A stretch of DNA of 64,000 nt from an uncultured Helicobacter sp. (lineage in GTDB: Bacteria; Campylobacterota; Campylobacteria; Campylobacterales; Helicobacteraceae): positions 1 through 64,000 of the forward strand of contig CASEHV010000033.1 of the NCBI GenBank assembly GCA_949287835.1. The letters run 5' to 3'. A model generated the notes under the pieces. The model was not told the DNA's origin. It saw only the letters and a list, made by a program, of their open reading frames with translations, and ran no database searches. Below are positions 1-64,000 of this stretch, piece by piece. The translations under genes and the position numbers were made by a program. Each line of letters begins with the position of its first letter. Position 1 is the stretch's first letter.

Positions 1-1083
1 CAAGGCAGTATTTTTTCATAAAAATTTTCCCTAAAGACTTTACCGCTTTGGATTCCAGCGACATTTTCTACTAAAAAGTATTTTGGTTGTTTATCTTTTA
101 ACACCCTTGCATATTCCAAATAAAGAGTGTTATGTTTAGAATCTAGATTCTGTTTAGATGTTTCACTACGTTCAACATGACGTGCATTTTCGTCATTCCG
201 AGGCGTAGCCGAAGAATCTAGATTCTCTGCCAAAGCTTTGGAATGATGCAAGTTTTTAGAATCTAGATTTATCTCATCATTACCAGATTCCGCTATAAGA
301 TCATCTGTATTAAGAACGATAAAATGTGGATTCTTAGATGTTTTTAAATTCGCTAAATAATCCTTACAATCCAAGCTTCCATAAGTAACACTAGAATCAA
401 TATCTCTGCATTTCACAAAGCTATCATAATGTTTTATAATATTTAATTCTAGCTCTTTCATGATTCTACTTAGCTGATGTGCGGAATCTAATCTTTCGCC
501 AAATTCTGATAGGCTGTGCTTTTCATAATATCGCTGCATATCAATGAGATTAAAACCAAAGGTATTGCATAGCTTTCTGTGGATATTATTAATAATTTTG
601 TAGTTTTGCAGTCTGTATGGTAGGAGTATAATAACCACCTTTTTTTGCAATAAAAAAACTCATGATATAGTAAAAAAAGATTTCTATATATGATTTCTAG
701 CGGTAGTTTCTCAGGCGGACACCATGGATAAAAAGCATTTGGTAAAGTGGGGTCCTGATTGCCTATTGCGTCATTTACATTTGACTCGCTAATGATTAAT
801 TGCGCTTGTAATAATATCTCTTTGTTTCTTTGTGTCTCGTATAGATTCTGAATACTGCTAGTAGCACCTAGTGCTAAATTGATGAAGGAATATCCCCCAT
901 ATCATTTTTATAATCATTATTATTTTCTGCGCTAAAAGAGCTAATATTAGAATCTGCATCAAAAGACTTACTAGAATCTAATCTAGCATTTAGCATTTCT
1001 ATGCCCTCTCTTATCCCCATTTGCAGCCCGTCATGCAAGACGCTATTACTACCGCCTAGCAATACAATATTTTTTTGCGACAT
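1..1083 (-). pseudogene. SGNH/GDSL-hydrolase-like gene, two frame breaks, runs off the window edge
   Basis: Translation starts at 1083 with residues IVLLGGSNSV, like the first SGNH block. It stays open to a G5 tract at 894-898, where the frame shifts by one. The second frame carries an INLALGATSS block and ISESNVND, like SGNH blocks II and III. At an A7 tract (minus strand, 640-646) the frame shifts again, and a third frame stays open to base 1. Adding one base to each tract restores a single reading frame. Its last part (about 1-135, minus strand) reads YARVLKDKQPKYFLVENVAG, which looks like motif VI of C5-cytosine DNA methyltransferases rather than an SGNH protein, so the 3' part may be a fusion. 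The gene lies 38 bp downstream of the gluconate dehydrogenase flavoprotein gene on the same strand. Substrate unknown. Genuine pseudogene, phase-variable gene or sequencing error are all possible. Confidence 0.55.
138..270. repeat. Dispersed REP-like repeat inside the SGNH-like gene
   Basis: Three copies of the palindromic word AGAATCTAGATT lie at 138-149, 213-224 and 258-269. They flank a GTCATTCCGAGGCGTAGCCG unit at 192-211. A closely related unit occurs in the non-coding repeat block at 53085-53232. On the minus strand the whole stretch stays in frame with the third reading frame of the surrounding gene and translates to low-complexity residues (NLDSSATPRNDENARHVERS). I infer insertion of, or recombination at, a dispersed repeat. 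Confidence 0.6.
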
Positions 1084-1121
1084 TTATTATCCTTAAAAGA
1101 AATTTAGTCGCATATTATACA

Positions 1122-2852
1122 TTAAGCAAGTAGTTTTCCACTTCTGTAATATTTCACAATGCCCTCCGCTGCACGATATGCTAATGCTCCAACGGTGTCT
1201 GTAGGATTATAGCCGCTATTATGCTGGAAATTCCCCGCACTTACCACGAAAAGATTATGTGCGTCCCAGTGTTGCAAATAATTATTCACAACGCTATGGT
1301 CTGGACTAGCACCCATTGTTGTGCCTCCTGTGTTATGCGTTGATTGATATGGCACTACGCTGTAATTTGTGATTCCATGACTGCCTGTAACATACTCTAC
1401 GCCCTCCAGATTTGAGGCAATATCATAAGCCTTTTTCTCAAAGAATGACATAAGCGCCCTATCCTGATTAGTCCAATTATATGTGATTCGTAAAAGTGGC
1501 ATACCATAAGCATCTTTATATGTGGGGTCAAGGCTTAAATAATTCTCTTTATGTGGCAGACTTGCTCCTTGAGTGCTGATTGTCATATGCCTTGAGTAGT
1601 AATAGTTAAATGCTCTTTTGAAATCTGCCCCCCATGTACCTGCACCGCCGGGTAGCTTTAGCGATGAGGATTGTATGGGTCTAGCACCTGTTTGCAATGC
1701 AAAAATCCCCGCACCGTGTAAGAAATTTTCACCTGAATGGTCGAAATTATCGCCATTAAAATCATCACAACAAAGACCTAGAGCACCAGAACCCATAAAG
1801 ATATTGAACTGCTCATTGAAAAATGCAGTGGCATGGGCATTTTGGACTTGATAGCAGTAGTTTCTGCCAAGTGTGCCTTTTCCTGTTTTTGGGTCATACT
1901 GTGTGCCTATGTTGCTTACCATAAGTAGCTTTGCGTTATTAAACACATAAGAGCTTAGCACGACTATATCGGCAGGTTGAATATATTCCTCCATAGTACG
2001 TGTATCTACATATCTTACGCCGACTGCCTTATCCCCATTTGTTAGCACCTCTAACACATTGCAATGATTTCTTAACTCATAATTACCACTAGCCATAGCT
2101 GCTGGAATCACGGTGTTTATCGGACTAGCCTTTGCATCATACTCGCAACCAAATCTCTCGCAGAATGCACAATACTGACACTGCCCTAATACCTGTCCAT
2201 CTGGATTTGTATAGACATCACGTGAGTTAGCCGCTGGGACAAAATATGGATGATAGCCTAGCTTTTTTGTGGCATCTTCAAATTTCTTTAGAATCTTAGT
2301 TTTCTGTAATGGAGGCTGAGGATATGCAGAACTTCTAAATGTGCCTAGTTGTTTTTCTAGCGGATTTGGTTCGCCAGAGATTCCACAAGTTTTTTCAAAT
2401 CTGTCATAATATTTTTCCATCTCATCATAGCTGATGCCCCAGTCCTCTAATGTATAATCATCACCTAGTTTATTACCATATCTCCTATGTGAAAGACTCT
2501 TAATCTCAAAGTCATAAGGCATAAAGCGAAATGTCCAGCCATTCCAATGTGCACCTGCACCGCCTGTATTATTTCCTAATAAAAATGAACCCATACGTCT
2601 GTATGGCAGTGCTTTCTGAGATTTATTATGTCTAAATGTTACAGTCTCTTTTGAGCAATCCTGCATGAGACCGTAGTTGATTCCATATCGCCACTCATCG
2701 TGTATCTGTGCGAAATTGCTAGAATCTTGATTACCACCTCGCTCTAATCCTACGACTTTTAACCCTGCTTTTGTGCATTCCGCAGCTACTATACCACCAG
2801 CCCAGCCTACGCCTACTGTTACTACATCTACTTTTTTTAATAATGTTGCCAT
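1122..2852 (-). CDS. Gluconate 2-dehydrogenase-type GMC flavoprotein subunit
   Basis: A 576-residue flavoprotein of the GMC oxidoreductase family, which oxidises sugar acids such as gluconate and passes electrons to the respiratory chain. An N-terminal FAD-binding motif is visible (VGVGWAGGIVAAE, near residue 14), as is the C-terminal GMC segment with HNTGGTTMG and the FVVSAGNFQHNSGYNPTDT stretch that contains the usual catalytic His/Asn region. Five cysteines cluster near residues 225-236 (GQCQYCAFCERFGCEYD), a feature of membrane-associated dehydrogenases of this type. It has no signal peptide of its own. The gene starts 19 bp after the Tat-signal small subunit, so the pair is probably co-exported. 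Campylobacter jejuni has a comparable two-gene gluconate dehydrogenase. No cytochrome c subunit gene is adjacent. The exact substrate is inferred from the family. Confidence 0.85.
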   Translation of the reverse strand: MATLLKKVDVVTVGVGWAGGIVAAECTKAGLKVVGLERGGNQDSSNFAQIHDEWRYGINYGLMQDCSKETVTFRHNKSQKALPYRRMGSFLLGNNTGGAGAHWNGWTFRFMPYDFEIKSLSHRRYGNKLGDDYTLEDWGISYDEMEKYYDRFEKTCGISGEPNPLEKQLGTFRSSAYPQPPLQKTKILKKFEDATKKLGYHPYFVPAANSRDVYTNPDGQVLGQCQYCAFCERFGCEYDAKASPINTVIPAAMASGNYELRNHCNVLEVLTNGDKAVGVRYVDTRTMEEYIQPADIVVLSSYVFNNAKLLMVSNIGTQYDPKTGKGTLGRNYCYQVQNAHATAFFNEQFNIFMGSGALGLCCDDFNGDNFDHSGENFLHGAGIFALQTGARPIQSSSLKLPGGAGTWGADFKRAFNYYYSRHMTISTQGASLPHKENYLSLDPTYKDAYGMPLLRITYNWTNQDRALMSFFEKKAYDIASNLEGVEYVTGSHGITNYSVVPYQSTHNTGGTTMGASPDHSVVNNYLQHWDAHNLFVVSAGNFQHNSGYNPTDTVGALAYRAAEGIVKYYRSGKLLA

Positions 2853-2871
2853 GTATATCTCCTTTCTATCA

Positions 2872-3576
2872 CTACATATCTCTTAGACCCATGGGTTTTA
2901 AATGCACAAACTCATCTTTATCTATGTCATTTAAATAACTCATTTGCGCTCCAGGATATTGCATCATCTCCCAGCCCATTTTATTTGCATTGCCGCCATA
3001 GATTGGGTCTGATAAAACGCCTGCTATTGTTAAATCACGAAATAGAGTAAAAAACTCACTGCTACTAATGCCTTCCATGTCTATTAGTCCATTTTGAAAA
3101 TCTAATAGAATCTTATCTTTGCTTTCATTATCTATATCAACAAATCCCTTATCATACAATGCTTTAGAGACTTGATTGATACGTTCTATCCCTGATAGAA
3201 TCACATCTCTTTTATACATGGCGCTTTGATAGCCCTGCTCTGGGATTCCTTTGCTAAAAGGTGCACTTGTGTATTCTCTAGCATTATACCCCCATGCAGC
3301 TGCTAGTTGATTATCTATAAAATACGGCGCACCAAGCTCGATAGCACCAGGTCCTGTGGAATCTTTAGGATAGATTCTCTCGCATGCAGCACATAATACC
3401 TCAAAGTCCTCATCTCTTTGAAATGTCATGCGACCATTGATATTAGACGCATTATCAGCAGGTTTCCCATGCTCTTTGGCTACCATATTATGACTTGAGG
3501 CAAGAGTGGAAGTAGCCATGACTCCCCCTGCCAATGCTCCGAACTTAAAGAACTCTCTACGATTCATTCTTTCCAT
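2872..3576 (-). CDS. Gluconate 2-dehydrogenase subunit 3 family protein, Tat-exported
   Basis: A 234-residue small subunit. It begins with a twin-arginine signal (MNRREFFKFGALAGG from residue 4, followed by an alanine/serine-rich segment), so it should be exported folded to the periplasm. The mature part has the family features EVLCAACERIYPKDSTGPGA (near residue 59) and a conserved GAPYFIDNQLA segment. Its partner is the flavoprotein encoded immediately downstream. In this enzyme class the small subunit supplies the Tat signal and docks the flavoprotein at the membrane. The upstream region contains a perfect 21-bp palindrome (3715-3735) that could regulate this operon, the divergent gene at 3888, or both. 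A start at residue 4 is equally possible. Confidence 0.85.
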   Translation of the reverse strand: MERMNRREFFKFGALAGGVMATSTLASSHNMVAKEHGKPADNASNINGRMTFQRDEDFEVLCAACERIYPKDSTGPGAIELGAPYFIDNQLAAAWGYNAREYTSAPFSKGIPEQGYQSAMYKRDVILSGIERINQVSKALYDKGFVDIDNESKDKILLDFQNGLIDMEGISSSEFFTLFRDLTIAGVLSDPIYGGNANKMGWEMMQYPGAQMSYLNDIDKDEFVHLKPMGLRDM

Positions 3577-3714
3577 ATTCTTTCCTTAATTATATGTTAT
3601 ATAACAATCATAACATATTTTACTTCGTATGGAAACTTTTTTAAACAAATGATAAATATTTGATTAATTCAATATTACAAAAGGTATATTTTTTATATTT
3701 TAATGGAGTAGAAA

Positions 3715-3735
3715 TTTGTATATGCTATATACAAA
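3715..3735. promoter_or_regulatory. Perfect palindrome in a divergent intergenic region, candidate operator
   Basis: TTTGTATAT-GCT-ATATACAAA: two perfect 9-bp arms around a 3-bp spacer. It lies within the 311-bp gap (3577-3887) between the gluconate dehydrogenase operon and the SMP-30-like gene, about 140 bp from the first and 150 bp from the second. No T-run follows on either strand, so a terminator is unlikely. The rest of the gap is very A+T rich and I see no other structure or short gene in it. Confidence 0.4.
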
Positions 3736-3887
3736 CTATGAATTACTATATATTTTTTATATATTCATATATTTAATATTTTTCATATTTTATTTTCTAA
3801 ATTAACAAGGCATTTACTAAAAGAACATAGAATCGCTTCTTTCAAATGGATTAGCGATAATCTAGTAATTTTTTACAGGAGTTTAGA

Positions 3888-4751
3888 ATGAAAAAAGCTA
3901 TCAAGTGTTTAGGTCTATGTGTTGCCCTATTGGCATCTGTCAATGCGAAAGATATTTCTGGATTTTCGCATCCTGAAAGCGTTTTTGCCCATAAGGGAAA
4001 TGTCTTTGTAAGCAATGTGGGGGAAAAATTAGCACCACTTGAGAAAGATAATGATGGTTTCATATCAAGGCTAGATTCTAATGGACAGATAATTGAAAAG
4101 AAATTTTTGAGTAACCTAGATGCACCAAAGGGTATGAATGCAATCGGCAATGTGCTTTATGTTGTAGATATTGATAGAATCAAAGGCTTTGATATTAAGA
4201 GTAAAAAAGAAGTGCTAAATATAGAGGTGAATGGTGCGATTTTCCTAAATGCCATTGAGGTGTTAAATAAAAATACGCTTCTTGTTAGCGACACGGGGAC
4301 GGGTATTATTCATGAAGTAGATGTAAAAAAGGGGGAGGTTAAGGAATTTGTGAAGATAAATTCTAAAATCTATGGTGGTCCAAATGGTCTTTTATTAAAG
4401 AAAAATGTTTTATATGTGGCAGGATATGACCCAAGTGGCAGTGGTCCTGCTAAATTGTATAAGGTTGATTTAAATACGAAAAATATGAATGTAACACAGG
4501 TTGGCACTCTACAAGGAGCGCTAGATGGCATTGTCTTTGCTAAAAATGGCGATTTGCTTGTAAGCGATTGGGGAGCTGATATGAAAGGCGTTATTTATAG
4601 AGTTGATTCTAAAGGTAACCATAGTGTAGTGAATTTGAAAAAAGAGGGTATAGAGTTTATGGGGGGACCTGCGGATATATATAGCGATGGAAAGAAATTG
4701 TGGATTCCTAGAATGGTAGATAATCAAGTAAGTGTTATTGACCTCCCATAA
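3888..4751 (+). CDS. Periplasmic SMP-30/gluconolactonase-like beta-propeller protein
   Basis: A 287-residue protein with a Sec signal peptide (MKKAIKCLGLCVALLASVNA, cleavage likely after residue 20). The mature part is made of repeated short beta-strand units typical of six-bladed propellers of the SMP-30/gluconolactonase class (HPESVFAHKGNVFVSN near residue 27, GGPNGLL, ALDGIVFAKNGDLLVSDWG, MGGPADI). It is divergent from the gluconate dehydrogenase operon across a shared palindrome. A lactonase that feeds or processes the product of a periplasmic sugar-acid dehydrogenase would make sense there, but that is inference; many propeller proteins of this type have no known substrate. The start is supported by CAGGAGTTTAGA just upstream of the ATG. 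Confidence 0.65.
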   Translation: MKKAIKCLGLCVALLASVNAKDISGFSHPESVFAHKGNVFVSNVGEKLAPLEKDNDGFISRLDSNGQIIEKKFLSNLDAPKGMNAIGNVLYVVDIDRIKGFDIKSKKEVLNIEVNGAIFLNAIEVLNKNTLLVSDTGTGIIHEVDVKKGEVKEFVKINSKIYGGPNGLLLKKNVLYVAGYDPSGSGPAKLYKVDLNTKNMNVTQVGTLQGALDGIVFAKNGDLLVSDWGADMKGVIYRVDSKGNHSVVNLKKEGIEFMGGPADIYSDGKKLWIPRMVDNQVSVIDLP

Positions 4752-4765
4752 TCTGGGTTGCTATT

Positions 4766-5806
4766 TTGATTCTCTATATCCACATTCCATTTTGTGATTC
4801 TAAATGTGGGTATTGTGCCTTTTTCTCTAAGATAGATTCTAATCATCTAATAGAGCCATATTTTAACACACTACTTTTAGACTTAAAGCATCAACTCTAT
4901 ATATACAATGTGGAAAAAATCTCAAGTGTTTTCATCGGTGGTGGTACGCCAAATATGGCAGATTCTAAGTATTACAAAGAAATATTTGATACATTATCTC
5001 GCTATCTTACAGATGATAGTGAGATAACAACAGAGGCAAATCCGAATCTTTTAAACAAAGAATGGCTGACTGCTATGAGGGATTTTGGCATCAATCGATT
5101 AAGCCTTGGGGTGCAGAGCTTTTTTGATGATAAATTAGCATTACTGCAAAGGAATCATGATGTCTATCATTCCAAAAAATCCATAGAGTTAGCCTGTGAA
5201 ATGCTAGATAATGTAAGCATTGATTTAATATATGACTGCAATGTGGATAGTCAATCTAGAATCTTGCAGGAAATAGAGATTGCCTCTGGTTTTAATCTCT
5301 CACATATATCCATGTATAGCCTAAGTATTGAGAGAGATTCTGACTTTGGCAGGAATCATAGATTTGATACAAAAAGCACTGATAGCTTTAGAGAGATTGT
5401 AAGGGAGGGATTGAAACAGAAAGGTTTTACTCAATATGAAGTATCTAATTTTTATAAAACTAAACCATGTAAGCATAATCTGGGATATTGGAGTAGCCTG
5501 GAGTATTTAGGAGTTGGTGCTGGCGCGGTGGGTAGAGTTGGGAAAAAAAGATACTATGGTAGTAAAAATATAGAATCTTATATCGCTAATACTAATAAAA
5601 AAGAGGTAGAGATTCTAAGTGAAGAAGATTTAATACTAGAGGAAATCATGCTAGGCTTTAGAAGTAACATTGGTGTGCGTTGTGAGATACTGGAGGAGAG
5701 AAAAATAAGGAATGTATGCGATAGTAAACTATGCTTTGTGAAAAATAATAGAATCTATGCAAATGATTTATTTAACGCAGATAATTTGGCTAATTATTTT
5801 ATCTAA
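4766..5806 (+). CDS. hemW: HemW-type radical SAM protein (heme chaperone)
   Basis: A 346-residue radical SAM protein of the HemW family (long annotated as oxygen-independent coproporphyrinogen oxidase), which binds heme and a 4Fe-4S cluster. The cluster motif CxxxCxxC is CDSKCGYC near residue 9, followed by F as is usual in this family. Further family signatures are FIGGGTPN (near residue 58), TTEANPNLL and RLSLGVQSF. The start appears to be TTG at 4766, only 14 bp after the preceding stop; I see no in-frame ATG that keeps the cluster motif. It is 14 bp upstream of trmL and probably co-transcribed with it. The length is typical. Confidence 0.9.
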   Translation: MILYIHIPFCDSKCGYCAFFSKIDSNHLIEPYFNTLLLDLKHQLYIYNVEKISSVFIGGGTPNMADSKYYKEIFDTLSRYLTDDSEITTEANPNLLNKEWLTAMRDFGINRLSLGVQSFFDDKLALLQRNHDVYHSKKSIELACEMLDNVSIDLIYDCNVDSQSRILQEIEIASGFNLSHISMYSLSIERDSDFGRNHRFDTKSTDSFREIVREGLKQKGFTQYEVSNFYKTKPCKHNLGYWSSLEYLGVGAGAVGRVGKKRYYGSKNIESYIANTNKKEVEILSEEDLILEEIMLGFRSNIGVRCEILEERKIRNVCDSKLCFVKNNRIYANDLFNADNLANYFI

Positions 5807-5820
5807 GAGTAAGGAACACA

Positions 5821-6309
5821 ATGAAGCAACATATAGTGTTAGTGCAACCAGAGATTCCACAAAACACAGGAAATATAGCTAGGCTATGCGTAGGTCTTAA
5901 TGCGAGTTTGCATTTAATATATCCGCTAGGTTTTAGTATAGATTCCAAATACACAAAAAGAGCGGGGCTAGACTACTGGGATAAATTAGACCTGCATACA
6001 CATGATAGTATAGAATCATTTTTTACAAAACTAGATTCTAATATTCACACTCTACATTATGCACTTAGCTCTAAGGCTATGGATATATACTTTAGACATT
6101 CTTTAGTCAATGCAGACACGCAACATTGCTATTTATATTTTGGCAGTGAGACAAAGGGTCTTAATGAATTATTCCGTGAATATTTTAAGCAAATTAATGG
6201 AATCTATTTAAAGATTCCCATGAGTGATGAATGTCGCTGTCTTAATCTATCAAATAGCGTTGCGATAGTCGCCTATGAAATACTGCGTCAACATGAGATG
6301 CACTCTTAG
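5821..6309 (+). CDS. trmL: tRNA (cytidine/uridine-34-2'-O)-methyltransferase TrmL
   Basis: A 162-residue SPOUT-fold RNA methyltransferase that 2'-O-methylates the wobble base of certain tRNA-Leu species. The three SPOUT signatures are present: PEIPQNTGNIARLC near residue 10, LYFGSETKGL near residue 126, and IPMSDECRCLNLSNSVAIVAYE near the C-terminus, which forms the knot that binds S-adenosylmethionine. The length matches the family. The start follows a TAAGGAACACA ribosome binding region. Its last 4 bp overlap the convergent Sel1-repeat gene. Confidence 0.92.
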   Translation: MKQHIVLVQPEIPQNTGNIARLCVGLNASLHLIYPLGFSIDSKYTKRAGLDYWDKLDLHTHDSIESFFTKLDSNIHTLHYALSSKAMDIYFRHSLVNADTQHCYLYFGSETKGLNELFREYFKQINGIYLKIPMSDECRCLNLSNSVAIVAYEILRQHEMHS

Positions 6310-7250
6310 CTACTCTTTCTACGTTTAGAGGCGAGATTGGATAGATATTTACATGCATCGGCATTGTTTAGAGTGCATGCCTTTGTATAAAACATCATAG
6401 CATTGGATATATCTCCCTCTATGTCATTGGTAACGCCCCTCTCATAGATGATTCCTAGATTAAGACATGCGGCAGGATAGTCGCCATTACACGCTTGGTT
6501 AAAAAATTGTATAGACTGTGCATAATCTGAAGCAGTTTTTGCATTGTTATATCTTAACACTCCTAGATTGAAACATGCCACATTATCTCCCATAGTGCAA
6601 CTTCTGCTATAATAGTTTTGTGCTTGGATTACTCTAATATCTGCTTCCTCGCTAGTTTCCTTTTTATTGGATTTATTAGAATCACTGCTATAAAGTGAGC
6701 CTAGATTCTGACAGGCATCTGCATTTCCCGCTTGACATGCCTTTTGATAAAGCTCTATTGTCCTATCGCTATCTGCTTGCTCATCTTTTTTATTATCATC
6801 ATTCATTGAATGCTGATAGAAAGCAAGATTATTACAAGCGTCATAATTCCCACCATTACATGCCTTTGTATAATATGACATCATATTTGTGTAGTATTCA
6901 TTTTTTAGCTTTTTTCTCGCAGAGCGGGATAGCTTTTGATTATCCAAATCATCTAGCATCTGCCCTTGAACGATTCCAGCAGACAGACATGCTGTGTAAT
7001 TATTATTGTTATCACATAAACTAGAAAATATCGATAGAGATTCCTCTAAATTCCCCATTTTATAGAGTCTATATGCTAGGTTGTAATTCATCTGTGCATT
7101 ATATTGTTGATTATAGTTATTATAATAGTAGCCACTGTTGTAATTGTTGTAGCTATTTCCCCATTGATTGTTGTAGTTATAATTATTTGCGTAAAGACTG
7201 ATTACATAAAGGCATAGGCTACAAAATAATGGTATAAAACATTTTTTCAT
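6306..7250 (-). CDS. Secreted Sel1-like repeat, cysteine-rich protein
   Basis: An exported protein with a signal peptide (MKKCFIPLFCSLCLYVISLYA) starting at the ATG at 7250. A GGAG sits 6 bp before that ATG, which makes it better than an in-frame ATG 36 bp further upstream. After an Asn/Tyr-rich linker (residues about 22-55) come five or more Sel1-like repeats, each with a pair of cysteines spaced about eight residues apart (ACNGGNYDACNNLA, ACQAGNADACQNLG, SCTMGDNVACFNLG, ACNGDYPAACLNLG, ACTLNNADACKYLS). This is the layout of the Helicobacter cysteine-rich (Hcp) family, whose cysteine pairs form disulfides inside each helix pair. Its molecular role is unknown. The closest relatives are secreted and immunogenic in H. 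pylori. Confidence 0.85.
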   Translation of the reverse strand: MKKCFIPLFCSLCLYVISLYANNYNYNNQWGNSYNNYNSGYYYNNYNQQYNAQMNYNLAYRLYKMGNLEESLSIFSSLCDNNNNYTACLSAGIVQGQMLDDLDNQKLSRSARKKLKNEYYTNMMSYYTKACNGGNYDACNNLAFYQHSMNDDNKKDEQADSDRTIELYQKACQAGNADACQNLGSLYSSDSNKSNKKETSEEADIRVIQAQNYYSRSCTMGDNVACFNLGVLRYNNAKTASDYAQSIQFFNQACNGDYPAACLNLGIIYERGVTNDIEGDISNAMMFYTKACTLNNADACKYLSNLASKRRKSS

Positions 7251-7310
7251 TACAAACTCCACATAACTTTTAGTATAGTTAAGCAAAAAGTATTCTTAAA
7301 TGGAAAGTGT

Positions 7311-8786
7311 ATGAGATTTATTATAAGCATATTATTTTTGGTGCTTTGTGCTTGTTCAAATAATACACAATATGTAAAAAAAGATTTTGATTCCTCAAAC
7401 TATACTAAACTATATAAGACGCTTTATACTAATGCCAATAAGTCATCTAATGAGACGCTTTTAATGCAAATGCAACTAGGCTACACTACGTTTGGTGTAT
7501 TTAGGCCTAGTTTTGCAATCTTTGACCTTGACACTGCAGAAAGAAAGTTTAATCAAAATCAGCAAAGCGGTCTTTTGTCGGGCATATTTAGCAATGTGGG
7601 TGCTACATTTAGCAATGATAGAGCTATTGCATATAGAGGATATATATATGAGGGGACGCTATTAAATCTCTATAAAGCTATGGCATATTCTAGTATAGGC
7701 GATGATGTTAGCGCTAGAGTGGAATTTAATAGGGCAAATGATAGGCAGAGAAGTGCGAAAGATTATTATCAAAAAGAAATAGCTAAAGCAAATCAAAAAG
7801 CAATAGAATCTGCAAATCAAAGAGATAATGCACATTATGAAAATAATGTAAAAGATTCTGATATTGAATCTATTCTTAATGAAAAATACTCCAATTTAAA
7901 AAATTTCGCCATATATAAAGACTTAATTAATCCCTCTGTATCATATATATCTGGTATATTTTTTATGATAGATAGAGATTATGCAAAGTCTGTTGATTTA
8001 CTAAAAGAAGCTTACGGCATTAGCAATGCTAGGATAATAGCTGAAGATATGCAGATATTGCAGGAACGTATAGAATATCAAGACTATCCCAAATTCACAT
8101 GGGTAGTCATAGAGGACGGAAATATAGCTAGGAAAAATGGCATTGTGATTTCCCAACCCGTATTTATAAACAGAATTAATTTCATCAATCTAGCCCTGCC
8201 AATATTAGAAAATGGTAATCCTAGATTTAATAGCTATCAAGTCAATAATGATTATGCATATAAAATAGTGAGTTTATCGCAGATATTTGCAAGTGAATTT
8301 GAAAAACAACTACCAACTATCATAACTAGGGCAATCATATCTGCCATAGCAAAATTCGTATCTACACAGATTATTGATAGCTCAGTATCTCAATTATCTG
8401 GTAATGATAGTATTGGTCTTTTATCTGGTGCTATAAGCGCCTTAACATTTAAGGCACTAACAAGCGTAGATGATAGAAGCAGTGTTGTTTTGCCAGATTC
8501 TGTATGGATTGCTAGAGTGGAAAATACAAGCGATAATGTGGCAGTTTATGGAAATGGTAGATTATTAACAAAAATGACTTTTAGCGATGAATGCAACTCG
8601 ATGAATAATAGAAAAAAAGATTTTGAGTCATTTAGGAAAATTGTAAAAGATGGTAAATTATCTGATAGAATCAGCTTTTTCAAAAAGAATGTATATGAGA
8701 ATGTTTTGTGTAGAAAAACAGATAATATCATATATGTGAGAGTCCTTAAAAACATGGCTACAAATTTTATTATTAAAGGAGATTAG
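7311..8786 (+). CDS. Lipoprotein of the COG3014 type
   Basis: A 491-residue protein with a lipoprotein signal (ISILFLVLCACS; the lipobox Cys is near residue 15). The mature part has a helical, TPR-like N-terminal half and a central low-complexity stretch (KANQKAIESANQRDN). It ends in a domain containing two small hydrophobic segments (LLSGAISALTFKALTS). The size and the pairing with the LpoB-like gene directly behind it match the COG3014 lipoproteins that neighbour LpoB-family genes in many proteobacteria. Function unknown; a role in activating or localising a penicillin-binding protein is inference from context. The next gene starts immediately after its stop codon, so the two are one transcription unit. 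Confidence 0.7.
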   Translation: MRFIISILFLVLCACSNNTQYVKKDFDSSNYTKLYKTLYTNANKSSNETLLMQMQLGYTTFGVFRPSFAIFDLDTAERKFNQNQQSGLLSGIFSNVGATFSNDRAIAYRGYIYEGTLLNLYKAMAYSSIGDDVSARVEFNRANDRQRSAKDYYQKEIAKANQKAIESANQRDNAHYENNVKDSDIESILNEKYSNLKNFAIYKDLINPSVSYISGIFFMIDRDYAKSVDLLKEAYGISNARIIAEDMQILQERIEYQDYPKFTWVVIEDGNIARKNGIVISQPVFINRINFINLALPILENGNPRFNSYQVNNDYAYKIVSLSQIFASEFEKQLPTIITRAIISAIAKFVSTQIIDSSVSQLSGNDSIGLLSGAISALTFKALTSVDDRSSVVLPDSVWIARVENTSDNVAVYGNGRLLTKMTFSDECNSMNNRKKDFESFRKIVKDGKLSDRISFFKKNVYENVLCRKTDNIIYVRVLKNMATNFIIKGD

Positions 8787-9401
8787 ATGAGAACATTAGT
8801 TAGCCTTGTTCTTGCTGGTATAGTTGGCATTAGCATTACTGCATGTAGTAATAGTGGAGTATCTTATGTAGATGAGAAAGATTCCGCACAATATACAAGT
8901 GCTGGAATAGACTATCATGATGTACAAGCGGCGGTGCAGAAAAGTATTCAAAGTCTATTGAAAAGCGAATATATCTTGATGTTGGATAAAAAAGAGGTGC
9001 TTGTCGTATCTGATGTAGTAAATGATACAATGCAGCAAGTAGATGTAGTAGGTCTTACCTCTGATATAACTAGAGCCATGAGGAAAAGCGGTAAATTTGA
9101 GGTAACCTCTGCTATTAGTGGCACTGGTGGCATAACTGATAATATGGTAGGCAGGGTTAGAAAGCTAAGAGATGATGATGAATTTAATCAATACACCACA
9201 CAGGAAAAAGGCACTCTCATTGCACCACGTCTATCTCTAGCAGGAAAAATCGTGCAGAAAAATACAAAAATAGGTAAAAAACAAAGGGTAGATTACTCAT
9301 TTTTGCTAATTCTAACAGACCTAAAGACTGGAACGGTTAAATGGGACGAAAGCACACATATCATTAAAGTAGCAAAGGGTGATGCTGTTACATGGCAGTA
9401 A
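8787..9401 (+). CDS. LpoB-like lipoprotein (penicillin-binding protein activator family)
   Basis: A 204-residue lipoprotein (lipobox ITACS near residue 20). The core resembles LpoB/YcfM: VLVVSDVVNDT near residue 72, a DITRAMRKSGKFEV segment and a C-terminal KTGTVKWDESTHIIK strand pair. In enterobacteria LpoB stimulates PBP1B from the outer membrane; whether this protein does so here is inferred. A strong ribosome binding site (AAAGGAGATTAG) sits inside the end of the preceding gene, so translation is coupled. A 156-bp convergent gap follows, with two small hairpins and no gene. Confidence 0.75.
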   Translation: MRTLVSLVLAGIVGISITACSNSGVSYVDEKDSAQYTSAGIDYHDVQAAVQKSIQSLLKSEYILMLDKKEVLVVSDVVNDTMQQVDVVGLTSDITRAMRKSGKFEVTSAISGTGGITDNMVGRVRKLRDDDEFNQYTTQEKGTLIAPRLSLAGKIVQKNTKIGKKQRVDYSFLLILTDLKTGTVKWDESTHIIKVAKGDAVTWQ

Positions 9402-9454
9402 ATGCTACTCTGTAAAAACATTACGTCTGTATTTTAGCTTCTAAAACCCGCTAG

Positions 9455-9502
9455 TATCATTGCAAGATTCAATGATAAACATAGACAAGATAAATGCTTG
9501 TC
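9455..9502. other. Two hairpins in a convergent intergenic gap
   Basis: TATCATTG / CAATGATA (8-bp arms, 7-nt loop, 9455-9477) is followed by GACAAG / CTTGTC (9484-9502). They sit between convergent genes, where bidirectional termination would be expected, but neither has a clear T-run. A terminator role is plausible and unproven. Confidence 0.3.
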
Positions 9503-9557
9503 CTTTAAAACTCAAGTCTAAGATTATATTATTTATTCAAAAATAATACTAGAATCT

Positions 9558-9992
9558 CTACTCCTCAATCTTAGCCTCTATAATCTTTGGTTGATTTGAA
9601 TTAATCATTTTTATAGAATCTGCATTATTTGTTTGATTTTTAGATTCCCCCAAGAATACACCTTTTCTCTCTATGACTAGCTCATCAGATGAGATTGCCC
9701 CCTCAAGTCTCCCTCCTGCTAATATTTCTATGGATTTTGCATCTACATTTCCTTTCACACTGCCACTTATAATGACTTTTTGGGCACTAACATCACCTAT
9801 TATCACGCCTGTCTTTCCTACCATGACGGTATTTTTTGACTTTATCGTGCCTTCAAATTCTCCATCTGTGTGAAAATGACACTCCGTTACAATCTCACCT
9901 TTAAACTTTGTATTTATAGCGATTATTGTAGCTGCTCCTCCCGTTTGCTCTTTGCCATTAATTTGTTTATTATCAGTAGTAAAGAATCCCAT
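9558..9992 (-). CDS. ccmA: Bactofilin CcmA, cell-shape cytoskeletal protein
   Basis: A 144-residue bactofilin, a beta-helical protein that polymerises without nucleotide. The body shows the repeating short beta-strand pattern of the family (TKFKGEI, CHFHTDGEFEGTI, NTVMVGKTGVIIGDV, KVIISGSVKGNV, IEILAGGRLEGAI). It is last in a minus-strand set folC-csd2-csd1-ccmA. In H. pylori CcmA works with Csd1 and Csd2 to generate helical cell shape. The start region overlaps the 3' end of csd1 by 70 bp. MGFF at 9992 is the natural start because it gives the usual short disordered lead before the beta-helix. Confidence 0.93.
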   Translation of the reverse strand: MGFFTTDNKQINGKEQTGGAATIIAINTKFKGEIVTECHFHTDGEFEGTIKSKNTVMVGKTGVIIGDVSAQKVIISGSVKGNVDAKSIEILAGGRLEGAISSDELVIERKGVFLGESKNQTNNADSIKMINSNQPKIIEAKIEE

Positions 9993-10900
9993 GCTATTCG
10001 CCTTTCCTTTTCAAAGATTGAACTAAAATTCTGTATATCCCATTCCACAAAATTTAGTGGATTAATAGGCTGTCCTAAAAATCTCACCTCATAGTGAAGA
10101 TGAGGTCCCGTGCTTCTACCAGTAGAACCCGTCAAACCTATGAGCTGCCCCTTTTTTACAAACTGCCCTCTTTGCACCTTAATATTATTCAAATGTGCAT
10201 AATACGTCCTAAAACCAAATGAATGAGATATTTTTATAAGCTTACCATAACCACCATTATCACCATCATTTGCCCAATCCACAACGCCATCTGCAGTAGC
10301 ATAAACAGAAGTATTTAGTGGGGCAGAAATATCTATGCCTGTGTGCACATGATATATATTTAGTATGGGGTGAAATCGTCTGCCATACTGCCCTGATATA
10401 TGCAGAGAAATGTGTAAGGGTTTGCCCTGCGGGATAAACTGCATGATAAAAGTCCTCTGCAAAGCAGTGATAGAAGTCGTATCAATGCGTCTAATGAGAC
10501 TTGAAGTCCTAGAATCTAGCGAGGTAGGAATATCCTCATAATCGCCAAAATCATCAGAATCTTGCATAATATCATTGCCGCCAGATGATAGAGAATTTTC
10601 TATATCTATGTATTGATTACCTATGAGTGCTATTTTCTCCTTGACCTCATCTAATGTTATATTTAATCCCTCATTGTTGCTTTGCATATCCATAAATTTA
10701 TTAGTCAATATATCTTTTTTGTTATACGTCTGTGCTATCTCGTGCTTTAGGAGAAAGATTCCAATAATCACAAACACAACAGAAGTAAGAATAAAAGTAA
10801 GAATATAAGCAACTACCTTTTTAAAAACAACATCTACATTAATATGTCTTGTGCCATTAAAGTTAGTTATCATGATAACAAGACGTCTATCAAACTTCAT
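9923..10900 (-). CDS. csd1: Csd1-type M23 peptidoglycan endopeptidase
   Basis: A 325-residue membrane-anchored metallopeptidase. A cytoplasmic tail is followed by one membrane helix (about residues 30-50), a short coiled-coil region and a C-terminal M23/LytM domain. The zinc ligands are intact: the His of RRFHP, HTGID (HxxxD) and HLHYE. In H. pylori, Csd1 with Csd2 cleaves peptide crosslinks to create helical shape. It overlaps csd2 by 1 bp and ccmA by 70 bp, which means tight translational coupling. The C-terminal tail (EKERRIAWDSLLLIINKLM) resembles the same region of the neighbouring Csd2. Confidence 0.9.
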   Translation of the reverse strand: MKFDRRLVIMITNFNGTRHINVDVVFKKVVAYILTFILTSVVFVIIGIFLLKHEIAQTYNKKDILTNKFMDMQSNNEGLNITLDEVKEKIALIGNQYIDIENSLSSGGNDIMQDSDDFGDYEDIPTSLDSRTSSLIRRIDTTSITALQRTFIMQFIPQGKPLHISLHISGQYGRRFHPILNIYHVHTGIDISAPLNTSVYATADGVVDWANDGDNGGYGKLIKISHSFGFRTYYAHLNNIKVQRGQFVKKGQLIGLTGSTGRSTGPHLHYEVRFLGQPINPLNFVEWDIQNFSSIFEKERRIAWDSLLLIINKLMAKSKREEQLQ

Positions 10901-11919
10901 TAATTCAACGCCTCGCTACTGGATTGTGCCTGAGATATGATTTTCATATCGCTTGATTTGGCATCTCCAAAATGCGATGACAAATCATTTAGCTTAATTA
11001 TATCACCTAGTGCCCACACCAAACTTTTCACATTTAGATTCTCATTAGAATCAAATATAGACTTGAAATTTAATATATTCCACTCTATAAAGGCAAGGGT
11101 ATCTAACTCATCTCCCATGAATCTAATCTCATAATAAAGACTTCTCTGCCTATTATTTTGACTCTTAGTCGTATATCCTATTATGTCGCCTTTGCTTACA
11201 AAATCACCCTCTTTCACAGAGACTTTGCTAAGATTTGTATAAGCACTACTTAAGCCAAACACATGCGACAACCTCACTAGATTCCCATAGCCATATTTAA
11301 TATTATTATCTCTAACAGATTCTGCTATGCCATCTGCGGTTGCATACACAGGTTCTACCTCATCTGTGTAGTATTCATATCCAGCATTTCTAATTTTACC
11401 ATTTTGCTGATATGTGAGATTTACCAATGCAATATCTCGCGAACCGTTTCTAATTTTTTGTTTTGCAGAAAAGGATTTTAGTGGATTGCCATTTGGCACA
11501 ATCTGGAGTATTGTATTTTTCTGCGTTTGGTCTAAATTCTGTATGTCAGAATCTTTTAATATACCATTAATAAAACCAGCATGATTATTATTGTGCATAC
11601 TAAGCACCTTTTCTAAATCGCTAACTTTATTCTGCATGGCATTTAACTCTTGAGTTTTCTTATCAATGTCATCTTGCAAAATAGCATTTTTCTCATAGAT
11701 TCTTTGATAATCTGCATCTACCTCTTGTCTTCGCGTTTTTATATCATCTAGCTGGGTTATTAGAGAGGACATAGAAATATAGCCAATGATTAATACCGCG
11801 ACAATGGCCACGCAGATATACAAGGCAATTTTCTGCATAGCCTTTGTCATAGTAAATTGTATAGAGCCACCCTCATCTACTATGGTAACTCTCAATGGAT
11901 GCCTAACATTCTCACTCAT
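10900..11919 (-). CDS. csd2: Csd2-type M23-family protein lacking catalytic residues
   Basis: A 339-residue paralogue of Csd1: N-terminal membrane helix (about residues 28-50), a coiled coil (residues about 55-100, rich in K/E/Q/D) and a degenerate M23 domain. The expected zinc sites are replaced: where Csd1 has HTGID this protein has TDEVEPVY, and where Csd1 has HLHYE it has SLYYE. It is therefore probably a non-catalytic partner that stabilises or activates Csd1, as reported for H. pylori. It lies 3 bp downstream of folC on the same strand, an arrangement shared with H. pylori. Confidence 0.9.
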   Translation of the reverse strand: MSENVRHPLRVTIVDEGGSIQFTMTKAMQKIALYICVAIVAVLIIGYISMSSLITQLDDIKTRRQEVDADYQRIYEKNAILQDDIDKKTQELNAMQNKVSDLEKVLSMHNNNHAGFINGILKDSDIQNLDQTQKNTILQIVPNGNPLKSFSAKQKIRNGSRDIALVNLTYQQNGKIRNAGYEYYTDEVEPVYATADGIAESVRDNNIKYGYGNLVRLSHVFGLSSAYTNLSKVSVKEGDFVSKGDIIGYTTKSQNNRQRSLYYEIRFMGDELDTLAFIEWNILNFKSIFDSNENLNVKSLVWALGDIIKLNDLSSHFGDAKSSDMKIISQAQSSSEALN

Positions 11920-11922
11920 TAC

Positions 11923-13125
11923 CTAATCTCTGCTAAGGCTTAAATACCAGCCAATAAACTTCTCTGCTAATGAAAAACTACCAAACACTAAATAATTATT
12001 ACATGTAACCAAATTTTCCTTTTTAGATTCTATCAAAACTTTGCCCAACCAGTCAAGATTCTCATTTTCTTCTAATAGCACATAATCTATATTTAATTCA
12101 TGCAAAATCCCCACAAGCACATTAGAATCCACAATCCTCTCATGGGCTAAGGGGAAAATCATGACTTTATCAATACTATCTTTAAAAATATTTAAAATAC
12201 TATATATATCTTTGTCCTTGTAGCTATTATATATTAAGGTAAAACGTTTATTGTAGAATCTTTTTGCCTCATATAATGCAGATTTTGCCGCCATTTCATT
12301 ATGCCCCACATCCACTATTAGATTGCGTTGCAATATTTCAAAACGTCCTCTTAAATCAAGTCTGTGCCTAAGTATATGCAGTCCCAAAGAATCTAGCACC
12401 AAAGAGGCTAAAGCAAGATTTTCTATCAAAAATAAAGGTAGGTTATATTTATTTGCATACCGCAGAATCTTAGCTCTTTTTAAATCACTATGCTTTAGAT
12501 AGCAAACACTGCCTACTAATGTGTTAAACAAATCTAACACTATATCCTCTTGAAAATGACTAAAAACCCTGCCCTGTGCGGCTTTTAGCTTTGTGCTAGC
12601 AATTTCGCTAAGAGAACTACCTAGCATATCTGTATGGTCTATGCCAATTTTTGTAAAAACACTTATATCATAATCTATCACAGAGGTGCTATCATGCTCT
12701 CCTCCTATGCCTGTCTCCATGACTAAATATTCACAATCAAGTCCAATGACTAATGCTAGAAAAGTCGCATATTCAAAATAGCTAGATTCATGTATAAAAT
12801 CAAATTGTTGCAGGAATCTATGTGCCTTATTTAACTCATCGTTAGAAATGATTAATCCATTTTTATAGAATCTCTCATTAAAGCTAAATAAATGTGGCGA
12901 AGTAAAATGAAGAACGCTAAAGCCGCACTCCCATATACTCTGTGCTATAAATCGACCCGTGCTACCCTTACCATTTGTGCCTATGATATGTATATTGCAT
13001 GATGTTATATGAATAATATCCTTTAGCTTTGTATAGATTCTCTTAGCCCTGGTAGTATCAAATGGTGCATACTCCGCACTTTTAGAATCCATATAAGCAT
13101 ATACATCGCTATGAAACTTTGACAT
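11923..13125 (-). CDS. folC: Bifunctional folylpolyglutamate/dihydrofolate synthase
   Basis: A 400-residue Mur-ligase-family enzyme that adds glutamate to folates (and joins glutamate to dihydropteroate in bacteria with the bifunctional form). The ATP loop GTNGKGSTGRF is near residue 48, LVMETGIGGEHDSTS near residue 134, and the C-terminal half has DVGHNEMAAKSAL near residue 272. Its 5' end overlaps mqnF by 17 bp and its 3' end abuts csd2. It is slightly shorter than E. coli FolC, as usual in Campylobacterota. Confidence 0.9.
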   Translation of the reverse strand: MSKFHSDVYAYMDSKSAEYAPFDTTRAKRIYTKLKDIIHITSCNIHIIGTNGKGSTGRFIAQSIWECGFSVLHFTSPHLFSFNERFYKNGLIISNDELNKAHRFLQQFDFIHESSYFEYATFLALVIGLDCEYLVMETGIGGEHDSTSVIDYDISVFTKIGIDHTDMLGSSLSEIASTKLKAAQGRVFSHFQEDIVLDLFNTLVGSVCYLKHSDLKRAKILRYANKYNLPLFLIENLALASLVLDSLGLHILRHRLDLRGRFEILQRNLIVDVGHNEMAAKSALYEAKRFYNKRFTLIYNSYKDKDIYSILNIFKDSIDKVMIFPLAHERIVDSNVLVGILHELNIDYVLLEENENLDWLGKVLIESKKENLVTCNNYLVFGSFSLAEKFIGWYLSLSRD

Positions 13126-14329
13126 GATTCCCGTTAATTAGTAGCTTTCTAGCATATTTTGCATTCAAGATAAAAGATGATAGTAGATTATCCCTACTTT
13201 TACACTCAAGCTTAAATATCGCTATATCCGCACATCTTTTAGATTCCAAAATGCCACTTTCTATATTTAATGCCCTAGCAGGATTGCATGTTACAGAATC
13301 TATTAAAGAGCGACTTATCCCCTCTATGTCATCATTCCCTCTTGATAACTCTACCATTAAGGCATATCTCAACTCATCTAGCAAAGACACATTAATATTA
13401 GAGCTTTTGCCATCTGTGGCGATAATAGAACAATCTCCCATTGTAGAGTTTAATAGAATATTTGAGCGAGGACATGAGACGATATACCCTCCGTTATCTA
13501 GGATTTTCTGCCTTAACTCATCATCTGCATAAAGGCAGTGTATAAATAATGTCCTAATATCCTTGAATAAATCCGTAAAACTATCTATGTCAAAATTTGG
13601 CGTATGCTCACTTACACCCAAATATTTATCATAAAAAGTCTTAAAATACCCACTTTTATCCCTAAGCCATTCCAATTCCTCTTTAGATTCCAAAAAATGC
13701 GTGGATAAAAGCAAATTATGCTTAAGAGCTAAATCTATAACATACCGTGCAATCTTATCGTTTGTAGAATATGGTGAGTGCAGGGCTAGGGCTGGTTGAA
13801 AAAGCGGATTTGCAAACTGCATAACCTTATCTAATCGTATGGATATATCTATTGCCTGATTATCAAAATCCTTATCAAAAGAGCCTAACACTTCCTGAAA
13901 ATATATTACCTTTAGCTTTGAATCTAATAAATACTCCAAATCCAAATCATAGCTACTAACTGCCCCCACAATGCCCACGCCATTTTTCTTTTGCATATTT
14001 ATAGAATCTAGAATCGCATTTTTACTATTTTTAAGAACGCTCCCCCTACTCTCCATAACGCTATCTAGCCATTTTCCAAAATTCCCATATCTAAAGCTAG
14101 TCTCATTTTTGCTAAACTCAAAATGGATATGCGAGTTAATAAGTGCTGGCAACATAACATGATTTTTATAAAACAGACTTTCACATTCTATGTATCTTGA
14201 TTTTAGATTTTCAAATGTATCTACCTCGAGAATCTTTCCATTACTAATTGCCACCGCTCCATTTTCTATTATGTCCTGTTTGTCATTGCATGTTATAGCA
14301 AAGTCTGCACCTATGATTCTCACTAGCAT
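13109..14329 (-). CDS. mqnF: Aminofutalosine deaminase-type amidohydrolase (futalosine menaquinone pathway)
   Basis: A 406-residue metal-dependent amidohydrolase of the chlorohydrolase/aminodeoxyfutalosine deaminase family. Visible signatures are the first metal motif SHIHFE (near residue 66), ALHSPYS, THFLE and a C-terminal amidohydrolase closing segment (CNPARALNIESGILESKRCADIAIF). Helicobacter makes menaquinone by the futalosine route, in which this enzyme deaminates 6-amino-6-deoxyfutalosine; that role is assigned by family. It is the first gene of the minus-strand folC-csd-ccmA run. Confidence 0.85.
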   Translation of the reverse strand: MLVRIIGADFAITCNDKQDIIENGAVAISNGKILEVDTFENLKSRYIECESLFYKNHVMLPALINSHIHFEFSKNETSFRYGNFGKWLDSVMESRGSVLKNSKNAILDSINMQKKNGVGIVGAVSSYDLDLEYLLDSKLKVIYFQEVLGSFDKDFDNQAIDISIRLDKVMQFANPLFQPALALHSPYSTNDKIARYVIDLALKHNLLLSTHFLESKEELEWLRDKSGYFKTFYDKYLGVSEHTPNFDIDSFTDLFKDIRTLFIHCLYADDELRQKILDNGGYIVSCPRSNILLNSTMGDCSIIATDGKSSNINVSLLDELRYALMVELSRGNDDIEGISRSLIDSVTCNPARALNIESGILESKRCADIAIFKLECKSRDNLLSSFILNAKYARKLLINGNHVKVS

Positions 14330-14429
14330 TCCTTAAGTTGTGTTAGAATCTTGATTATATCATGTTTGATGGAATCCACACACATAATAATCTGATACAA
14401 TCACGTAAAAACTACTACATGAGGTATAT

Positions 14430-14909
14430 ATGCAATCAAGCAATAAACTTAAGATAGGGGATAACGCCCCAGATTTTAGTCTGCCAAATGAGGATAATGT
14501 AAGCATATCGCTAGATGATTTAAGCACACATACAATAGTTTTATATTTCTATCCAAAGGATAATACAAGTGGCTGCACTACACAGGCAAAGGAATTTAGC
14601 GATTTAATAGATGAGTTTAGAGCATTAAATACAATCATAATCGGCATTAGTCCAGATAGCACAAATACACATAAGAAATTTATACAATCCCATGAACTAA
14701 AAATCATACTGCTAAGCGATAAAGATAAGCAAGTCGCTACAAAATATCATGCCTATGGTGAGAAAATGATGTATGGAAAAAAAGTGTTTGGAATCATTAG
14801 AAGCGTTTTTGTCATCAAAGATAAAACAATCATGCAAACTTTCTATAATATAAAAGCAAAAGGCAGTGCATTAAAAACTCTTGACTTCATTAAAGAAAAC
14901 CTTAAATGA
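14430..14909 (+). CDS. bcp: Peroxiredoxin of the Bcp/PrxQ family
   Basis: A 159-residue thiol peroxidase that reduces hydrogen peroxide and organic hydroperoxides. The peroxidatic motif PKDNTSGCT is near residue 44. The usual PrxQ resolving cysteine five residues after the peroxidatic one is missing (the sequence continues TTQAKEF), so this looks like a 1-Cys variant needing an external thiol. The start has GAGGTATAT upstream. A TGATACAAT extended -10 element lies about 40 bp upstream of the ATG (near 14391-14399). Confidence 0.92.
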   Translation: MQSSNKLKIGDNAPDFSLPNEDNVSISLDDLSTHTIVLYFYPKDNTSGCTTQAKEFSDLIDEFRALNTIIIGISPDSTNTHKKFIQSHELKIILLSDKDKQVATKYHAYGEKMMYGKKVFGIIRSVFVIKDKTIMQTFYNIKAKGSALKTLDFIKENLK

Positions 14910-15005
14910 TTCTGAAATTTCTCTACAAACAAAATATATTATTTCTCTGCTAGTCTCAATTTGTAACAACAAAATATAAATTTTATATTCTAATATAAAA
15001 TATCC

Positions 15006-15034
15006 TTGACAACACCACTGCATAGACATATAAT
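15006..15034 (+). promoter_or_regulatory. Full-consensus sigma-70 promoter
   Basis: TTGACA at 15006-15011, a 17-bp spacer, then TATAAT at 15029-15034. This is a perfect match to the housekeeping consensus at optimal spacing, ending 33 bp before the chemoreceptor ATG at 15068. Helicobacter promoters usually lack a good -35 box, so the match is notable. The remainder of the 158-bp gap after bcp holds no gene. Confidence 0.8.
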
Positions 15035-15067
15035 TCACTATTCCCACTACTACACAAAAGGCAGAAA

Positions 15068-16810
15068 ATGACAACTCTCTTTAGAAACATGAGTATTAAA
15101 TATAAAATTATCACTATTTCTATCATATCTGTGATTATTTTTATAATTGCTATGCTATATACAAGTTACAACATAAAATCCTATATCAATACAACCTTGA
15201 ATACAACCCTACTTGATTCTGATAAATTACGTATAGAAATGGCAGTAAAATCCATAGTCAATGCAGTAGATGGCGCAGTGGCAAATCTGCCTAGCAGAGA
15301 GGAGAAGCTAAAAGTCCTGCAAGAGATGCTAAAAGATAATTTCTATGACAATGAGGGTGGCTCATTTTTTGCCTTTGATGGCACGATAATCGTAGGCTAT
15401 CCAGAAAACTTTGGTGCAAAGCTAGGGGAGGATTGGAAAGACGTAAGAGACCCAGATGGCAAGTATCTCATCAAAGACTTAGAATCTGTAGCAAAGTCTG
15501 GTGGTGGATTCCTAACATATCAGTGGCATCTAACAGATAATAACTCCCCCATTATGCCAAAGCTATCCTATGTCCTACCGCTAAAAAATATTAGCAATGT
15601 CTATGTCGGCACTGGCGTGTATATCCACACGATTAAGGAGAAAGTAGAGAAATTCGAAGGAGATATATCATCTAGCATTAATACTCAGCTAATCGCTACA
15701 ATCATTATTTGTATAGTCATTTTATTCCCACTTAGCATATTTATATCACGATACTTTACGCGAAGTGTGAATGAAATCATGTCTGGCATTGATTCATTTT
15801 TGAAATTCTCAAAACAAGAGACAGACAATGTCCATACCATTCCTCTAAAATCAAAAGATGAGCTAGGAATCATGGCAGCCACCATAAATAGCAACATTAA
15901 TGAGACAAAGCAGATTCTAAGCAAGGATAGGCAATGCGTCCAATCTGTAATAGATGTGCTAACCAACGCAAAGCAGGGCAGATTTAGCGGCGATGTTATG
16001 TCCTCTTGCGTTACACCTGAGAATCCTCAGCTACTTTTATTACTAGAAAATATCGCAGGATTTTTAGAATCTCTCAATAAAAGCTTTAATGACGTATCAG
16101 TGGCAATAGGCGCCTACTCTACTAGAGACTTCACACATACGCTATCGCTAGATGGATTAGAGGGCGGATTCCTAGAGCTATCTAAGAATATTAATACCTT
16201 GCAAAAGGCGATAACGACTTCTCTGCAAACTTCATTTAATTTCGCAAAGGATTTAAACGAGCAGACACAAAAGCTAGATACTGCCATAGCGGATTTGACA
16301 AAATCATCAAATACTCAAGCCTCATCGCTAGACCAGACCGCCACAGCAATAGAGCAGATAACAGCCTCTATGCAGAATGTATCAGGCAAGACAGAGGAAG
16401 TCATCGGGCAGTCTGAGGATATAAAGAAAGTAACCGTTATCATTCGCGACATAGCCGACCAAATCAATCTTTTAGCCCTAAATGCCGCCATAGAAGCCGC
16501 AAGGGCAGGAGAGCATGGACGTGGCTTTGCAGTCGTGGCAGATGAAGTTCGCAAACTAGCCGAGAGGACGCAAAAAAGCCTAGGCGAGATAGAGGCAAAT
16601 ACGAATGTCTTAGTGCAGAGCATAAATGACGTAGCAGAATCCATAAAAGAGCAGACCACAGGCATTAGTCAAATCAATGAGGCAATCTCCCAGCTAGAGA
16701 AATCCACCCAGGATAATGCAACAATAGCCGAGGATAGCAAAGTCGTTAGCCAAAAAGCCGCCGAAATCGCAAATGCAATATTAGAAGATGTGCATACGAA
16801 AAAGTTTTAA
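15068..16810 (+). CDS. Methyl-accepting chemotaxis protein with periplasmic Cache-type sensor
   Basis: A 580-residue transmembrane chemoreceptor. Membrane helix 1 spans about residues 12-32. A periplasmic single-Cache-like domain (about 40-205) contains [14 protein letters not shown] and GTGVYIH. Membrane helix 2 is near 212-232, followed by a HAMP-like linker and the cytoplasmic signalling domain. The conserved hairpin tip reads [20 protein letters not shown], with [19 protein letters not shown] next. The Cache domain resembles those binding small organic ligands; the ligand cannot be read from sequence. The C-terminus has no CheB/CheR tethering pentapeptide. It is driven by a full-consensus promoter and is monocistronic. 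Confidence 0.93.
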
Positions 16811-16870
16811 AAAGATTTGGATAGAATCAAATAGATAGAATCAAATAAAACATAATATCCGCTTTTAGAA

Positions 16871-16897
16871 TAGTTTTTAAATAAAATTTAAAAACTA
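16871..16897. terminator. A/T palindrome between convergent genes, likely bidirectional terminator
   Basis: TAGTTTTTAAAT-AAA-ATTTAAAAACTA: two perfect 12-bp arms with a 3-nt loop, located between the ends of the chemoreceptor and symporter genes. It has no G/C core, so the fold is weak, but position and symmetry fit a shared terminator. Confidence 0.45.
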
Positions 16898-16928
16898 AAG
16901 TATTTCAAATCACTACAGATTTATAAGT

Positions 16929-18314
16929 CTAAGAATTATAAACACCCCTATCTAGTGCCCCCAAATTCTTCGCACTGCAGAGTGCAGAAGTCATAGCGCC
17001 AGAGACATTACTCGCAGTCCTTGCCATATCGATAATAGGGTCTATGGCTAAAATGAGGCTTAACATCACGAAGTTATCACCAAAGCCAATGCCAGCTAAC
17101 ATAATAGAAGCCGCCATAGTCGCACTCCCAGGCACACCCGCGATGCCAAGTGAGCCTAGCACTGCCACAATCACAATCATGAGTGCAAAGGTAAAATCAA
17201 TCTCCACGCCTAACCCGAATGCCACAAAGACTGCCGCCATCGCAGGGAAATACCCCGCACAGCCATTTAGCCCTGTGGTCGTGCCTATGGAGGCTACGAA
17301 GTTTGCCACCGCTTGATTGACGCCTAGCTTGTTTTGCAAAGTGGAGATTGTCATCGGCAGTGTGCCAAGCGAGGAGCGGGAGCTAAAGGCAAAGAGCCAC
17401 ACGGGAAATGCCTTACGCATGTAGCAAAGCGGATTTAGCCCTTGTGAGAGCAGGAGTAAAAAATGCACGATAAACATCAAAAGCATAGCGACATAAATCA
17501 AGACGATGAAAAGCCCAGCGGTCTTAATCGCCTCGAAGCCGTTACTAAGCAGCACATTTGCCATCATGCAGACAACCGCCCAGGGCATGAACGTAATGAT
17601 AGCATCTGTCATTGTCATCATGATTCCATAAAAGCTTGACACGAACTTTTCAAAGCTTTTAAAGCCTTCTTTGTATGCCTCCTGTTTTGAGACCCTCTTA
17701 GCACAGATTCCCACAAAGAAGGCAAAGATGACAATGGCGATGATATTTTCTTTACTCATAGCGGCGATGATATTGCTAGGAATGAGACCCAAGATAATAT
17801 TAGAAAAGCTTGAGACCTCGCGAATCTGGCGCGAATTGTCGTGATGAATGAAGTGATTGCCTAGCTCGAAATAATACGCCAAAGCCACGCCTATCATCGC
17901 AGCAAGGGCGGTGCTAAAGAGTATCCAAAACAGGCTCACGCCAAGCAGGGAGGAGACCTTGATATCTTTGTCGATTTCAATAATGACTTTCACAATGCAG
18001 ACACTCACAAGCGGAATCACAAGCATTTTGATAAAGGAGACAAAAAGCGCGCTAAAAAAGCCAAACCAATGCCGCACCTCGCTAAACCACGCGATATTTG
18101 CCGCAGCCTCTTTGTCTGGAAAATCTGCCGCATACTGCAGCAGCACGCCAAAAGCTAGCCCGACAAAAAGTGCAAACAACATACGCAACGCAAAGGAGAG
18201 ATTCCTATCACGCATCTTTTTGAGGATAAAGAAGATGCCAAAAAGCACCAAAAGCGTAGCTAGAGTCGGAATCTGGGATAGCATGAGGAAATGCTGGAAA
18301 AATTCCTTATTCAT
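16929..18314 (-). CDS. Dicarboxylate/amino acid:cation symporter, TcyP-like (L-cystine)
   Basis: A 461-residue membrane protein of the DAACS family with about eight membrane spans and two re-entrant loops. Family marks are FSSRSSLGTLPMTISTLQN (HP1 serine-rich loop, near residue 313), ASIGTTTGLNGCAGYFPAM and GSLGIAGVPGSATMAASIML near the C-terminus, with DMARTASNVSGA as the last signature. The closest named group I recognise is the YdjN/TcyP cystine transporters; aspartate, serine or glutamate import cannot be excluded. Base composition is unlike its neighbours: two 60-base lines (17221-17280 and 17341-17400) are 58-60 percent G+C. This could mark a horizontally acquired or replaced gene. It is monocistronic. 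Confidence 0.82.
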   Translation of the reverse strand: MNKEFFQHFLMLSQIPTLATLLVLFGIFFILKKMRDRNLSFALRMLFALFVGLAFGVLLQYAADFPDKEAAANIAWFSEVRHWFGFFSALFVSFIKMLVIPLVSVCIVKVIIEIDKDIKVSSLLGVSLFWILFSTALAAMIGVALAYYFELGNHFIHHDNSRQIREVSSFSNIILGLIPSNIIAAMSKENIIAIVIFAFFVGICAKRVSKQEAYKEGFKSFEKFVSSFYGIMMTMTDAIITFMPWAVVCMMANVLLSNGFEAIKTAGLFIVLIYVAMLLMFIVHFLLLLSQGLNPLCYMRKAFPVWLFAFSSRSSLGTLPMTISTLQNKLGVNQAVANFVASIGTTTGLNGCAGYFPAMAAVFVAFGLGVEIDFTFALMIVIVAVLGSLGIAGVPGSATMAASIMLAGIGFGDNFVMLSLILAIDPIIDMARTASNVSGAMTSALCSAKNLGALDRGVYNS

Positions 18315-18438
18315 GGGAAACCTCTAAAAAATGACACTGGGTCAAAAATGTATATATAAAAGTTATATTTTAACATTAAAAAAGTTAAAAATCTAAGAAA
18401 AATAAATGCTAGAATTTGCTAAAAATATGGGAGATAAT

Positions 18439-18783
18439 ATGCAGGATAGCAGTTTCATTATACAGGAAGTCATCAATGTGCTAGATTCCAAAAAAGCTGA
18501 TGATATTCGCGTTATTGATTTAAGGGATAGAAATTATTGCTGTGATTTTGTGATAGTGGCTACTGCGATGATTGGGAGACATTCACTATCGCTATTAAAT
18601 AGTCTAAAAGAGGAATTAAAACCAAAGGATATAACATTTTATGCCATAGATGAGGATAGCGAGGATTGGATAATTATCGATTTAGGCGAAGTCATCGTGC
18701 ATATATTTACACAGAATCACAGAAATAAATATAATATTGAGGAATTTTTAGAAAATGAATTTAAGGCAAGTTTGATTAAATAA
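18439..18783 (+). CDS. rsfS: Ribosome silencing factor RsfS
   Basis: A small RsfS/Iojap protein that binds ribosomal protein uL14 on the large subunit and blocks subunit joining when nutrients are low. Family features are IRVIDLRDRNYCCDFVIVAT, DEDSEDWIIIDLGEVIVHIF and a C-terminal helix. I place the start at 18439 because GGGAG lies 5 bp before that ATG; an earlier in-frame ATG at 18406 has only a poor binding site. It is followed by a convergent 105-bp gap without a gene. Confidence 0.88.
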   Translation: MQDSSFIIQEVINVLDSKKADDIRVIDLRDRNYCCDFVIVATAMIGRHSLSLLNSLKEELKPKDITFYAIDEDSEDWIIIDLGEVIVHIFTQNHRNKYNIEEFLENEFKASLIK

Positions 18784-18888
18784 CATTTAATGATAATTTT
18801 TTTATAGCTACAATATTTATCTTGTGTTTTTATATCTTATTTTTATGTGATTTATGATTTCACAGATTTCCTCACAGATTCCATAACA

Positions 18889-20691
18889 TTACTTCTTCGC
18901 CATTCTACGTCTCTGCGTTGGGTCAAGATATTTTTTTCGGATTCGTATATTTAGAGGCGTTACCTCTAATACCTCATCGTCCTCTATCCACTCAAGCGCT
19001 CTCTCTAATGTTAGCTCTCGTGGTGGCACTAGCTTTATGGCATCATCGCTACCACTTGCACGCATGTTTGTTAAATGCTTTGCCTTTATGGGATTGACAT
19101 CTAAGTCATTATCTCTACTATGCTCTCCTATTATCATGCCTACATATACTTTTGTTTGCGGGGAGATAAATAAAACACCTCTCTCTTGAATGTTAAAAAG
19201 TGAGAATCCTGTCGCTTCACCATTTTCTGTCGAGATTAATGCGCCATTTTTGCGTGATTCCACACTTCCGCTAAATGCTCTAAACTCAAGAAAGCTATGA
19301 TTCATTACCCCCTCACCCTTTGTATCTGTCAAAAACTCACTACGATAGCCGATTAGCCCACGTGCGGGAATTTCAAACTCAAGTCTCGTATAGCCGTCAT
19401 TCATAGGATTCATAGCCTTCATCTCTGCCTTTCGTCTGCCAAGACGCTCGATAATCGTGCCGCTAAAATCCTGTGGTGTATCGATGACTAGATGCTCAAA
19501 TGGCTCTAACTTTACACCATTTTCCTCTTTGACTATGACTTCAGGTCGCGATATGCTAAACTCAAATCCCTCGCGTCTTAGATTCTCAGCTAGAATGGTA
19601 ATTTGTAGCTCCCCTCTGCCAGAGACGCGGAATTTACCCTCTCCCATCTCCTCGCATTTCATAGCAATATTTGTCTGCATTTCTTTTAGCAGTCTATCTT
19701 TAAGCTTATTTGCCGTTACATGCTTTCCCTCAAGTCCGGCTAGAGGGCTATCATTGACAGAGAAATAAACACTCATCGTAGGCTCCTCTAGGTGCATGGG
19801 GTCTAGTGGCATGGGATTATTTGTATCTACAATGGAATCCCCTACATCAATGGCACTAAATCCTGCGATAGCTACAATGTCCCCTGCCTGTGCAGATTCT
19901 ATCTCAGTCCTAGCTAGTCCTAGGAATCCTATGAGTTTTGTAATCCTGCCATTCTCTTTATGCCCATCACTTTTTGCTAACATGACATTTTCACCCTTTT
20001 TTACACGTCCATTAAAGACACGTGCAATGCCGATTTTCCCCACATAGTTATCATAATCAAGGGTAAAAATCTGCATTTGAAGAGGATTCTCACTATTACC
20101 ACTAGGAGATGGCACATGCTCTATGATTGCCTCAAAGAGTGGCTCTAAATTCTTTTTCTCATCATCGAGATTTTTCATAGCATAGCCATCACGTGCCGCT
20201 GCATAAATCACGGGGAAATCAAGCTGGTAGTCATCTGCACCCATAGCTACAAATAAATCAAAGACCTCATCTACAACTTTATCTGGCGTTGCCGCTGGTT
20301 TGTCAATCTTATTTACTACCACAATGGGGCGGATTCCAAAGCTTAGTGCCTTTTTCACGACAAATTTTGTCTGCGGCATAACGCCCTCTTGTGCATCAAC
20401 TAATAACAATACGCCATCTACCATTTTTAGCACCCGCTCTACCTCGCCGCCAAAGTCGGCATGCCCTGGCGTATCAATGATATTTATTTTCGTGCCTTTG
20501 TAGTTTATAGCGGTGTTTTTAGATAGGATTGTAATGCCCCTCTCTTTTTCCAAATCATTGGAATCCATCATTCGCTCATTTACTTGCTCTCTCTCTCCAA
20601 ATGTCCCTGACTGCGTTAGCAATCCATCTACCAATGTAGTCTTGCCATGGTCTACGTGGGCAATCACTGCTATGTTTCGTATATTTTGCAT
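18889..20691 (-). CDS. typA: Ribosome-associated GTPase TypA/BipA
   Basis: A roughly 600-residue translational GTPase that acts in large-subunit assembly and stress adaptation. G-motifs are AHVDHGKTT (G1), ITILSKNTA (G2 region), [12 protein letters not shown] (G3) and VNKIDKPAA (G4). The EF-G-like domain III and V segments and the BipA-specific C-terminal domain (near [22 protein letters not shown]) are present. The ATG at 20691 gives the standard N-terminus [16 protein letters not shown]; an in-frame TTG three codons upstream is less likely. Single gene. Confidence 0.95.
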
Positions 20692-20854
20692 ATATTCCAA
20701 AATCCTTAAGTTAAAGAGTGAATGCTAGATTCTAACATGTTTGTATTGAAATCTCATAAGCAACATGCCCTCTTTTAGCAATTTTTTGCCATTTTTCCCC
20801 ATTCAAACAATAATTTCATGTATTATTAAAAAAGCAAAACATTTGGAGTGAGAG

Positions 20855-23800
20855 ATGAATAAAATCTACTATATAAAGGGTTTTACTCCTTTTATTATCG
20901 TTACATTTATCAATGCCTTTATTGACTTAGGGCATAAAATCTTGATGTTAAGCATTCTTTACAAGTCTTTTAGTGAAAGTCAGCATTTAATCTATAACTC
21001 AATCATCAATGCCCTAGTCATACTGCCCTTTGTCCTGCTCTTTTCGCCCTCTGGATTCCTTAGTGATAAATTCCCTAAGAATCTCATACTGCGATATGGC
21101 GCTTTGGCAAATTTAGCCCTACTTTTCATCGTTGCTTTTTGTTATTACTTTGGCTTTTTTTGGGCAGCATTTTATATGACGCTTCTAATGGGTGTGCAAG
21201 CCGCGATTTACTCCCCATCAAAATATGGCTACATAAAAGAGCTAGTAGGAAAAGAGAATCTCACATGGGGGAATGGAATCATACAAGCAAGTGCCATTAT
21301 CGCAATGCTATCTGGCATGATAGTATTCTCTGCACTCTTTGAACGTCTCTACACAGGAGGCAATAATCCCTCTGAGATTATGCGTGAGATGTTTATCCTC
21401 TCGATTTTGCTTATCATCTTTGGTCTGCTTGAGTTTATACTAAGCTTTCGCCTCCCTAGCATTAAAGAGAAGGCAAATATCACCTTTGATAAAGAAAAAT
21501 ACATAAGAGGAAAGCTACTAGCACAGAATCTAAAAACCATAAAAAAGCATAGAATGGTCTTTTTATCCGTGCTTTTCATCTCGTTTTTCTGGGCAATCGC
21601 ACAGCTAATTACAGATATTTTCCCCGTGTATGCTAAGAATATCCTAGAGGTAAGCGATACTAGCATCGTAAATATCATCATAGTCTGCTCGGGACTTGGA
21701 ATCATCATAGGCTCAATCATAGCGGGACGTTATTCCAAAAACTACATAGAAACAGGGCTAATCCCGCTTGGGGCATGTATTATGTTTGGCTCCCTGCTCT
21801 TTCTTACTCTCTTTAAATCCCTCTTTATCGTGGGAATCTTATTTTTCCTTTTCGGTCTAGGAGGTGCACTCTACATTGTGCCATTAAATGCACTCATGCA
21901 GTTTTACACAGAGGATAAAGAGCTAGGAGTAGTCATAGCGGGAAATAACTTTATCCAAAATATCGGCATGTTAGCCGCCCTCTTTGTGGCTACACTTTTT
22001 GGAATCAATAATCTCTCAGTAGAGCTATTATTCTATCTTAGTGCCATATTTGCCCTTTTAGTAATGATTTATACCATTCGTCTCATGCCCTTTTCGCTTG
22101 TCCGCATACTTGTTAGCATGGCAATCTTGCAAAGATACAGGCTCATCGTAGAGGGCTTTAATAATATCCCTCAAAGCGGCGGTGTGCTAATGATAGGGAA
22201 TCATATCTCCTTTATCGACTGGGCTATCGTGCAGATGGCTGTGCCTAAAAAGGTGCATTTCGTCATGGAAAGAAGCATTTACTCACGTTGGTATATTAAA
22301 TTTTTCCTTGATTTCTTTGGCGTGATTCCCGTCTCTAGTCTAGCAAGTAGAGGCGCCATAGAGCAGGTGCAAAATCGTCTAAAAAAGGGAGAAATCGTCT
22401 GCCTTTTCCCAGAGGGAGTCATTAGCCGACATGGGCATTTAAATGAATTTAAAAGTGGCTTTGAGAAAATAGCACAGGGCGTAGATGAGAGCAATGCGAT
22501 TTTACTTCCATTCTATATAAGGGGCATGTGGGGGAGTATCTTTAGCCGTAGCAATGAGCAGTTTAGGGAGAGAAAAAAGAGCTTTACAAAGCGAAATGTA
22601 AGCATTGCCTTTGGAGAGCCTATGTCATTGCATACCCAAAAAGATAAGGTAAAGGCAAAGGTTTTTGAGATGAGCTTTAAGGCATGGGAGCATCAGTGTA
22701 AAAATTCCCCAACCCTTGCTGCTGGATTCATAGAATCATGTAAAAGAGGCGGCGGTGATGTGGCAATAGTGGATACACAGACAGGGAGTATCTCATATAG
22801 ACGATTGCTTACACTTTGTGTAATGCTTAGTCAGGATATGCGTGAGCTGGAGTTTAATACCCTGCCAAAAAGAGATTCTAAATATTCCCTGCCAAATGAC
22901 TGCATTGGAATCTTACTGCCCTCCTCCCTTGCTAGTGTGATATGTAATTTCTCTACCCTGCTATCTGGCAAGATAGTCGTGAATCTAAACTTTACCGCAG
23001 GTCCTAATGCGGTAAAAGCGGCGATAGATTCCACACGTATAAGACATATTTATACCTCTAAGAAATTTTTAGAGAGGCTAAAGGATAAGGGCGTGGAGTT
23101 TGACTTTAGCGGCTTAGAGATTCATTTCATGGAGGATATTGTAGGCAAAATTAGAAAGCAAAAAATTGCATTTATACTAAATATTCTTTTTATTAGCATA
23201 GCGCCTACATGGCTTTTAAAGCTACTTTTTGCAAAGGATAGCGATATAGATTCTGTATGTGCCATACTCTTTAGTAGCGGTAGCGAGGGCAAACCAAAGG
23301 GTGTAATGCTAAGTAATCTTAATGTCATGAGTAACATAGCCCAGATAGCAGATGTCATACATGCTAGGAATGATGAGTGTATCTTGGCGTCCCTGCCTCC
23401 TTTCCATGCGTTTGGCTTGACTGTTACGATGTTTATGCCCTTGATTGAAAATATGCTAATGGTTACCCATGCAGACCCTACAGATTCTATGGGTGTGGCT
23501 AGGGCTATTGCACAAAATAAAGTAACAATTATGTGTGCGACTTCTACACTTCTTGGAATCTACGCTAGGAATCCAAAAATAGATAGAGTAATGTTTGATA
23601 GCATTAGGCTAACTGTCGCAGGAGCTGAAAAGCTAAAAAAAGAGATACGAGAGCTATATACCATGAAGTTTAATAAGCCCATTTTCGAGGGCTATGGTGC
23701 TACAGAGACTACACCTGTGGCAAGTGTGAATCTTCCCGATGAGTTTGACGCTACGCATTGGGAGATTCATAGAGCAAGTAAAGAGGGAAGTGTAGGTATG

Positions 23801-24445
23801 CCACTGCCTGGGACTGCCATTAGAATCGTGGATTATGACACACTAGAGGAGCTGCCCATAGGAGAGCATGGGCTAATCCTCATAGGCGGACATCAAATCA
23901 TGGCAGGATATTTAAATGATGAGAAAAAAAGCGAGGAAGTCATCGTAGAGATTAATGGAATCCGCTGGTATAAAAGCGGGGATAAAGGCTATGTAGATAG
24001 CGATGGATTCTTGCATATCACGGATAGATTCTCACGATTTGCTAAGATTGGCGGTGAGATGATTAGCCTCTCTAGTGTAGAGGAGGACATTGCACGTGCA
24101 TTTAAGCAAAAAGAGATTCCAAATGAGATTAAGTTTTGTGCAGTGGCACTAGATGATAGCAAGAAAGGCGAGAAAATCGCACTGCTACTAGAGATACCAA
24201 GTGAGCTAGAGAATGCCTATATGGAATCTAGCAGTGAGGATTCTCTCAAAGATTCTAATGAAAATTTTGAATCTAAGCCCTATCATGAAGTGCTAATTGA
24301 TATTATCAAAAAATCTGAGATAATGCCTCTGCGAAAACCTAGCGAATATTATGTCATTGATAAAATTCCCGTGCTAGGAAGTGGCAAGGTGGATTTAAAA
24401 TCTAGTAAAGAGTTGGCTAGGAGTATTAGTGAGGGAATGCAATGA
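20855..24445 (+). CDS. Three-domain LplT-PlsC-Aas lysophospholipid transporter/acyltransferase
   Basis: A 1196-residue fusion. Residues about 1-420 are a major-facilitator transporter like LplT, with about 12 membrane helices. Residues about 430-620 are a PlsC-type acyltransferase with the HX4D motif (NHISFID, near 448) and FPEGVIS. Residues about 640-1196 are an AMP-forming acyl-ACP synthetase domain with ILFSSGSEGKPKGVMLS (near 804), EGYGATETTP and the C-terminal KIGGEMIS segment. Together these would flip lysophospholipids inward and re-acylate them with an activated fatty acid. In E. coli the work is split between LplT and the two-domain Aas. Full-length fusions occur in other Campylobacterota. 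The start is supported by TTGGAGTGAGAG upstream. Aas-type naming is by domain, not by assay. Confidence 0.9.
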   Translation: MNKIYYIKGFTPFIIVTFINAFIDLGHKILMLSILYKSFSESQHLIYNSIINALVILPFVLLFSPSGFLSDKFPKNLILRYGALANLALLFIVAFCYYFGFFWAAFYMTLLMGVQAAIYSPSKYGYIKELVGKENLTWGNGIIQASAIIAMLSGMIVFSALFERLYTGGNNPSEIMREMFILSILLIIFGLLEFILSFRLPSIKEKANITFDKEKYIRGKLLAQNLKTIKKHRMVFLSVLFISFFWAIAQLITDIFPVYAKNILEVSDTSIVNIIIVCSGLGIIIGSIIAGRYSKNYIETGLIPLGACIMFGSLLFLTLFKSLFIVGILFFLFGLGGALYIVPLNALMQFYTEDKELGVVIAGNNFIQNIGMLAALFVATLFGINNLSVELLFYLSAIFALLVMIYTIRLMPFSLVRILVSMAILQRYRLIVEGFNNIPQSGGVLMIGNHISFIDWAIVQMAVPKKVHFVMERSIYSRWYIKFFLDFFGVIPVSSLASRGAIEQVQNRLKKGEIVCLFPEGVISRHGHLNEFKSGFEKIAQGVDESNAILLPFYIRGMWGSIFSRSNEQFRERKKSFTKRNVSIAFGEPMSLHTQKDKVKAKVFEMSFKAWEHQCKNSPTLAAGFIESCKRGGGDVAIVDTQTGSISYRRLLTLCVMLSQDMRELEFNTLPKRDSKYSLPNDCIGILLPSSLASVICNFSTLLSGKIVVNLNFTAGPNAVKAAIDSTRIRHIYTSKKFLERLKDKGVEFDFSGLEIHFMEDIVGKIRKQKIAFILNILFISIAPTWLLKLLFAKDSDIDSVCAILFSSGSEGKPKGVMLSNLNVMSNIAQIADVIHARNDECILASLPPFHAFGLTVTMFMPLIENMLMVTHADPTDSMGVARAIAQNKVTIMCATSTLLGIYARNPKIDRVMFDSIRLTVAGAEKLKKEIRELYTMKFNKPIFEGYGATETTPVASVNLPDEFDATHWEIHRASKEGSVGMPLPGTAIRIVDYDTLEELPIGEHGLILIGGHQIMAGYLNDEKKSEEVIVEINGIRWYKSGDKGYVDSDGFLHITDRFSRFAKIGGEMISLSSVEEDIARAFKQKEIPNEIKFCAVALDDSKKGEKIALLLEIPSELENAYMESSSEDSLKDSNENFESKPYHEVLIDIIKKSEIMPLRKPSEYYVIDKIPVLGSGKVDLKSSKELARSISEGMQ

Positions 24446-24496
24446 ATATAAAATGGGAAAATGCAAGGCTAAATATTAAAAAATACTAAGAGAGAA

Positions 24497-25225
24497 TTAC
24501 GTAGCGCTATTACTAACCCTTCCCCACATTAATTTATATTTCCTTTTGACAAATTCTACTTCTTCCTGTGTCCTCTGTAACTGCTCTCGCAGAATCTCGA
24601 TAGTTTTTTTATCATCATCGTAAATCTCCTGCATAGAGACTAGTGCCTCTTTTAGAAACGTATTTTCATTTTTCACAGCCGCTATTGTCTCATCTTTTGA
24701 GCTAATGACTTTATCATGCAGACCTAGTATCGTAGCAATCGTCTTTTCTACAAACATAGGGTCTAGCGTTTTGCCATTCATATCAAGAGATACTATCTTG
24801 CTCTCCACTTTTCTTATCAACGCAGAAGTGCTAGTGTTTGCCTCCACGTATATCATGCCATTTTCTTGTTTGCTTTTTATGCTTTTATTATCTATCAACT
24901 CTTGAACCTTACTCCTATCAAGGTCTGATAGTTTCAAAAACTCATCTAGTAATATCCATGTCTCTTGCTTTGATTTCACTAAAGCACTCTGAGGATTCTC
25001 TGCTTTGCTTTGTGGTTTTGCAGCCTCGCTAATGGCAACTTCTTTTTTAGAATCTACATTAGAATCTACATTGCTAGGTGCTTTATCATTTGGATTTAAA
25101 ATACTCTCTGTATGCTTTACAATGGCTTTTATATCCTCCCTTGCCCTTGCGTTTTCCTCTATTTCTGCCTGTGCTTCACCTATTGTTTTTAGGTGCTGTA
25201 AATCCAAGTTATCATTATCATTCAT
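24497..25225 (-). CDS. Coiled-coil protein, DUF3972-like (Campylobacterota-specific)
   Basis: A 242-residue soluble protein with no signal peptide or membrane helix. The N-terminus is charged and variable (residues 1-85, rich in E, K, S). A compact segment TWILLDEFLKLSDLDRSKVQ (near residue 88) looks like a small helix-turn-helix or MerR-like fold, and the C-terminal third is a predicted coiled coil (KNENTFLKEALVSMQEIYDD). This layout resembles the uncharacterised family DUF3972 of Campylobacterales; I assign that from memory at moderate confidence. It begins only 3 bp after the purE stop, so it is co-transcribed downstream of purE. Function unknown. Confidence 0.55.
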   Translation of the reverse strand: MNDNDNLDLQHLKTIGEAQAEIEENARAREDIKAIVKHTESILNPNDKAPSNVDSNVDSKKEVAISEAAKPQSKAENPQSALVKSKQETWILLDEFLKLSDLDRSKVQELIDNKSIKSKQENGMIYVEANTSTSALIRKVESKIVSLDMNGKTLDPMFVEKTIATILGLHDKVISSKDETIAAVKNENTFLKEALVSMQEIYDDDKKTIEILREQLQRTQEEVEFVKRKYKLMWGRVSNSAT

Positions 25226-25228
25226 GGA

Positions 25229-25744
25229 TTACTCCTTTGTGCTATTTAGCTCTTTTAGTAGATTTTTAGTATCTTCTTGTAGTTGTCTTACCTGCCCCTC
25301 TCTGTCATCTAGTAATGCTTTAGATATATGGGCATACTCTGGTAGTGTAGAAAATATCTGTGCTACAAAATATGCCGCATTAATAGCTCCTGCCTTGCCA
25401 ACACTCATAGTAGCCACAGGCATACCTTTTGGCATCTGCACACTTGATAATAAAGAATCAAGACCATCTATGATTCCACCTTGAAGTGGCACTGCTATCA
25501 CAGGCTTAGTAGTCAGTGCAGCAACTGCACCTGCAAGATGTGCTGCCATACCAGCAGCGGCTATAAAAGCCTTAGCACCCCTATTTTGGGAATCTAAAAC
25601 GATATTTCTTGTTTGCTCTGGACTTCTGTGTGCGGAGGTTATATAAACTTCATATTTAATATCAAATTTATCCAATGTAGAAACACATTCTTTCATAATC
25701 TGCCAATCACTCTTACTACCCATCATAACCACAACAAAGGACAT
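25229..25744 (-). CDS. purE: N5-carboxyaminoimidazole ribonucleotide mutase PurE
   Basis: A 171-residue class I PurE that converts N5-CAIR to CAIR in purine synthesis. Signatures are MMGSKSDWQIM (near residue 7), TSAHRSPEQT (near 36), AAAGMAAHLAGAVAALTTKPVIAVP and MPKGMPVATMSVGKAGAINA. The length is typical. It is upstream of the DUF3972-like gene in one transcription unit. No purK is next to it. Confidence 0.95.
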   Translation of the reverse strand: MSFVVVMMGSKSDWQIMKECVSTLDKFDIKYEVYITSAHRSPEQTRNIVLDSQNRGAKAFIAAAGMAAHLAGAVAALTTKPVIAVPLQGGIIDGLDSLLSSVQMPKGMPVATMSVGKAGAINAAYFVAQIFSTLPEYAHISKALLDDREGQVRQLQEDTKNLLKELNSTKE

Positions 25745-25836
25745 ACGAACCTCTTTTACATTTTCCTATATTATAGCAAAAACTAAAACACTCATATACA
25801 CATAATCTTTTATCCAATTTCTGCAATATTAAATCC

Positions 25837-25842
25837 TATAAT
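25837..25842 (+). promoter_or_regulatory. -10 element for ppk
   Basis: TATAAT lies 22 bp before the ppk ATG at 25865, with an A-tract and AAAAGGATTAAC ribosome binding region between. No convincing -35 box is visible, as is usual in Helicobacter. Confidence 0.5.
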
Positions 25843-25864
25843 ACAAAAAAACAAAAGGATTAAC

Positions 25865-27955
25865 ATGCAAAATGAACTCTACTTCAATCGCGAGTTAAGT
25901 TGGCTTAGATTCAATACCCGTGTGTTAAATGAGGCAAAAAATGCGAAACTACCATTGCTTGAGAGGCTAAAATTCCTTGCGATTTATAGCACCAATCTTG
26001 ATGAGTTTTATATGATTCGCGTAGCGGGTTTGCAGAGACTTTTTGCCAATGGTGTAAGTCAGAGCGGTGCAGATATGATAAGCACACAAGAGCAGCTAAA
26101 TGAGATTCGCAGATATATTAGCAGTGAGCAAGAAGTCTTAGAATCTCTTTATAATGAGATAAGAGAGGCATTAGCAGAGCAGAAGCTAGTATTGCTAAAT
26201 TTCGAAGAGCTAGACTTAGAATCTAAAAATGATATGAGAAGCTACTTTAAGAACTATCTATATCCCATCATCGTGCCTATCGTGGTAGATTCTGTGCATC
26301 CATTCCCACATCTAAATAATCTTAGCTTTGCCATTGCCATGATGCTTAGGAATAAGGAAAGCGGGGAAATCAAATACGGCATGGTTAGAATCTCTAGGGT
26401 ATTAAAGCGATTTGTCCGCGTAGGGCAGAATGCCTTTGCCTTTGTAGAGACTATCATAGGCGAGTTTGCCGATGAGCTTTTTGAGGGCTATGAGGCGCTT
26501 GCCTACATGCCTTTTAGGGTTACTAGAAATGCAGATATGGAGATAGAAGAAGATGAAGCAGATGACTTTATCGCACTTATGAGTGAGGGTCTTAGGGCAA
26601 GACGTAGAGGCGAGATTGTAAGGCTGGAGGTAGGTGTCGCTAGTAAAAAAGAGCATCATCAAAGACTGCTAGAATTTATCACACATCAGCTAAGAATCAA
26701 CAAAGAGGATATATATGAATATAGTGCGCCCATTGCCTTTAGTGCCTTTTGGGAGCTAGTGGGACTAAATGAATATGCACATCTAACACTGCCTCAGTAT
26801 GTCGCAAAGACACTGCCACCGCTAAATGATGATGGCATGGATATTTTTAGCTGCATTGATAATGGCGATATTTTGTTATTCCAGCCTTATGAGAGCTTTG
26901 ATTCTGTCGTGGATTTTATCCAGCAAGCCGCAAAGGACCAAAATGTCCTATCTATCCGCATGACACTCTATCGCGTAGGGAAAAACTCACCCATAGTAAA
27001 GGCACTCACAGAGGCAGCAGAAAACAAGCAGGTAACCGTGCTAGTGGAGCTAAAAGCGCGATTTGATGAGGAGAATAATCTGCATTGGGCAAAGGCATTA
27101 GAATCTGCAGGCGCACATGTGATATATGGTGTACCTAGCCTAAAGGTGCATGCAAAGATTGCCCTTGTGGTGCGAAAAAGTGGGGATAAATTACATGAAT
27201 ACGTCCATCTAAGCTCAGGCAACTACAACGCGCAAAGTGCCAAAATCTACACAGATGTAAGCCTCTTTAGTGCAAATCCTACGCTAACAAAAGACGCCAT
27301 AAAGCTCTTTCACTCCCTATCCACAGGCACTAGCAAACACTCAAAGCTAGAGACACTCTACATGGCACCCTCCCAGATAAAAACAAAGCTATTACAGCTA
27401 ATCAATGATGAGAGTTTGCATAAAGAGCAGGGTAAAATTATTCTAAAAGCAAACGCATGTGTGGATATAGACATTATAAACGCCCTTTATAAAGCATCAC
27501 AGGCAGGTGTGAAAATCCAGCTTATCATACGTGGAATCTGCTGTCTAAAACCGGGCTTAGAGGGCATAAGCGAGAATATCTCTGTGTATTCTATCATTGG
27601 CAAATACCTAGAGCATGCTAGAATCTATTACTTCAAACATGCCAAAGAATCTATCTATTTCTCAAGTGCAGACCTCATGCCACGAAACCTTGAGCGTAGA
27701 GTGGAGCTATTAGTCCCCGCACTAGAGGATAGCATAGCAGAGAAACTCATGCAGATTCTAACCTTGCAGCTAAATGACACATTGCAAAGATATGAGCTAA
27801 AAAGCGATGGCGAATACTACAAAGTCCCTGCTAAAGAAGGAGGACTATCCTCACAAGATGCGTGGGAGAGAATGACAAATCAGATTCACAATGCAAATAA
27901 AAAGGCGAATGAGAAAATCAAACGACTAATAAGCAGAATGATGGGGGAGTCGTAA
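25865..27955 (+). CDS. ppk: Polyphosphate kinase 1
   Basis: A 696-residue PPK1 that reversibly makes polyphosphate from ATP. The four-domain order is visible: N-terminal helical domain (FNRELSWLRFNTRVLNEA), the head domain (HPFPHLNNLSFAIA), and two phospholipase-D-like C-terminal domains with the histidine motif YVHLSSGNYNAQSAKIYTD (near residue 444). SADLMPRNLERRVELLVP lies near residue 597. The length is full for the family. It is monocistronic, and a 123-bp convergent gap before hemH holds no gene. Confidence 0.96.
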   Translation: MQNELYFNRELSWLRFNTRVLNEAKNAKLPLLERLKFLAIYSTNLDEFYMIRVAGLQRLFANGVSQSGADMISTQEQLNEIRRYISSEQEVLESLYNEIREALAEQKLVLLNFEELDLESKNDMRSYFKNYLYPIIVPIVVDSVHPFPHLNNLSFAIAMMLRNKESGEIKYGMVRISRVLKRFVRVGQNAFAFVETIIGEFADELFEGYEALAYMPFRVTRNADMEIEEDEADDFIALMSEGLRARRRGEIVRLEVGVASKKEHHQRLLEFITHQLRINKEDIYEYSAPIAFSAFWELVGLNEYAHLTLPQYVAKTLPPLNDDGMDIFSCIDNGDILLFQPYESFDSVVDFIQQAAKDQNVLSIRMTLYRVGKNSPIVKALTEAAENKQVTVLVELKARFDEENNLHWAKALESAGAHVIYGVPSLKVHAKIALVVRKSGDKLHEYVHLSSGNYNAQSAKIYTDVSLFSANPTLTKDAIKLFHSLSTGTSKHSKLETLYMAPSQIKTKLLQLINDESLHKEQGKIILKANACVDIDIINALYKASQAGVKIQLIIRGICCLKPGLEGISENISVYSIIGKYLEHARIYYFKHAKESIYFSSADLMPRNLERRVELLVPALEDSIAEKLMQILTLQLNDTLQRYELKSDGEYYKVPAKEGGLSSQDAWERMTNQIHNANKKANEKIKRLISRMMGES

Positions 27956-28078
27956 TTTTGTAGTAGGTTAGATTCTTTTATTTTTCTTTGCTAATTTTAA
28001 ATCCTAATATGCAATTAGAGAATCTACGGGAGAAATGATAGGGCTATAATTAAAATTTAGAAATAATAAAAACAGATT

Positions 28079-29017
28079 CTAAACTAGATTCTCTATCAAC
28101 TCTACAAATGATTTACTATCATTTAGACATTCGCATACTCTATAATCTTTTATTCCAATGGAATCTGCTAATTCCTTATACAATATGCAAAGCTCGTATT
28201 TTGTTTCTGAATTATCAATGCTAAAACTTAGTGGATATATAATAATATTGCTTTTTATAGATTTTATTATATCATCTGTATTTGGTCCTATCCATTTTAC
28301 AGGTCCAATCTTTGATTGATAGCTTAAGATTATATCCTTGAATGCCACATTTCTATCTTTTAGCATATCTCCTATTAGTTTAGCACTAATTTCACATTCC
28401 TTTTGATATGGGTCTCCATTTTTCACTCGGCTAAGAGGTATGGAATGAGCAGATAAAATCAACGTAAAATCGCTGGGATTAGAATCTTTCATATTGTCCA
28501 TTATGGAATCAACAATTGCTTTTATAAAATTCTCATTATCATAATATCTATCCACCAAGTTTATTTTTGGATTAAATGATAATTGTTTTAACGACTTTGC
28601 TATATCCTCAAATGATGAATATGTGGTCGTGGTGCTATACTGCGGATACATGCTAAATAATGTAATCTCATTTATGTTTTTTTCCATAACTTCCTGCAAT
28701 ACATGATATGAATACGGCGGCGTATATCTCATAGCATAGGTGTAAAAAGTATCCTGCGATTTTTCCTGTAATTTTTTTATCAACGAAAAAGTAAGTCTTG
28801 TAAGAGGGCTGCTGCCTCCTAGTGCTTCATATATTTTTTTGCTTTTTTGTGTCCTAGAATTTACTATAATATTGCCAATCATAGAGCGAAAAAAGCTACC
28901 TTTTACGCTAAGTATGCAAGGGTCTTGAAACATATTTTTTAGAAAAATCGGAACTTCATCGAGGCTATTTGGTCCGCCCATATTAAGTAACACTACTGCT
29001 TTTTTGTATGATTGCAT
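28079..29017 (-). CDS. hemH: Ferrochelatase
   Basis: A 312-residue ferrochelatase inserting Fe2+ into protoporphyrin IX, the last step of protoheme synthesis. Visible motifs are VVLLNMGGPNSLDEV at the N-terminus, MYPQYSTTTTYSSF, LILSAHSIPLSR with the catalytic His, and YPLSFSIDNSETKYEL with the conserved Glu region. The ATG at 29017 is chosen because TTAGGA lies 5-6 bp before it; the frame extends 13 codons further upstream without such a site. It is divergent from arsR. Confidence 0.94.
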   Translation of the reverse strand: MQSYKKAVVLLNMGGPNSLDEVPIFLKNMFQDPCILSVKGSFFRSMIGNIIVNSRTQKSKKIYEALGGSSPLTRLTFSLIKKLQEKSQDTFYTYAMRYTPPYSYHVLQEVMEKNINEITLFSMYPQYSTTTTYSSFEDIAKSLKQLSFNPKINLVDRYYDNENFIKAIVDSIMDNMKDSNPSDFTLILSAHSIPLSRVKNGDPYQKECEISAKLIGDMLKDRNVAFKDIILSYQSKIGPVKWIGPNTDDIIKSIKSNIIIYPLSFSIDNSETKYELCILYKELADSIGIKDYRVCECLNDSKSFVELIENLV

Positions 29018-29169
29018 AAAAATCCTAAATAAAATCAATGAATAATGATAATGCAAAAAGATAAATTGAATTATAAAATCTTTTATTGTAAAATAACTAG
29101 GATATGTTTTGTTGTCGGCACATAACTTTTAGCGATGACGTTTTGTATATTTATTATAGGAGATTGCAA

Positions 29170-29847
29170 ATGTTAGAAATCTTAATGATAGAAGACGATG
29201 TAGAGTTAGCAGAGGTTTTGAGCGACTATTTAAAGCAACACGATATTAATGTAACAAACTATGATGAGCCATACACAGGCATGTCTGCGCTTGCTACTAG
29301 GAATTTTGACTTATTGCTACTAGATTTGACATTGCCAAATTTGGACGGGCTTGAGGTTTGTAAGAAAGTGGCAAAACAAAAAAATATTCCAATCATCATA
29401 TCTTCGGCTAGAAGTGATGTCAATGATAAGGTAAAAGCGCTTGATAACGGAGCAGATGATTACATTCCAAAGCCATACGACCCAAAGGAATTAGTGGCTA
29501 GAATACAATCTTTGCTTAGAAGATATTCACAGAAATTAGCAGAGCAGAGAAATGCAGATAGCTCTACATTTAGAATCGACAAAGATACAAGAGAGATTTA
29601 TTTTAAAGACAAAAAGCTAGATTTAACGCGTGCAGAATATGAGATTCTAACTCTTTTGATTAGCAAAAAGGGACATGTCTTTAGCAGGGAGGCAATAGCT
29701 ATTGAATCTGAATCTATCAATCCAGAAAGTTCAAATAAAAGCATAGACGTAATCATCGGGAGGCTAAGGTCAAAAATAGAGGAAAATCCCAAAAATCCAC
29801 AATACATTATATCCGTTCGCGGCGTTGGATATAAGCTTGAGGCTTGA
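29170..29847 (+). CDS. arsR: OmpR-family response regulator, ArsR (acid-response) type
   Basis: A 225-residue two-component regulator. The receiver domain (about 1-120) has the acidic pair IEDD, the phospho-acceptor Asp in [16 protein letters not shown], and the Lys of [10 protein letters not shown]. The winged-helix domain has [20 protein letters not shown] and [19 protein letters not shown] with RGVGYKLE at the end. The protein is close throughout to H. pylori ArsR (HP0166), which controls acid-responsive genes including urease. The start at 29170 follows ATAGGAGATTGCAA; the frame extends upstream without support. The partner kinase ArsS, adjacent in H. pylori, is not here: the next gene (hemL) is on the other strand. 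Confidence 0.92.
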
Positions 29848-29988
29848 TTTTTAGAATCTATAAATTACCATAGCTTAAAGAAACAAAAGATTCCAAAATA
29901 AATCTTTAGGGGCTTTTGTTTATAGCCTCCAAATTCGTATGCTAATCAGCAATAGACATTTGTCCTTTATAATATTTTTTACTTGAGA

Positions 29989-31281
29989 TTAACCCATAAT
30001 CTCTTTCAAACTATCCTTTATTTTCTGCAATACATTATCAATAATATTTTCATTAAATGCCGAGCATATAAAGCTAGTTTCAAATTGTGAAGGTGCAAAA
30101 TTGACACCTTTCTCAAGCATCTTAGCATGGAATTTAGCATATAGATTCGTATCACTTTTACTTGCACTATCCCAGTCTATCACTTCATTCTCATTAAAGA
30201 AAAATCCAGCCATGCTACCACGCAAAACACCTTGGAAAGGAATACTAAGAGAGTGTGCTATCTCTGTAAAGCCATCTATGAATCTTGCCCCAAGAGATTC
30301 TAATCTATCATAAAAGCTAGAATCCTCCGTAATCTTAGCTAGTGTAGCAAGCCCCGCTGAGACGGCTATGGGATTCCCGCTTAGAGTGCCAGCCTGATAT
30401 ACACCGCCCATAGGGGAGAGTAAATCCATGATTTCTGCCCTGCCGCCAAATGCTGCAAGTGGGAATCCTCCCCCGATGACCTTACCATAAGTGCTTAAAT
30501 CACCTACCACCCCATAGTATGGATAAGAGCCTTTTAGAGATGCACGAAAGCCACTCATGACCTCATCTAGGATTAATACAATATTTTCCTTATCGCATAT
30601 CTCACGCAGACCCTGCAAAAACTCCTTTCTAGCAGGTACTAAGCCCATGTTACCCGCTATTGGCTCTATGATGATAACGCCTACATTTTTGCTTAATCTT
30701 AGACATTCTCTAACAGAATCTAAATCATTATACTTCGCCACGAGAGTATGCTTTGCAATATCTTCTATCACGCCCTTAGAGCTAGTCTCTCCAAAGGTAG
30801 CAAGACCACTTCCCCCCTTTACTAGCAATCCATCGCTATGTCCGTGATAGCAACCCTCAAACTTTATAATATCATCTCTGCCACTATAAGCACGTCCTAG
30901 CCTAATGGCACTCATAGTAGCCTCTGTGCCACTATTTACAAGTCGTATCTTATCTAATCCATCGCAGATTCTAATAATCTCCTTTGCCAAATTCGTCTCA
31001 AGCTCCGTTGGCGCACCATAGCTAAAGCCATTCTCGATAGCGTCCTTTAGCACATTTTTCACAAACTGATGTCCATGCCCTAGTATCATAGGTCCGTATG
31101 CTTGCACAAAATCTATGTAGTAGTTATTATCCTCATCAATCAAATGTGCCCCGCACCCCTTTTTTATGAATCTAGGTGTGCCTCCTACACTTCCAAAGGC
31201 TCTCACAGGTGAATTTACCCCCCCTGCTATAACCTGCTTTGCCTCATTAAAATCATTTATGCTTGTTAGAATCTCTTGCAT
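29989..31281 (-). CDS. hemL: Glutamate-1-semialdehyde 2,1-aminomutase
   Basis: A 430-residue PLP enzyme making 5-aminolevulinate in the C5 heme pathway. Family marks are [51 protein letters not shown], and the PLP lysine in [16 protein letters not shown]. The start at 31281 follows AAGGACACTC; upstream extension of the frame lacks a binding site. A 141-bp convergent gap toward arsR holds no gene. Confidence 0.95.
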
Positions 31282-31320
31282 GAGTGTCCTTAGAATTACT
31301 ATAAGTGCATTATACAACTA

Positions 31321-32672
31321 TTATGTGATTTTAATCTTAGCAAATAAGATAGCAAGGATTCCGAATATACATACTCCTCCCATGCAAAATAGCCATGTAT
31401 AAAAAAGACCATGATGCAAAACTAATCCTAAAATAGTATTTAGCAGTGCAAAATATACAATACTAAGTATTGTATATGAGAGAGAATAATTACTAATGAA
31501 AGATGTTTTAAAATCTGGGTCGCAGATTCTAAGTAATAAAACACCTGTCAAAAATACTCCTGTGCAACAACCAAGTGCCGCTATCATGTGTTCAAACCAA
31601 TGCTCCTTTAACAAAAAATAACACATTACATAAAGAAATCCTATTGTAAAAATAAATCCTAGAATCATCATAACCAAAAGTGGCAAAAGATATAAAAATA
31701 CCGTATCCACTTTCAAAGATGAGATTGCTGCGATGACTGCAAATTCTGTTAGGCTTCCTGCGATTCTTGATTTTACTCTATCATCTACTAAAAAATCTAA
31801 TTTTAGCTTTAGCATAATACCCCACACGATAAACATAAATACTATTGCATAAGCCCAAATAGAAATTTCCTTTAGCAAAAAGATATTATGTGTTTTTACA
31901 ATATCTACCACAAAATAAGATAGACCACAGACCATTAGTATTATTGCTAAATGAAATGCCAAAGAATCGACAGAGGCAGAAAGCGTTGTTTCTCTACCCA
32001 TGCTAGATTGTTTGCTCTCATCTTTGATATAGCCGATTTTGTAGCTCTGTGGAATGTCTGAGACTTTCTTTAAAATACTTGTATGTCCCTTTCTTGATGA
32101 TATGTTGATTAGCAACATGCCTAAAAGGATTCCACCCACAAGACCAAATGTAGCCGTTGTGATAGCTACCCCTTGTGCGTCCTGACAATATCCTAAACCT
32201 GCATTTTGTAGCATTGTGGCCAAAAGACCAGCCGTTCCATGTCCACCGACATATCCTATGCCGAGTTCCCAGCCAAATGTATCATAAAAATCATAAGAGG
32301 GAAATATAAATTGGATTCCAAATCCTAGTGCAAATTGCATCATAGCCACACAAAGCATAATAAACGCAAGTGGTAATACATTTCTGCTAGACGATAAACT
32401 AGATTTTAGCTTTAACCCAAAGGAACGGAGGCAACAATCGGGACTATGAGGATTCCGGGTAGTAATGCGTAAATTTGTAACCATTCTTTTGGAATCTTTA
32501 AAACTCCAAGGCAGTTTGGACCAAGAATAAATAAAATAAAGCCACCAATCACAGAGGCTGGTAAGAATGTCTTACCAAAAATCTTTACCTTTGCTCTCAA
32601 AAAAACGCCAAGAAGTAAAAAAACACTAAGCAATCCAGTGCTATAAAGTATTTCTTTTAGAATCTCTGCCAT
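31321..32672 (-). pseudogene. gltS: GltS-type sodium/glutamate symporter, single frameshift
   Basis: The first 86 codons (32672 to 32412) encode a GltS N-terminus with membrane helices (LLSVFLLLGVFLRAKVKIFG, PASVIGGFILFILGP) that ends at a premature stop after VPIVASVPLG. The next frame continues directly with LKLKSSL and about 360 residues of GltS, including GGHGTAGLLA and the second half of the helices. One extra G in the G3 tract at 32416-32418 would join them into a single protein of about 450 residues. The enzyme class imports glutamate with Na+. The break may be a real mutation or a read error. It ends 39 bp downstream of hemL's start on the same strand, so it lies upstream in one likely transcript. 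Confidence 0.8.
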
Positions 32673-32704
32673 TTATTTTCCCTCTTTTTTCAATAAATTT
32701 ATAT

Positions 32705-32729
32705 TGATAATACTCAATAATTGCTATTA
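32705..32729 (+). promoter_or_regulatory. Candidate NikR box overlapping the ureA promoter
   Basis: TGATA (32705-32709), 15 bp, TATTA (32725-32729) fits the TRWYA-N15-TRWYA operator pattern described for Helicobacter NikR. The second half-site overlaps TATTAT (32725-32730), a plausible -10 box 35 bp before the ureA start. A 6-bp inverted repeat AATAAT/ATTATT (32716-32731) also lies inside. The pattern is degenerate and A+T rich, so a chance match is possible. Confidence 0.4.
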
Positions 32730-32764
32730 TTACCAAAAAATAGTTTTTAAACAAAGGACAATTC

Positions 32765-33436
32765 ATGCGTTTGCACCCACGAGAGCTGGAAAAACTCATG
32801 CTACATTATGCAGGTGATTTGGCAAAGAGACGTAAGGAAAGAGGCATAAAGCTAAATTATGTCGAGAGCATAGCCTATATCTCTATGGAGATTATGGAGA
32901 AAGCAAGAGAGGGCAAGATGAGTGTAGCCGAGCTTATGAGCTATGGAAAGACATTGCTAAAAAGTGATGATGTCCTAAGTGGCGTGGCAAATCTCATAGA
33001 GGAAGTGCAGGTAGAGGCACATTTCCCAGATGGTGTAAAGCTTGTGAGTGTGCATAAGCCAATCCACGCACTAGATGAAAATATAGCAGGGGAGATAATC
33101 CTCTCTAGCAAGGATATAACGATAAATAGCGGCAAAGATTCCATTAGCCTAGAGGTGATTAATACCTCTGATAGACCCGTGCAGGTAGGCAGTCATTTTC
33201 ATTTCTTCGAGGTTAATAAGGCACTTGATTTTGAGCGAGATAAAGCCTATGGAAAGCGGCTAGACATTCCATCTGGCACATGTGTGCGTTTTGAGCCCGG
33301 TGAGAAAAAAAGCGTAGAGTTAATAGATTTTGGGGGAAATGAAAGGCTATATGGCTTTAATGATTTGACAAATGGGGATATTAAAAGCAATGCGGAATCT
33401 GCACTAAAAAAAGTAGAGAAATTTATCAAAGGATAG
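32765..33436 (+). CDS. ureA: Urease small subunit (fused gamma-beta), possibly UreA2 type
   Basis: A 223-residue Helicobacter-type urease subunit, in which the gamma and beta chains of other bacteria are fused. The gamma part starts [20 protein letters not shown]; the beta part has [14 protein letters not shown] and [18 protein letters not shown]. It is shorter at the C-terminus than the 238-residue H. pylori UreA and lacks the usual last 15 residues. Urease splits urea to ammonia and carbamate; in Helicobacter it counters acid. No ureI, E, F, G or H gene follows, unlike the nickel urease operon. That arrangement matches the ureA2B2 pair of H. mustelae and relatives, reported as an iron-dependent urease; assignment to that type is inference. 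Confidence 0.88.
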
Positions 33437-33438
33437 TT

Positions 33439-35148
33439 ATGAGAGTTATGAAACGAAGTGATTATGTCTCCATGTATGGACCAAGCATTGGTGATAAGGT
33501 GCGTCTAGCAGATACAAATCTCTTTGCAGAAGTAGAAAAAGACTATGCACTATATGGCGAGGAGATTAAATTTGGCGGTGGTAAGAATATCCGAGATGGT
33601 ATGGCACAAAGTGTTAGTGCAGGTAGCGAGGCGCTTGATTTAGTCATTACCAATGCTTTGATTATTGATTATAGTGGCATTATAAAGGCAGATATAGGAA
33701 TCAAAGATGGCAAGATAGCAGGCATAGGCAAGGCAGGGAATCCAGATATTCAAGATGGCATAACAAAAGGCATGGTAGTAGGCACTAGCACGGAGGTAAT
33801 AGCAGGAGAGAATCTAATCGTTACCGCAGGGGGCATTGATACACATATACATTTCATATCACCCCAGCAGGTGCATACCGCTCTCTTTAGTGGAGTAACG
33901 ACCCTCATAGGTGGCGGCATGGGACCTAGTGCTGGCACGAATGCAACTACTATAACACCAGGAGTTGAGAATCTAGCAAGTATTCTAAAAGCAGCACAAG
34001 AGTATCCCATAAACCTAGGCTTTTTTGGCAAGGGGAATACCTCAAATGAGCAGCAGTTAGAGGAGCAGATAAAAGCGGGGGCACTAGGTTTTAAGGTGCA
34101 TGAGGATTGGGGAAGCACACCCTCTGCCATTAATCACGCCCTAAATATCGCAGATAAATATGACGTTCAAGTGGCAATCCACACCGATACTCTAAATGAG
34201 GGTGGCTGCATAGAGGATACACTAAAGGCAATCAATGGACGCACGATACATACCTTTCACACAGAGGGTGCAGGCGGCGGACATGCCCCAGATATTATCA
34301 AAGCTGCTGGATATATCAATGTCCTCCCTGCCTCGACTAATCCCACCCTACCCTTTACAAAAAACACTGCCGATGAGCATTTAGACATGCTTATGGTATG
34401 TCATCATTTAGATAAGAAAATAAAAGAGGACGTAGCCTTTGCAGATTCTAGAATCCGACCTGAGACCATAGCTGCCGAAGATGTTTTGCATGATATGGGA
34501 ATCTTCTCTATCACTAGCTCAGATTCTCAAGCAATGGGGCGCGTGGGAGAAGTGATTTTACGCACATGGCAGATGGCACATAAAAATAAGGCAGAGTTCT
34601 CATCGCTAAAAGAGGAGAGCGGAGATAATGATAATTTTAGAATCAAACGTTACATAGCAAAATACACCATAAATCCAGCAATAGCACATGGCATAGATTC
34701 TTATGTAGGCTCTGTGGAGGTAGGGAAATATGCAGACTTAGTGCTATGGAAGCCTTGCTTTTTTGGCACAAAGCCTGAGATGATTCTAAAAAATGGCATG
34801 ATAGTAGCTGCAAAAATGGGGGATATTAACGCCTCCATTCCCACACCAGAGCCTGTTATATATAGAGAGATGTTTGGCGCACACGGAGATGCTAAATATA
34901 AAACTAGCGTTATCTTTACTTCTAAAGCAGCCCTTGATAACGGAATCAAGGAAAAGCTAGGATTACGCAAAGAGATGTTAGCGGTGAAAAACTGTCGCAA
35001 TGTAAGCAAAAAAGATATGAAATACAATGATGTAATAGCAAAAATAGATGTCGATAGCGAGACTTATAAAGTCTGCGTCAATGGGGAGGAAATCACCTCT
35101 AAACCTGTGGATTATGTGCCTATGGGGCAGTTGTATTTCTTGTTTTAG
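33439..35148 (+). CDS. ureB: Urease large (catalytic) subunit, possibly UreB2 type
   Basis: A 569-residue urease alpha subunit, the same length as H. pylori UreB. All metal and active-site residues are present at the H. pylori positions: His136 and His138 (THIHF), the Lys219 to be carbamylated (GFKVHEDWG), His221, His248, His274, His322 in the flap (MVCHHLD), Arg338 and Asp362. It should therefore be active if metallated. It starts 2 bp after ureA ends. Downstream come azlD, a thiE-like gene and azlC rather than accessory genes. Maturation either uses accessory proteins encoded elsewhere or none, as proposed for UreA2B2. Confidence 0.95.
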
Positions 35149-35157
35149 AGGATATGT

Positions 35158-35475
35158 ATGATTCTGATTATATGCGTTATTGCTTTGGTTACCGCTTTAA
35201 CTAGATTTTTACCATTTTTTGTTTTTTACAAAAAAGTGCCAAATTTTATATCAAATCTTGGAAAGATTCTGCCATCTAGTCTTATCGCAATGATTTTTAT
35301 ATATTCATGCAAGGATTTTATAGTAAGTATCGGAAGTGATTCTAATATGTTTGGAATCATGGGCTTTATTAGCGTTATTTTTACGCTAATAATACACCTA
35401 ATATTTAAGAATTTTATATTAAGCATTGTGTGTGGCACGATTTTTCACATAGTATTAGTAAATAATCTGTCATGA
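35158..35475 (+). CDS. azlD: AzlD-type branched-chain amino acid export subunit
   Basis: A 105-residue membrane protein with about three to four hydrophobic helices and the family signature ALTRFLPFFVF near residue 14. AzlD is the small partner of AzlC in a two-component exporter of branched-chain amino acids. Its start lies 9 bp after ureB, and its end overlaps the next gene by 4 bp (ATGA). AzlC is encoded two genes further on, so the pair is split by the thiE-like gene. Confidence 0.82.
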   Translation: MILIICVIALVTALTRFLPFFVFYKKVPNFISNLGKILPSSLIAMIFIYSCKDFIVSIGSDSNMFGIMGFISVIFTLIIHLIFKNFILSIVCGTIFHIVLVNNLS

Positions 35476-36086
35476 TTAAATCTTATCTAATCACAGATAG
35501 TAGCTATTATGACTACATGGATGGCTCTGCATATATCAGATTCAAAGAGAATTTTTTATCTGTGTATAATAAAAGTATGCCAATATCATTTGCGGCATTT
35601 AGATATGCAAATCATGCTATGCTAGATGATAATGAATTTGATGTATTAAAGACTTTCATAGAACTATGCGTTAAGTATGACATAGAACCTATTGTGAATC
35701 TTTCCTCTTTTAAGATTGAGATTCTCTCTTTCTTACATAAATATGGTATTAGAATTGGTCTGCATTTTAAAGAAAATGATATTGATATGCTAGATAGAAA
35801 TGTGATAGATAATATTGATGGAATCACATTTTATAGTGCACATAATCTTTCAAGTGCTAGATATGCTCTAAATCTCGGTATAGACTATATAACCATTAGT
35901 CCGATTTTCTATGATAAAGGGAATAAAGCACTAGGTATTGAATTTTTAAGACAAATGCCAGATGACATAAAGTGTAGATGCTTTGCACTAGGTGGAGTAA
36001 ATAGCATCAATCGCATTAATCTTGTCGCAGAAAGCGGCGTTTTTGGCTTTGCTAGTATTAGCTATTTTTCACAATATTGTCTTTAG
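35472..36086 (+). CDS. Thiamine-phosphate synthase/TenI-like protein
   Basis: A 204-residue TIM-barrel protein of the ThiE/TenI superfamily. The C-terminal half has YITISPIFYDKGNKALGIEF and ALGGVNSINRINLVAESGVF, the phosphate-binding and closing strands of the family; the N-terminal half is weakly conserved. ThiE joins the thiazole and pyrimidine moieties of thiamine, whereas TenI proteins are isomerases that share the fold. Without the pyrophosphate-binding residues being clear, either is possible. It overlaps azlD by 4 bp and lies 36 bp before azlC, an unusual place for a thiamine gene. Confidence 0.65.
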   Translation: MIKSYLITDSSYYDYMDGSAYIRFKENFLSVYNKSMPISFAAFRYANHAMLDDNEFDVLKTFIELCVKYDIEPIVNLSSFKIEILSFLHKYGIRIGLHFKENDIDMLDRNVIDNIDGITFYSAHNLSSARYALNLGIDYITISPIFYDKGNKALGIEFLRQMPDDIKCRCFALGGVNSINRINLVAESGVFGFASISYFSQYCL

Positions 36087-36122
36087 CTTTTGCGATATAA
36101 TCATTTTTATTTGGGGAAAGCA

Positions 36123-36848
36123 ATGTTTAATAATGAAATAGAATCTATTCGCAAAGCATTTCCACACACGACTCCTATTATGATAACCTACATTATTATG
36201 GGAGCTGTGTTCGGCGTTATGATGGTTAGCAACGGATATAGTCCTCTTATTAGTCTGTTGATGGCTTGTATTATCTATGCTGGAGCAATGCAATTTGTAT
36301 CTGTTTCACTACTTAGCGGAAGTGTGCCTTTGACTTCTATTATTATTCTATCACTTAGTATTAATGCAAGGCAGTTTTTTTATGCTATTGCTAGTTTGCG
36401 TAGATATGGATACAGAGAGGGTAGTGCGTTTCCTAGCTGGAAGAGATACTATCTTATGTTTAGCGTTACAGATGAGACTTTTGCTATTTTGAATCTTAGA
36501 GACAATAATAAGGAAAAAATAGATTATGAGAGTGATTTAAATATTATGTTTTATATTTCTCTACTTAACCAAATATATTGGATTATTGGCTGCGTAGCGG
36601 GAAACATACTCGGTAATTACATAGCTTTTATACAAGATATAAAAGGATTAGATTTTATAGTCATTGCTACCTTTAGTGTTCTCTTGTATGAGAATCTTAA
36701 AAATAAAAGTAACCATGTAGCAATATTTATTGGTGTGGTATGCACTATGATATGTCTTTTTATAGATAGAGAAAACTTTCTAATATATTCTCTCATTAGC
36801 ATTGTGTGTATTTTATCGATACTGCAAAAGATGAAATGGAAGAATTAA
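36123..36848 (+). CDS. azlC: AzlC-type branched-chain amino acid exporter
   Basis: A 241-residue membrane protein with AzlC features: IMGAVFGVMMVSNGY, IYAGAMQFVSVSLLSG and LSINARQFFYAIASLRRY. It works with AzlD. The ATG at 36123 is preceded by GGGGAAAGCA; a start at 36090 would require TTG and lacks a binding site. It is the last gene of the unit ureA-ureB-azlD-thiE-like-azlC, with a terminator 84 bp downstream. Confidence 0.85.
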   Translation: MFNNEIESIRKAFPHTTPIMITYIIMGAVFGVMMVSNGYSPLISLLMACIIYAGAMQFVSVSLLSGSVPLTSIIILSLSINARQFFYAIASLRRYGYREGSAFPSWKRYYLMFSVTDETFAILNLRDNNKEKIDYESDLNIMFYISLLNQIYWIIGCVAGNILGNYIAFIQDIKGLDFIVIATFSVLLYENLKNKSNHVAIFIGVVCTMICLFIDRENFLIYSLISIVCILSILQKMKWKN

Positions 36849-36931
36849 GTAGTGCTTAAAACTATTTATTATATAGATTTATTAAATATTTTTGCTCTCA
36901 ACAAAACTACATTTTTCCATGTTAAATTTGA

Positions 36932-36955
36932 CTATCTTTTTAAGATAGATTTTTA
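36932..36955 (+). terminator. Rho-independent terminator after azlC
   Basis: CTATCTT-TTT-AAGATAG (7-bp arms, 3-nt loop) is followed by ATTTTT. The stem is weak in G/C, but position and T-run are right for the end of the ureA-azlC unit. The remainder of the 248-bp gap up to 37097 is A+T rich with a TGATAATAT -10-like element near 37018. Confidence 0.6.
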
Positions 36956-37096
36956 CCATATTTGATATTACATCGTGCAATTTTTATTTACGTTTTATTG
37001 ATTTTTAGATTTTTTTTTGATAATATGCTAGGCAAAGACTTGAAGGGATTTATTTCCACGATAGTATTTTATATTTCATTTTTAGAAGGTGCAGAA

Positions 37097-37711
37097 ATGC
37101 TAGACTATAAACAAGTGTTAGGTCAATCTGTAAAGGTTGGTCTGGTGGTTGGCTCTATATTGGTGCTAACAGCCTGCTCTTCGTCCTCTAATTCAGCTGA
37201 TAAGGATAAGGGTGGAAATCGCAATAATGGAAATGGATATTCTGAACAACATGGATATCCTGGTGACCAAGCTTTGGAGCCTTCTGGAAGGCAACTTGCT
37301 GTATATAAATCAGCAGGTTTTTCTATCGACCCTCAATTACCACAGTATGAACCTAAGATGTTGAATGAGAATGCAAGAGGTATTGCAGTAGCATACAATA
37401 TGCCATACAATTGTAAGGTGCTAGGTGAGGTTGAAGGAAAAGATAGTGCAAATGGAAAAGCAGGACCTACTTTTGAACAAATAAGAGAAGGTGCTACAAA
37501 TGACCTTAGAAATCAAGCTGCCGACCTAGTGAGGGGTGGGCATAGACTTATGCTCTCTGTAACTAAGGAGGCGATGGTTTGTCAGATAAGGGAAGGTAAA
37601 AGCAATGAATATCGTGAAGAGGATTGCACACTATGGTCTGAAATACCAGATGGTGGACAAATTCTGTCATATAGAATTCATGCTAATGTCTTTGAGTGTG
37701 GAGAGAAGTAA
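37097..37711 (+). CDS. Four-cysteine lipoprotein, first of three tandem paralogues (DUF4156/RcsF-like)
   Basis: A 204-residue lipoprotein. The signal ends in VLTACSSS (lipobox Cys near 27), a Gly/Asn-rich linker follows (about 28-75), then a conserved domain (about 85-200). The domain has YNCKVLGEVEGKDS, a REGATNDLRNQAADLV helix, TKEAMVC, the pair EDCTLWSEIP and a final SYRIHANVFEC. The four domain cysteines and the C-x-LGEV start recall DUF4156 and RcsF outer-membrane lipoproteins, in which disulfides stabilise the fold; that link is by pattern only. The ATG at 37097 follows AAGG at 7 bp; a frame extending upstream to 36962 lacks one. It is 60 to 70 percent similar by eye to the next two genes over the domain. 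Function unknown. Confidence 0.75.
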   Translation: MLDYKQVLGQSVKVGLVVGSILVLTACSSSSNSADKDKGGNRNNGNGYSEQHGYPGDQALEPSGRQLAVYKSAGFSIDPQLPQYEPKMLNENARGIAVAYNMPYNCKVLGEVEGKDSANGKAGPTFEQIREGATNDLRNQAADLVRGGHRLMLSVTKEAMVCQIREGKSNEYREEDCTLWSEIPDGGQILSYRIHANVFECGEK

Positions 37712-37739
37712 TTTATTTTATTTTAGTTGAGGTGATATT

Positions 37740-38390
37740 ATGTTGAAAGTGGATGTTAATAAGGTTTTAAAAACTGGTTTGTTTGTATGTTTGTCTTCCT
37801 GTTTGATTTCTAGTTTATCTTACGCGGACCCATATGATGATGTTGAGCAGGATGGACAATCATATTCTGGACAAATGGAGGGTGCTAATTCAGATGCTGA
37901 TTCTCAAAGAGAGATTACAGTAACAAAAGACACAGCTAATAAAAATATTTATCCTAGTGCCGCTAGAGATTTGACTCTTACTAGAGGCATTAAAGATGCT
38001 TATTATAAACTACCTAGATTAGAAAAATATACTCCTAAGCCGCTCTCAGATGAGGCTAGAAGTATAGCTATCCTTAATGGTGTGCCTTTGTTGTGTAAGT
38101 TTATGGGTGAAGTTGAAGGTATTGATGGCTCTGATGGAAGAGCCGCTCCTTCTTTTGAAGAAATTAGAGAAGGTGCACTTAATGACTTAAGAAATGCTAC
38201 TTTGGATTTGGTAGATTCTCAAAGAGATAAAGTGGTGATTACTCCCACAAAAGAGGCTATGACTTGTGAAACCATGATTGGTGAAAATCAATATGAGGAG
38301 AGCAACTGCACCTCTTGGACAAAAATACCAAACAATGGCAAAATCTTATATTACAGAATTCATGCTAATGTTTATGCGTGTGGGAGGTAA
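37740..38390 (+). CDS. Four-cysteine exported protein, second tandem paralogue, unclear anchoring
   Basis: A 216-residue paralogue of its two neighbours. The signal region could be cut by signal peptidase I after SSLSYA (near residue 29), or by the lipoprotein pathway at the Cys of CLSSC (near 21), so membrane anchoring is uncertain, unlike its clearly lipidated siblings. The conserved domain has LLCKFMGEVEGIDGSDGRAA, REGALNDLRNATLDLV, TKEAMTC, NCTSWTKIP and YRIHANVYAC, with all four domain cysteines. It starts 28 bp after the first paralogue, preceded by GTTGAGGTGATATT. Function unknown. Confidence 0.75.
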   Translation: MLKVDVNKVLKTGLFVCLSSCLISSLSYADPYDDVEQDGQSYSGQMEGANSDADSQREITVTKDTANKNIYPSAARDLTLTRGIKDAYYKLPRLEKYTPKPLSDEARSIAILNGVPLLCKFMGEVEGIDGSDGRAAPSFEEIREGALNDLRNATLDLVDSQRDKVVITPTKEAMTCETMIGENQYEESNCTSWTKIPNNGKILYYRIHANVYACGR

Positions 38391-38393
38391 TTA

Positions 38394-39119
38394 ATGTCTA
38401 GCAAAATTTTACATATCGCTAAATTTGGCGGTTTAGCTTTGAGTTTAGCTTTGCTTTTCTCTGCTTGCTCATCTAAGTCAGATATAGACAAAACTCCTGA
38501 CGAGCCAGGCACTTCTAAAGAAGTAAAGAGCAAAAGTGAAGCAAAAACTCAAAGAAATTCTAATGATGACATGTCTTACACTAATAGTAAGTCTGCAAAT
38601 AGGGATACTCATCTTCACGGAGAGAGAAATACTCATCCATCTTATTCGGATGAAAGTGATACTTATGTGAAAGATAGAGAGGTAAAATTTGATATTGGAA
38701 GAGATTTAACAATAACTAAGTCTGGACCTTATATAAGGTATCCTAGATTTCCTCAGTATGAACCAAAAATGTTAAATGAGGGAGCAAAAGGTATTGCTAT
38801 CGCGAATAGCGTTCCTTATACATGTATATTGTTGGGTGAAGTTGAGGGTAGAGATAGCTCTGATGGTAGAGCTGCTCCTTCTTTTGAAGAAATCAGAGAA
38901 GGTACACTTAATGACCTTAGGAATCATGCCACTGAGTTGGTATATAATGATAGCCGTATTCTAGTGAGTCTTACTAAGGAAGCTATGACCTGTGAGATGA
39001 TGTTGGATGATGGTAAATTCGAAGAAAGGGATTGCACATCATGGAGCGTAATTCCTAACAATGGAAGGATTCTATCATATAGAATTCATGCTAATGTTTT
39101 TGAATGTCCTGGTAAATAA
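38394..39119 (+). CDS. Four-cysteine lipoprotein, third tandem paralogue
   Basis: A 241-residue lipoprotein (LLFSACSSK, lipobox Cys near 25) with a long Ser/Lys/Asp-rich linker (about 28-110), longer than in its siblings. The domain that follows has YTCILLGEVEGRDSSDGRAA, REGTLNDLRNHATELV, TKEAMTC, DCTSWSVIP and SYRIHANVFEC. Domain sequences of the second and third copies are closest to each other (shared RAAPSFEEIREG). It starts 3 bp after the second gene and is followed by a strong terminator, so the three form one transcript. Function unknown. Confidence 0.75.
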   Translation: MSSKILHIAKFGGLALSLALLFSACSSKSDIDKTPDEPGTSKEVKSKSEAKTQRNSNDDMSYTNSKSANRDTHLHGERNTHPSYSDESDTYVKDREVKFDIGRDLTITKSGPYIRYPRFPQYEPKMLNEGAKGIAIANSVPYTCILLGEVEGRDSSDGRAAPSFEEIREGTLNDLRNHATELVYNDSRILVSLTKEAMTCEMMLDDGKFEERDCTSWSVIPNNGRILSYRIHANVFECPGK

Positions 39120-39146
39120 TCACTCCTGAGTATCATATACTTTTTC

Positions 39147-39187
39147 AAAGCTTGTAGTCAAAAATGACTACAAGCTTTTTCTTTTTG
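39147..39187 (+). terminator. Strong rho-independent terminator
   Basis: AAAGCTTGTAGTCA-AAAA-TGACTACAAGCTTT: perfect 14-bp arms and a 4-nt loop, then TTCTTTTT. It ends the three-paralogue operon, 27 bp after its last stop. Confidence 0.92.
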
Positions 39188-39555
39188 CCTAAAATTTTTC
39201 TTATATTTTCTATTTTATTATTATTCCTAATATTATTAAAAATACTATATTTTTGAAATTCAATAAATAATTGTACTTTTTTGCTCTTTTATATAAACAC
39301 ATTTTTTAATAATAAAATCTACTATTTAATTTAACACATCAAAAACTTTAACTTTGTAAAGCTAGAAGCAATATTTGCTTATTCATTTTTGTATCCTTAT
39401 TTACTCTGCAACGAATTAGATTCCAACATCTGCTAAGTCTCAGTATCGCATAATAATCAATCACAAAAAGAAAATTTTGATATCTTAAAAACCATTCTGC
39501 ACTAGGCAGAGTATAATTTGATAAAAAACGATAGGGGGAGGATGGATTTAAAATG
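39188..39555. other. A+T-rich gap with no gene seen
   Basis: A 368-bp stretch between the lipoprotein operon terminator and the end of sucD (convergent). It is strongly A+T rich in its first half. I find no open frame with a ribosome binding site, no tRNA and no convincing hairpin for sucD termination. Confidence 0.5.
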
Positions 39556-40434
39556 CTATTTCAACACCTTTGCCATTGTTTCGCCGATTTCTGCTGGGCT
39601 TTTTGCCACATGCACACCAGCTTTTTCTAGTGCTTCTATCTTTTCTGCTGCGGTTCCTTTGCCACCGCTTACGATAGCACCTGCATGACCCATTCTCTTG
39701 CCTTTTGGTGCAGTAGCACCAGAGATAAATGCAACAACAGGCTTTTTAATCTGCTCTTTGATTAATGCAGCAGCCTCAATCTCAAGGCTTCCGCCAATCT
39801 CGCCTACCATGACAATAGCTTTAGTCTGCGGGTCTGCCTCAAACATTGGCAATATTTGCTTATAGCTTAGCCCGATGATTGGGTCGCCGCCGATTCCTAC
39901 TGCTGTTGAGATTCCAAAGCCTTGTCCTTTTACAAGCTGATTTGCACTCTCATAAGTTAATGTCCCGCTTTTTGAAATAAGACCTATATTTGTCTGCGCT
40001 TTTTTAAAGATAAAGCCCGGCATAATGCCAATTTTGCACTCATCGCTTGTAATGATTCCAGGGCAGTTTGGTCCTATCATATCCATGCCTTGCTTTTTGG
40101 CAAACATTTTTGCAAACATAATATCCCTAGTAGGAGCACCCTCTGTGATAACAACCGCTAGTTTAATGCCACCAGAAGCTGCCTCCATGATGGCATCGGC
40201 TACAAAGGCTGGGGGGACGAAAATCATACTTACAGTTGCACCTGTTTTATTTACCGCTTCTTTTACGGTATTAAAAACAGGTTTTCCTAAATGCTCTGTG
40301 CCACCTTTATTTGGCGTAACGCCACCTACGATATTTGTGCCATACGCTATACATTGCTCACTATGAAAGCTTCCCTCTTTACCTGTGAAACCTTGAACGA
40401 TTACCTTTGTGTCTTTATTAACCAAAATGCTCAT
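39556..40434 (-). CDS. sucD: Succinyl-CoA synthetase alpha subunit
   Basis: A 292-residue subunit carrying the CoA-binding domain and the active-site histidine ([15 protein letters not shown], near residue 250). Other marks are [40 protein letters not shown] and [12 protein letters not shown]. It interconverts succinyl-CoA and succinate with ATP or GTP formation. It is 19 bp downstream of sucC in one operon. Confidence 0.95.
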
Positions 40435-40453
40435 ATAAACCCTTTTTAATTAA

Positions 40454-41617
40454 TTACTTAGCTGCTTTTACGACTTTTTGTGCGCCATCTTTTAGATTCT
40501 CGGCGGCTATTAGATTCTTGATTCCAGACTTGCTTAGAATCTCTTTTGCCACCTCTGCATTTGTGCCATCTAGTCTAACTACCACAGGCACATTTACACT
40601 TGTTAGCTTTGTAGCCTCGATGATTCCATTCGCTACCCTATCGCACTGCACGATTCCACCAAATATATTTACAAAAATTGCCTTTACATTTTTATCTTTT
40701 AAGATAATCTCAAAGCCCCTTGCCACAGTCTGAGGATTCGCTCCGCCACCTACATCTAGGAAGTTGGCAGGTTCGCCACCCTCATATTTAATAATATCCA
40801 TAGTAGCCATCGCAAGTCCCGCACCATTTACCATACAGCCAACATTGCCATCTAGTTTTACATAGCTAAGATTGCTTTCACCTGCCTCAATCTCGCTTGG
40901 CTCCTCCTCTGTGAAGTCTCGCATTTCTACAATGTCTGGGTGTCTGTAAAGGGCATTATTATCAAAGCCTAACTTTGCATCAAGTGCTAGAAAATTACCT
41001 TCACCTGTTAGAATCATGGGGTTAATCTCTACTTGCTCAGCATCCTCATTGATGAATACCTCATATAATGCTTTGGCAAATTTTATGAAAGGTTTTTGTT
41101 GCTCTTTTGTAAGATTTAATCCTAAAGCTAACTCTAGTGCATGGTAGCTCCTAAAACCTGTGGAGGGGTCTATAGCGACTTTGATAATTTTCTCTGGATT
41201 TTTCTCAGCGACTTCCTCTATCTCCATACCGCCCTCTGTGGAAGCAATAAAGATTGGCATCTCAAGACCTCTATCAAGCACGACTGCGATATAAAATTCT
41301 TTTGCAATATTTAATCCCTCCTCGATATATACCTTGCGTATGACGCGTCCAGAAGGTCCTGTTTGATGCGTTACCAATGTCTTACCTAACATATCATCTG
41401 TGAGAGTTGCTACCTCATCTAGGGATTTTGCAAGTTTAACTCCCCCTGCCTTGCCTCTGCCACCTGCATGAATCTGTGCCTTCACAACCCAAACACTGCC
41501 TCCTAGCTCTCTTGCTATGGCTTTCGCCTCGTAGCCATTATTCGCAAGGCGACCACGTGGAACTGAAACGCCATATCTTTTTAGGACCTGTTTTCCTTGA
41601 AACTCATGAACATTCAT
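40454..41617 (-). CDS. sucC: Succinyl-CoA synthetase beta subunit
   Basis: A 387-residue ADP-forming subunit. The N-terminal ATP-grasp domain shows VHEFQGKQVLKRYGV, WVVKAQIHAGGRGKAGGVKL and VEINPMILTGEGN. The C-terminal ligase domain shows VNGAGLAMATMDIIKYEGG, FLDVGGGA and FVNIFGGIVQCDRVANGII. It is first in the sucCD operon. H. pylori lacks this enzyme and uses a CoA transferase, so its presence separates this organism from H. pylori. Confidence 0.95.
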   Translation of the reverse strand: MNVHEFQGKQVLKRYGVSVPRGRLANNGYEAKAIARELGGSVWVVKAQIHAGGRGKAGGVKLAKSLDEVATLTDDMLGKTLVTHQTGPSGRVIRKVYIEEGLNIAKEFYIAVVLDRGLEMPIFIASTEGGMEIEEVAEKNPEKIIKVAIDPSTGFRSYHALELALGLNLTKEQQKPFIKFAKALYEVFINEDAEQVEINPMILTGEGNFLALDAKLGFDNNALYRHPDIVEMRDFTEEEPSEIEAGESNLSYVKLDGNVGCMVNGAGLAMATMDIIKYEGGEPANFLDVGGGANPQTVARGFEIILKDKNVKAIFVNIFGGIVQCDRVANGIIEATKLTSVNVPVVVRLDGTNAEVAKEILSKSGIKNLIAAENLKDGAQKVVKAAK

Positions 41618-41759
41618 AAAATTCTCCTATTTTTATAAACCATAAGGAATTGCAAGTTAGGCACAAACATGCGTCTGACTTACTTAGCCAAATTTTCTAA
41701 TATTTTCACTTAAAAGAAATTTAAAGTCGTGCAAACTTCACATTTTTTTAAAAAATGTG

Positions 41760-42776
41760 TTAATTTTTTACCCTATTTATGTTTTTTAAATGCTCATCAT
41801 AACTTTTTGCAAAATCATGAACACCATTCTTATTTCTCATAAAATATAAATACTCCGTCTTTGCAGGATAAATCGCTGCCTTTATGGAATCTATGCTAAC
41901 GCTACCGCTAGGTTCTTTTGGAATCCCTTTATACTTGTAGGTATTAAACTGCGAAGTATCATTGCGGATTCTATCTGGCGTAATCCTTGTGTGAGAGTAT
42001 TTACCATAGTTTAAAGAACCATCCATTTGCAATGGCATATTATTTTTTATGCGATTATCTATAACGCTTGAGACTATGGGCATTTCAGCTATGTTTGCGG
42101 CTTCCTTTTGTATGATAGAGGCTTTTGCTACATATTGAAACCATGTTCTCTCATCATAGAATCCTAGCAATTCATTGGATAATTTCCTATGTCTAGCAAG
42201 GGAGGATTCTATGAGATATTTGATAATCATCTCTTCGTTTGCATGATATGGGAGACTATAAGTGTCTGCAAAGATGACGCCATCTTGATATGGGGAATGC
42301 TTCTCATATAACGCCTGCAATTTTTCCTTGTCTAAATTAAAGATTCTAGCTATGTCCTGCAATAAAAAATAGCTAGTCTCGCCTGGGATTAGGGTAATGC
42401 TTTTTGTAGCAGCCTTAGCAGAGACAAGCGAGGCTAGAAAATCTGCTCTTTTGATTATGCAGCTATTCTCATTGCACTCTTTTAGGAATCTACTTGGAAT
42501 CTCAACAAAGCCACTTTGTGGGAATCCAAATAAACGTAACAAAAAAACATCAATAATGCTAACCGCATAGCCATTAGATTCTAAATGTGATATAATAGCT
42601 TTACTTGAACCTTTGGGGATAAGCAGGAATTTTTGCGATTTCACGGGTATGGACATATAAAAGCATAAAGAGACTATTAGTATTAAAAAGCATTCAAAGA
42701 GTATATTAGCAATGCCAAATAAAGAGAAAAATGAGAATCTAGCAGGGGATAGTGAGAATATAGCTTTTGGATTCAC
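41760..42776 (-). CDS. mltG: Endolytic transglycosylase MltG
   Basis: A YceG-family enzyme that cleaves nascent glycan strands and sets glycan length. A membrane helix (FECFLILIVSLCFYMSI) precedes a LysM-like region (KFLLIPKGSSKAIISHLESN) and the catalytic domain with FADTYSLPY, the active-site Glu in SIIQKEAANIAEMPIVSSVI, and the closing KGIPKEPSGSVSIDSIKAAI. The start is uncertain. The frame is open to 42887, but that would overlap the divergent gene by 176 bp. GTG at 42776 keeps the membrane helix and reduces overlap to 65 bp, so I use it; no good ribosome binding site supports any choice. Confidence 0.85.
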   Translation of the reverse strand: MNPKAIFSLSPARFSFFSLFGIANILFECFLILIVSLCFYMSIPVKSQKFLLIPKGSSKAIISHLESNGYAVSIIDVFLLRLFGFPQSGFVEIPSRFLKECNENSCIIKRADFLASLVSAKAATKSITLIPGETSYFLLQDIARIFNLDKEKLQALYEKHSPYQDGVIFADTYSLPYHANEEMIIKYLIESSLARHRKLSNELLGFYDERTWFQYVAKASIIQKEAANIAEMPIVSSVIDNRIKNNMPLQMDGSLNYGKYSHTRITPDRIRNDTSQFNTYKYKGIPKEPSGSVSIDSIKAAIYPAKTEYLYFMRNKNGVHDFAKSYDEHLKNINRVKN

Positions 42777-45700
42777 AAAGCCAGATGACACAGATGATAG
42801 GGAAAACTTAGATACAAATAATCGCACTAGCAATATCAATACGCATAATATGCAAAAAGACATAAAAGACTCCCATACTTTTGTCAATCAAATAATATCA
42901 GATAATAAAGATTCTAAAGGAAAAAAGCGGGAGCTACCGACATTTGAGTTTGACGATGTGAAACCATCTATAACGACAAATCATTCAAAAGATGATAAAA
43001 AATCAAAAAAGTCTCATAGCAATATTTCCACATCAGTAAAGACAAGTATATTTCTAATAGCAATAGTTATTGTTCTAATATCTGGTTATAAAAAACTGCT
43101 AGATGGTATAACGATAGATTCTCTTGATATTAGCGGTATAAAGCTAGAGAATGTATTTTTGAAACTAAATGATAGGTTTGATTTGCAAATTGAGAGGGTT
43201 AGTGTAGATAATCAAGACGATGGGGAAAGTAGTAGCATCAATGATATAGTTAGCAATGTAAAATCATCATTATATATCTTAAGCTACTTTAATAATCTAA
43301 TGGTAAAAGATATTAATGTGAATGGAAAGCATTATGGCAGCTTGATATATGAGAATAAGCAATATAAGATAGATACGCCGATATTTAATGCCTCAATGGC
43401 TATCGATGATGACAAAGATAATATCCATATAAAAATAGAGCAATTTAAGATGAAAAATCTCCCAATAAACATAGCGGGGGATTTGGTATATGTAGTCCCA
43501 AGGCGGGAATTATTGTTTCAAATTAAAGCATTAAAAGGCAGAGAAACATTAAGCCTAAATGGCATGAGTGATTTTAAGATTCTAAGACTAAATGGTAGTA
43601 GTAGTGATTTAAATGACTTAGAGATTATAAGACCATATATTGATGATTTGCAGAATCAGGATTTAAAAAATACACTAAATAAATGGATATTCGATGACTT
43701 AAAATACTCTAGTTTAAAAATAAACTCTATTAGAGCTAATCTTTCCTTAGAGAATCTTGAGAATGATTTATTGAATAAATTATACGTAAATGGCGTTGTG
43801 AGAAATGCGGAAGTTACACTAAATCAAGGAGTGCCACCTATAAATGCTAATGAAGTAATTTTAGAGTTTAAAAACTCTAGCCTAAGCATAATGCCAAAGG
43901 AAGCTGAATTTGCCAATATGGAGCTAATAAACTCTAAAGTAGTCATAGCAGATATACCAAACTCAAATGTCTATATAACAATTAATGGCAGGAATATTAG
44001 ATTAGATTCCAATATGAAGAAATTATTAAAATCTTATCATGTAGATGTGCCTGTAATACAAGATTTAGCGATAAGGAGAAAATCTAAAGGCTCATTTAAT
44101 CAAGACAATATAAATAAAGTTATATCAAACACAGAAAGCATAGTGTTGCAATCTATAAATTCAAATAAAAAACCAGATATTACAGACCCAGGAATGCTTG
44201 ACACTATTAGTCTAAATGATGACAATCTTAGCGTTGAGAGTAGAATAGAGAGCATAAAATCTAGTTTATCTGATGATTCCACAGATGAGAATGAGATGCA
44301 AGAGGAGGAAATATCTAGTGAATCTCAAAACAAAGAGCTATACAATAAAGTCCTAGAGTTAAATCCAAACACAACTCTAAGCAACACAACAATATATAAC
44401 ACAAGTAATACAGAAAATTCTAGTATGCACCTAAAAATATCCATAGAATACGATGAAAACGATGCTTTATTATTTTCTCTGCAAGGTGTGGTGCAAGCAA
44501 TAGATGCAAATCTTAAATTATATGATGTCCCACTTAAGGCAAAAAAGCTAAATGTCGTGCTGGATATAGAACCACAACAAAAGCTAATATATATAAATGC
44601 TAGTAGAGCAAAATGGGAAAACATGGTAGATTCTGACGTCAATGTGCTAGTAAATATTGATAAAGAAACTATCGCTGCAAATACTTTTATACATAGTGCT
44701 ATTATTAATTCTTCAAATATTGAAAATCTTGATTTCAAATCTAGCACCCATAAGCAAGCTTTAAATAATATAATAAAAAATCATGGAATCTACCTAGGAG
44801 AAGATCTATATGCCTTTAATCCACAAAGCACAAGTATAAATGATTTAATAAAAAACGTAAGCTATGAAAATTCATTTAATGATGATGTAAAAGCACTAAA
44901 AAGTAGTCGCAAAATAGAGGAAATTAGCAAAGAGGAATTAAAAAAGCTACCAAAAGAGGATATAAAAGACAACGGGCAAAGCGCAAAACAAGATAGCGCT
45001 GTCCTAAAGGCATTGCCAAATAATCCAATATGGAATGAATTAAAATTACGTTCTAAAAAAACTCGACCTTTCACACCTCTAAATAGAAAGCAACTAGAAC
45101 AATTAGCAAGAGAACAAATAGAGGAGGATAGTAAGTTTGATATTAAACAAGATTTTTTGAATGTAAAAAATGAAAATATGAAGTTAAATATCTCATTTGG
45201 AGGGGATAAAGTCGTATTGGACGTGCCAACCATAGGAGTGTATTTAGAATCTAGCGATAGATTACAACTATCGATTCCAAAGATTGAAAATATTCTAAAA
45301 TACTCACCCATAGCTCAATACTATGGCATAACAAGCGGGAGTCTCAGACTAAAAGTACCCTATATATCAGAGGGCAGTAAAGATGATACAATTTTATTTA
45401 CACTAAATTTATACAAACTACAATATCCCATATATACATTTGAAAATAAAAGATTAGATTCTCTAACAATCACAGGAAGATTTAGCGATGACACTCTGTT
45501 AGTACTTGCAGGTGATAAAATAGATTTTAAAAGTAAAGATTCTCTAAATATGCTTAGAGTTAGCGGATATAGAATCAACATTGATGAGGCGCTTAAATCG
45601 AAGATTCCATTTCTAGTGGAGCTATTTGGTGATGAAAAAGATGATAAACTACCCTACTCTTTTAAGGCAATTCGTCAGGAACAAAAACTCATAGAGATAA

Positions 45701-46521
45701 AGAATCAAATAAGAAGAGTCATGAAAATTAAGCCATTTGACTTTAATATCCTAGCTAAGGATATGCAATTTACATTCATGGGCTACACGGTGCCATTTGA
45801 CTATGCAAATATTAGACTCATCGATAATAAAATCAATATGGACGCACAATATGAAAAAGGAATTATGAATCTAAGCATGATAAAAGATAATGTGTTAATA
45901 GTGGCAAGAAACTTTAGCGGGAATTTTATCAACACCATAATAACCTCATCAAAGGGTGGTAAAAATATCGTAAGCGGGGGGACATTTAATATAGATGCAC
46001 TCTATCGTGGCGGAATCTTAAATGCAAGTATAGAGGTAAGAAATACTGCAGTTATAGAACTAAAGGCTGTGCAGAATATCTTTGCATTCATAGATGCGAT
46101 TCCATCTCTTATTATGTTTAGAAATCCAAATGCGGGACAAAATGGCTATGAAATCAATCTTGGCAAAATCATGTTTACACTAAATGATGACTACATAGGA
46201 TTAGAAAATATTTTTTTACTAGGCAAAATAATGGATGTTAGCGGACAGGGAATCATAGACATAGACACAGGTGAGATAAACGTGAATTTAGGCATATCCA
46301 CGGTAAAAAGTCTAAGCAGATTCATTAGTAAGATTCCAATCATCGGCTATCTCATACTAGGTAAGGAAGGACAGATTAATACAAACCTCATCTTAAGCGG
46401 TAAATACTCTAACCCAAAAGTTAATATTACCCTTGTCGAGGATATTATAAAAGCACCTTTCTTGATTCTAAGGCGAATATTTCCACCTCAAAGTGTAGAC
46501 ATGGAAGAGGCAGATTTCTAA
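42712..46521 (+). CDS. Large AsmA/YhdP-like envelope protein (DUF3971-type)
   Basis: A 1269-residue protein with a charged, low-complexity cytoplasmic N-terminus (about 1-108) and one membrane helix (about 110-127, SIFLIAIVIVLISGY). A very long periplasmic region of repeated beta strands follows, interrupted by a Ser/Asp-rich insert (about 480-560) and a Lys/Glu-rich segment (about 720-810). The C-terminus has VSGQGIIDIDTGEINVNLGI and SRFISKIPIIGYLILGKEGQ, the closing part typical of YhdP/AsmA-like proteins. These form hydrophobic grooves thought to carry phospholipids to the outer membrane. It is divergent from mltG with overlapping 5' ends. The exact family label is by pattern. Confidence 0.72.
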   Translation: MPNKEKNENLAGDSENIAFGFTKPDDTDDRENLDTNNRTSNINTHNMQKDIKDSHTFVNQIISDNKDSKGKKRELPTFEFDDVKPSITTNHSKDDKKSKKSHSNISTSVKTSIFLIAIVIVLISGYKKLLDGITIDSLDISGIKLENVFLKLNDRFDLQIERVSVDNQDDGESSSINDIVSNVKSSLYILSYFNNLMVKDINVNGKHYGSLIYENKQYKIDTPIFNASMAIDDDKDNIHIKIEQFKMKNLPINIAGDLVYVVPRRELLFQIKALKGRETLSLNGMSDFKILRLNGSSSDLNDLEIIRPYIDDLQNQDLKNTLNKWIFDDLKYSSLKINSIRANLSLENLENDLLNKLYVNGVVRNAEVTLNQGVPPINANEVILEFKNSSLSIMPKEAEFANMELINSKVVIADIPNSNVYITINGRNIRLDSNMKKLLKSYHVDVPVIQDLAIRRKSKGSFNQDNINKVISNTESIVLQSINSNKKPDITDPGMLDTISLNDDNLSVESRIESIKSSLSDDSTDENEMQEEEISSESQNKELYNKVLELNPNTTLSNTTIYNTSNTENSSMHLKISIEYDENDALLFSLQGVVQAIDANLKLYDVPLKAKKLNVVLDIEPQQKLIYINASRAKWENMVDSDVNVLVNIDKETIAANTFIHSAIINSSNIENLDFKSSTHKQALNNIIKNHGIYLGEDLYAFNPQSTSINDLIKNVSYENSFNDDVKALKSSRKIEEISKEELKKLPKEDIKDNGQSAKQDSAVLKALPNNPIWNELKLRSKKTRPFTPLNRKQLEQLAREQIEEDSKFDIKQDFLNVKNENMKLNISFGGDKVVLDVPTIGVYLESSDRLQLSIPKIENILKYSPIAQYYGITSGSLRLKVPYISEGSKDDTILFTLNLYKLQYPIYTFENKRLDSLTITGRFSDDTLLVLAGDKIDFKSKDSLNMLRVSGYRINIDEALKSKIPFLVELFGDEKDDKLPYSFKAIRQEQKLIEIKNQIRRVMKIKPFDFNILAKDMQFTFMGYTVPFDYANIRLIDNKINMDAQYEKGIMNLSMIKDNVLIVARNFSGNFINTIITSSKGGKNIVSGGTFNIDALYRGGILNASIEVRNTAVIELKAVQNIFAFIDAIPSLIMFRNPNAGQNGYEINLGKIMFTLNDDYIGLENIFLLGKIMDVSGQGIIDIDTGEINVNLGISTVKSLSRFISKIPIIGYLILGKEGQINTNLILSGKYSNPKVNITLVEDIIKAPFLILRRIFPPQSVDMEEADF

Positions 46522-46562
46522 ACCAAATATTGAAATTTATCTGATATAATACGCACTCTTTA

Positions 46563-46639
46563 GTGTTCGTAGCTCAGTTGAATAGAGCAACAGGTTGCGG
46601 TCCTGTAGGTCGTGGGTTTGAGTCCCTCCGAGCACACCA
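46563..46639 (+). tRNA. tRNA-Arg (anticodon GCG)
   Basis: A 77-nt cloverleaf. The acceptor stem GTGTTCG pairs with CGAGCAC (one G-U pair). The D-arm has GCTC/GAGC, the anticodon arm is ACAGG-TTGCGGT-CCTGT with anticodon GCG after T33, and the T arm is GTGGG-TTTGAGT-CCCTC. The 3' ACCA end is encoded. An extended -10 box (TGATATAAT, 46542-46550) sits just upstream. Confidence 0.95.
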
Positions 46640-46711
46640 TGTTTGTATGCTATTTTTTTATAGTATTTTATGAATATTACAAAAAGATAGCCTTGTTATC
46701 GGGATATATAA

Positions 46712-47536
46712 ATGGAAAAATCTGGTGTTGTCATAGCTATCACTTCTGGTAAAGGCGGTGTTGGCAAATCTACTGCCACTGCAAATCTTGGCGTTGGCTT
46801 ATCTATGAGAGATAAAAGGGTCGTTGCGGTAGATTTTGACATAGGATTAAGAAATCTTGATATGATTCTAGGACTTGAGAGACGTATAGTCTATGACATA
46901 ATAGATGTCATGGAGGGGCGATGTAATTTATCCCAGGCACTCATAGCACATAAAAAGGCTTCAAATCTATATTTCCTGCCCGCTTCCCAAAGCAAAGATA
47001 AAACAATTTTGGATAAACAAAAAGTTAAACTTCTCTTAGAAAAGCTAAAACAGGATTTTGACTATATTCTGCTAGATAGTCCCGCCGGTATTGAGAGTGG
47101 ATTTGAGCATACGATATTTTGGGCAGATAGAGCTATTATCATCGTAACGCCAGAGGTTAGCTCTGTGAGAGATAGCGATAGAGTTATCGGAATCATAGAT
47201 AGCAAAAGCGACAAAGCCGCAAATGGCATAAACCTAGAAAAGCACATTATCATCAATAGACTAAATCCATTGCTAGTCTCTAAAAATGAAATGCTATCCT
47301 GTGATGATGTTGTAGATATTTTAGCGCTGCCTTTAATAGGAATTGTCCCAGAGGATACGAAAGTGGTGAGTGCTACTAATAATGGCGAACCAACTATATT
47401 TTCTAATACCACAAGTGGATTAGCTTATGATAGAATATCAGATAGAATATTGGGAAAGGAAGTCCCAATGCCGAGTTTTGAGGAGAGCGGAGGTTTCTTT
47501 AGCTCTATAAAACGAATGTTTGGAATAGGAGGTTAA
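46712..47536 (+). CDS. minD: Septum-site determining ATPase MinD
   Basis: A 274-residue ParA-family ATPase that, with MinE, places the division site. The deviant Walker A is GKGGVGKST (residues about 13-21), followed by [31 protein letters not shown] and [15 protein letters not shown]-terminal amphipathic membrane-targeting helix ([13 protein letters not shown]) is present. minE follows 4 bp later. No minC is adjacent. Confidence 0.96.
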
Positions 47537-47540
47537 TGCT

Positions 47541-47780
47541 ATGGGATTTTTTTGGAGAAGTAGCCCTACAAATGGTAGCTCTGTGGTTGGGAAAGAAAGG
47601 CTAAAAAATATTCTTAGCACAGAGAGGAGCATAAGTCTAGCATATATAGACGATTTGAAAAGGGATATTAGAATCCTAGTGCTAAAACATGCCAAATCAT
47701 CAGAGGTTATGATAAGTGCAGATATTGACAAAAATAGAAATGTAGATATTATGGTTAGCATTAGCGAGACTTCAAAGTAG
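47541..47780 (+). CDS. minE: Cell division topological specificity factor MinE
   Basis: A 79-residue MinE that stimulates MinD ATPase and drives oscillation or positioning. The N-terminal anti-MinCD region contains KERLKNILSTERS and DDLKRDIRILVLKHAK; the C-terminal half is the dimerisation domain (EVMISADIDKNRNVDIMVSI). Start MGFFWRSS is 4 bp after minD, with overlapping ribosome binding site AATAGGAGGTTAATGCT. Confidence 0.93.
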   Translation: MGFFWRSSPTNGSSVVGKERLKNILSTERSISLAYIDDLKRDIRILVLKHAKSSEVMISADIDKNRNVDIMVSISETSK

Positions 47781-47861
47781 CTTTACAAATATTTTACAAA
47801 TCTCACATATATTTTAACTTCCACCTTTATAATACTTGACATTAAAACATAAAGATAAATT

Positions 47862-49554
47862 ATGAGAATAATACTACTTTTACAGTGATGACATTCTGCT
47901 ATGCTAGTAATTTTATTAAGATTTTCCCCATTGATAGAGCTAAGTTTTTGGCTGGACAAAGATTTGACTTTGTAGTAGAGGCAAATACAAGTTTTCTAAG
48001 CGATGATATTGAGGTAACAATCAATGGCATAGATGCACAGGAGTTTTTTGGAAAAAAGGCTACTATAAAATATAATAGTTACTCCATAAAACAAGTATCT
48101 TTTAACAAAGAAGGAGAGATAAAAATAAATGTAAAATGGGCTAAATACAATGAGAAAAATATCTCATACAATGTAGTAGCACCCAAAATACAAAAACCTG
48201 CGAAAAATGTGATTTTATTTATCGTCGATGGCATGAGTTTGCAAGTAAAACAAATGGCTAGAATCCTCTCAAAAGGCATAGTAGAGGAAAAATACAATGA
48301 TGTGCTAGAAATGGAAAAGCTAGATAGAATGGCGATAATAACCACCTCTGGATATGATTCTTTAACACCAGATTCTGCTAATAGTGCCTCTGCATATGCT
48401 ACTGGACATAAGGCGACAGTTGGCTCTATGGGGGTATATATGACTGAAAATACTGATACTCCACACGTAGAAAATATTATAGAAATACTTCGCAGAAAGA
48501 GTAAAAATCGATAGGATTAGTTAGCACTGCAAATATCACAGATGCCACACCTGCTGCTATGGTTTCACATCTAAGAAAAAGGGAATATCAGGATATAATA
48601 GCCTTTGATTTACTAAGAGTAAAGCCAGAGGTAATATTAGGAGGAGGACTAAAAAACTTTCTACCAGATGAAAAATACAATAAAAATTTAATAGCCTCAT
48701 ATAAAAAGAATGGATATGAGATTGTCTATGATAGAGATTCCCTAAAACAAACAGAAAGTAAAAAGATTCTAGGACTTTTCCACTATGATAATATGAATGT
48801 ATATTTGGATAGAGAAATGCTAAGAAATAAAGAGGTGCTAGGGGAATATGATAAACAACCAACACTCATTGATATGACTAAAAAGGCAATAGAGATTCTA
48901 AGTAAAAATAAAGATGGCTTTTTCCTCATGGTAGAGGGTGGCAATATAGATAAGCAACTCCACAGAATGGATTGGCAGAGGGCCACCTATGATACTATTG
49001 AGCTTGATAAAAGTGTGGCAATCGCAAGGGATTTTGCAAAAAGCAATGGTGAGACTTTAATCATAGTGGTAGCCGACCACGCACATGGTGCTAGTATCAC
49101 AGGCACATATTATGAGGCAGATGGAAAAAGTGGCAGAGATGGGGTAATGATTTATAATAAATTTATACCAGAATTACTAAACTCCCCTTATTACACGAGC
49201 ATTTTCCCCACATTTAAGGATGAAGATAAAGATGGATTCCCAGATGACCCAGATCCAAAAATCACTCTAGCAGTGCAATATGCAAATCACCCCGACTACA
49301 AGGTATATTATCGTTTTAGAGAAAAGCCAAGTGAGCCTACGATTCTAAAAAATGGAAAATATATAACAAATCCAAATAACAAAGGCGTAAAATACGCTGG
49401 TAATATACCATACGATGAGGAGCATGAAGCACATTCTGCAGATGATGTCATATTAATGAGTGAGGGAGTAGGTAGCGATTATTTTAAGGGCGTCATGGAT
49501 AATACAGAGGTTTTCTTTGGAATAATGAGAGCATTTGGAATCGATGCTAGGTAA
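47862..49554 (+). pseudogene. Alkaline phosphatase (PhoA family), two single-base frame breaks
   Basis: Three frames together encode a full periplasmic alkaline phosphatase of about 560 residues. Frame 1 starts ATG 47862 (MRIILL) and would read on as a signal peptide (FTVMTFCYA) with one more T in the T4 run at 47878-47881. Frame 2 carries VILFIVDGMSLQVKQMAR with the first metal site and TPDSANSASAYATGHKAT with the catalytic Ser. At an A5 tract (48503-48507) one more A would join it to frame 3, which has IGLVSTANITDATPAAMVSH, MVEGGNIDKQLHRMD and VVADHAHG. The final HSADDVILMSEG has the last metal His. The substrate would be phosphate monoesters. Because active-site residues are intact and only homopolymers differ, a read error is as likely as inactivation. 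Confidence 0.78.
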
Positions 49555-49627
49555 ATATGCAAAATGCTAAAGTTGCTATAGCTTTCAATCTGCTATAATT
49601 GCATATTTATTATTAGCGAGGTTTATC

Positions 49628-50647
49628 GTGGGAATTCTTGCATCGCTTTTGCGACCACTTTTTGCGACCATCTTGATAAGCGTTAGTCGCGATATGAATC
49701 TATGTTCCATAAAAGTCGTAAAAAAACGTGTTGGTAGCATAGTAGAGCAAGATGAAAAAGAATTTAAAATATTAAATGGCGAATTATCTGCTGAAGCAAT
49801 CAAATACATTAAAAAGCTTAAATCAAGATATGCTTTTAGCTATGTGGGAATCCTAAGCAGGAGTATAGACCAAATATTAGTGCCGGGTAGCAAAAAAACA
49901 TACTTTAGCAATTTTGGCATTAGTGAAAAGGAATGCAAAATTATAAAGCTAAAAAATCAAGCATTTATATCCATGCCAAAAGATGAAGTGATTCAATATC
50001 AAAAAGAATTTAAAAGTGCGATGGGTCTTGACTTTTTATTTTCACCTTTTGTATTGCTATTTTTTAAATCAAAAACTTTTCTTAGCGATTTACCAAAAAT
50101 GTTCGTCCTGCAGGATAAAGAATACATGGCTACATTTGTAGCAAATAGAAAATCTGTTTTATATGGGAGATTATTTAGTATTAATGTCAATGAGGGATAT
50201 GAAGTCATGAAGTATAATAGCGATGAAGAATATAAGGGGGGAGTAATGTCTGATACCATAAACAATGATGATTTTGATAATGAAATCGGTGGCATTGATG
50301 AGGAGTTAGCAGACCTTGATAATTTTAACTTTGATAATATAAGCTCTGATGGCGATAATGTATCTGTTAGCACTTCAGATTCTGATGATTCTGGTATGGA
50401 CGATTTGCAGGATTTGGGTCGCTCTAGCAGTATTTTGAATTTTCTGCAGTCTGCACTAAAAGATTTCTATACAAATAGTCTATATGATGGCGATTTTGTA
50501 GAGGAGGTAGTCGTATTTGACTGCTATGGAATGTCTTCACAAGCATTAGATAATGTCAAATCAAATCTCATGATAGACCTATCTATCGTTCGCATTAATA
50601 TCATAGAGGAAATATCTAATCTCATACAAATAGAATTAGATAGCTAG
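49628..50647 (+). CDS. PilM/GspL-like protein upstream of MsbA-type transporter
   Basis: A 339-residue protein of no sure family. It lacks a signal peptide. An N-terminal part (about 1-190) has FAFSYVGILSRSIDQILVPG-like strands (seen as YAFSYVGILSRSIDQIL), reminiscent of the actin-like fold of PilM and the cytoplasmic domain of GspL. A highly acidic spacer (about 200-265, DDFDNEIGGIDEELADLDNF) separates it from a C-terminal domain with VVVFDCYGMSSQAL. The next gene is PilN/GspM-like, which supports the comparison. The start is GTG at 49628, preceded by GCGAGGTTTATC. No type IV pilus genes are in the window. Function unknown; the neighbouring MsbA suggests an envelope role. Confidence 0.5.
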   Translation: MGILASLLRPLFATILISVSRDMNLCSIKVVKKRVGSIVEQDEKEFKILNGELSAEAIKYIKKLKSRYAFSYVGILSRSIDQILVPGSKKTYFSNFGISEKECKIIKLKNQAFISMPKDEVIQYQKEFKSAMGLDFLFSPFVLLFFKSKTFLSDLPKMFVLQDKEYMATFVANRKSVLYGRLFSINVNEGYEVMKYNSDEEYKGGVMSDTINNDDFDNEIGGIDEELADLDNFNFDNISSDGDNVSVSTSDSDDSGMDDLQDLGRSSSILNFLQSALKDFYTNSLYDGDFVEEVVVFDCYGMSSQALDNVKSNLMIDLSIVRINIIEEISNLIQIELDS

Positions 50648-50655
50648 GAGGATAA

Positions 50656-51189
50656 ATGACATATAGTTTTACAAAGCCAACTTCCAAACATCTCTTAAAA
50701 CCTGCCACTAAGATTTGGGCATTTTATTTTATATTAGCATTTGCGATTCTCATTGGTTTTAAGGTAAAAATCGCAATGGAGATTGACTTATTAAAGCAGC
50801 AACAAGAAGCAATACAACAGCAGCAAGAGACAATAGCAAAAGTCAATGAGCAATTAAGACATGAGGAGGAAAGAAAGCATTATGAGCAAGAAATCGCAAA
50901 AAAAATCAAAAATAGAGACGAAAAACTAAGAGTGCAGATAGAAAATATACTAAGAATGATTCCAGATAAAGTGCAGATTAGCGAAATAGAATTCGATAAT
51001 CAAGTATTAACCATGCGTGGCATCGCGGCAAGTAGGGAGCTATTTAAAACCTCATTAGAATCACAGCTAAGAGCAATTTATAATACAAGCGACACTACAT
51101 TTTATGAACTACCCTCTGGCTGGGTAAATTTTGAATCTGTAAGTAGAACTTCTGCTAATGACGGATTAATTAATAGAATAGAGCAGTAA
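50656..51189 (+). CDS. PilN/GspM-like inner-membrane protein with coiled coil
   Basis: A 177-residue bitopic membrane protein. It has a short cytoplasmic tail, one helix (about 22-40, IWAFYFILAFAILIGF), and a periplasmic coiled coil rich in Gln/Glu (LLKQQQEAIQQQQETIAKVN, about 48-95). A small ferredoxin-like domain follows, with IPDKVQISEIEFDNQVLTM. This is the order seen in PilN and GspM-type assembly proteins. Its gene lies 8 bp after the PilM-like gene and 16 bp before the MsbA-type gene, so the three are co-transcribed. Assignment is by architecture only. Confidence 0.55.
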   Translation: MTYSFTKPTSKHLLKPATKIWAFYFILAFAILIGFKVKIAMEIDLLKQQQEAIQQQQETIAKVNEQLRHEEERKHYEQEIAKKIKNRDEKLRVQIENILRMIPDKVQISEIEFDNQVLTMRGIAASRELFKTSLESQLRAIYNTSDTTFYELPSGWVNFESVSRTSANDGLINRIEQ

Positions 51190-51205
51190 TTTTTTAGGAG
51201 TTAGT

Positions 51206-53056
51206 ATGGATAAAAAGCAAAAAAAGAAAAATAAAACCAATGAACAAAATATAAAAGAAACACATATAGAACAAACAAAAAATGAAGAGACAAAAGAAAC
51301 AGATGAAAAAAATAAAAAAGATGAAAAAAAGGATATAGGTCCTGTCAAGCAAATTATTATTATATTAAAACAATACTGGCCATACATGAAAATTCACAAA
51401 TGGTATTATGTAGCAATTGTTATTGGCATGATGATGGCATCATTTGGTGCTGGTGCTACTGCCTATGTCGTAAAGCCTCTCATGGACGATGTTTTTACGA
51501 CAAAAAATGAAAATATGCTATATTTAGTGCCACTAGCTATGGTAGCAGTATTTGGTCTTAAAAGTGCGGGTGTTTATATACAGGGATATTTCCTAGCCTA
51601 TGCTAGCACGAGCATAGAAAACATGCTACGAAAAAAGCTTATGAAACATATCCTATCTTTTGAGCTAGATTATTTTAATAGGACAAGGAGTGGTGAGGTT
51701 TTAGCTAGAGTAAATGATGTCGGTGCTATGACAAATTTCCTTACATCATACATAGTAACCATTGCTAGCACATCTCTCACAATTATCGCGTATGCCTCTG
51801 TGATTATACATAATGGAACTCCTTTGGCATTTTTGTCATTAGTTATTATGCCACTAGCAATAATCCCCATTAGATTCATCGGTAAAAGAATGAAAGCATT
51901 AGCGAATCAAACTTTTAATACAAATTCCAAAATGTCATCTGGTATGAATGAAATATTAAATAATATAGAAATAGTAAAGGCTAGTAATGGCGAGAAAATA
52001 GAGTTTGAGGCATACAAACAAAATAGCGAACACATGTTAAAACTAAGTAGAAGAACTAGCAGGTGGTCTTTAATGACCTCCCCTCTTGTGGAGTTTTTTG
52101 CCTCTCTTGCTATGGGTGGAATCATCTTTATAGGTGGATATGAGGTTCTGCACGGAAATATGACCACAGGCGAATTTTTCTCTGTCCTAGCAGCCATGTT
52201 TTTATTATATAAACCCATAAGAGCACTTGATTCCACAATATCTGGATATTACTCAGCATTGGTATCAAATGAGAGAATCCACGAAACACTAAGTAGAGAA
52301 TCCACAATAAAAGATGGCGACATTGAGTTAAAATCACCAATAAAAGAAGTAAAAATAGATAATGCAACACTAAAATATGATGATAATGAGGCACTAAAAG
52401 GTGTCAGCATGACACTAAAACGAGATAGCATAACTGCCATCGTAGGGAAAAGTGGGAGTGGAAAGTCATCATTACTAAATCTTATTTTAAGATTATATGA
52501 TACGACTAGTGGCTCTGTTTGCGTAAATGGGCATAATGTTAAAGATTTAACGCAAGATAGTCTTAGAGAAAATATATCCATAGTAACGCAGAGAATCTTT
52601 ATATTCCACGGAAGCATCGCTAGAAATGTAGCCTATGGCTTGGACATTGATGAGGATAGAGTAATAGATGCGCTAAAAAAAGCAAAGGCTTATGATTTCG
52701 TAAAAGGGCTAAAAAATGGAATAAATACAGTGCTAGATGAGTTCGGCACAAATCTTAGCGGAGGACAAAGACAAAGAATTGCCATAGCAAGGGCAATTTA
52801 TAAAAACCCAGATATATTAATACTCGATGAAGCTACAAGTGCATTAGATGAGCAAACAGAGGATTCTCTAAAAGACACTCTAAAAGAAATCTGCAAAGAT
52901 AAGATTCTAATCATCGTAGCCCACAGACCTAGCACGATTGAATTAGCCCAAAAGGTAATAAGAATCTCAAATGGGAAAGTCATCGATGTATGGACACAAG
53001 AGGAATATCAAGAGGCAAGAAGACAGAAAAAGATTACAGACGATGAGATGGCTTAA
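51206..53056 (+). CDS. msbA: MsbA-type ABC exporter (lipid A/phospholipid flippase family)
   Basis: A 616-residue half-transporter with membrane and ATPase domains fused. An unusually Lys/Glu-rich N-terminal extension (about 1-45) precedes six membrane helices (about 65-340). The ATPase domain has Walker A GKSGSGKSS (near 413), the Q-loop VTQRIFIFHG, the signature LSGGQRQR and Walker B ILILDEATSALD, then VAHRPST. The family moves lipid A core and phospholipids across the inner membrane; drug export cannot be ruled out. It is last in a three-gene unit. Start ATG follows TTTTAGGAGTTAGT. Confidence 0.88.
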   Translation: MDKKQKKKNKTNEQNIKETHIEQTKNEETKETDEKNKKDEKKDIGPVKQIIIILKQYWPYMKIHKWYYVAIVIGMMMASFGAGATAYVVKPLMDDVFTTKNENMLYLVPLAMVAVFGLKSAGVYIQGYFLAYASTSIENMLRKKLMKHILSFELDYFNRTRSGEVLARVNDVGAMTNFLTSYIVTIASTSLTIIAYASVIIHNGTPLAFLSLVIMPLAIIPIRFIGKRMKALANQTFNTNSKMSSGMNEILNNIEIVKASNGEKIEFEAYKQNSEHMLKLSRRTSRWSLMTSPLVEFFASLAMGGIIFIGGYEVLHGNMTTGEFFSVLAAMFLLYKPIRALDSTISGYYSALVSNERIHETLSRESTIKDGDIELKSPIKEVKIDNATLKYDDNEALKGVSMTLKRDSITAIVGKSGSGKSSLLNLILRLYDTTSGSVCVNGHNVKDLTQDSLRENISIVTQRIFIFHGSIARNVAYGLDIDEDRVIDALKKAKAYDFVKGLKNGINTVLDEFGTNLSGGQRQRIAIARAIYKNPDILILDEATSALDEQTEDSLKDTLKEICKDKILIIVAHRPSTIELAQKVIRISNGKVIDVWTQEEYQEARRQKKITDDEMA

Positions 53057-53084
53057 AATATAAAAGCTATAAGATAGAATCTAG

Positions 53085-53232
53085 ATTCCATGTCATTCTG
53101 AGCCTTTGGCGAAGAATCTCTGGATTTTAAACTTTGTTTGGATTCTAAGAGATTTTTCGCTATGCTCAATATGACTTCATCCGTCATTCTGAGACGAATG
53201 AAGTCATATTGAGCGAAGATAAACATCTTTTG
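53085..53232. repeat. Palindromic REP/MITE-like repeat block
   Basis: Unit 1 (53092-53175) has imperfect terminal inverted arms: GTCATTCTGAG...GCGAAGAATCTCT at the left and AGAGATTTTTCGC...CTCAATATGAC at the right. Unit 2 (53173-53205) folds as GACTTCAT-c-CGTC / GACG-a-ATGAAGTC with a 7-nt loop. The same words occur in the repeat at 138-270. No coding frame is present. It sits between the MsbA gene and the degraded dsdA region, where such elements often accumulate. Confidence 0.7.
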
Positions 53233-53377
53233 ATTCTATAAAAAATCTATACTCTATTTTATATAACTCAAAGATTTTAATGTTATTACAAAACATTAAT
53301 CAAAATTTAACTAAGAATAAAATGATGATTCTCCTAAACATACATGATACTCAATTTAACATTCCACAAATCAAACA

Positions 53378-53458
53378 CACCTCTCCCCTCTGCGATATAC
53401 ACCATCATTTGTGGAATCTGGCAACATGTTTCCGCCTGTAGCCCATAGTAGATGAATG
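53378..53458 (-). pseudogene. Remnant of a second dsdA 3' end
   Basis: This 81-bp stretch aligns with the last codons of the intact dsdA (54686-54766) with few mismatches and small indels. The identical run CATGTTTCCGCCTGTAGCCC occurs in both. Stops and indels prevent coding. Nothing else of dsdA is recognisable here. With the gntP remnant at 54398-54560 it implies an earlier tandem duplication. Confidence 0.75.
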
Positions 53459-53473
53459 TCGTCTTAAGAGATT

Positions 53474-54296
<823 letters not shown>

Positions 54297-54397
54297 TTAT
54301 GAATCCTTCAAGACACCTCTTTTAAGATTTTGAAAGATTCTAACCTTACACATGGTGTTGTCAAGCGGGAACGAATCATTTATAAGGATTCTAAAAA

Positions 54398-54560
54398 GCA
54401 ATGCTAGGATTGCTTATATAAAGAATCAAAGAAAATATGAACGCTACTAGGGAGCAGAATGCAAAAATAGGCTATAAAAAAGAGAAGATGTTTTTCTTGT
54501 GGTATTAATTCTTAATTTGCTATATTTTGTATGCTCATCTTTTGGCAGTTTAAAAACTCT
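54398..54560 (-). pseudogene. Remnant of a second gntP-type permease gene
   Basis: Aligns with 56465-56660 inside the nearby gntP-type gene, for example AGGATTGCTTATA and AGAATCAAAG followed by GAATGCAAAAATAG in both. Indels and stops prevent coding. The flanking DNA (54297-54397 and 54561-54678) shows no gene. Same orientation as the intact copy. Confidence 0.7.
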
Positions 54561-54678
54561 CTTTGTTAAAGAAAATGTAGCGGAGTATTTTTGCCGCTAG
54601 TAGCTAAGGTTGGTATGCAATCAAAGGGCTTTTGCATTTGAAATAATAAAAAATCAAACATTAATCACCACCACACAC

Positions 54679-55938
54679 TCAAAGATACCTCTCCCCCTCT
54701 TTTATATACTCCCTCATTTGTGAATCTGGCACCATGTTTCCGCCTGTAGCCCATAGTAGATGAATGGCATTTTTATGCGTATTTCCTAAATTTTTGCTAA
54801 AAATTAATCCATTCACACCCGCTAGGGCAGAAGGCTCAAGCTTTATGTCCTCGCTTTTTGCCATGAGTGCCAAGAATTTATACATGTTAGAATCACTAAT
54901 GCTAAAGCAACCATCGATGAGATTCTCCATGACATGCCCTACGAGTTTTGACGCTCTACCAACCGCCAAGCCATCAGCGGCGGTTTTATTATCTAGCCCT
55001 ATATCGCTTACACTAATGGCATCGTGTTTGCCACTTAGTAGTCCCAAAAACATGCAGGGGCTATGGGTTGGCTCGGCAAAAAAGCATTTCACATTAGCGC
55101 CAAACACGCTTTTTAACCCATACGCCACGCCGCCAGGACCCCCACCCACGCCGCAGGGCAGATAGACATACAGAGGTCTCTCATCGCTTATGATAATATC
55201 TAGTGATTCTAGCTGTGCCTTGAGACGTTTGCCTGCTACACTGTAACCTAAAAAAAGATTCTTAGAGTTCTCATCATCTATGAAATAGCAAAATTCATCA
55301 GATTCTGCACTCCTGCGTCCCTCCTCCACTGCCCTGCCATAGTCGCTATCGTATGTGATGACATTGCAGCCATGCGACTTTAGCATAGCCTTTTTCCATT
55401 CCTTTGCGTCATTACTCATGTGTACCTCTACTTTGAATCCAAGCTTAGAGGACATGATTCCTATGGAGAGACCAAGATTGCCCGTTGAGCCAACGGCGAT
55501 TTTGTATTTCCCCAAAAATTCCCTGTGTTCTAGAATCTTTGCATAATCCTCATCAACTCTTAGCCTCCCCTGCTCTAGCAGTAATTTCTCTGCATACCAC
55601 AGCACTTCATAGATTCCCCCACGAGCCTTTATAGAGCCAGAAATGGGCAGATGAGAATCTAGTTTTATATACACATCACCGCTAATTTGCGCATTTAGTG
55701 CGTCTCTAAAATCATTGATACAACGTAGAGGACTTTCTATAATGCCATTTGTCGCCCTAGTCTCTTGAAAGAGAATCTTAAGCAATGTAGCAAAGCGATT
55801 TAGCCGCGCCCTAGCGTCCTCTATATCCTCTGGCGTGATTCCCTTAGAATGCAGGGCAGATGGCACATCATTGCTTAAATGTGGATTTAGCCAATAGCAT
55901 TCCTGCATGTCTTTTAGCTTTTGCATTATCTCTTGCAT
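54679..55938 (-). CDS. dsdA: D-serine ammonia-lyase (D-serine dehydratase)
   Basis: A 419-residue PLP enzyme turning D-serine into pyruvate and ammonia. The PLP lysine lies in [15 protein letters not shown] (near residue 104), the Asn-containing loop is [12 protein letters not shown], and the phosphate-binding glycine loop is [13 protein letters not shown]. The C-terminal [18 protein letters not shown] is characteristic. Its gene follows the gntP-type permease on the same strand with 9 bp between, making a D-serine uptake and degradation unit. Such units detoxify or feed on D-serine in host niches. Confidence 0.95.
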
Positions 55939-55947
55939 GTTTGTCCT

Positions 55948-57247
55948 TTATGTGAAGTGTGAAAGCACAAGTCTTAATAATAGCCCCGCTAAACTTGCTA
56001 TAAAAGTAGCACCACTAAAATATTTAAACATCTCTTTCATACTTAAGCCTAGATTCTCTTTGACTAGCCAAAATAGACTATCAGTTACAATCGTGCAACC
56101 TATCGCGCCAGAGCCTATGGCAAGGCATAAGACCTCTTTGCTAATATTAGAATCAAGGCTAGAAACAATTCCAGCCGCACTAATCATAGCCACCGTAGCA
56201 CTCCCCACACTTGCGTGTAAAATGATAGCCACCAGCCACGCTAAAAAAATAGGATTTAAATGAAAGCTAGAGAGAGCAGATTTTAGAGCATCGCCTATGT
56301 GTGCCTCTATCAAAATCTCATTAAATGCCCCGCCAGCACCTATGATAAGCAAGATTCCAGCGATTTGCAAAAAACTCTGCTGGCTTGACTGCAGAATTTC
56401 TACTGAGCTAAAGCCAAGTTTTAATCCAAGCAAATAATAGGAAACAAGGACACTTAAAAGCAGTGCAATGATAGGATTGCTTATAAAAGCAATAAAACTA
56501 GAATCAAAGAAAACCTTACTTAGCATAAGTGCTAGAGGGAGTAGAATGCAAAAATAGCTTACAAAAAGAGAGGGTGTTTTTTCTTGTGAGGGCAATTCTT
56601 GATTTGTTATATTTTCCTCCGCACTCTCATCTTTTGGTAATTTAAAGAATCTCAAATACACAATGCTACCGCAAAATGCGGCGATTATGCCCAGTGCGAT
56701 AGATAGCATAATAACCTTTGCTATGTCGGCATTTAGTGTAGAGACAATGGAGGTTGCCGCAGGGTGAGGCGGCACAAGACAATGCACACACATAAGGCTC
56801 GTGGCTAGGGCCTATGCCAATTTTTATTTTTGAGATTCCCATCTCCTTTGAAACCACAAAAACAAGTGGCACCAAAAGCACAAAGCCTACCTCCACAAAC
56901 ACGGGGATTCCAGCGATAAACCCCACAAGCATCATCGCTACATCTGCATATTTCCTACCAAGAAGCCCCACTAGCGAAGTGGCAATAATCCTAGCACCCC
57001 CGCTAATCTCTAGCATCTTTCCTAGTATCGCGCCAGAGCCTATGATGATTGCCAAGAATCCAAGAGTGCCGCCTACACCCCTCTCTAGTATATTTCCTAT
57101 GTTACTTAATGGAACACCAGAGGCTAGTGCCACAAAGACACTTGCAAAGGAAAGTGCCAAAAATGCGTGCAAACGAAGCTTTGTAATAGCAAAAATAATA
57201 AATACTATGGCACATATTAGGATTCCAATTAGTCCCACATTACTCAT
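55948..57247 (-). pseudogene. GntP-family permease (probable D-serine/gluconate), one-base frameshift
   Basis: The N-terminal frame (from 57247) has membrane segments LIGILICAIVFIIFAITKL and GFIAGIPVFVEVGFVLLVPL. It ends in nonsense after KIGIG. The other frame takes over with LATSLMCVHCLVPPHPAATS and runs to 55948 with typical GntP C-terminal helices (GSATVAMISAAGIV, GSGAIGCTIVTDSLFWLV). Removing one G from the G3 tract at 56808-56810 (plus strand) restores about 432 residues. Its place ahead of dsdA suggests a DsdX-like D-serine importer, though family members also carry gluconate. The frame break may be a real mutation or a read error. Confidence 0.8.
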
Positions 57248-57372
57248 TTACACCCTATTTTAATATAAATGTTGCAAACATTAGCATAGAAATACAAAAA
57301 GCTAGTAAAACTATATTTTTATGAAATATTAAAATATAGGAATTGTTACTAATTTTCCTAGAAAATTTATGA

Positions 57373-58479
57373 CTAAGGGATTTTGTGTAAAAATTCTTTA
57401 AAGATTGTGCTTAATCTCTCTATGTCTTCTAGCGATACTCTCTCATCTGTGGCGTGGATTCTGTCATTGCATACCCCAAGCTCTACTACATTTACATGAT
57501 ATTGTGCAAAATATCTAGCATCGCTTGTGCCGCCGCCTGTGCTGAAATCTACCTCTACATCATGTATGCTACTTTTTAACATTTCTCTTAGCTTTATATC
57601 CTCTGTCAAAAAGCTTTTTGCACTCTCTTTTAGAGTTAATGTGTAGGGCAGATTATGCAGGATAGAATCTAAATATTCACTTATGCTTTCTGTGCTAGTT
57701 TGAATGCCATTTCGCACGTTAAATTTGATTATTAAATCCTTTGGGACCACATTGCTAACGCCAATACCTGCGTGAATATCTGTGATGACTAATTTTGATG
57801 GTTCAAAATTGCTATCACCATTATCAAGATTCTTACCTGCTATCTTGCCTAGCCTCTCTCCTAGCAATTCTATGGGATTTATACATTTGCTAGGATATGC
57901 TACATGCCCCTGTTTGCCCTCTATGATTATCTCCCCATTGATAGAACCACGTCTGCCAATTTTTATCGTATCGCCTACGATTTTATGGCAAGTCGGCTCG
58001 GAGACTATGGCATGTTTTGGTAGCATGTTTTTTTGTTTTAATATCTCTAAAATATGCCTTGTGCCATTTACCGCGTCCCCTTCCTCATCACTTGTAAGTA
58101 GCACTGATAAAATCGCATTAGACACTCTGCATTCCTGCAGTGCCTTTAGAAAGCATGCAATCCCCCCCTTCATATCCTGCGTCCCTCTACCATATATATA
58201 ACCATTCTCTAAGGTAGCATGAAATGGTGGATAATGCCAATCTGCTCCAACCGGCACAACATCTATATGCCCTGCAAAACAAAAATGCTCTAATCTATCA
58301 AAATCGCTTTCATCATAGCCCTCTGGAATCTTATATAAAAATAGATTTTTAACCTCCCCCTTATCTGCCCTTAATGCCTTAAAATCTGGGAGCAATGACA
58401 TGATGTAATCATAGATTCCACATTCATTTGGGGTAACACTCTGATAGGATATTAGCTTTTTTAGAATCTCTACTGCCAT
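57373..58479 (-). CDS. dapE: Succinyl-diaminopimelate desuccinylase
   Basis: A 368-residue M20 zinc peptidase-fold enzyme of lysine and diaminopimelate synthesis. Metal and catalytic residues are visible in CFAGHIDVVPVG, GRGTQDMKGGIACF, TSDEEGDAVNGT, VSEPTCHKIVGD and the final CNDRIHATDERV. It is 10 bp downstream of murI, so diaminopimelate and D-glutamate supply for peptidoglycan are linked in one transcript. Confidence 0.95.
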   Translation of the reverse strand: MAVEILKKLISYQSVTPNECGIYDYIMSLLPDFKALRADKGEVKNLFLYKIPEGYDESDFDRLEHFCFAGHIDVVPVGADWHYPPFHATLENGYIYGRGTQDMKGGIACFLKALQECRVSNAILSVLLTSDEEGDAVNGTRHILEILKQKNMLPKHAIVSEPTCHKIVGDTIKIGRRGSINGEIIIEGKQGHVAYPSKCINPIELLGERLGKIAGKNLDNGDSNFEPSKLVITDIHAGIGVSNVVPKDLIIKFNVRNGIQTSTESISEYLDSILHNLPYTLTLKESAKSFLTEDIKLREMLKSSIHDVEVDFSTGGGTSDARYFAQYHVNVVELGVCNDRIHATDERVSLEDIERLSTIFKEFLHKIP

Positions 58480-58489
58480 TTTTTCCTCT

Positions 58490-59260
58490 TTATATATGTA
58501 GCCATAATGCTGCGTTATTTCTTAGTTTTTCCACATCATCACTTGCGAAAAACTTGATTCTATCATGTATATCATGCTTGGAATCTAATCTTTTTACAGA
58601 AAAATTATTTAATAAATAATTTGCTATTGCTTCGCCAGAGTGTATAAATATCGTATTTTTGCCAAAAAATTCTTTCAAGGATTCAAGTAAAAATGGAAAA
58701 TGTGTGCAACCAAGTATTAGTGCATCTGGCTTTAGATTCTTAAAATAATATTCGAATGTAGATTTGACAATGTCTCCATGCAGTATATTTTCCTCAACTA
58801 GGCTAACTAGCAGATTTGTAGCGATATTTGTAACCCTAGCATATCCCAGCTCCTTTAACTTTGCATTATAGCTATTAGATTTTATAGTAGCATTTGTAGC
58901 TATTACTAAGATTTCACTATTCTTTGAGATTCCCTTATTTTCTAGGGCTAAAATGCCAGATTCTATTACTCCTACAATTGGAAAGTTAGATTTCTCTTTC
59001 ATGTATTCTATGGCATGGGCTGATACAGTATTGCACGCCACAACTAACATATCAATATCAAAGCTATTAAAAAAGTTTAGTGCCTCAAGTGAGAATCTCA
59101 CAATGGTATTATGGTCTTTATTCCCATAAGGCACTCTAGCGGTGTCGCCGTAATATATAATCTCTTTGAAATCTATCTCATTAATGAGGCTTTTCAAGAC
59201 GCTAAGCCCACCCATACCGCTATCAAAAATGCCTATTTTTTCTACAACCCTCATCATCAA
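58490..59260 (-). CDS. murI: Glutamate racemase
   Basis: A 256-residue racemase supplying D-glutamate for peptidoglycan. Substrate loop GIFDSGMGGLSVLKSL is at the N-terminus; the two catalytic cysteines lie in VVACNTVSAHA (near residue 75) and LILGCTHFPFL (near 180). YGDTARVPYGNKD is also typical. It is first in the murI-dapE unit. The exact start among three adjacent Met codons is open. Between this gene and comEC (59261-59424) I see no gene. Confidence 0.95.
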   Translation of the reverse strand: MMMRVVEKIGIFDSGMGGLSVLKSLINEIDFKEIIYYGDTARVPYGNKDHNTIVRFSLEALNFFNSFDIDMLVVACNTVSAHAIEYMKEKSNFPIVGVIESGILALENKGISKNSEILVIATNATIKSNSYNAKLKELGYARVTNIATNLLVSLVEENILHGDIVKSTFEYYFKNLKPDALILGCTHFPFLLESLKEFFGKNTIFIHSGEAIANYLLNNFSVKRLDSKHDIHDRIKFFASDDVEKLRNNAALWLHI

Positions 59261-59424
59261 TGCCTTAAGAAAATAAACGCAATTCTAGCATTAAAAATTT
59301 TTAAAGATATGGCAAAAAATATTGGAATCCTTTTTGCTTTTATCATAGTCTAGACTTTAAGTCTTTCTTGTTTTGTTGTCTGCGACTTTTGTCGTAGGCT
59401 TACAATTCATTTCAAGAATACGAT

Positions 59425-60762
59425 ATGAATATTTTCCAAAATGCAAAAAAAATCATTCAAACAATTTATTTTTCTAATACACGACATTCGAAATTAAATT
59501 ATTTTGAAATTTCCATTCCAAAAACACATTATATAATGTTGATTATATTTATGCTAATTATTTTTTTCATTAATATTTTTATTAAATATCAGATTTTTCT
59601 GGATTTAAAACAGGGCAGAAGCTTTGAAGCAACCATTATAAATCACTATTCAAAAAGTAAAAATAGCGATAGATTTAAACTGCAAGATTCAAATGGAAAT
59701 GTATTTTACGCGACTTACAGAGGTAAATTTAAGAAACTAAACGGCATGAAAGCTAGAGTTTATGGCAAAATTTATAAGTGTAGTTTTATTAGATTTCTAA
59801 AAAGTTGCAATATTTATCATTCTACGCTTTCTTTGCTACCAAAAGATTCTATCAATAAATTTTTTACAAAAATAATAGACAGGCAGCATGATAATCTACT
59901 GTATGCGAATTTATATAATGCTCTATTTTTTGCAGAAACATTAGAAAAACCACTAAGGGATACTGCCACCGCACTAGGACTTGCACATTTGATTGCCATA
60001 AGCGGATTTCATCTAGCGGCACTCACATTAATGTTTTATATTTTCATATCACCTTTATACTTTATTTTTCATAGATATTTTTGCTATCGAAATGCCTTTT
60101 ATGATTTGGGATTCTTAGGTCTTGTGTTTGGATTTTTATATTTATGCCTTATTGATTTTGAGCCTAGTTTTCTTAGAGCTTATATTATGGCTTGCGTTGG
60201 ATATGTGATTATGCTTTGTGGCATAAGGATATTTAGCTTTTTAAATCTATTTTTATGCGTTTTGTTAGCGATTTCTCTAAATCCCAGCTTGATTTTTCAT
60301 ATAGGTTTTATACTTTCTGTATGCGGCGTTTATTTTATATTTTTATTTGTAGCATACATGCAGAGATTTTTAAAGAGGGGATTATCAAAGATTCTCATAG
60401 GATTTATCGCTTTTGATTTTATTATATTTTTCCAGATGATGCCTATTGTGCATTATTTTTTCCCATATTTTTCGCCATATCAGTTAGTCTCAATTCCTCT
60501 TAGCATGGCATTTTTTATACTATTTCCTATTTTATTTTTTTCACATATAATAGGGCATGGATATATGTTTGATAATATTATACATCTAGCAGTAGAACAT
60601 GACTTTTTTATGTCGCAGTTTTTTACACCAAATATATTTTTGATATTTTACTTAGCTTTTTCGCTACTTGCCATTTACTCTAAATATGCCTATATCACGA
60701 GTATAATCCTCTCAATAGGATTCTATATATACAATCTATATTTATATATAGGACTAGTGTAG
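59425..60762 (+). CDS. comEC: ComEC/Rec2 DNA-uptake channel, short Helicobacter form
   Basis: A 445-residue polytopic membrane protein. An N-terminal OB-like region with SFEATIINHYSK follows the first helix. The competence-domain signature GLAHLIAISGFHLAALTLMF lies near residue 183, then about eight membrane helices. The C-terminal metallo-beta-lactamase domain present in Bacillus ComEC is absent, as in H. pylori ComEC. It carries single-stranded DNA across the inner membrane during natural transformation. It is 77 bp upstream of the DedA gene. Confidence 0.88.
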   Translation: MNIFQNAKKIIQTIYFSNTRHSKLNYFEISIPKTHYIMLIIFMLIIFFINIFIKYQIFLDLKQGRSFEATIINHYSKSKNSDRFKLQDSNGNVFYATYRGKFKKLNGMKARVYGKIYKCSFIRFLKSCNIYHSTLSLLPKDSINKFFTKIIDRQHDNLLYANLYNALFFAETLEKPLRDTATALGLAHLIAISGFHLAALTLMFYIFISPLYFIFHRYFCYRNAFYDLGFLGLVFGFLYLCLIDFEPSFLRAYIMACVGYVIMLCGIRIFSFLNLFLCVLLAISLNPSLIFHIGFILSVCGVYFIFLFVAYMQRFLKRGLSKILIGFIAFDFIIFFQMMPIVHYFFPYFSPYQLVSIPLSMAFFILFPILFFSHIIGHGYMFDNIIHLAVEHDFFMSQFFTPNIFLIFYLAFSLLAIYSKYAYITSIILSIGFYIYNLYLYIGLV

Positions 60763-60839
60763 TGCTAGAATCTAGCATGACCAAGCGATAGTATAATTTT
60801 GTTAAAATAATAGCAATTACCAAAGTTATAAGGAAATGT

Positions 60840-61445
60840 ATGGAGAATGAGGCATTTAATATTTTAAAAGATTATAACAACTTAGAAAGTTTCGGCTATC
60901 TTGTTCTATTCTTGTATTGTATGGGTGGTGGCTATGTCGCTGCGATTACCGCTGGTGTACTTTCCTCAATAGGAAAGCTGGATTTAACCACGAGTATTTT
61001 TCTATCAATCATTGGCAATATCATAGGTAGCTCTCTTTTTGCCATCATCGCTAGGACGCAAAAACATGAGATAATCAAGATATTTAATAAGCATAGACGA
61101 AAGTTGGCGTATTTACAAATTATGCTGAAAAAATATGATTTGATATTATTTTTCATTAGTAAATATCTGCATGGTATAAGGACCTTTGTGCCTTTAGCGG
61201 TTGGCATTAGTAAATATAGGATAACGAAATTTCTTTTGATTAATGTCATTGCTACGATTATTTGGGGAGTTTCTCTTGTCTTTCTTGGATTCTATGCAAG
61301 TGGATTTTTCCTAGATGTCATTAAAGTTTTATTGCAGCATCCATATCTTTTCCCGATAGCCTTTATTATTCTAGCTGCCATAGTGGCATTATTTGTTTAT
61401 GTTAGGAAACGAATTAAGGAAAGATTTGTAATACCTAAAAGCTAG
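60840..61445 (+). CDS. DedA-family membrane protein
   Basis: A 201-residue VTT-domain protein with about five membrane helices. Family features are GGGYVAAITAGVLSS, the SIIGNIIGSSLFAIIAR helix and the conserved HGIRTFVPLAVGISKYRITKF segment with Arg and Pro. DedA proteins are implicated in undecaprenyl-phosphate or phospholipid recycling across the membrane. A TATAAT -10 box (60792-60797) is 42 bp upstream, so it can be transcribed on its own. Confidence 0.85.
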   Translation: MENEAFNILKDYNNLESFGYLVLFLYCMGGGYVAAITAGVLSSIGKLDLTTSIFLSIIGNIIGSSLFAIIARTQKHEIIKIFNKHRRKLAYLQIMLKKYDLILFFISKYLHGIRTFVPLAVGISKYRITKFLLINVIATIIWGVSLVFLGFYASGFFLDVIKVLLQHPYLFPIAFIILAAIVALFVYVRKRIKERFVIPKS

Positions 61446-61447
61446 GT

Positions 61448-62788
61448 TTACAATATATACCTCGCCAAATCCACATTCTCTACCAAATCGGAGAGTTTTT
61501 CCTCGACCATAGATTCTGTGATTGCTACCTTTTTGCCGACATAGTCCTCTTGATTAAAGCTAATGTCATTTAGCACTCGCTCGATTGTAGTATGAAGCCT
61601 TCTAGCGCCTATGTCCTCTGTCTTCTCATTTGCACTATGAGATAGCCTTGCTAATGCTCTAAGCGCGGAATCCTCAAACTCTATCTCTATATCCTCTACG
61701 CCTAGTAGGGCTACATACTGCTTAATGATAGAGTTCTTTGTCTGCGTTAAGATTCTATACAAAGAATCCTCATTTAGCGGCTGAAGCTCCGCTCTAAGTG
61801 GGAATCTACCCTGCAACTCTGGCATTAAATCACTAGGCTTACTAAAGTGAAATGCCCCCGCTGCTATAAACAAAATATGGTCAGTGCGAATCTGCCCATA
61901 AGCCGTATTTACGACACTTCCCTCAACGATTGGCAGTAAATCTCTCTGCACACCCTCTTTGCTTGGGTCCTGTCTGCCTGAGTTCCCCGATGAGACTGCT
62001 ATCTTGTCAATCTCATCTATGAAAATAATGCCGCTTTGCTCAGCGAGTTTTAGCGCATCACCCTTTATCTTGTCATAATCTAGCATGGCATTTTGTGCCT
62101 CTGGTCGTAGAAGTTCCTTTGCCTCCTTGATAGTAACTTCCCGCTTTACCTTGTCGCCTTTCATATTTAGGGCTTTGATGAGAGATTCTTGCACCTTTAT
62201 GATTTCTGTCGGCAGTGTGCTATCTGCCCTCTCCTCATGCTGCTTTGTGATGTCAATAGATATTTTCTTAGAATCTAACTCGCCCTTTTTCACCCTATCT
62301 TTCATTTTATCAAAGCTATGTTTGTATTCTTGCTTTTTCTCATCGCTAACGCTATCTGGCAGGGGGGGCAGGAGCTTTTGCGTAATTTTATCTAGGATAT
62401 AATCCTCTATGGAATCTGCCATGTCCTCTTTTTGCTGATTTTGCAACAGATTCATACTAGCACTCACTAAATCTCGCACCATAGATTCTACATCGCGACC
62501 CACAAAGCCTACCTCCGTGTATTTACTAGCCTCCACTTTTACAAAGGGTAGCCCCATGAGTTTTGCCATACGTCTTGCTATTTCTGTTTTACCCACGCCT
62601 GTAGAACCTATCAAAAGAATATTTTTTGGCGTGATTTCCTCCTGCATTTCTTTTGGTAATTTTAGTCTGCGGTAGCGGTTTCGTATCGCTATTGCCACTG
62701 CCTTTTTTGCCTCCGCCTGTCCTATGATATACTCATCTAGGTATGCTACGATTTGCCTTGGCGTTTGGTTTGCTATATCTTTACTCAT
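61448..62788 (-). CDS. hslU: HslU ATPase subunit of the HslVU protease
   Basis: A 446-residue AAA+ unfoldase. Walker [14 protein letters not shown] (near residue 58), the pore loop region [15 protein letters not shown], the intermediate (I) domain (about 110-230), Walker [11 protein letters not shown] and the C-terminal LARYIL tail that docks into HslV are all present. Its start overlaps hslV by 8 bp, so the pair is translationally coupled. Confidence 0.96.
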
Positions 62789-63332
62789 CTATAATCTCCA
62801 AAATCTTAATATTTGTATTCGTATAAATGCAGATTTCCCCTGCGATTTTTAGGGATTCTAGCACAAGCTCTTTTGGGGGAAGGTTGCTAAATTTATCAAG
62901 TGCCCTAGCGGCGGATATGGCATAATTCCCCCCGCTACCTATGGCTATCATCTTTCCATCCTCTGGCTCGATGACATCGCCATTGCCACTTAAAAGATAG
63001 ATACTTTTAGAATCTAGCACAATCATCATTGCCTCTAGCTTTCGCAGATATTTATCTTTTCGCCATTCCTTGCTAAAATCTATGACAGACTTTAGCAAAT
63101 CACCCTTTTTACCCTCCAAAATTCTCTCAAACATATCAAACAAGCTAAACGCATCTGCCGTGCTACCTGCAAAGCCGCTTAGAATCTTACCGCCGTATAG
63201 TTGGCGAATCTTATTAGCATTGCCTTTCATAATACAATTTCCAAAGCTAACCTGCCCATCGCCACCTATGACTCCATAAGGCTTTCCGTCCTTTGTGCCA
63301 ACATATCCTAGTATCGTAGTCGCATGAAACAT
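62781..63332 (-). CDS. hslV: HslV peptidase subunit of the HslVU protease
   Basis: A 183-residue N-terminal nucleophile hydrolase. The propeptide MFHA is followed by the catalytic threonine pair in [33 protein letters not shown] and [16 protein letters not shown] are family marks. Catalysis in the Helicobacter form starts at Thr5. The gene precedes hslU with an 8-bp overlap. Confidence 0.95.
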
Positions 63333-63475
63333 ACATTCCCTTTTTGTTGTTTTACGATAAATAAGTGGTTTATTATATAGGAAATTAAAGTATAAATATA
63401 AAACACTCTAAAATGCAACTATTATACCTGCAAATTTACTATATTAATATTTTTTAGGATAGAATCTACTTTCAC

Positions 63476-63551
63476 GACCCTTTCATCTAGTGGCCAAGGA
63501 TACCACCCTTTCACGGTGGTTACGAAAGTTCGAATCTTTCAAGGGTCGCCA
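63476..63551 (+). tRNA. tRNA-Glu (anticodon TTC)
   Basis: A 76-nt cloverleaf. GACCCTT pairs with AAGGGTC in the acceptor, the anticodon arm is CCACC-CTTTCAC-GGTGG with anticodon TTC, and the T arm reads GAAAG-TTCGAAT-CTTTC. The 3' GCCA end is encoded. It is divergent from hslV and convergent with clpP. Confidence 0.96.
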
Positions 63552-63590
63552 TATCCTCAAAAGTAAAAATCATTTGTTACAGAGTAGAAA

Positions 63591-64000
63591 TTATTTAGAA
63601 GACTTATCCATCACAGAATCTATAATGCCGTATTCCTTTGCCTCACTAGCACTCATGTAGAAATCTCTCTCGCAGTCCTGCACAACTTTCTTGATATTCT
63701 GCCCTGTGTTTTCCGATAAGATTCTATTGATAATATCTTTTAGCCTTAGAATCTCACGGGCTTGAATCTCAATATCACTAGCCTGCCCCCTTGCCCCTCC
63801 TAGCGGCTGGTGTATCATGATTCTAGAATTTGGCAGTGCATATCGTTTTCCCTTCTTCCCACAACTAAGCAAGAATGCTCCCATAGATGCCGCCTGCCCT
63901 ACGCATATCGTGCATATATCTGGCTTTATATAATTCATCGTATCATATATGCTAAAGCCACTTGTAACGCTGCCTCCGGGTGAATTGATATATAAAAATA
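63591..64000 (-). CDS. clpP: ATP-dependent Clp protease proteolytic subunit, 3' part (start lies beyond the window)
   Basis: The 136 C-terminal codons of ClpP; the 5' end lies past base 64000. The frame is open to the edge and includes [19 protein letters not shown]. The catalytic serine is in [11 protein letters not shown], His in MIHQPLGG and Asp in [12 protein letters not shown]. The C-terminus [13 protein letters not shown] is typical. It degrades proteins delivered by ClpX or ClpA. Confidence 0.95.

Follow-up and report, generated by a model that had tools for sequence, protein, structure and literature searches.

A conserved tandem trio of DUF4156-family envelope proteins with mixed anchoring signals in Helicobacter

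Three adjacent paralogous genes and their transcription signals

The window, a stretch of 64,000 nucleotides (positions 1 to 64,000 of contig CASEHV010000033.1, assembly GCA_949287835.1), belongs to an uncultured Helicobacter sp. of intestinal type. It contains three adjacent, co-directional open reading frames on the forward strand, here called A, B and C, which encode proteins of 204, 216 and 241 amino acids and are separated by 28 nt (A-B) and 3 nt (B-C). The genes, the parts of their products and the flanking signals are the following.

36998..37026, forward strand: promoter-like block, TTGATT, 17 nt and TGaTAATAT (extended -10), with a T-rich spacer
37097..37711, forward strand: gene A, predicted DUF4156-family lipoprotein, 204 aa; lipobox LTAC, Cys27 at 37175-37177
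37274..37342, forward strand: arm of A, LEPsgRQLAVYK..., between the variable linker and the domain; identity 0.81, against 0.40 in the linker
37343..37708, forward strand: four-cysteine domain of A, strand-helix-strand-strand-strand (AlphaFold2, Foldseek)
37740..38390, forward strand: gene B, paralogue, 216 aa; signal-peptidase-I type signal, with SYA and DP on either side of the predicted cut after 37826
37956..38024, forward strand: arm of B, SAARDLTLTR...YYKLPRLE; identity 0.76, against 0.45 in the linker
38025..38387, forward strand: four-cysteine domain of B (sequence alignment)
38394..39119, forward strand: gene C, predicted DUF4156-family lipoprotein, 241 aa; lipobox FSAC, Cys25 at 38466-38468
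38676..38753, forward strand: arm of C, REVKFDIGRDLTITK...YPRFP; identity 0.83, against 0.41 in the linker
38754..39116, forward strand: four-cysteine domain of C (sequence alignment)
39147..39178, forward strand: intrinsic terminator, a 14-bp stem followed by TTCTTTTT; -19.5 kcal/mol, z -5.7

The original prediction described three tandem paralogues with a common domain, closed by a strong terminator, and all of this holds. Protein E-values within the genome, from 1e-48 to 1e-54, rule out a chance resemblance, and gene A shares 44-50% identity with B and C. The common domain has four fixed cysteines (C1 to C4), REGxxNDLRN and (S/Y)YRIHANV in all three proteins. A fourth, more distant copy stands alone on another contig of the same genome (C34) and encodes a lipoprotein of 168 aa, with 37% identity.

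The promoter-like block aligns 5’ of gene A across the whole set of 11 sequences (the window and 10 relatives), with the pattern TTGATT-17-TGaTAnnAT amid otherwise unalignable bases. It scores 8/12 against the consensus and is absent from the list of the consensus scan; the case for it is its conservation. The terminator lies 3’ of gene C, and its stability and the T-run after its 14 pairs match the predicted strength. Altogether, the locus is best read as a three-gene operon of DUF4156-family envelope proteins.

Assignment of the domain to DUF4156

Judged from its sequence, the domain is a DUF4156 domain, as originally suggested: by HMM the assignment is borderline, and the conserved motifs and a profile comparison with E. 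coli YjeI make it clear. With the Pfam model (PF13698, gathering cut-off 28.9 bits), the protein scores are 28.1 bits for A (residues 89-152), 22.9-24 for C and 19.1 for B. Searched as DNA, gene A reaches 29.1 bits, above the cut-off, and several A and C orthologues attain 28-29. In hhalign, a profile of 48 relatives matches YjeI, itself a DUF4156 protein, with a probability of 98.1 and an E-value of 1e-13 over 68 columns.

C1 and Asn139 are invariant in 49 sequences, while LGE, the next G and C4 are at least 90% conserved. The hallmarks of the family are thus present, namely C1 and C4 together with LGxVxG and GAxNDLxNxA (GAxNDLRNxA in the comparison with YjeI). The N-terminal lipobox usual among the aligned DUF4156 relatives occurs in A and C and is not conserved in B. 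Compared with YjeI and its family, the trio has an extra C2/C3 pair, a longer C-terminal part and an N-terminal arm; it is arranged in tandem, one member lacks a conserved lipid anchor, and B and C fall below the Pfam cut-off.

Searches of NCBIfam and PHROGs gave no meaningful matches for the trio. Against PDB sequences a single protein gave weak matches, and the profile matched only haemagglutinin helices, which we consider meaningless. In the literature searched, DUF4156 is barely mentioned although E. coli has a member, and we found no Helicobacter paper on it; as the original prediction supposed, no described Helicobacter family with a known function was found for the domain. Searches for antigens of H. 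bilis and H. hepaticus (MAP18, P17) gave nothing usable. As far as the literature searched shows, the domain family is known but uncharacterised, and the tandem trio with its conserved mixed anchoring and its arm is undescribed.

Predicted fold and cysteine pairing

AlphaFold2 models of A, calculated for the full-length protein and for the domain only, are confident in the domain, with pLDDT exceeding 90 along nearly all of it; it is predicted to consist of a strand, a helix and three strands. In Foldseek searches of the PDB, RcsF (2Y1B) ranks first for both models, with probabilities of 0.95 and 0.93 and TM-scores of 0.61 and 0.59 (by target length), at an E-value of 0.11 at best. Among the following matches are Francisella FvfA (5evg, 5evf), the next-best plausible one, RcsF-BamA and DUF74 (3qkb). 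Since these E-values are weak, the fold kinship is drawn from the consistency of the plausible matches and from published fold comparisons (PMC4092069). A match to the flagellar periplasmic scaffold of C. jejuni (9hmf_A, probability 0.13) was judged to be due to chance.

Among 49 relatives, 39 have C1 to C4, eight have C1 and C4 only and two are truncated reading frames. All eight with two cysteines are intact; they retain C1 and C4 and lack C2 as well as C3. Being gained or lost jointly, they imply that the disulfides would pair as C1-C4 and C2-C3. This would differ from RcsF, whose disulfides Cys74-Cys118 and Cys109-Cys124 are non-consecutive, 1-3 and 2-4 (PMC9907809).

The trio resembles RcsF in predicted fold, in having four cysteines and in the LGEVxG motif, and A and C also in a lipid anchor and a flexible linker. 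Besides the implied cysteine pairing, the differences are the three paralogues, the lack of significant sequence similarity (hhalign of the relatives’ profile with RcsF: probability 0.7, E 0.084) and IgaA (PF07095), which was not found in the 99.5%-complete genome with a positive E. coli control. Signalling through the Rcs phosphorelay is therefore unlikely. The likeness to RcsF first suggested from sequence thus survives for the predicted fold, and not for sequence, implied cysteine pairing or signalling partner.

FvfA (FTT0924) is likened to the trio by structure only and is, to our knowledge, a single gene, unlike the trio. Published work reports that the stability of peptidoglycan requires it (PMC9877522, PMC6587636). 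The YbjQ and DUF74 (UPF0145) proteins, also compared by fold only, have a related fold without the small first strand and helix of the RcsF group, and form pentamers (PMC4092069).

Anchoring signals

All 12 orthologues of A and all 12 of C that were compared keep the lipobox cysteine, and both proteins are accordingly predicted to be lipoproteins. The lipobox-like Cys21 of B (37800-37802) is not conserved: the position is a cysteine in the window, in the H. bilis/trogontum group and in two MAGs, and L, L, F, F or Y in H. aurati, H. muridarum, H. didelphidarum, H. saguini and an uncultured species. The A-x-A site for signal peptidase I is kept in B of all species compared. Given this invariant site and the five species without the cysteine, B is most likely a soluble periplasmic protein. 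It is thus not a lipoprotein in at least those five species and probably is one in none, the window’s own B being formally readable either way.

Two lipidated proteins and an ambiguous one had been predicted. The first part stands, and B is better described as most probably a substrate of signal peptidase I. The mixed anchoring itself is confirmed and is conserved across the genus.

Distribution and history of the trio

Of the 14 genomes of the genus, 13 carry the three genes side by side in an unchanged order, including those of H. bilis, H. trogontum, H. muridarum, H. aurati, H. saguini and H. didelphidarum; the sole exception is a fragmented genome, 86% complete, with one partial match. None of 107 other genomes of the family has it, and 13 of these have a single match. 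Relatives are rare and patchy both in an order-wide profile search (13/399 genomes) and in a phylum-wide Pfam search (28/298), and elsewhere in the order some genomes from other families carry single copies as well. As for the original suggestion that copies elsewhere might reveal a common dispersed family, lone relatives do exist, but the tandem trio is confined to the genus.

The genes flanking the trio differ among most lineages (neighbours read from open reading frames are sucCD, hemB, plsY or rarA), which marks it as a self-contained unit. In the tree, the A sequences make up one supported group and the B sequences another, and C does not resolve as a single clade beside B. The best explanation is that two duplications before the genus diversified gave rise to the trio.

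Several copies are possibly decaying: two relatives in other genera are cut short after C2 (L043 1468-1827, L044 1462-1803), and copies in genomes G011 and G060 have two and one in-frame stops, respectively. Within the genus, genome G006 has a classic two-cysteine DUF4156 gene (L113 6055-6444) beside the trio and a four-cysteine single copy.

Linkers, arms and selection

Between linker and domain, each of the three proteins has an arm of 23-26 residues. Mean pairwise identity across species is 0.76-0.83 in the arms, 0.40-0.45 in the linkers and 0.84-0.90 in the domains. By alignment, the arm is absent from single-copy relatives. The AlphaFold2 model of A shows a disordered long linker and an arm of low confidence, not confidently folded in the monomer. 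The linker of C (window 38469-38675) has 69 aa here, compared with roughly 20-30 aa in relatives.

The dN/dS ratio is 0.02-0.10 in A, B and C, as obtained by a simple counting method; among the wider pairs, the synonymous sites are in part saturated.

A possible envelope complex and its alternatives

From the anatomy and conservation observed, we infer a complex and its function. That A, B and C are a co-expressed set of a lipoprotein, a soluble protein and a second lipoprotein, forming a heteromeric complex that maintains or monitors the envelope, has, in our estimate, an even chance of being right. Such a device is the best fit to the co-retention of the genes, the one promoter-like block, the arm common to the three and the way in which their differing anchors are conserved. 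The terminator, the low dN/dS, the plausible fold matches and the pentamers formed by the related YbjQ and DUF74 proteins also speak for it; the weak Foldseek E-values and the failure of group C to resolve as one clade speak against it. A and C would be anchored in the outer membrane, if sorting follows general rules, and their linkers would hold the domains off the membrane, with B free in the periplasm. The arms may join the three proteins or attach all of them to a common partner, such as a beta-barrel. The assembly would be comparable in position to RcsF, and would not feed the Rcs phosphorelay.

A role in envelope maintenance or sensing is suggested by proteins with a similar fold: damage to the envelope is sensed by RcsF (PMC9907809), and FTT0924/FvfA is reportedly required for stable peptidoglycan. 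The original notion of a sensor or scaffold set is plausible. In its full form, the proposal is a genus-specific envelope complex in which three RcsF-fold paralogues transcribed together, two with a lipid anchor and one soluble, would be held together by their arms and serve outer-membrane and periplasm maintenance or stress sensing without IgaA and hence without Rcs; it is tentative, with a probability of roughly 0.35.

Tandem paralogues can stay together by dosage or simple history, and the arm could serve separate roles in each protein. A, B and C may be DUF4156 envelope proteins that act independently, in roles that overlap or depend on conditions, kept adjacent for co-regulation or dosage and forming no complex, an account that we regard as possible though doubtful. 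Tandem duplication would explain the adjacency, and single DUF4156 copies do exist alone elsewhere, as does the fourth, lone copy in this very genome; however, 13 of 14 genomes keep all three genes in order even though the neighbourhood changes, the arm is shared within the trio only, and the anchoring difference is conserved.

A strict RcsF-type stress sensor, in which a disulfide-dependent lipoprotein is threaded through beta-barrels and signals, with B as a soluble relay, to a phosphorelay in the inner membrane, would agree with the fold matches to RcsF and the RcsF-BamA complex, with the common LGEVxG motif and with the long disordered linker. It is nevertheless disfavoured, and in our view improbable, as the genome search found no IgaA, the sequences do not match significantly and the cysteines imply another pairing. 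Variable surface antigens or host-binding lipoproteins seem highly improbable: these are lipoproteins of host-associated bacteria and their linkers evolve fast, but the domain is nearly frozen, with 84-90% mean identity across species, and the dN/dS values are the opposite of antigenic diversification.

A strictly retained trio with conserved mixed anchoring offers a tractable way into the question of what proteins with the RcsF fold do outside Rcs, and could expose a route of envelope maintenance or sensing in enterohepatic Helicobacter.

Other genes in the window

Upstream of the trio, ureA-ureB (window 32765-35148) have no accessory genes nearby. A UreD-family gene and apparent UreF/UreG-like reading frames lie on another contig (C22, L117), so the urease locus is split; a single copy of ureB was found in the genome search. 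Between ureB and the trio (35158-36848) lies an azlD-azlC pair, azlD first, that is interrupted by a gene resembling thiamine-phosphate synthase. At 7311-9401, a 491-aa lipoprotein-like reading frame is followed by an LpoB-family gene (PF13036), a pair that we presume may be like the C. jejuni cj0089-cj0091 lipoprotein operon.
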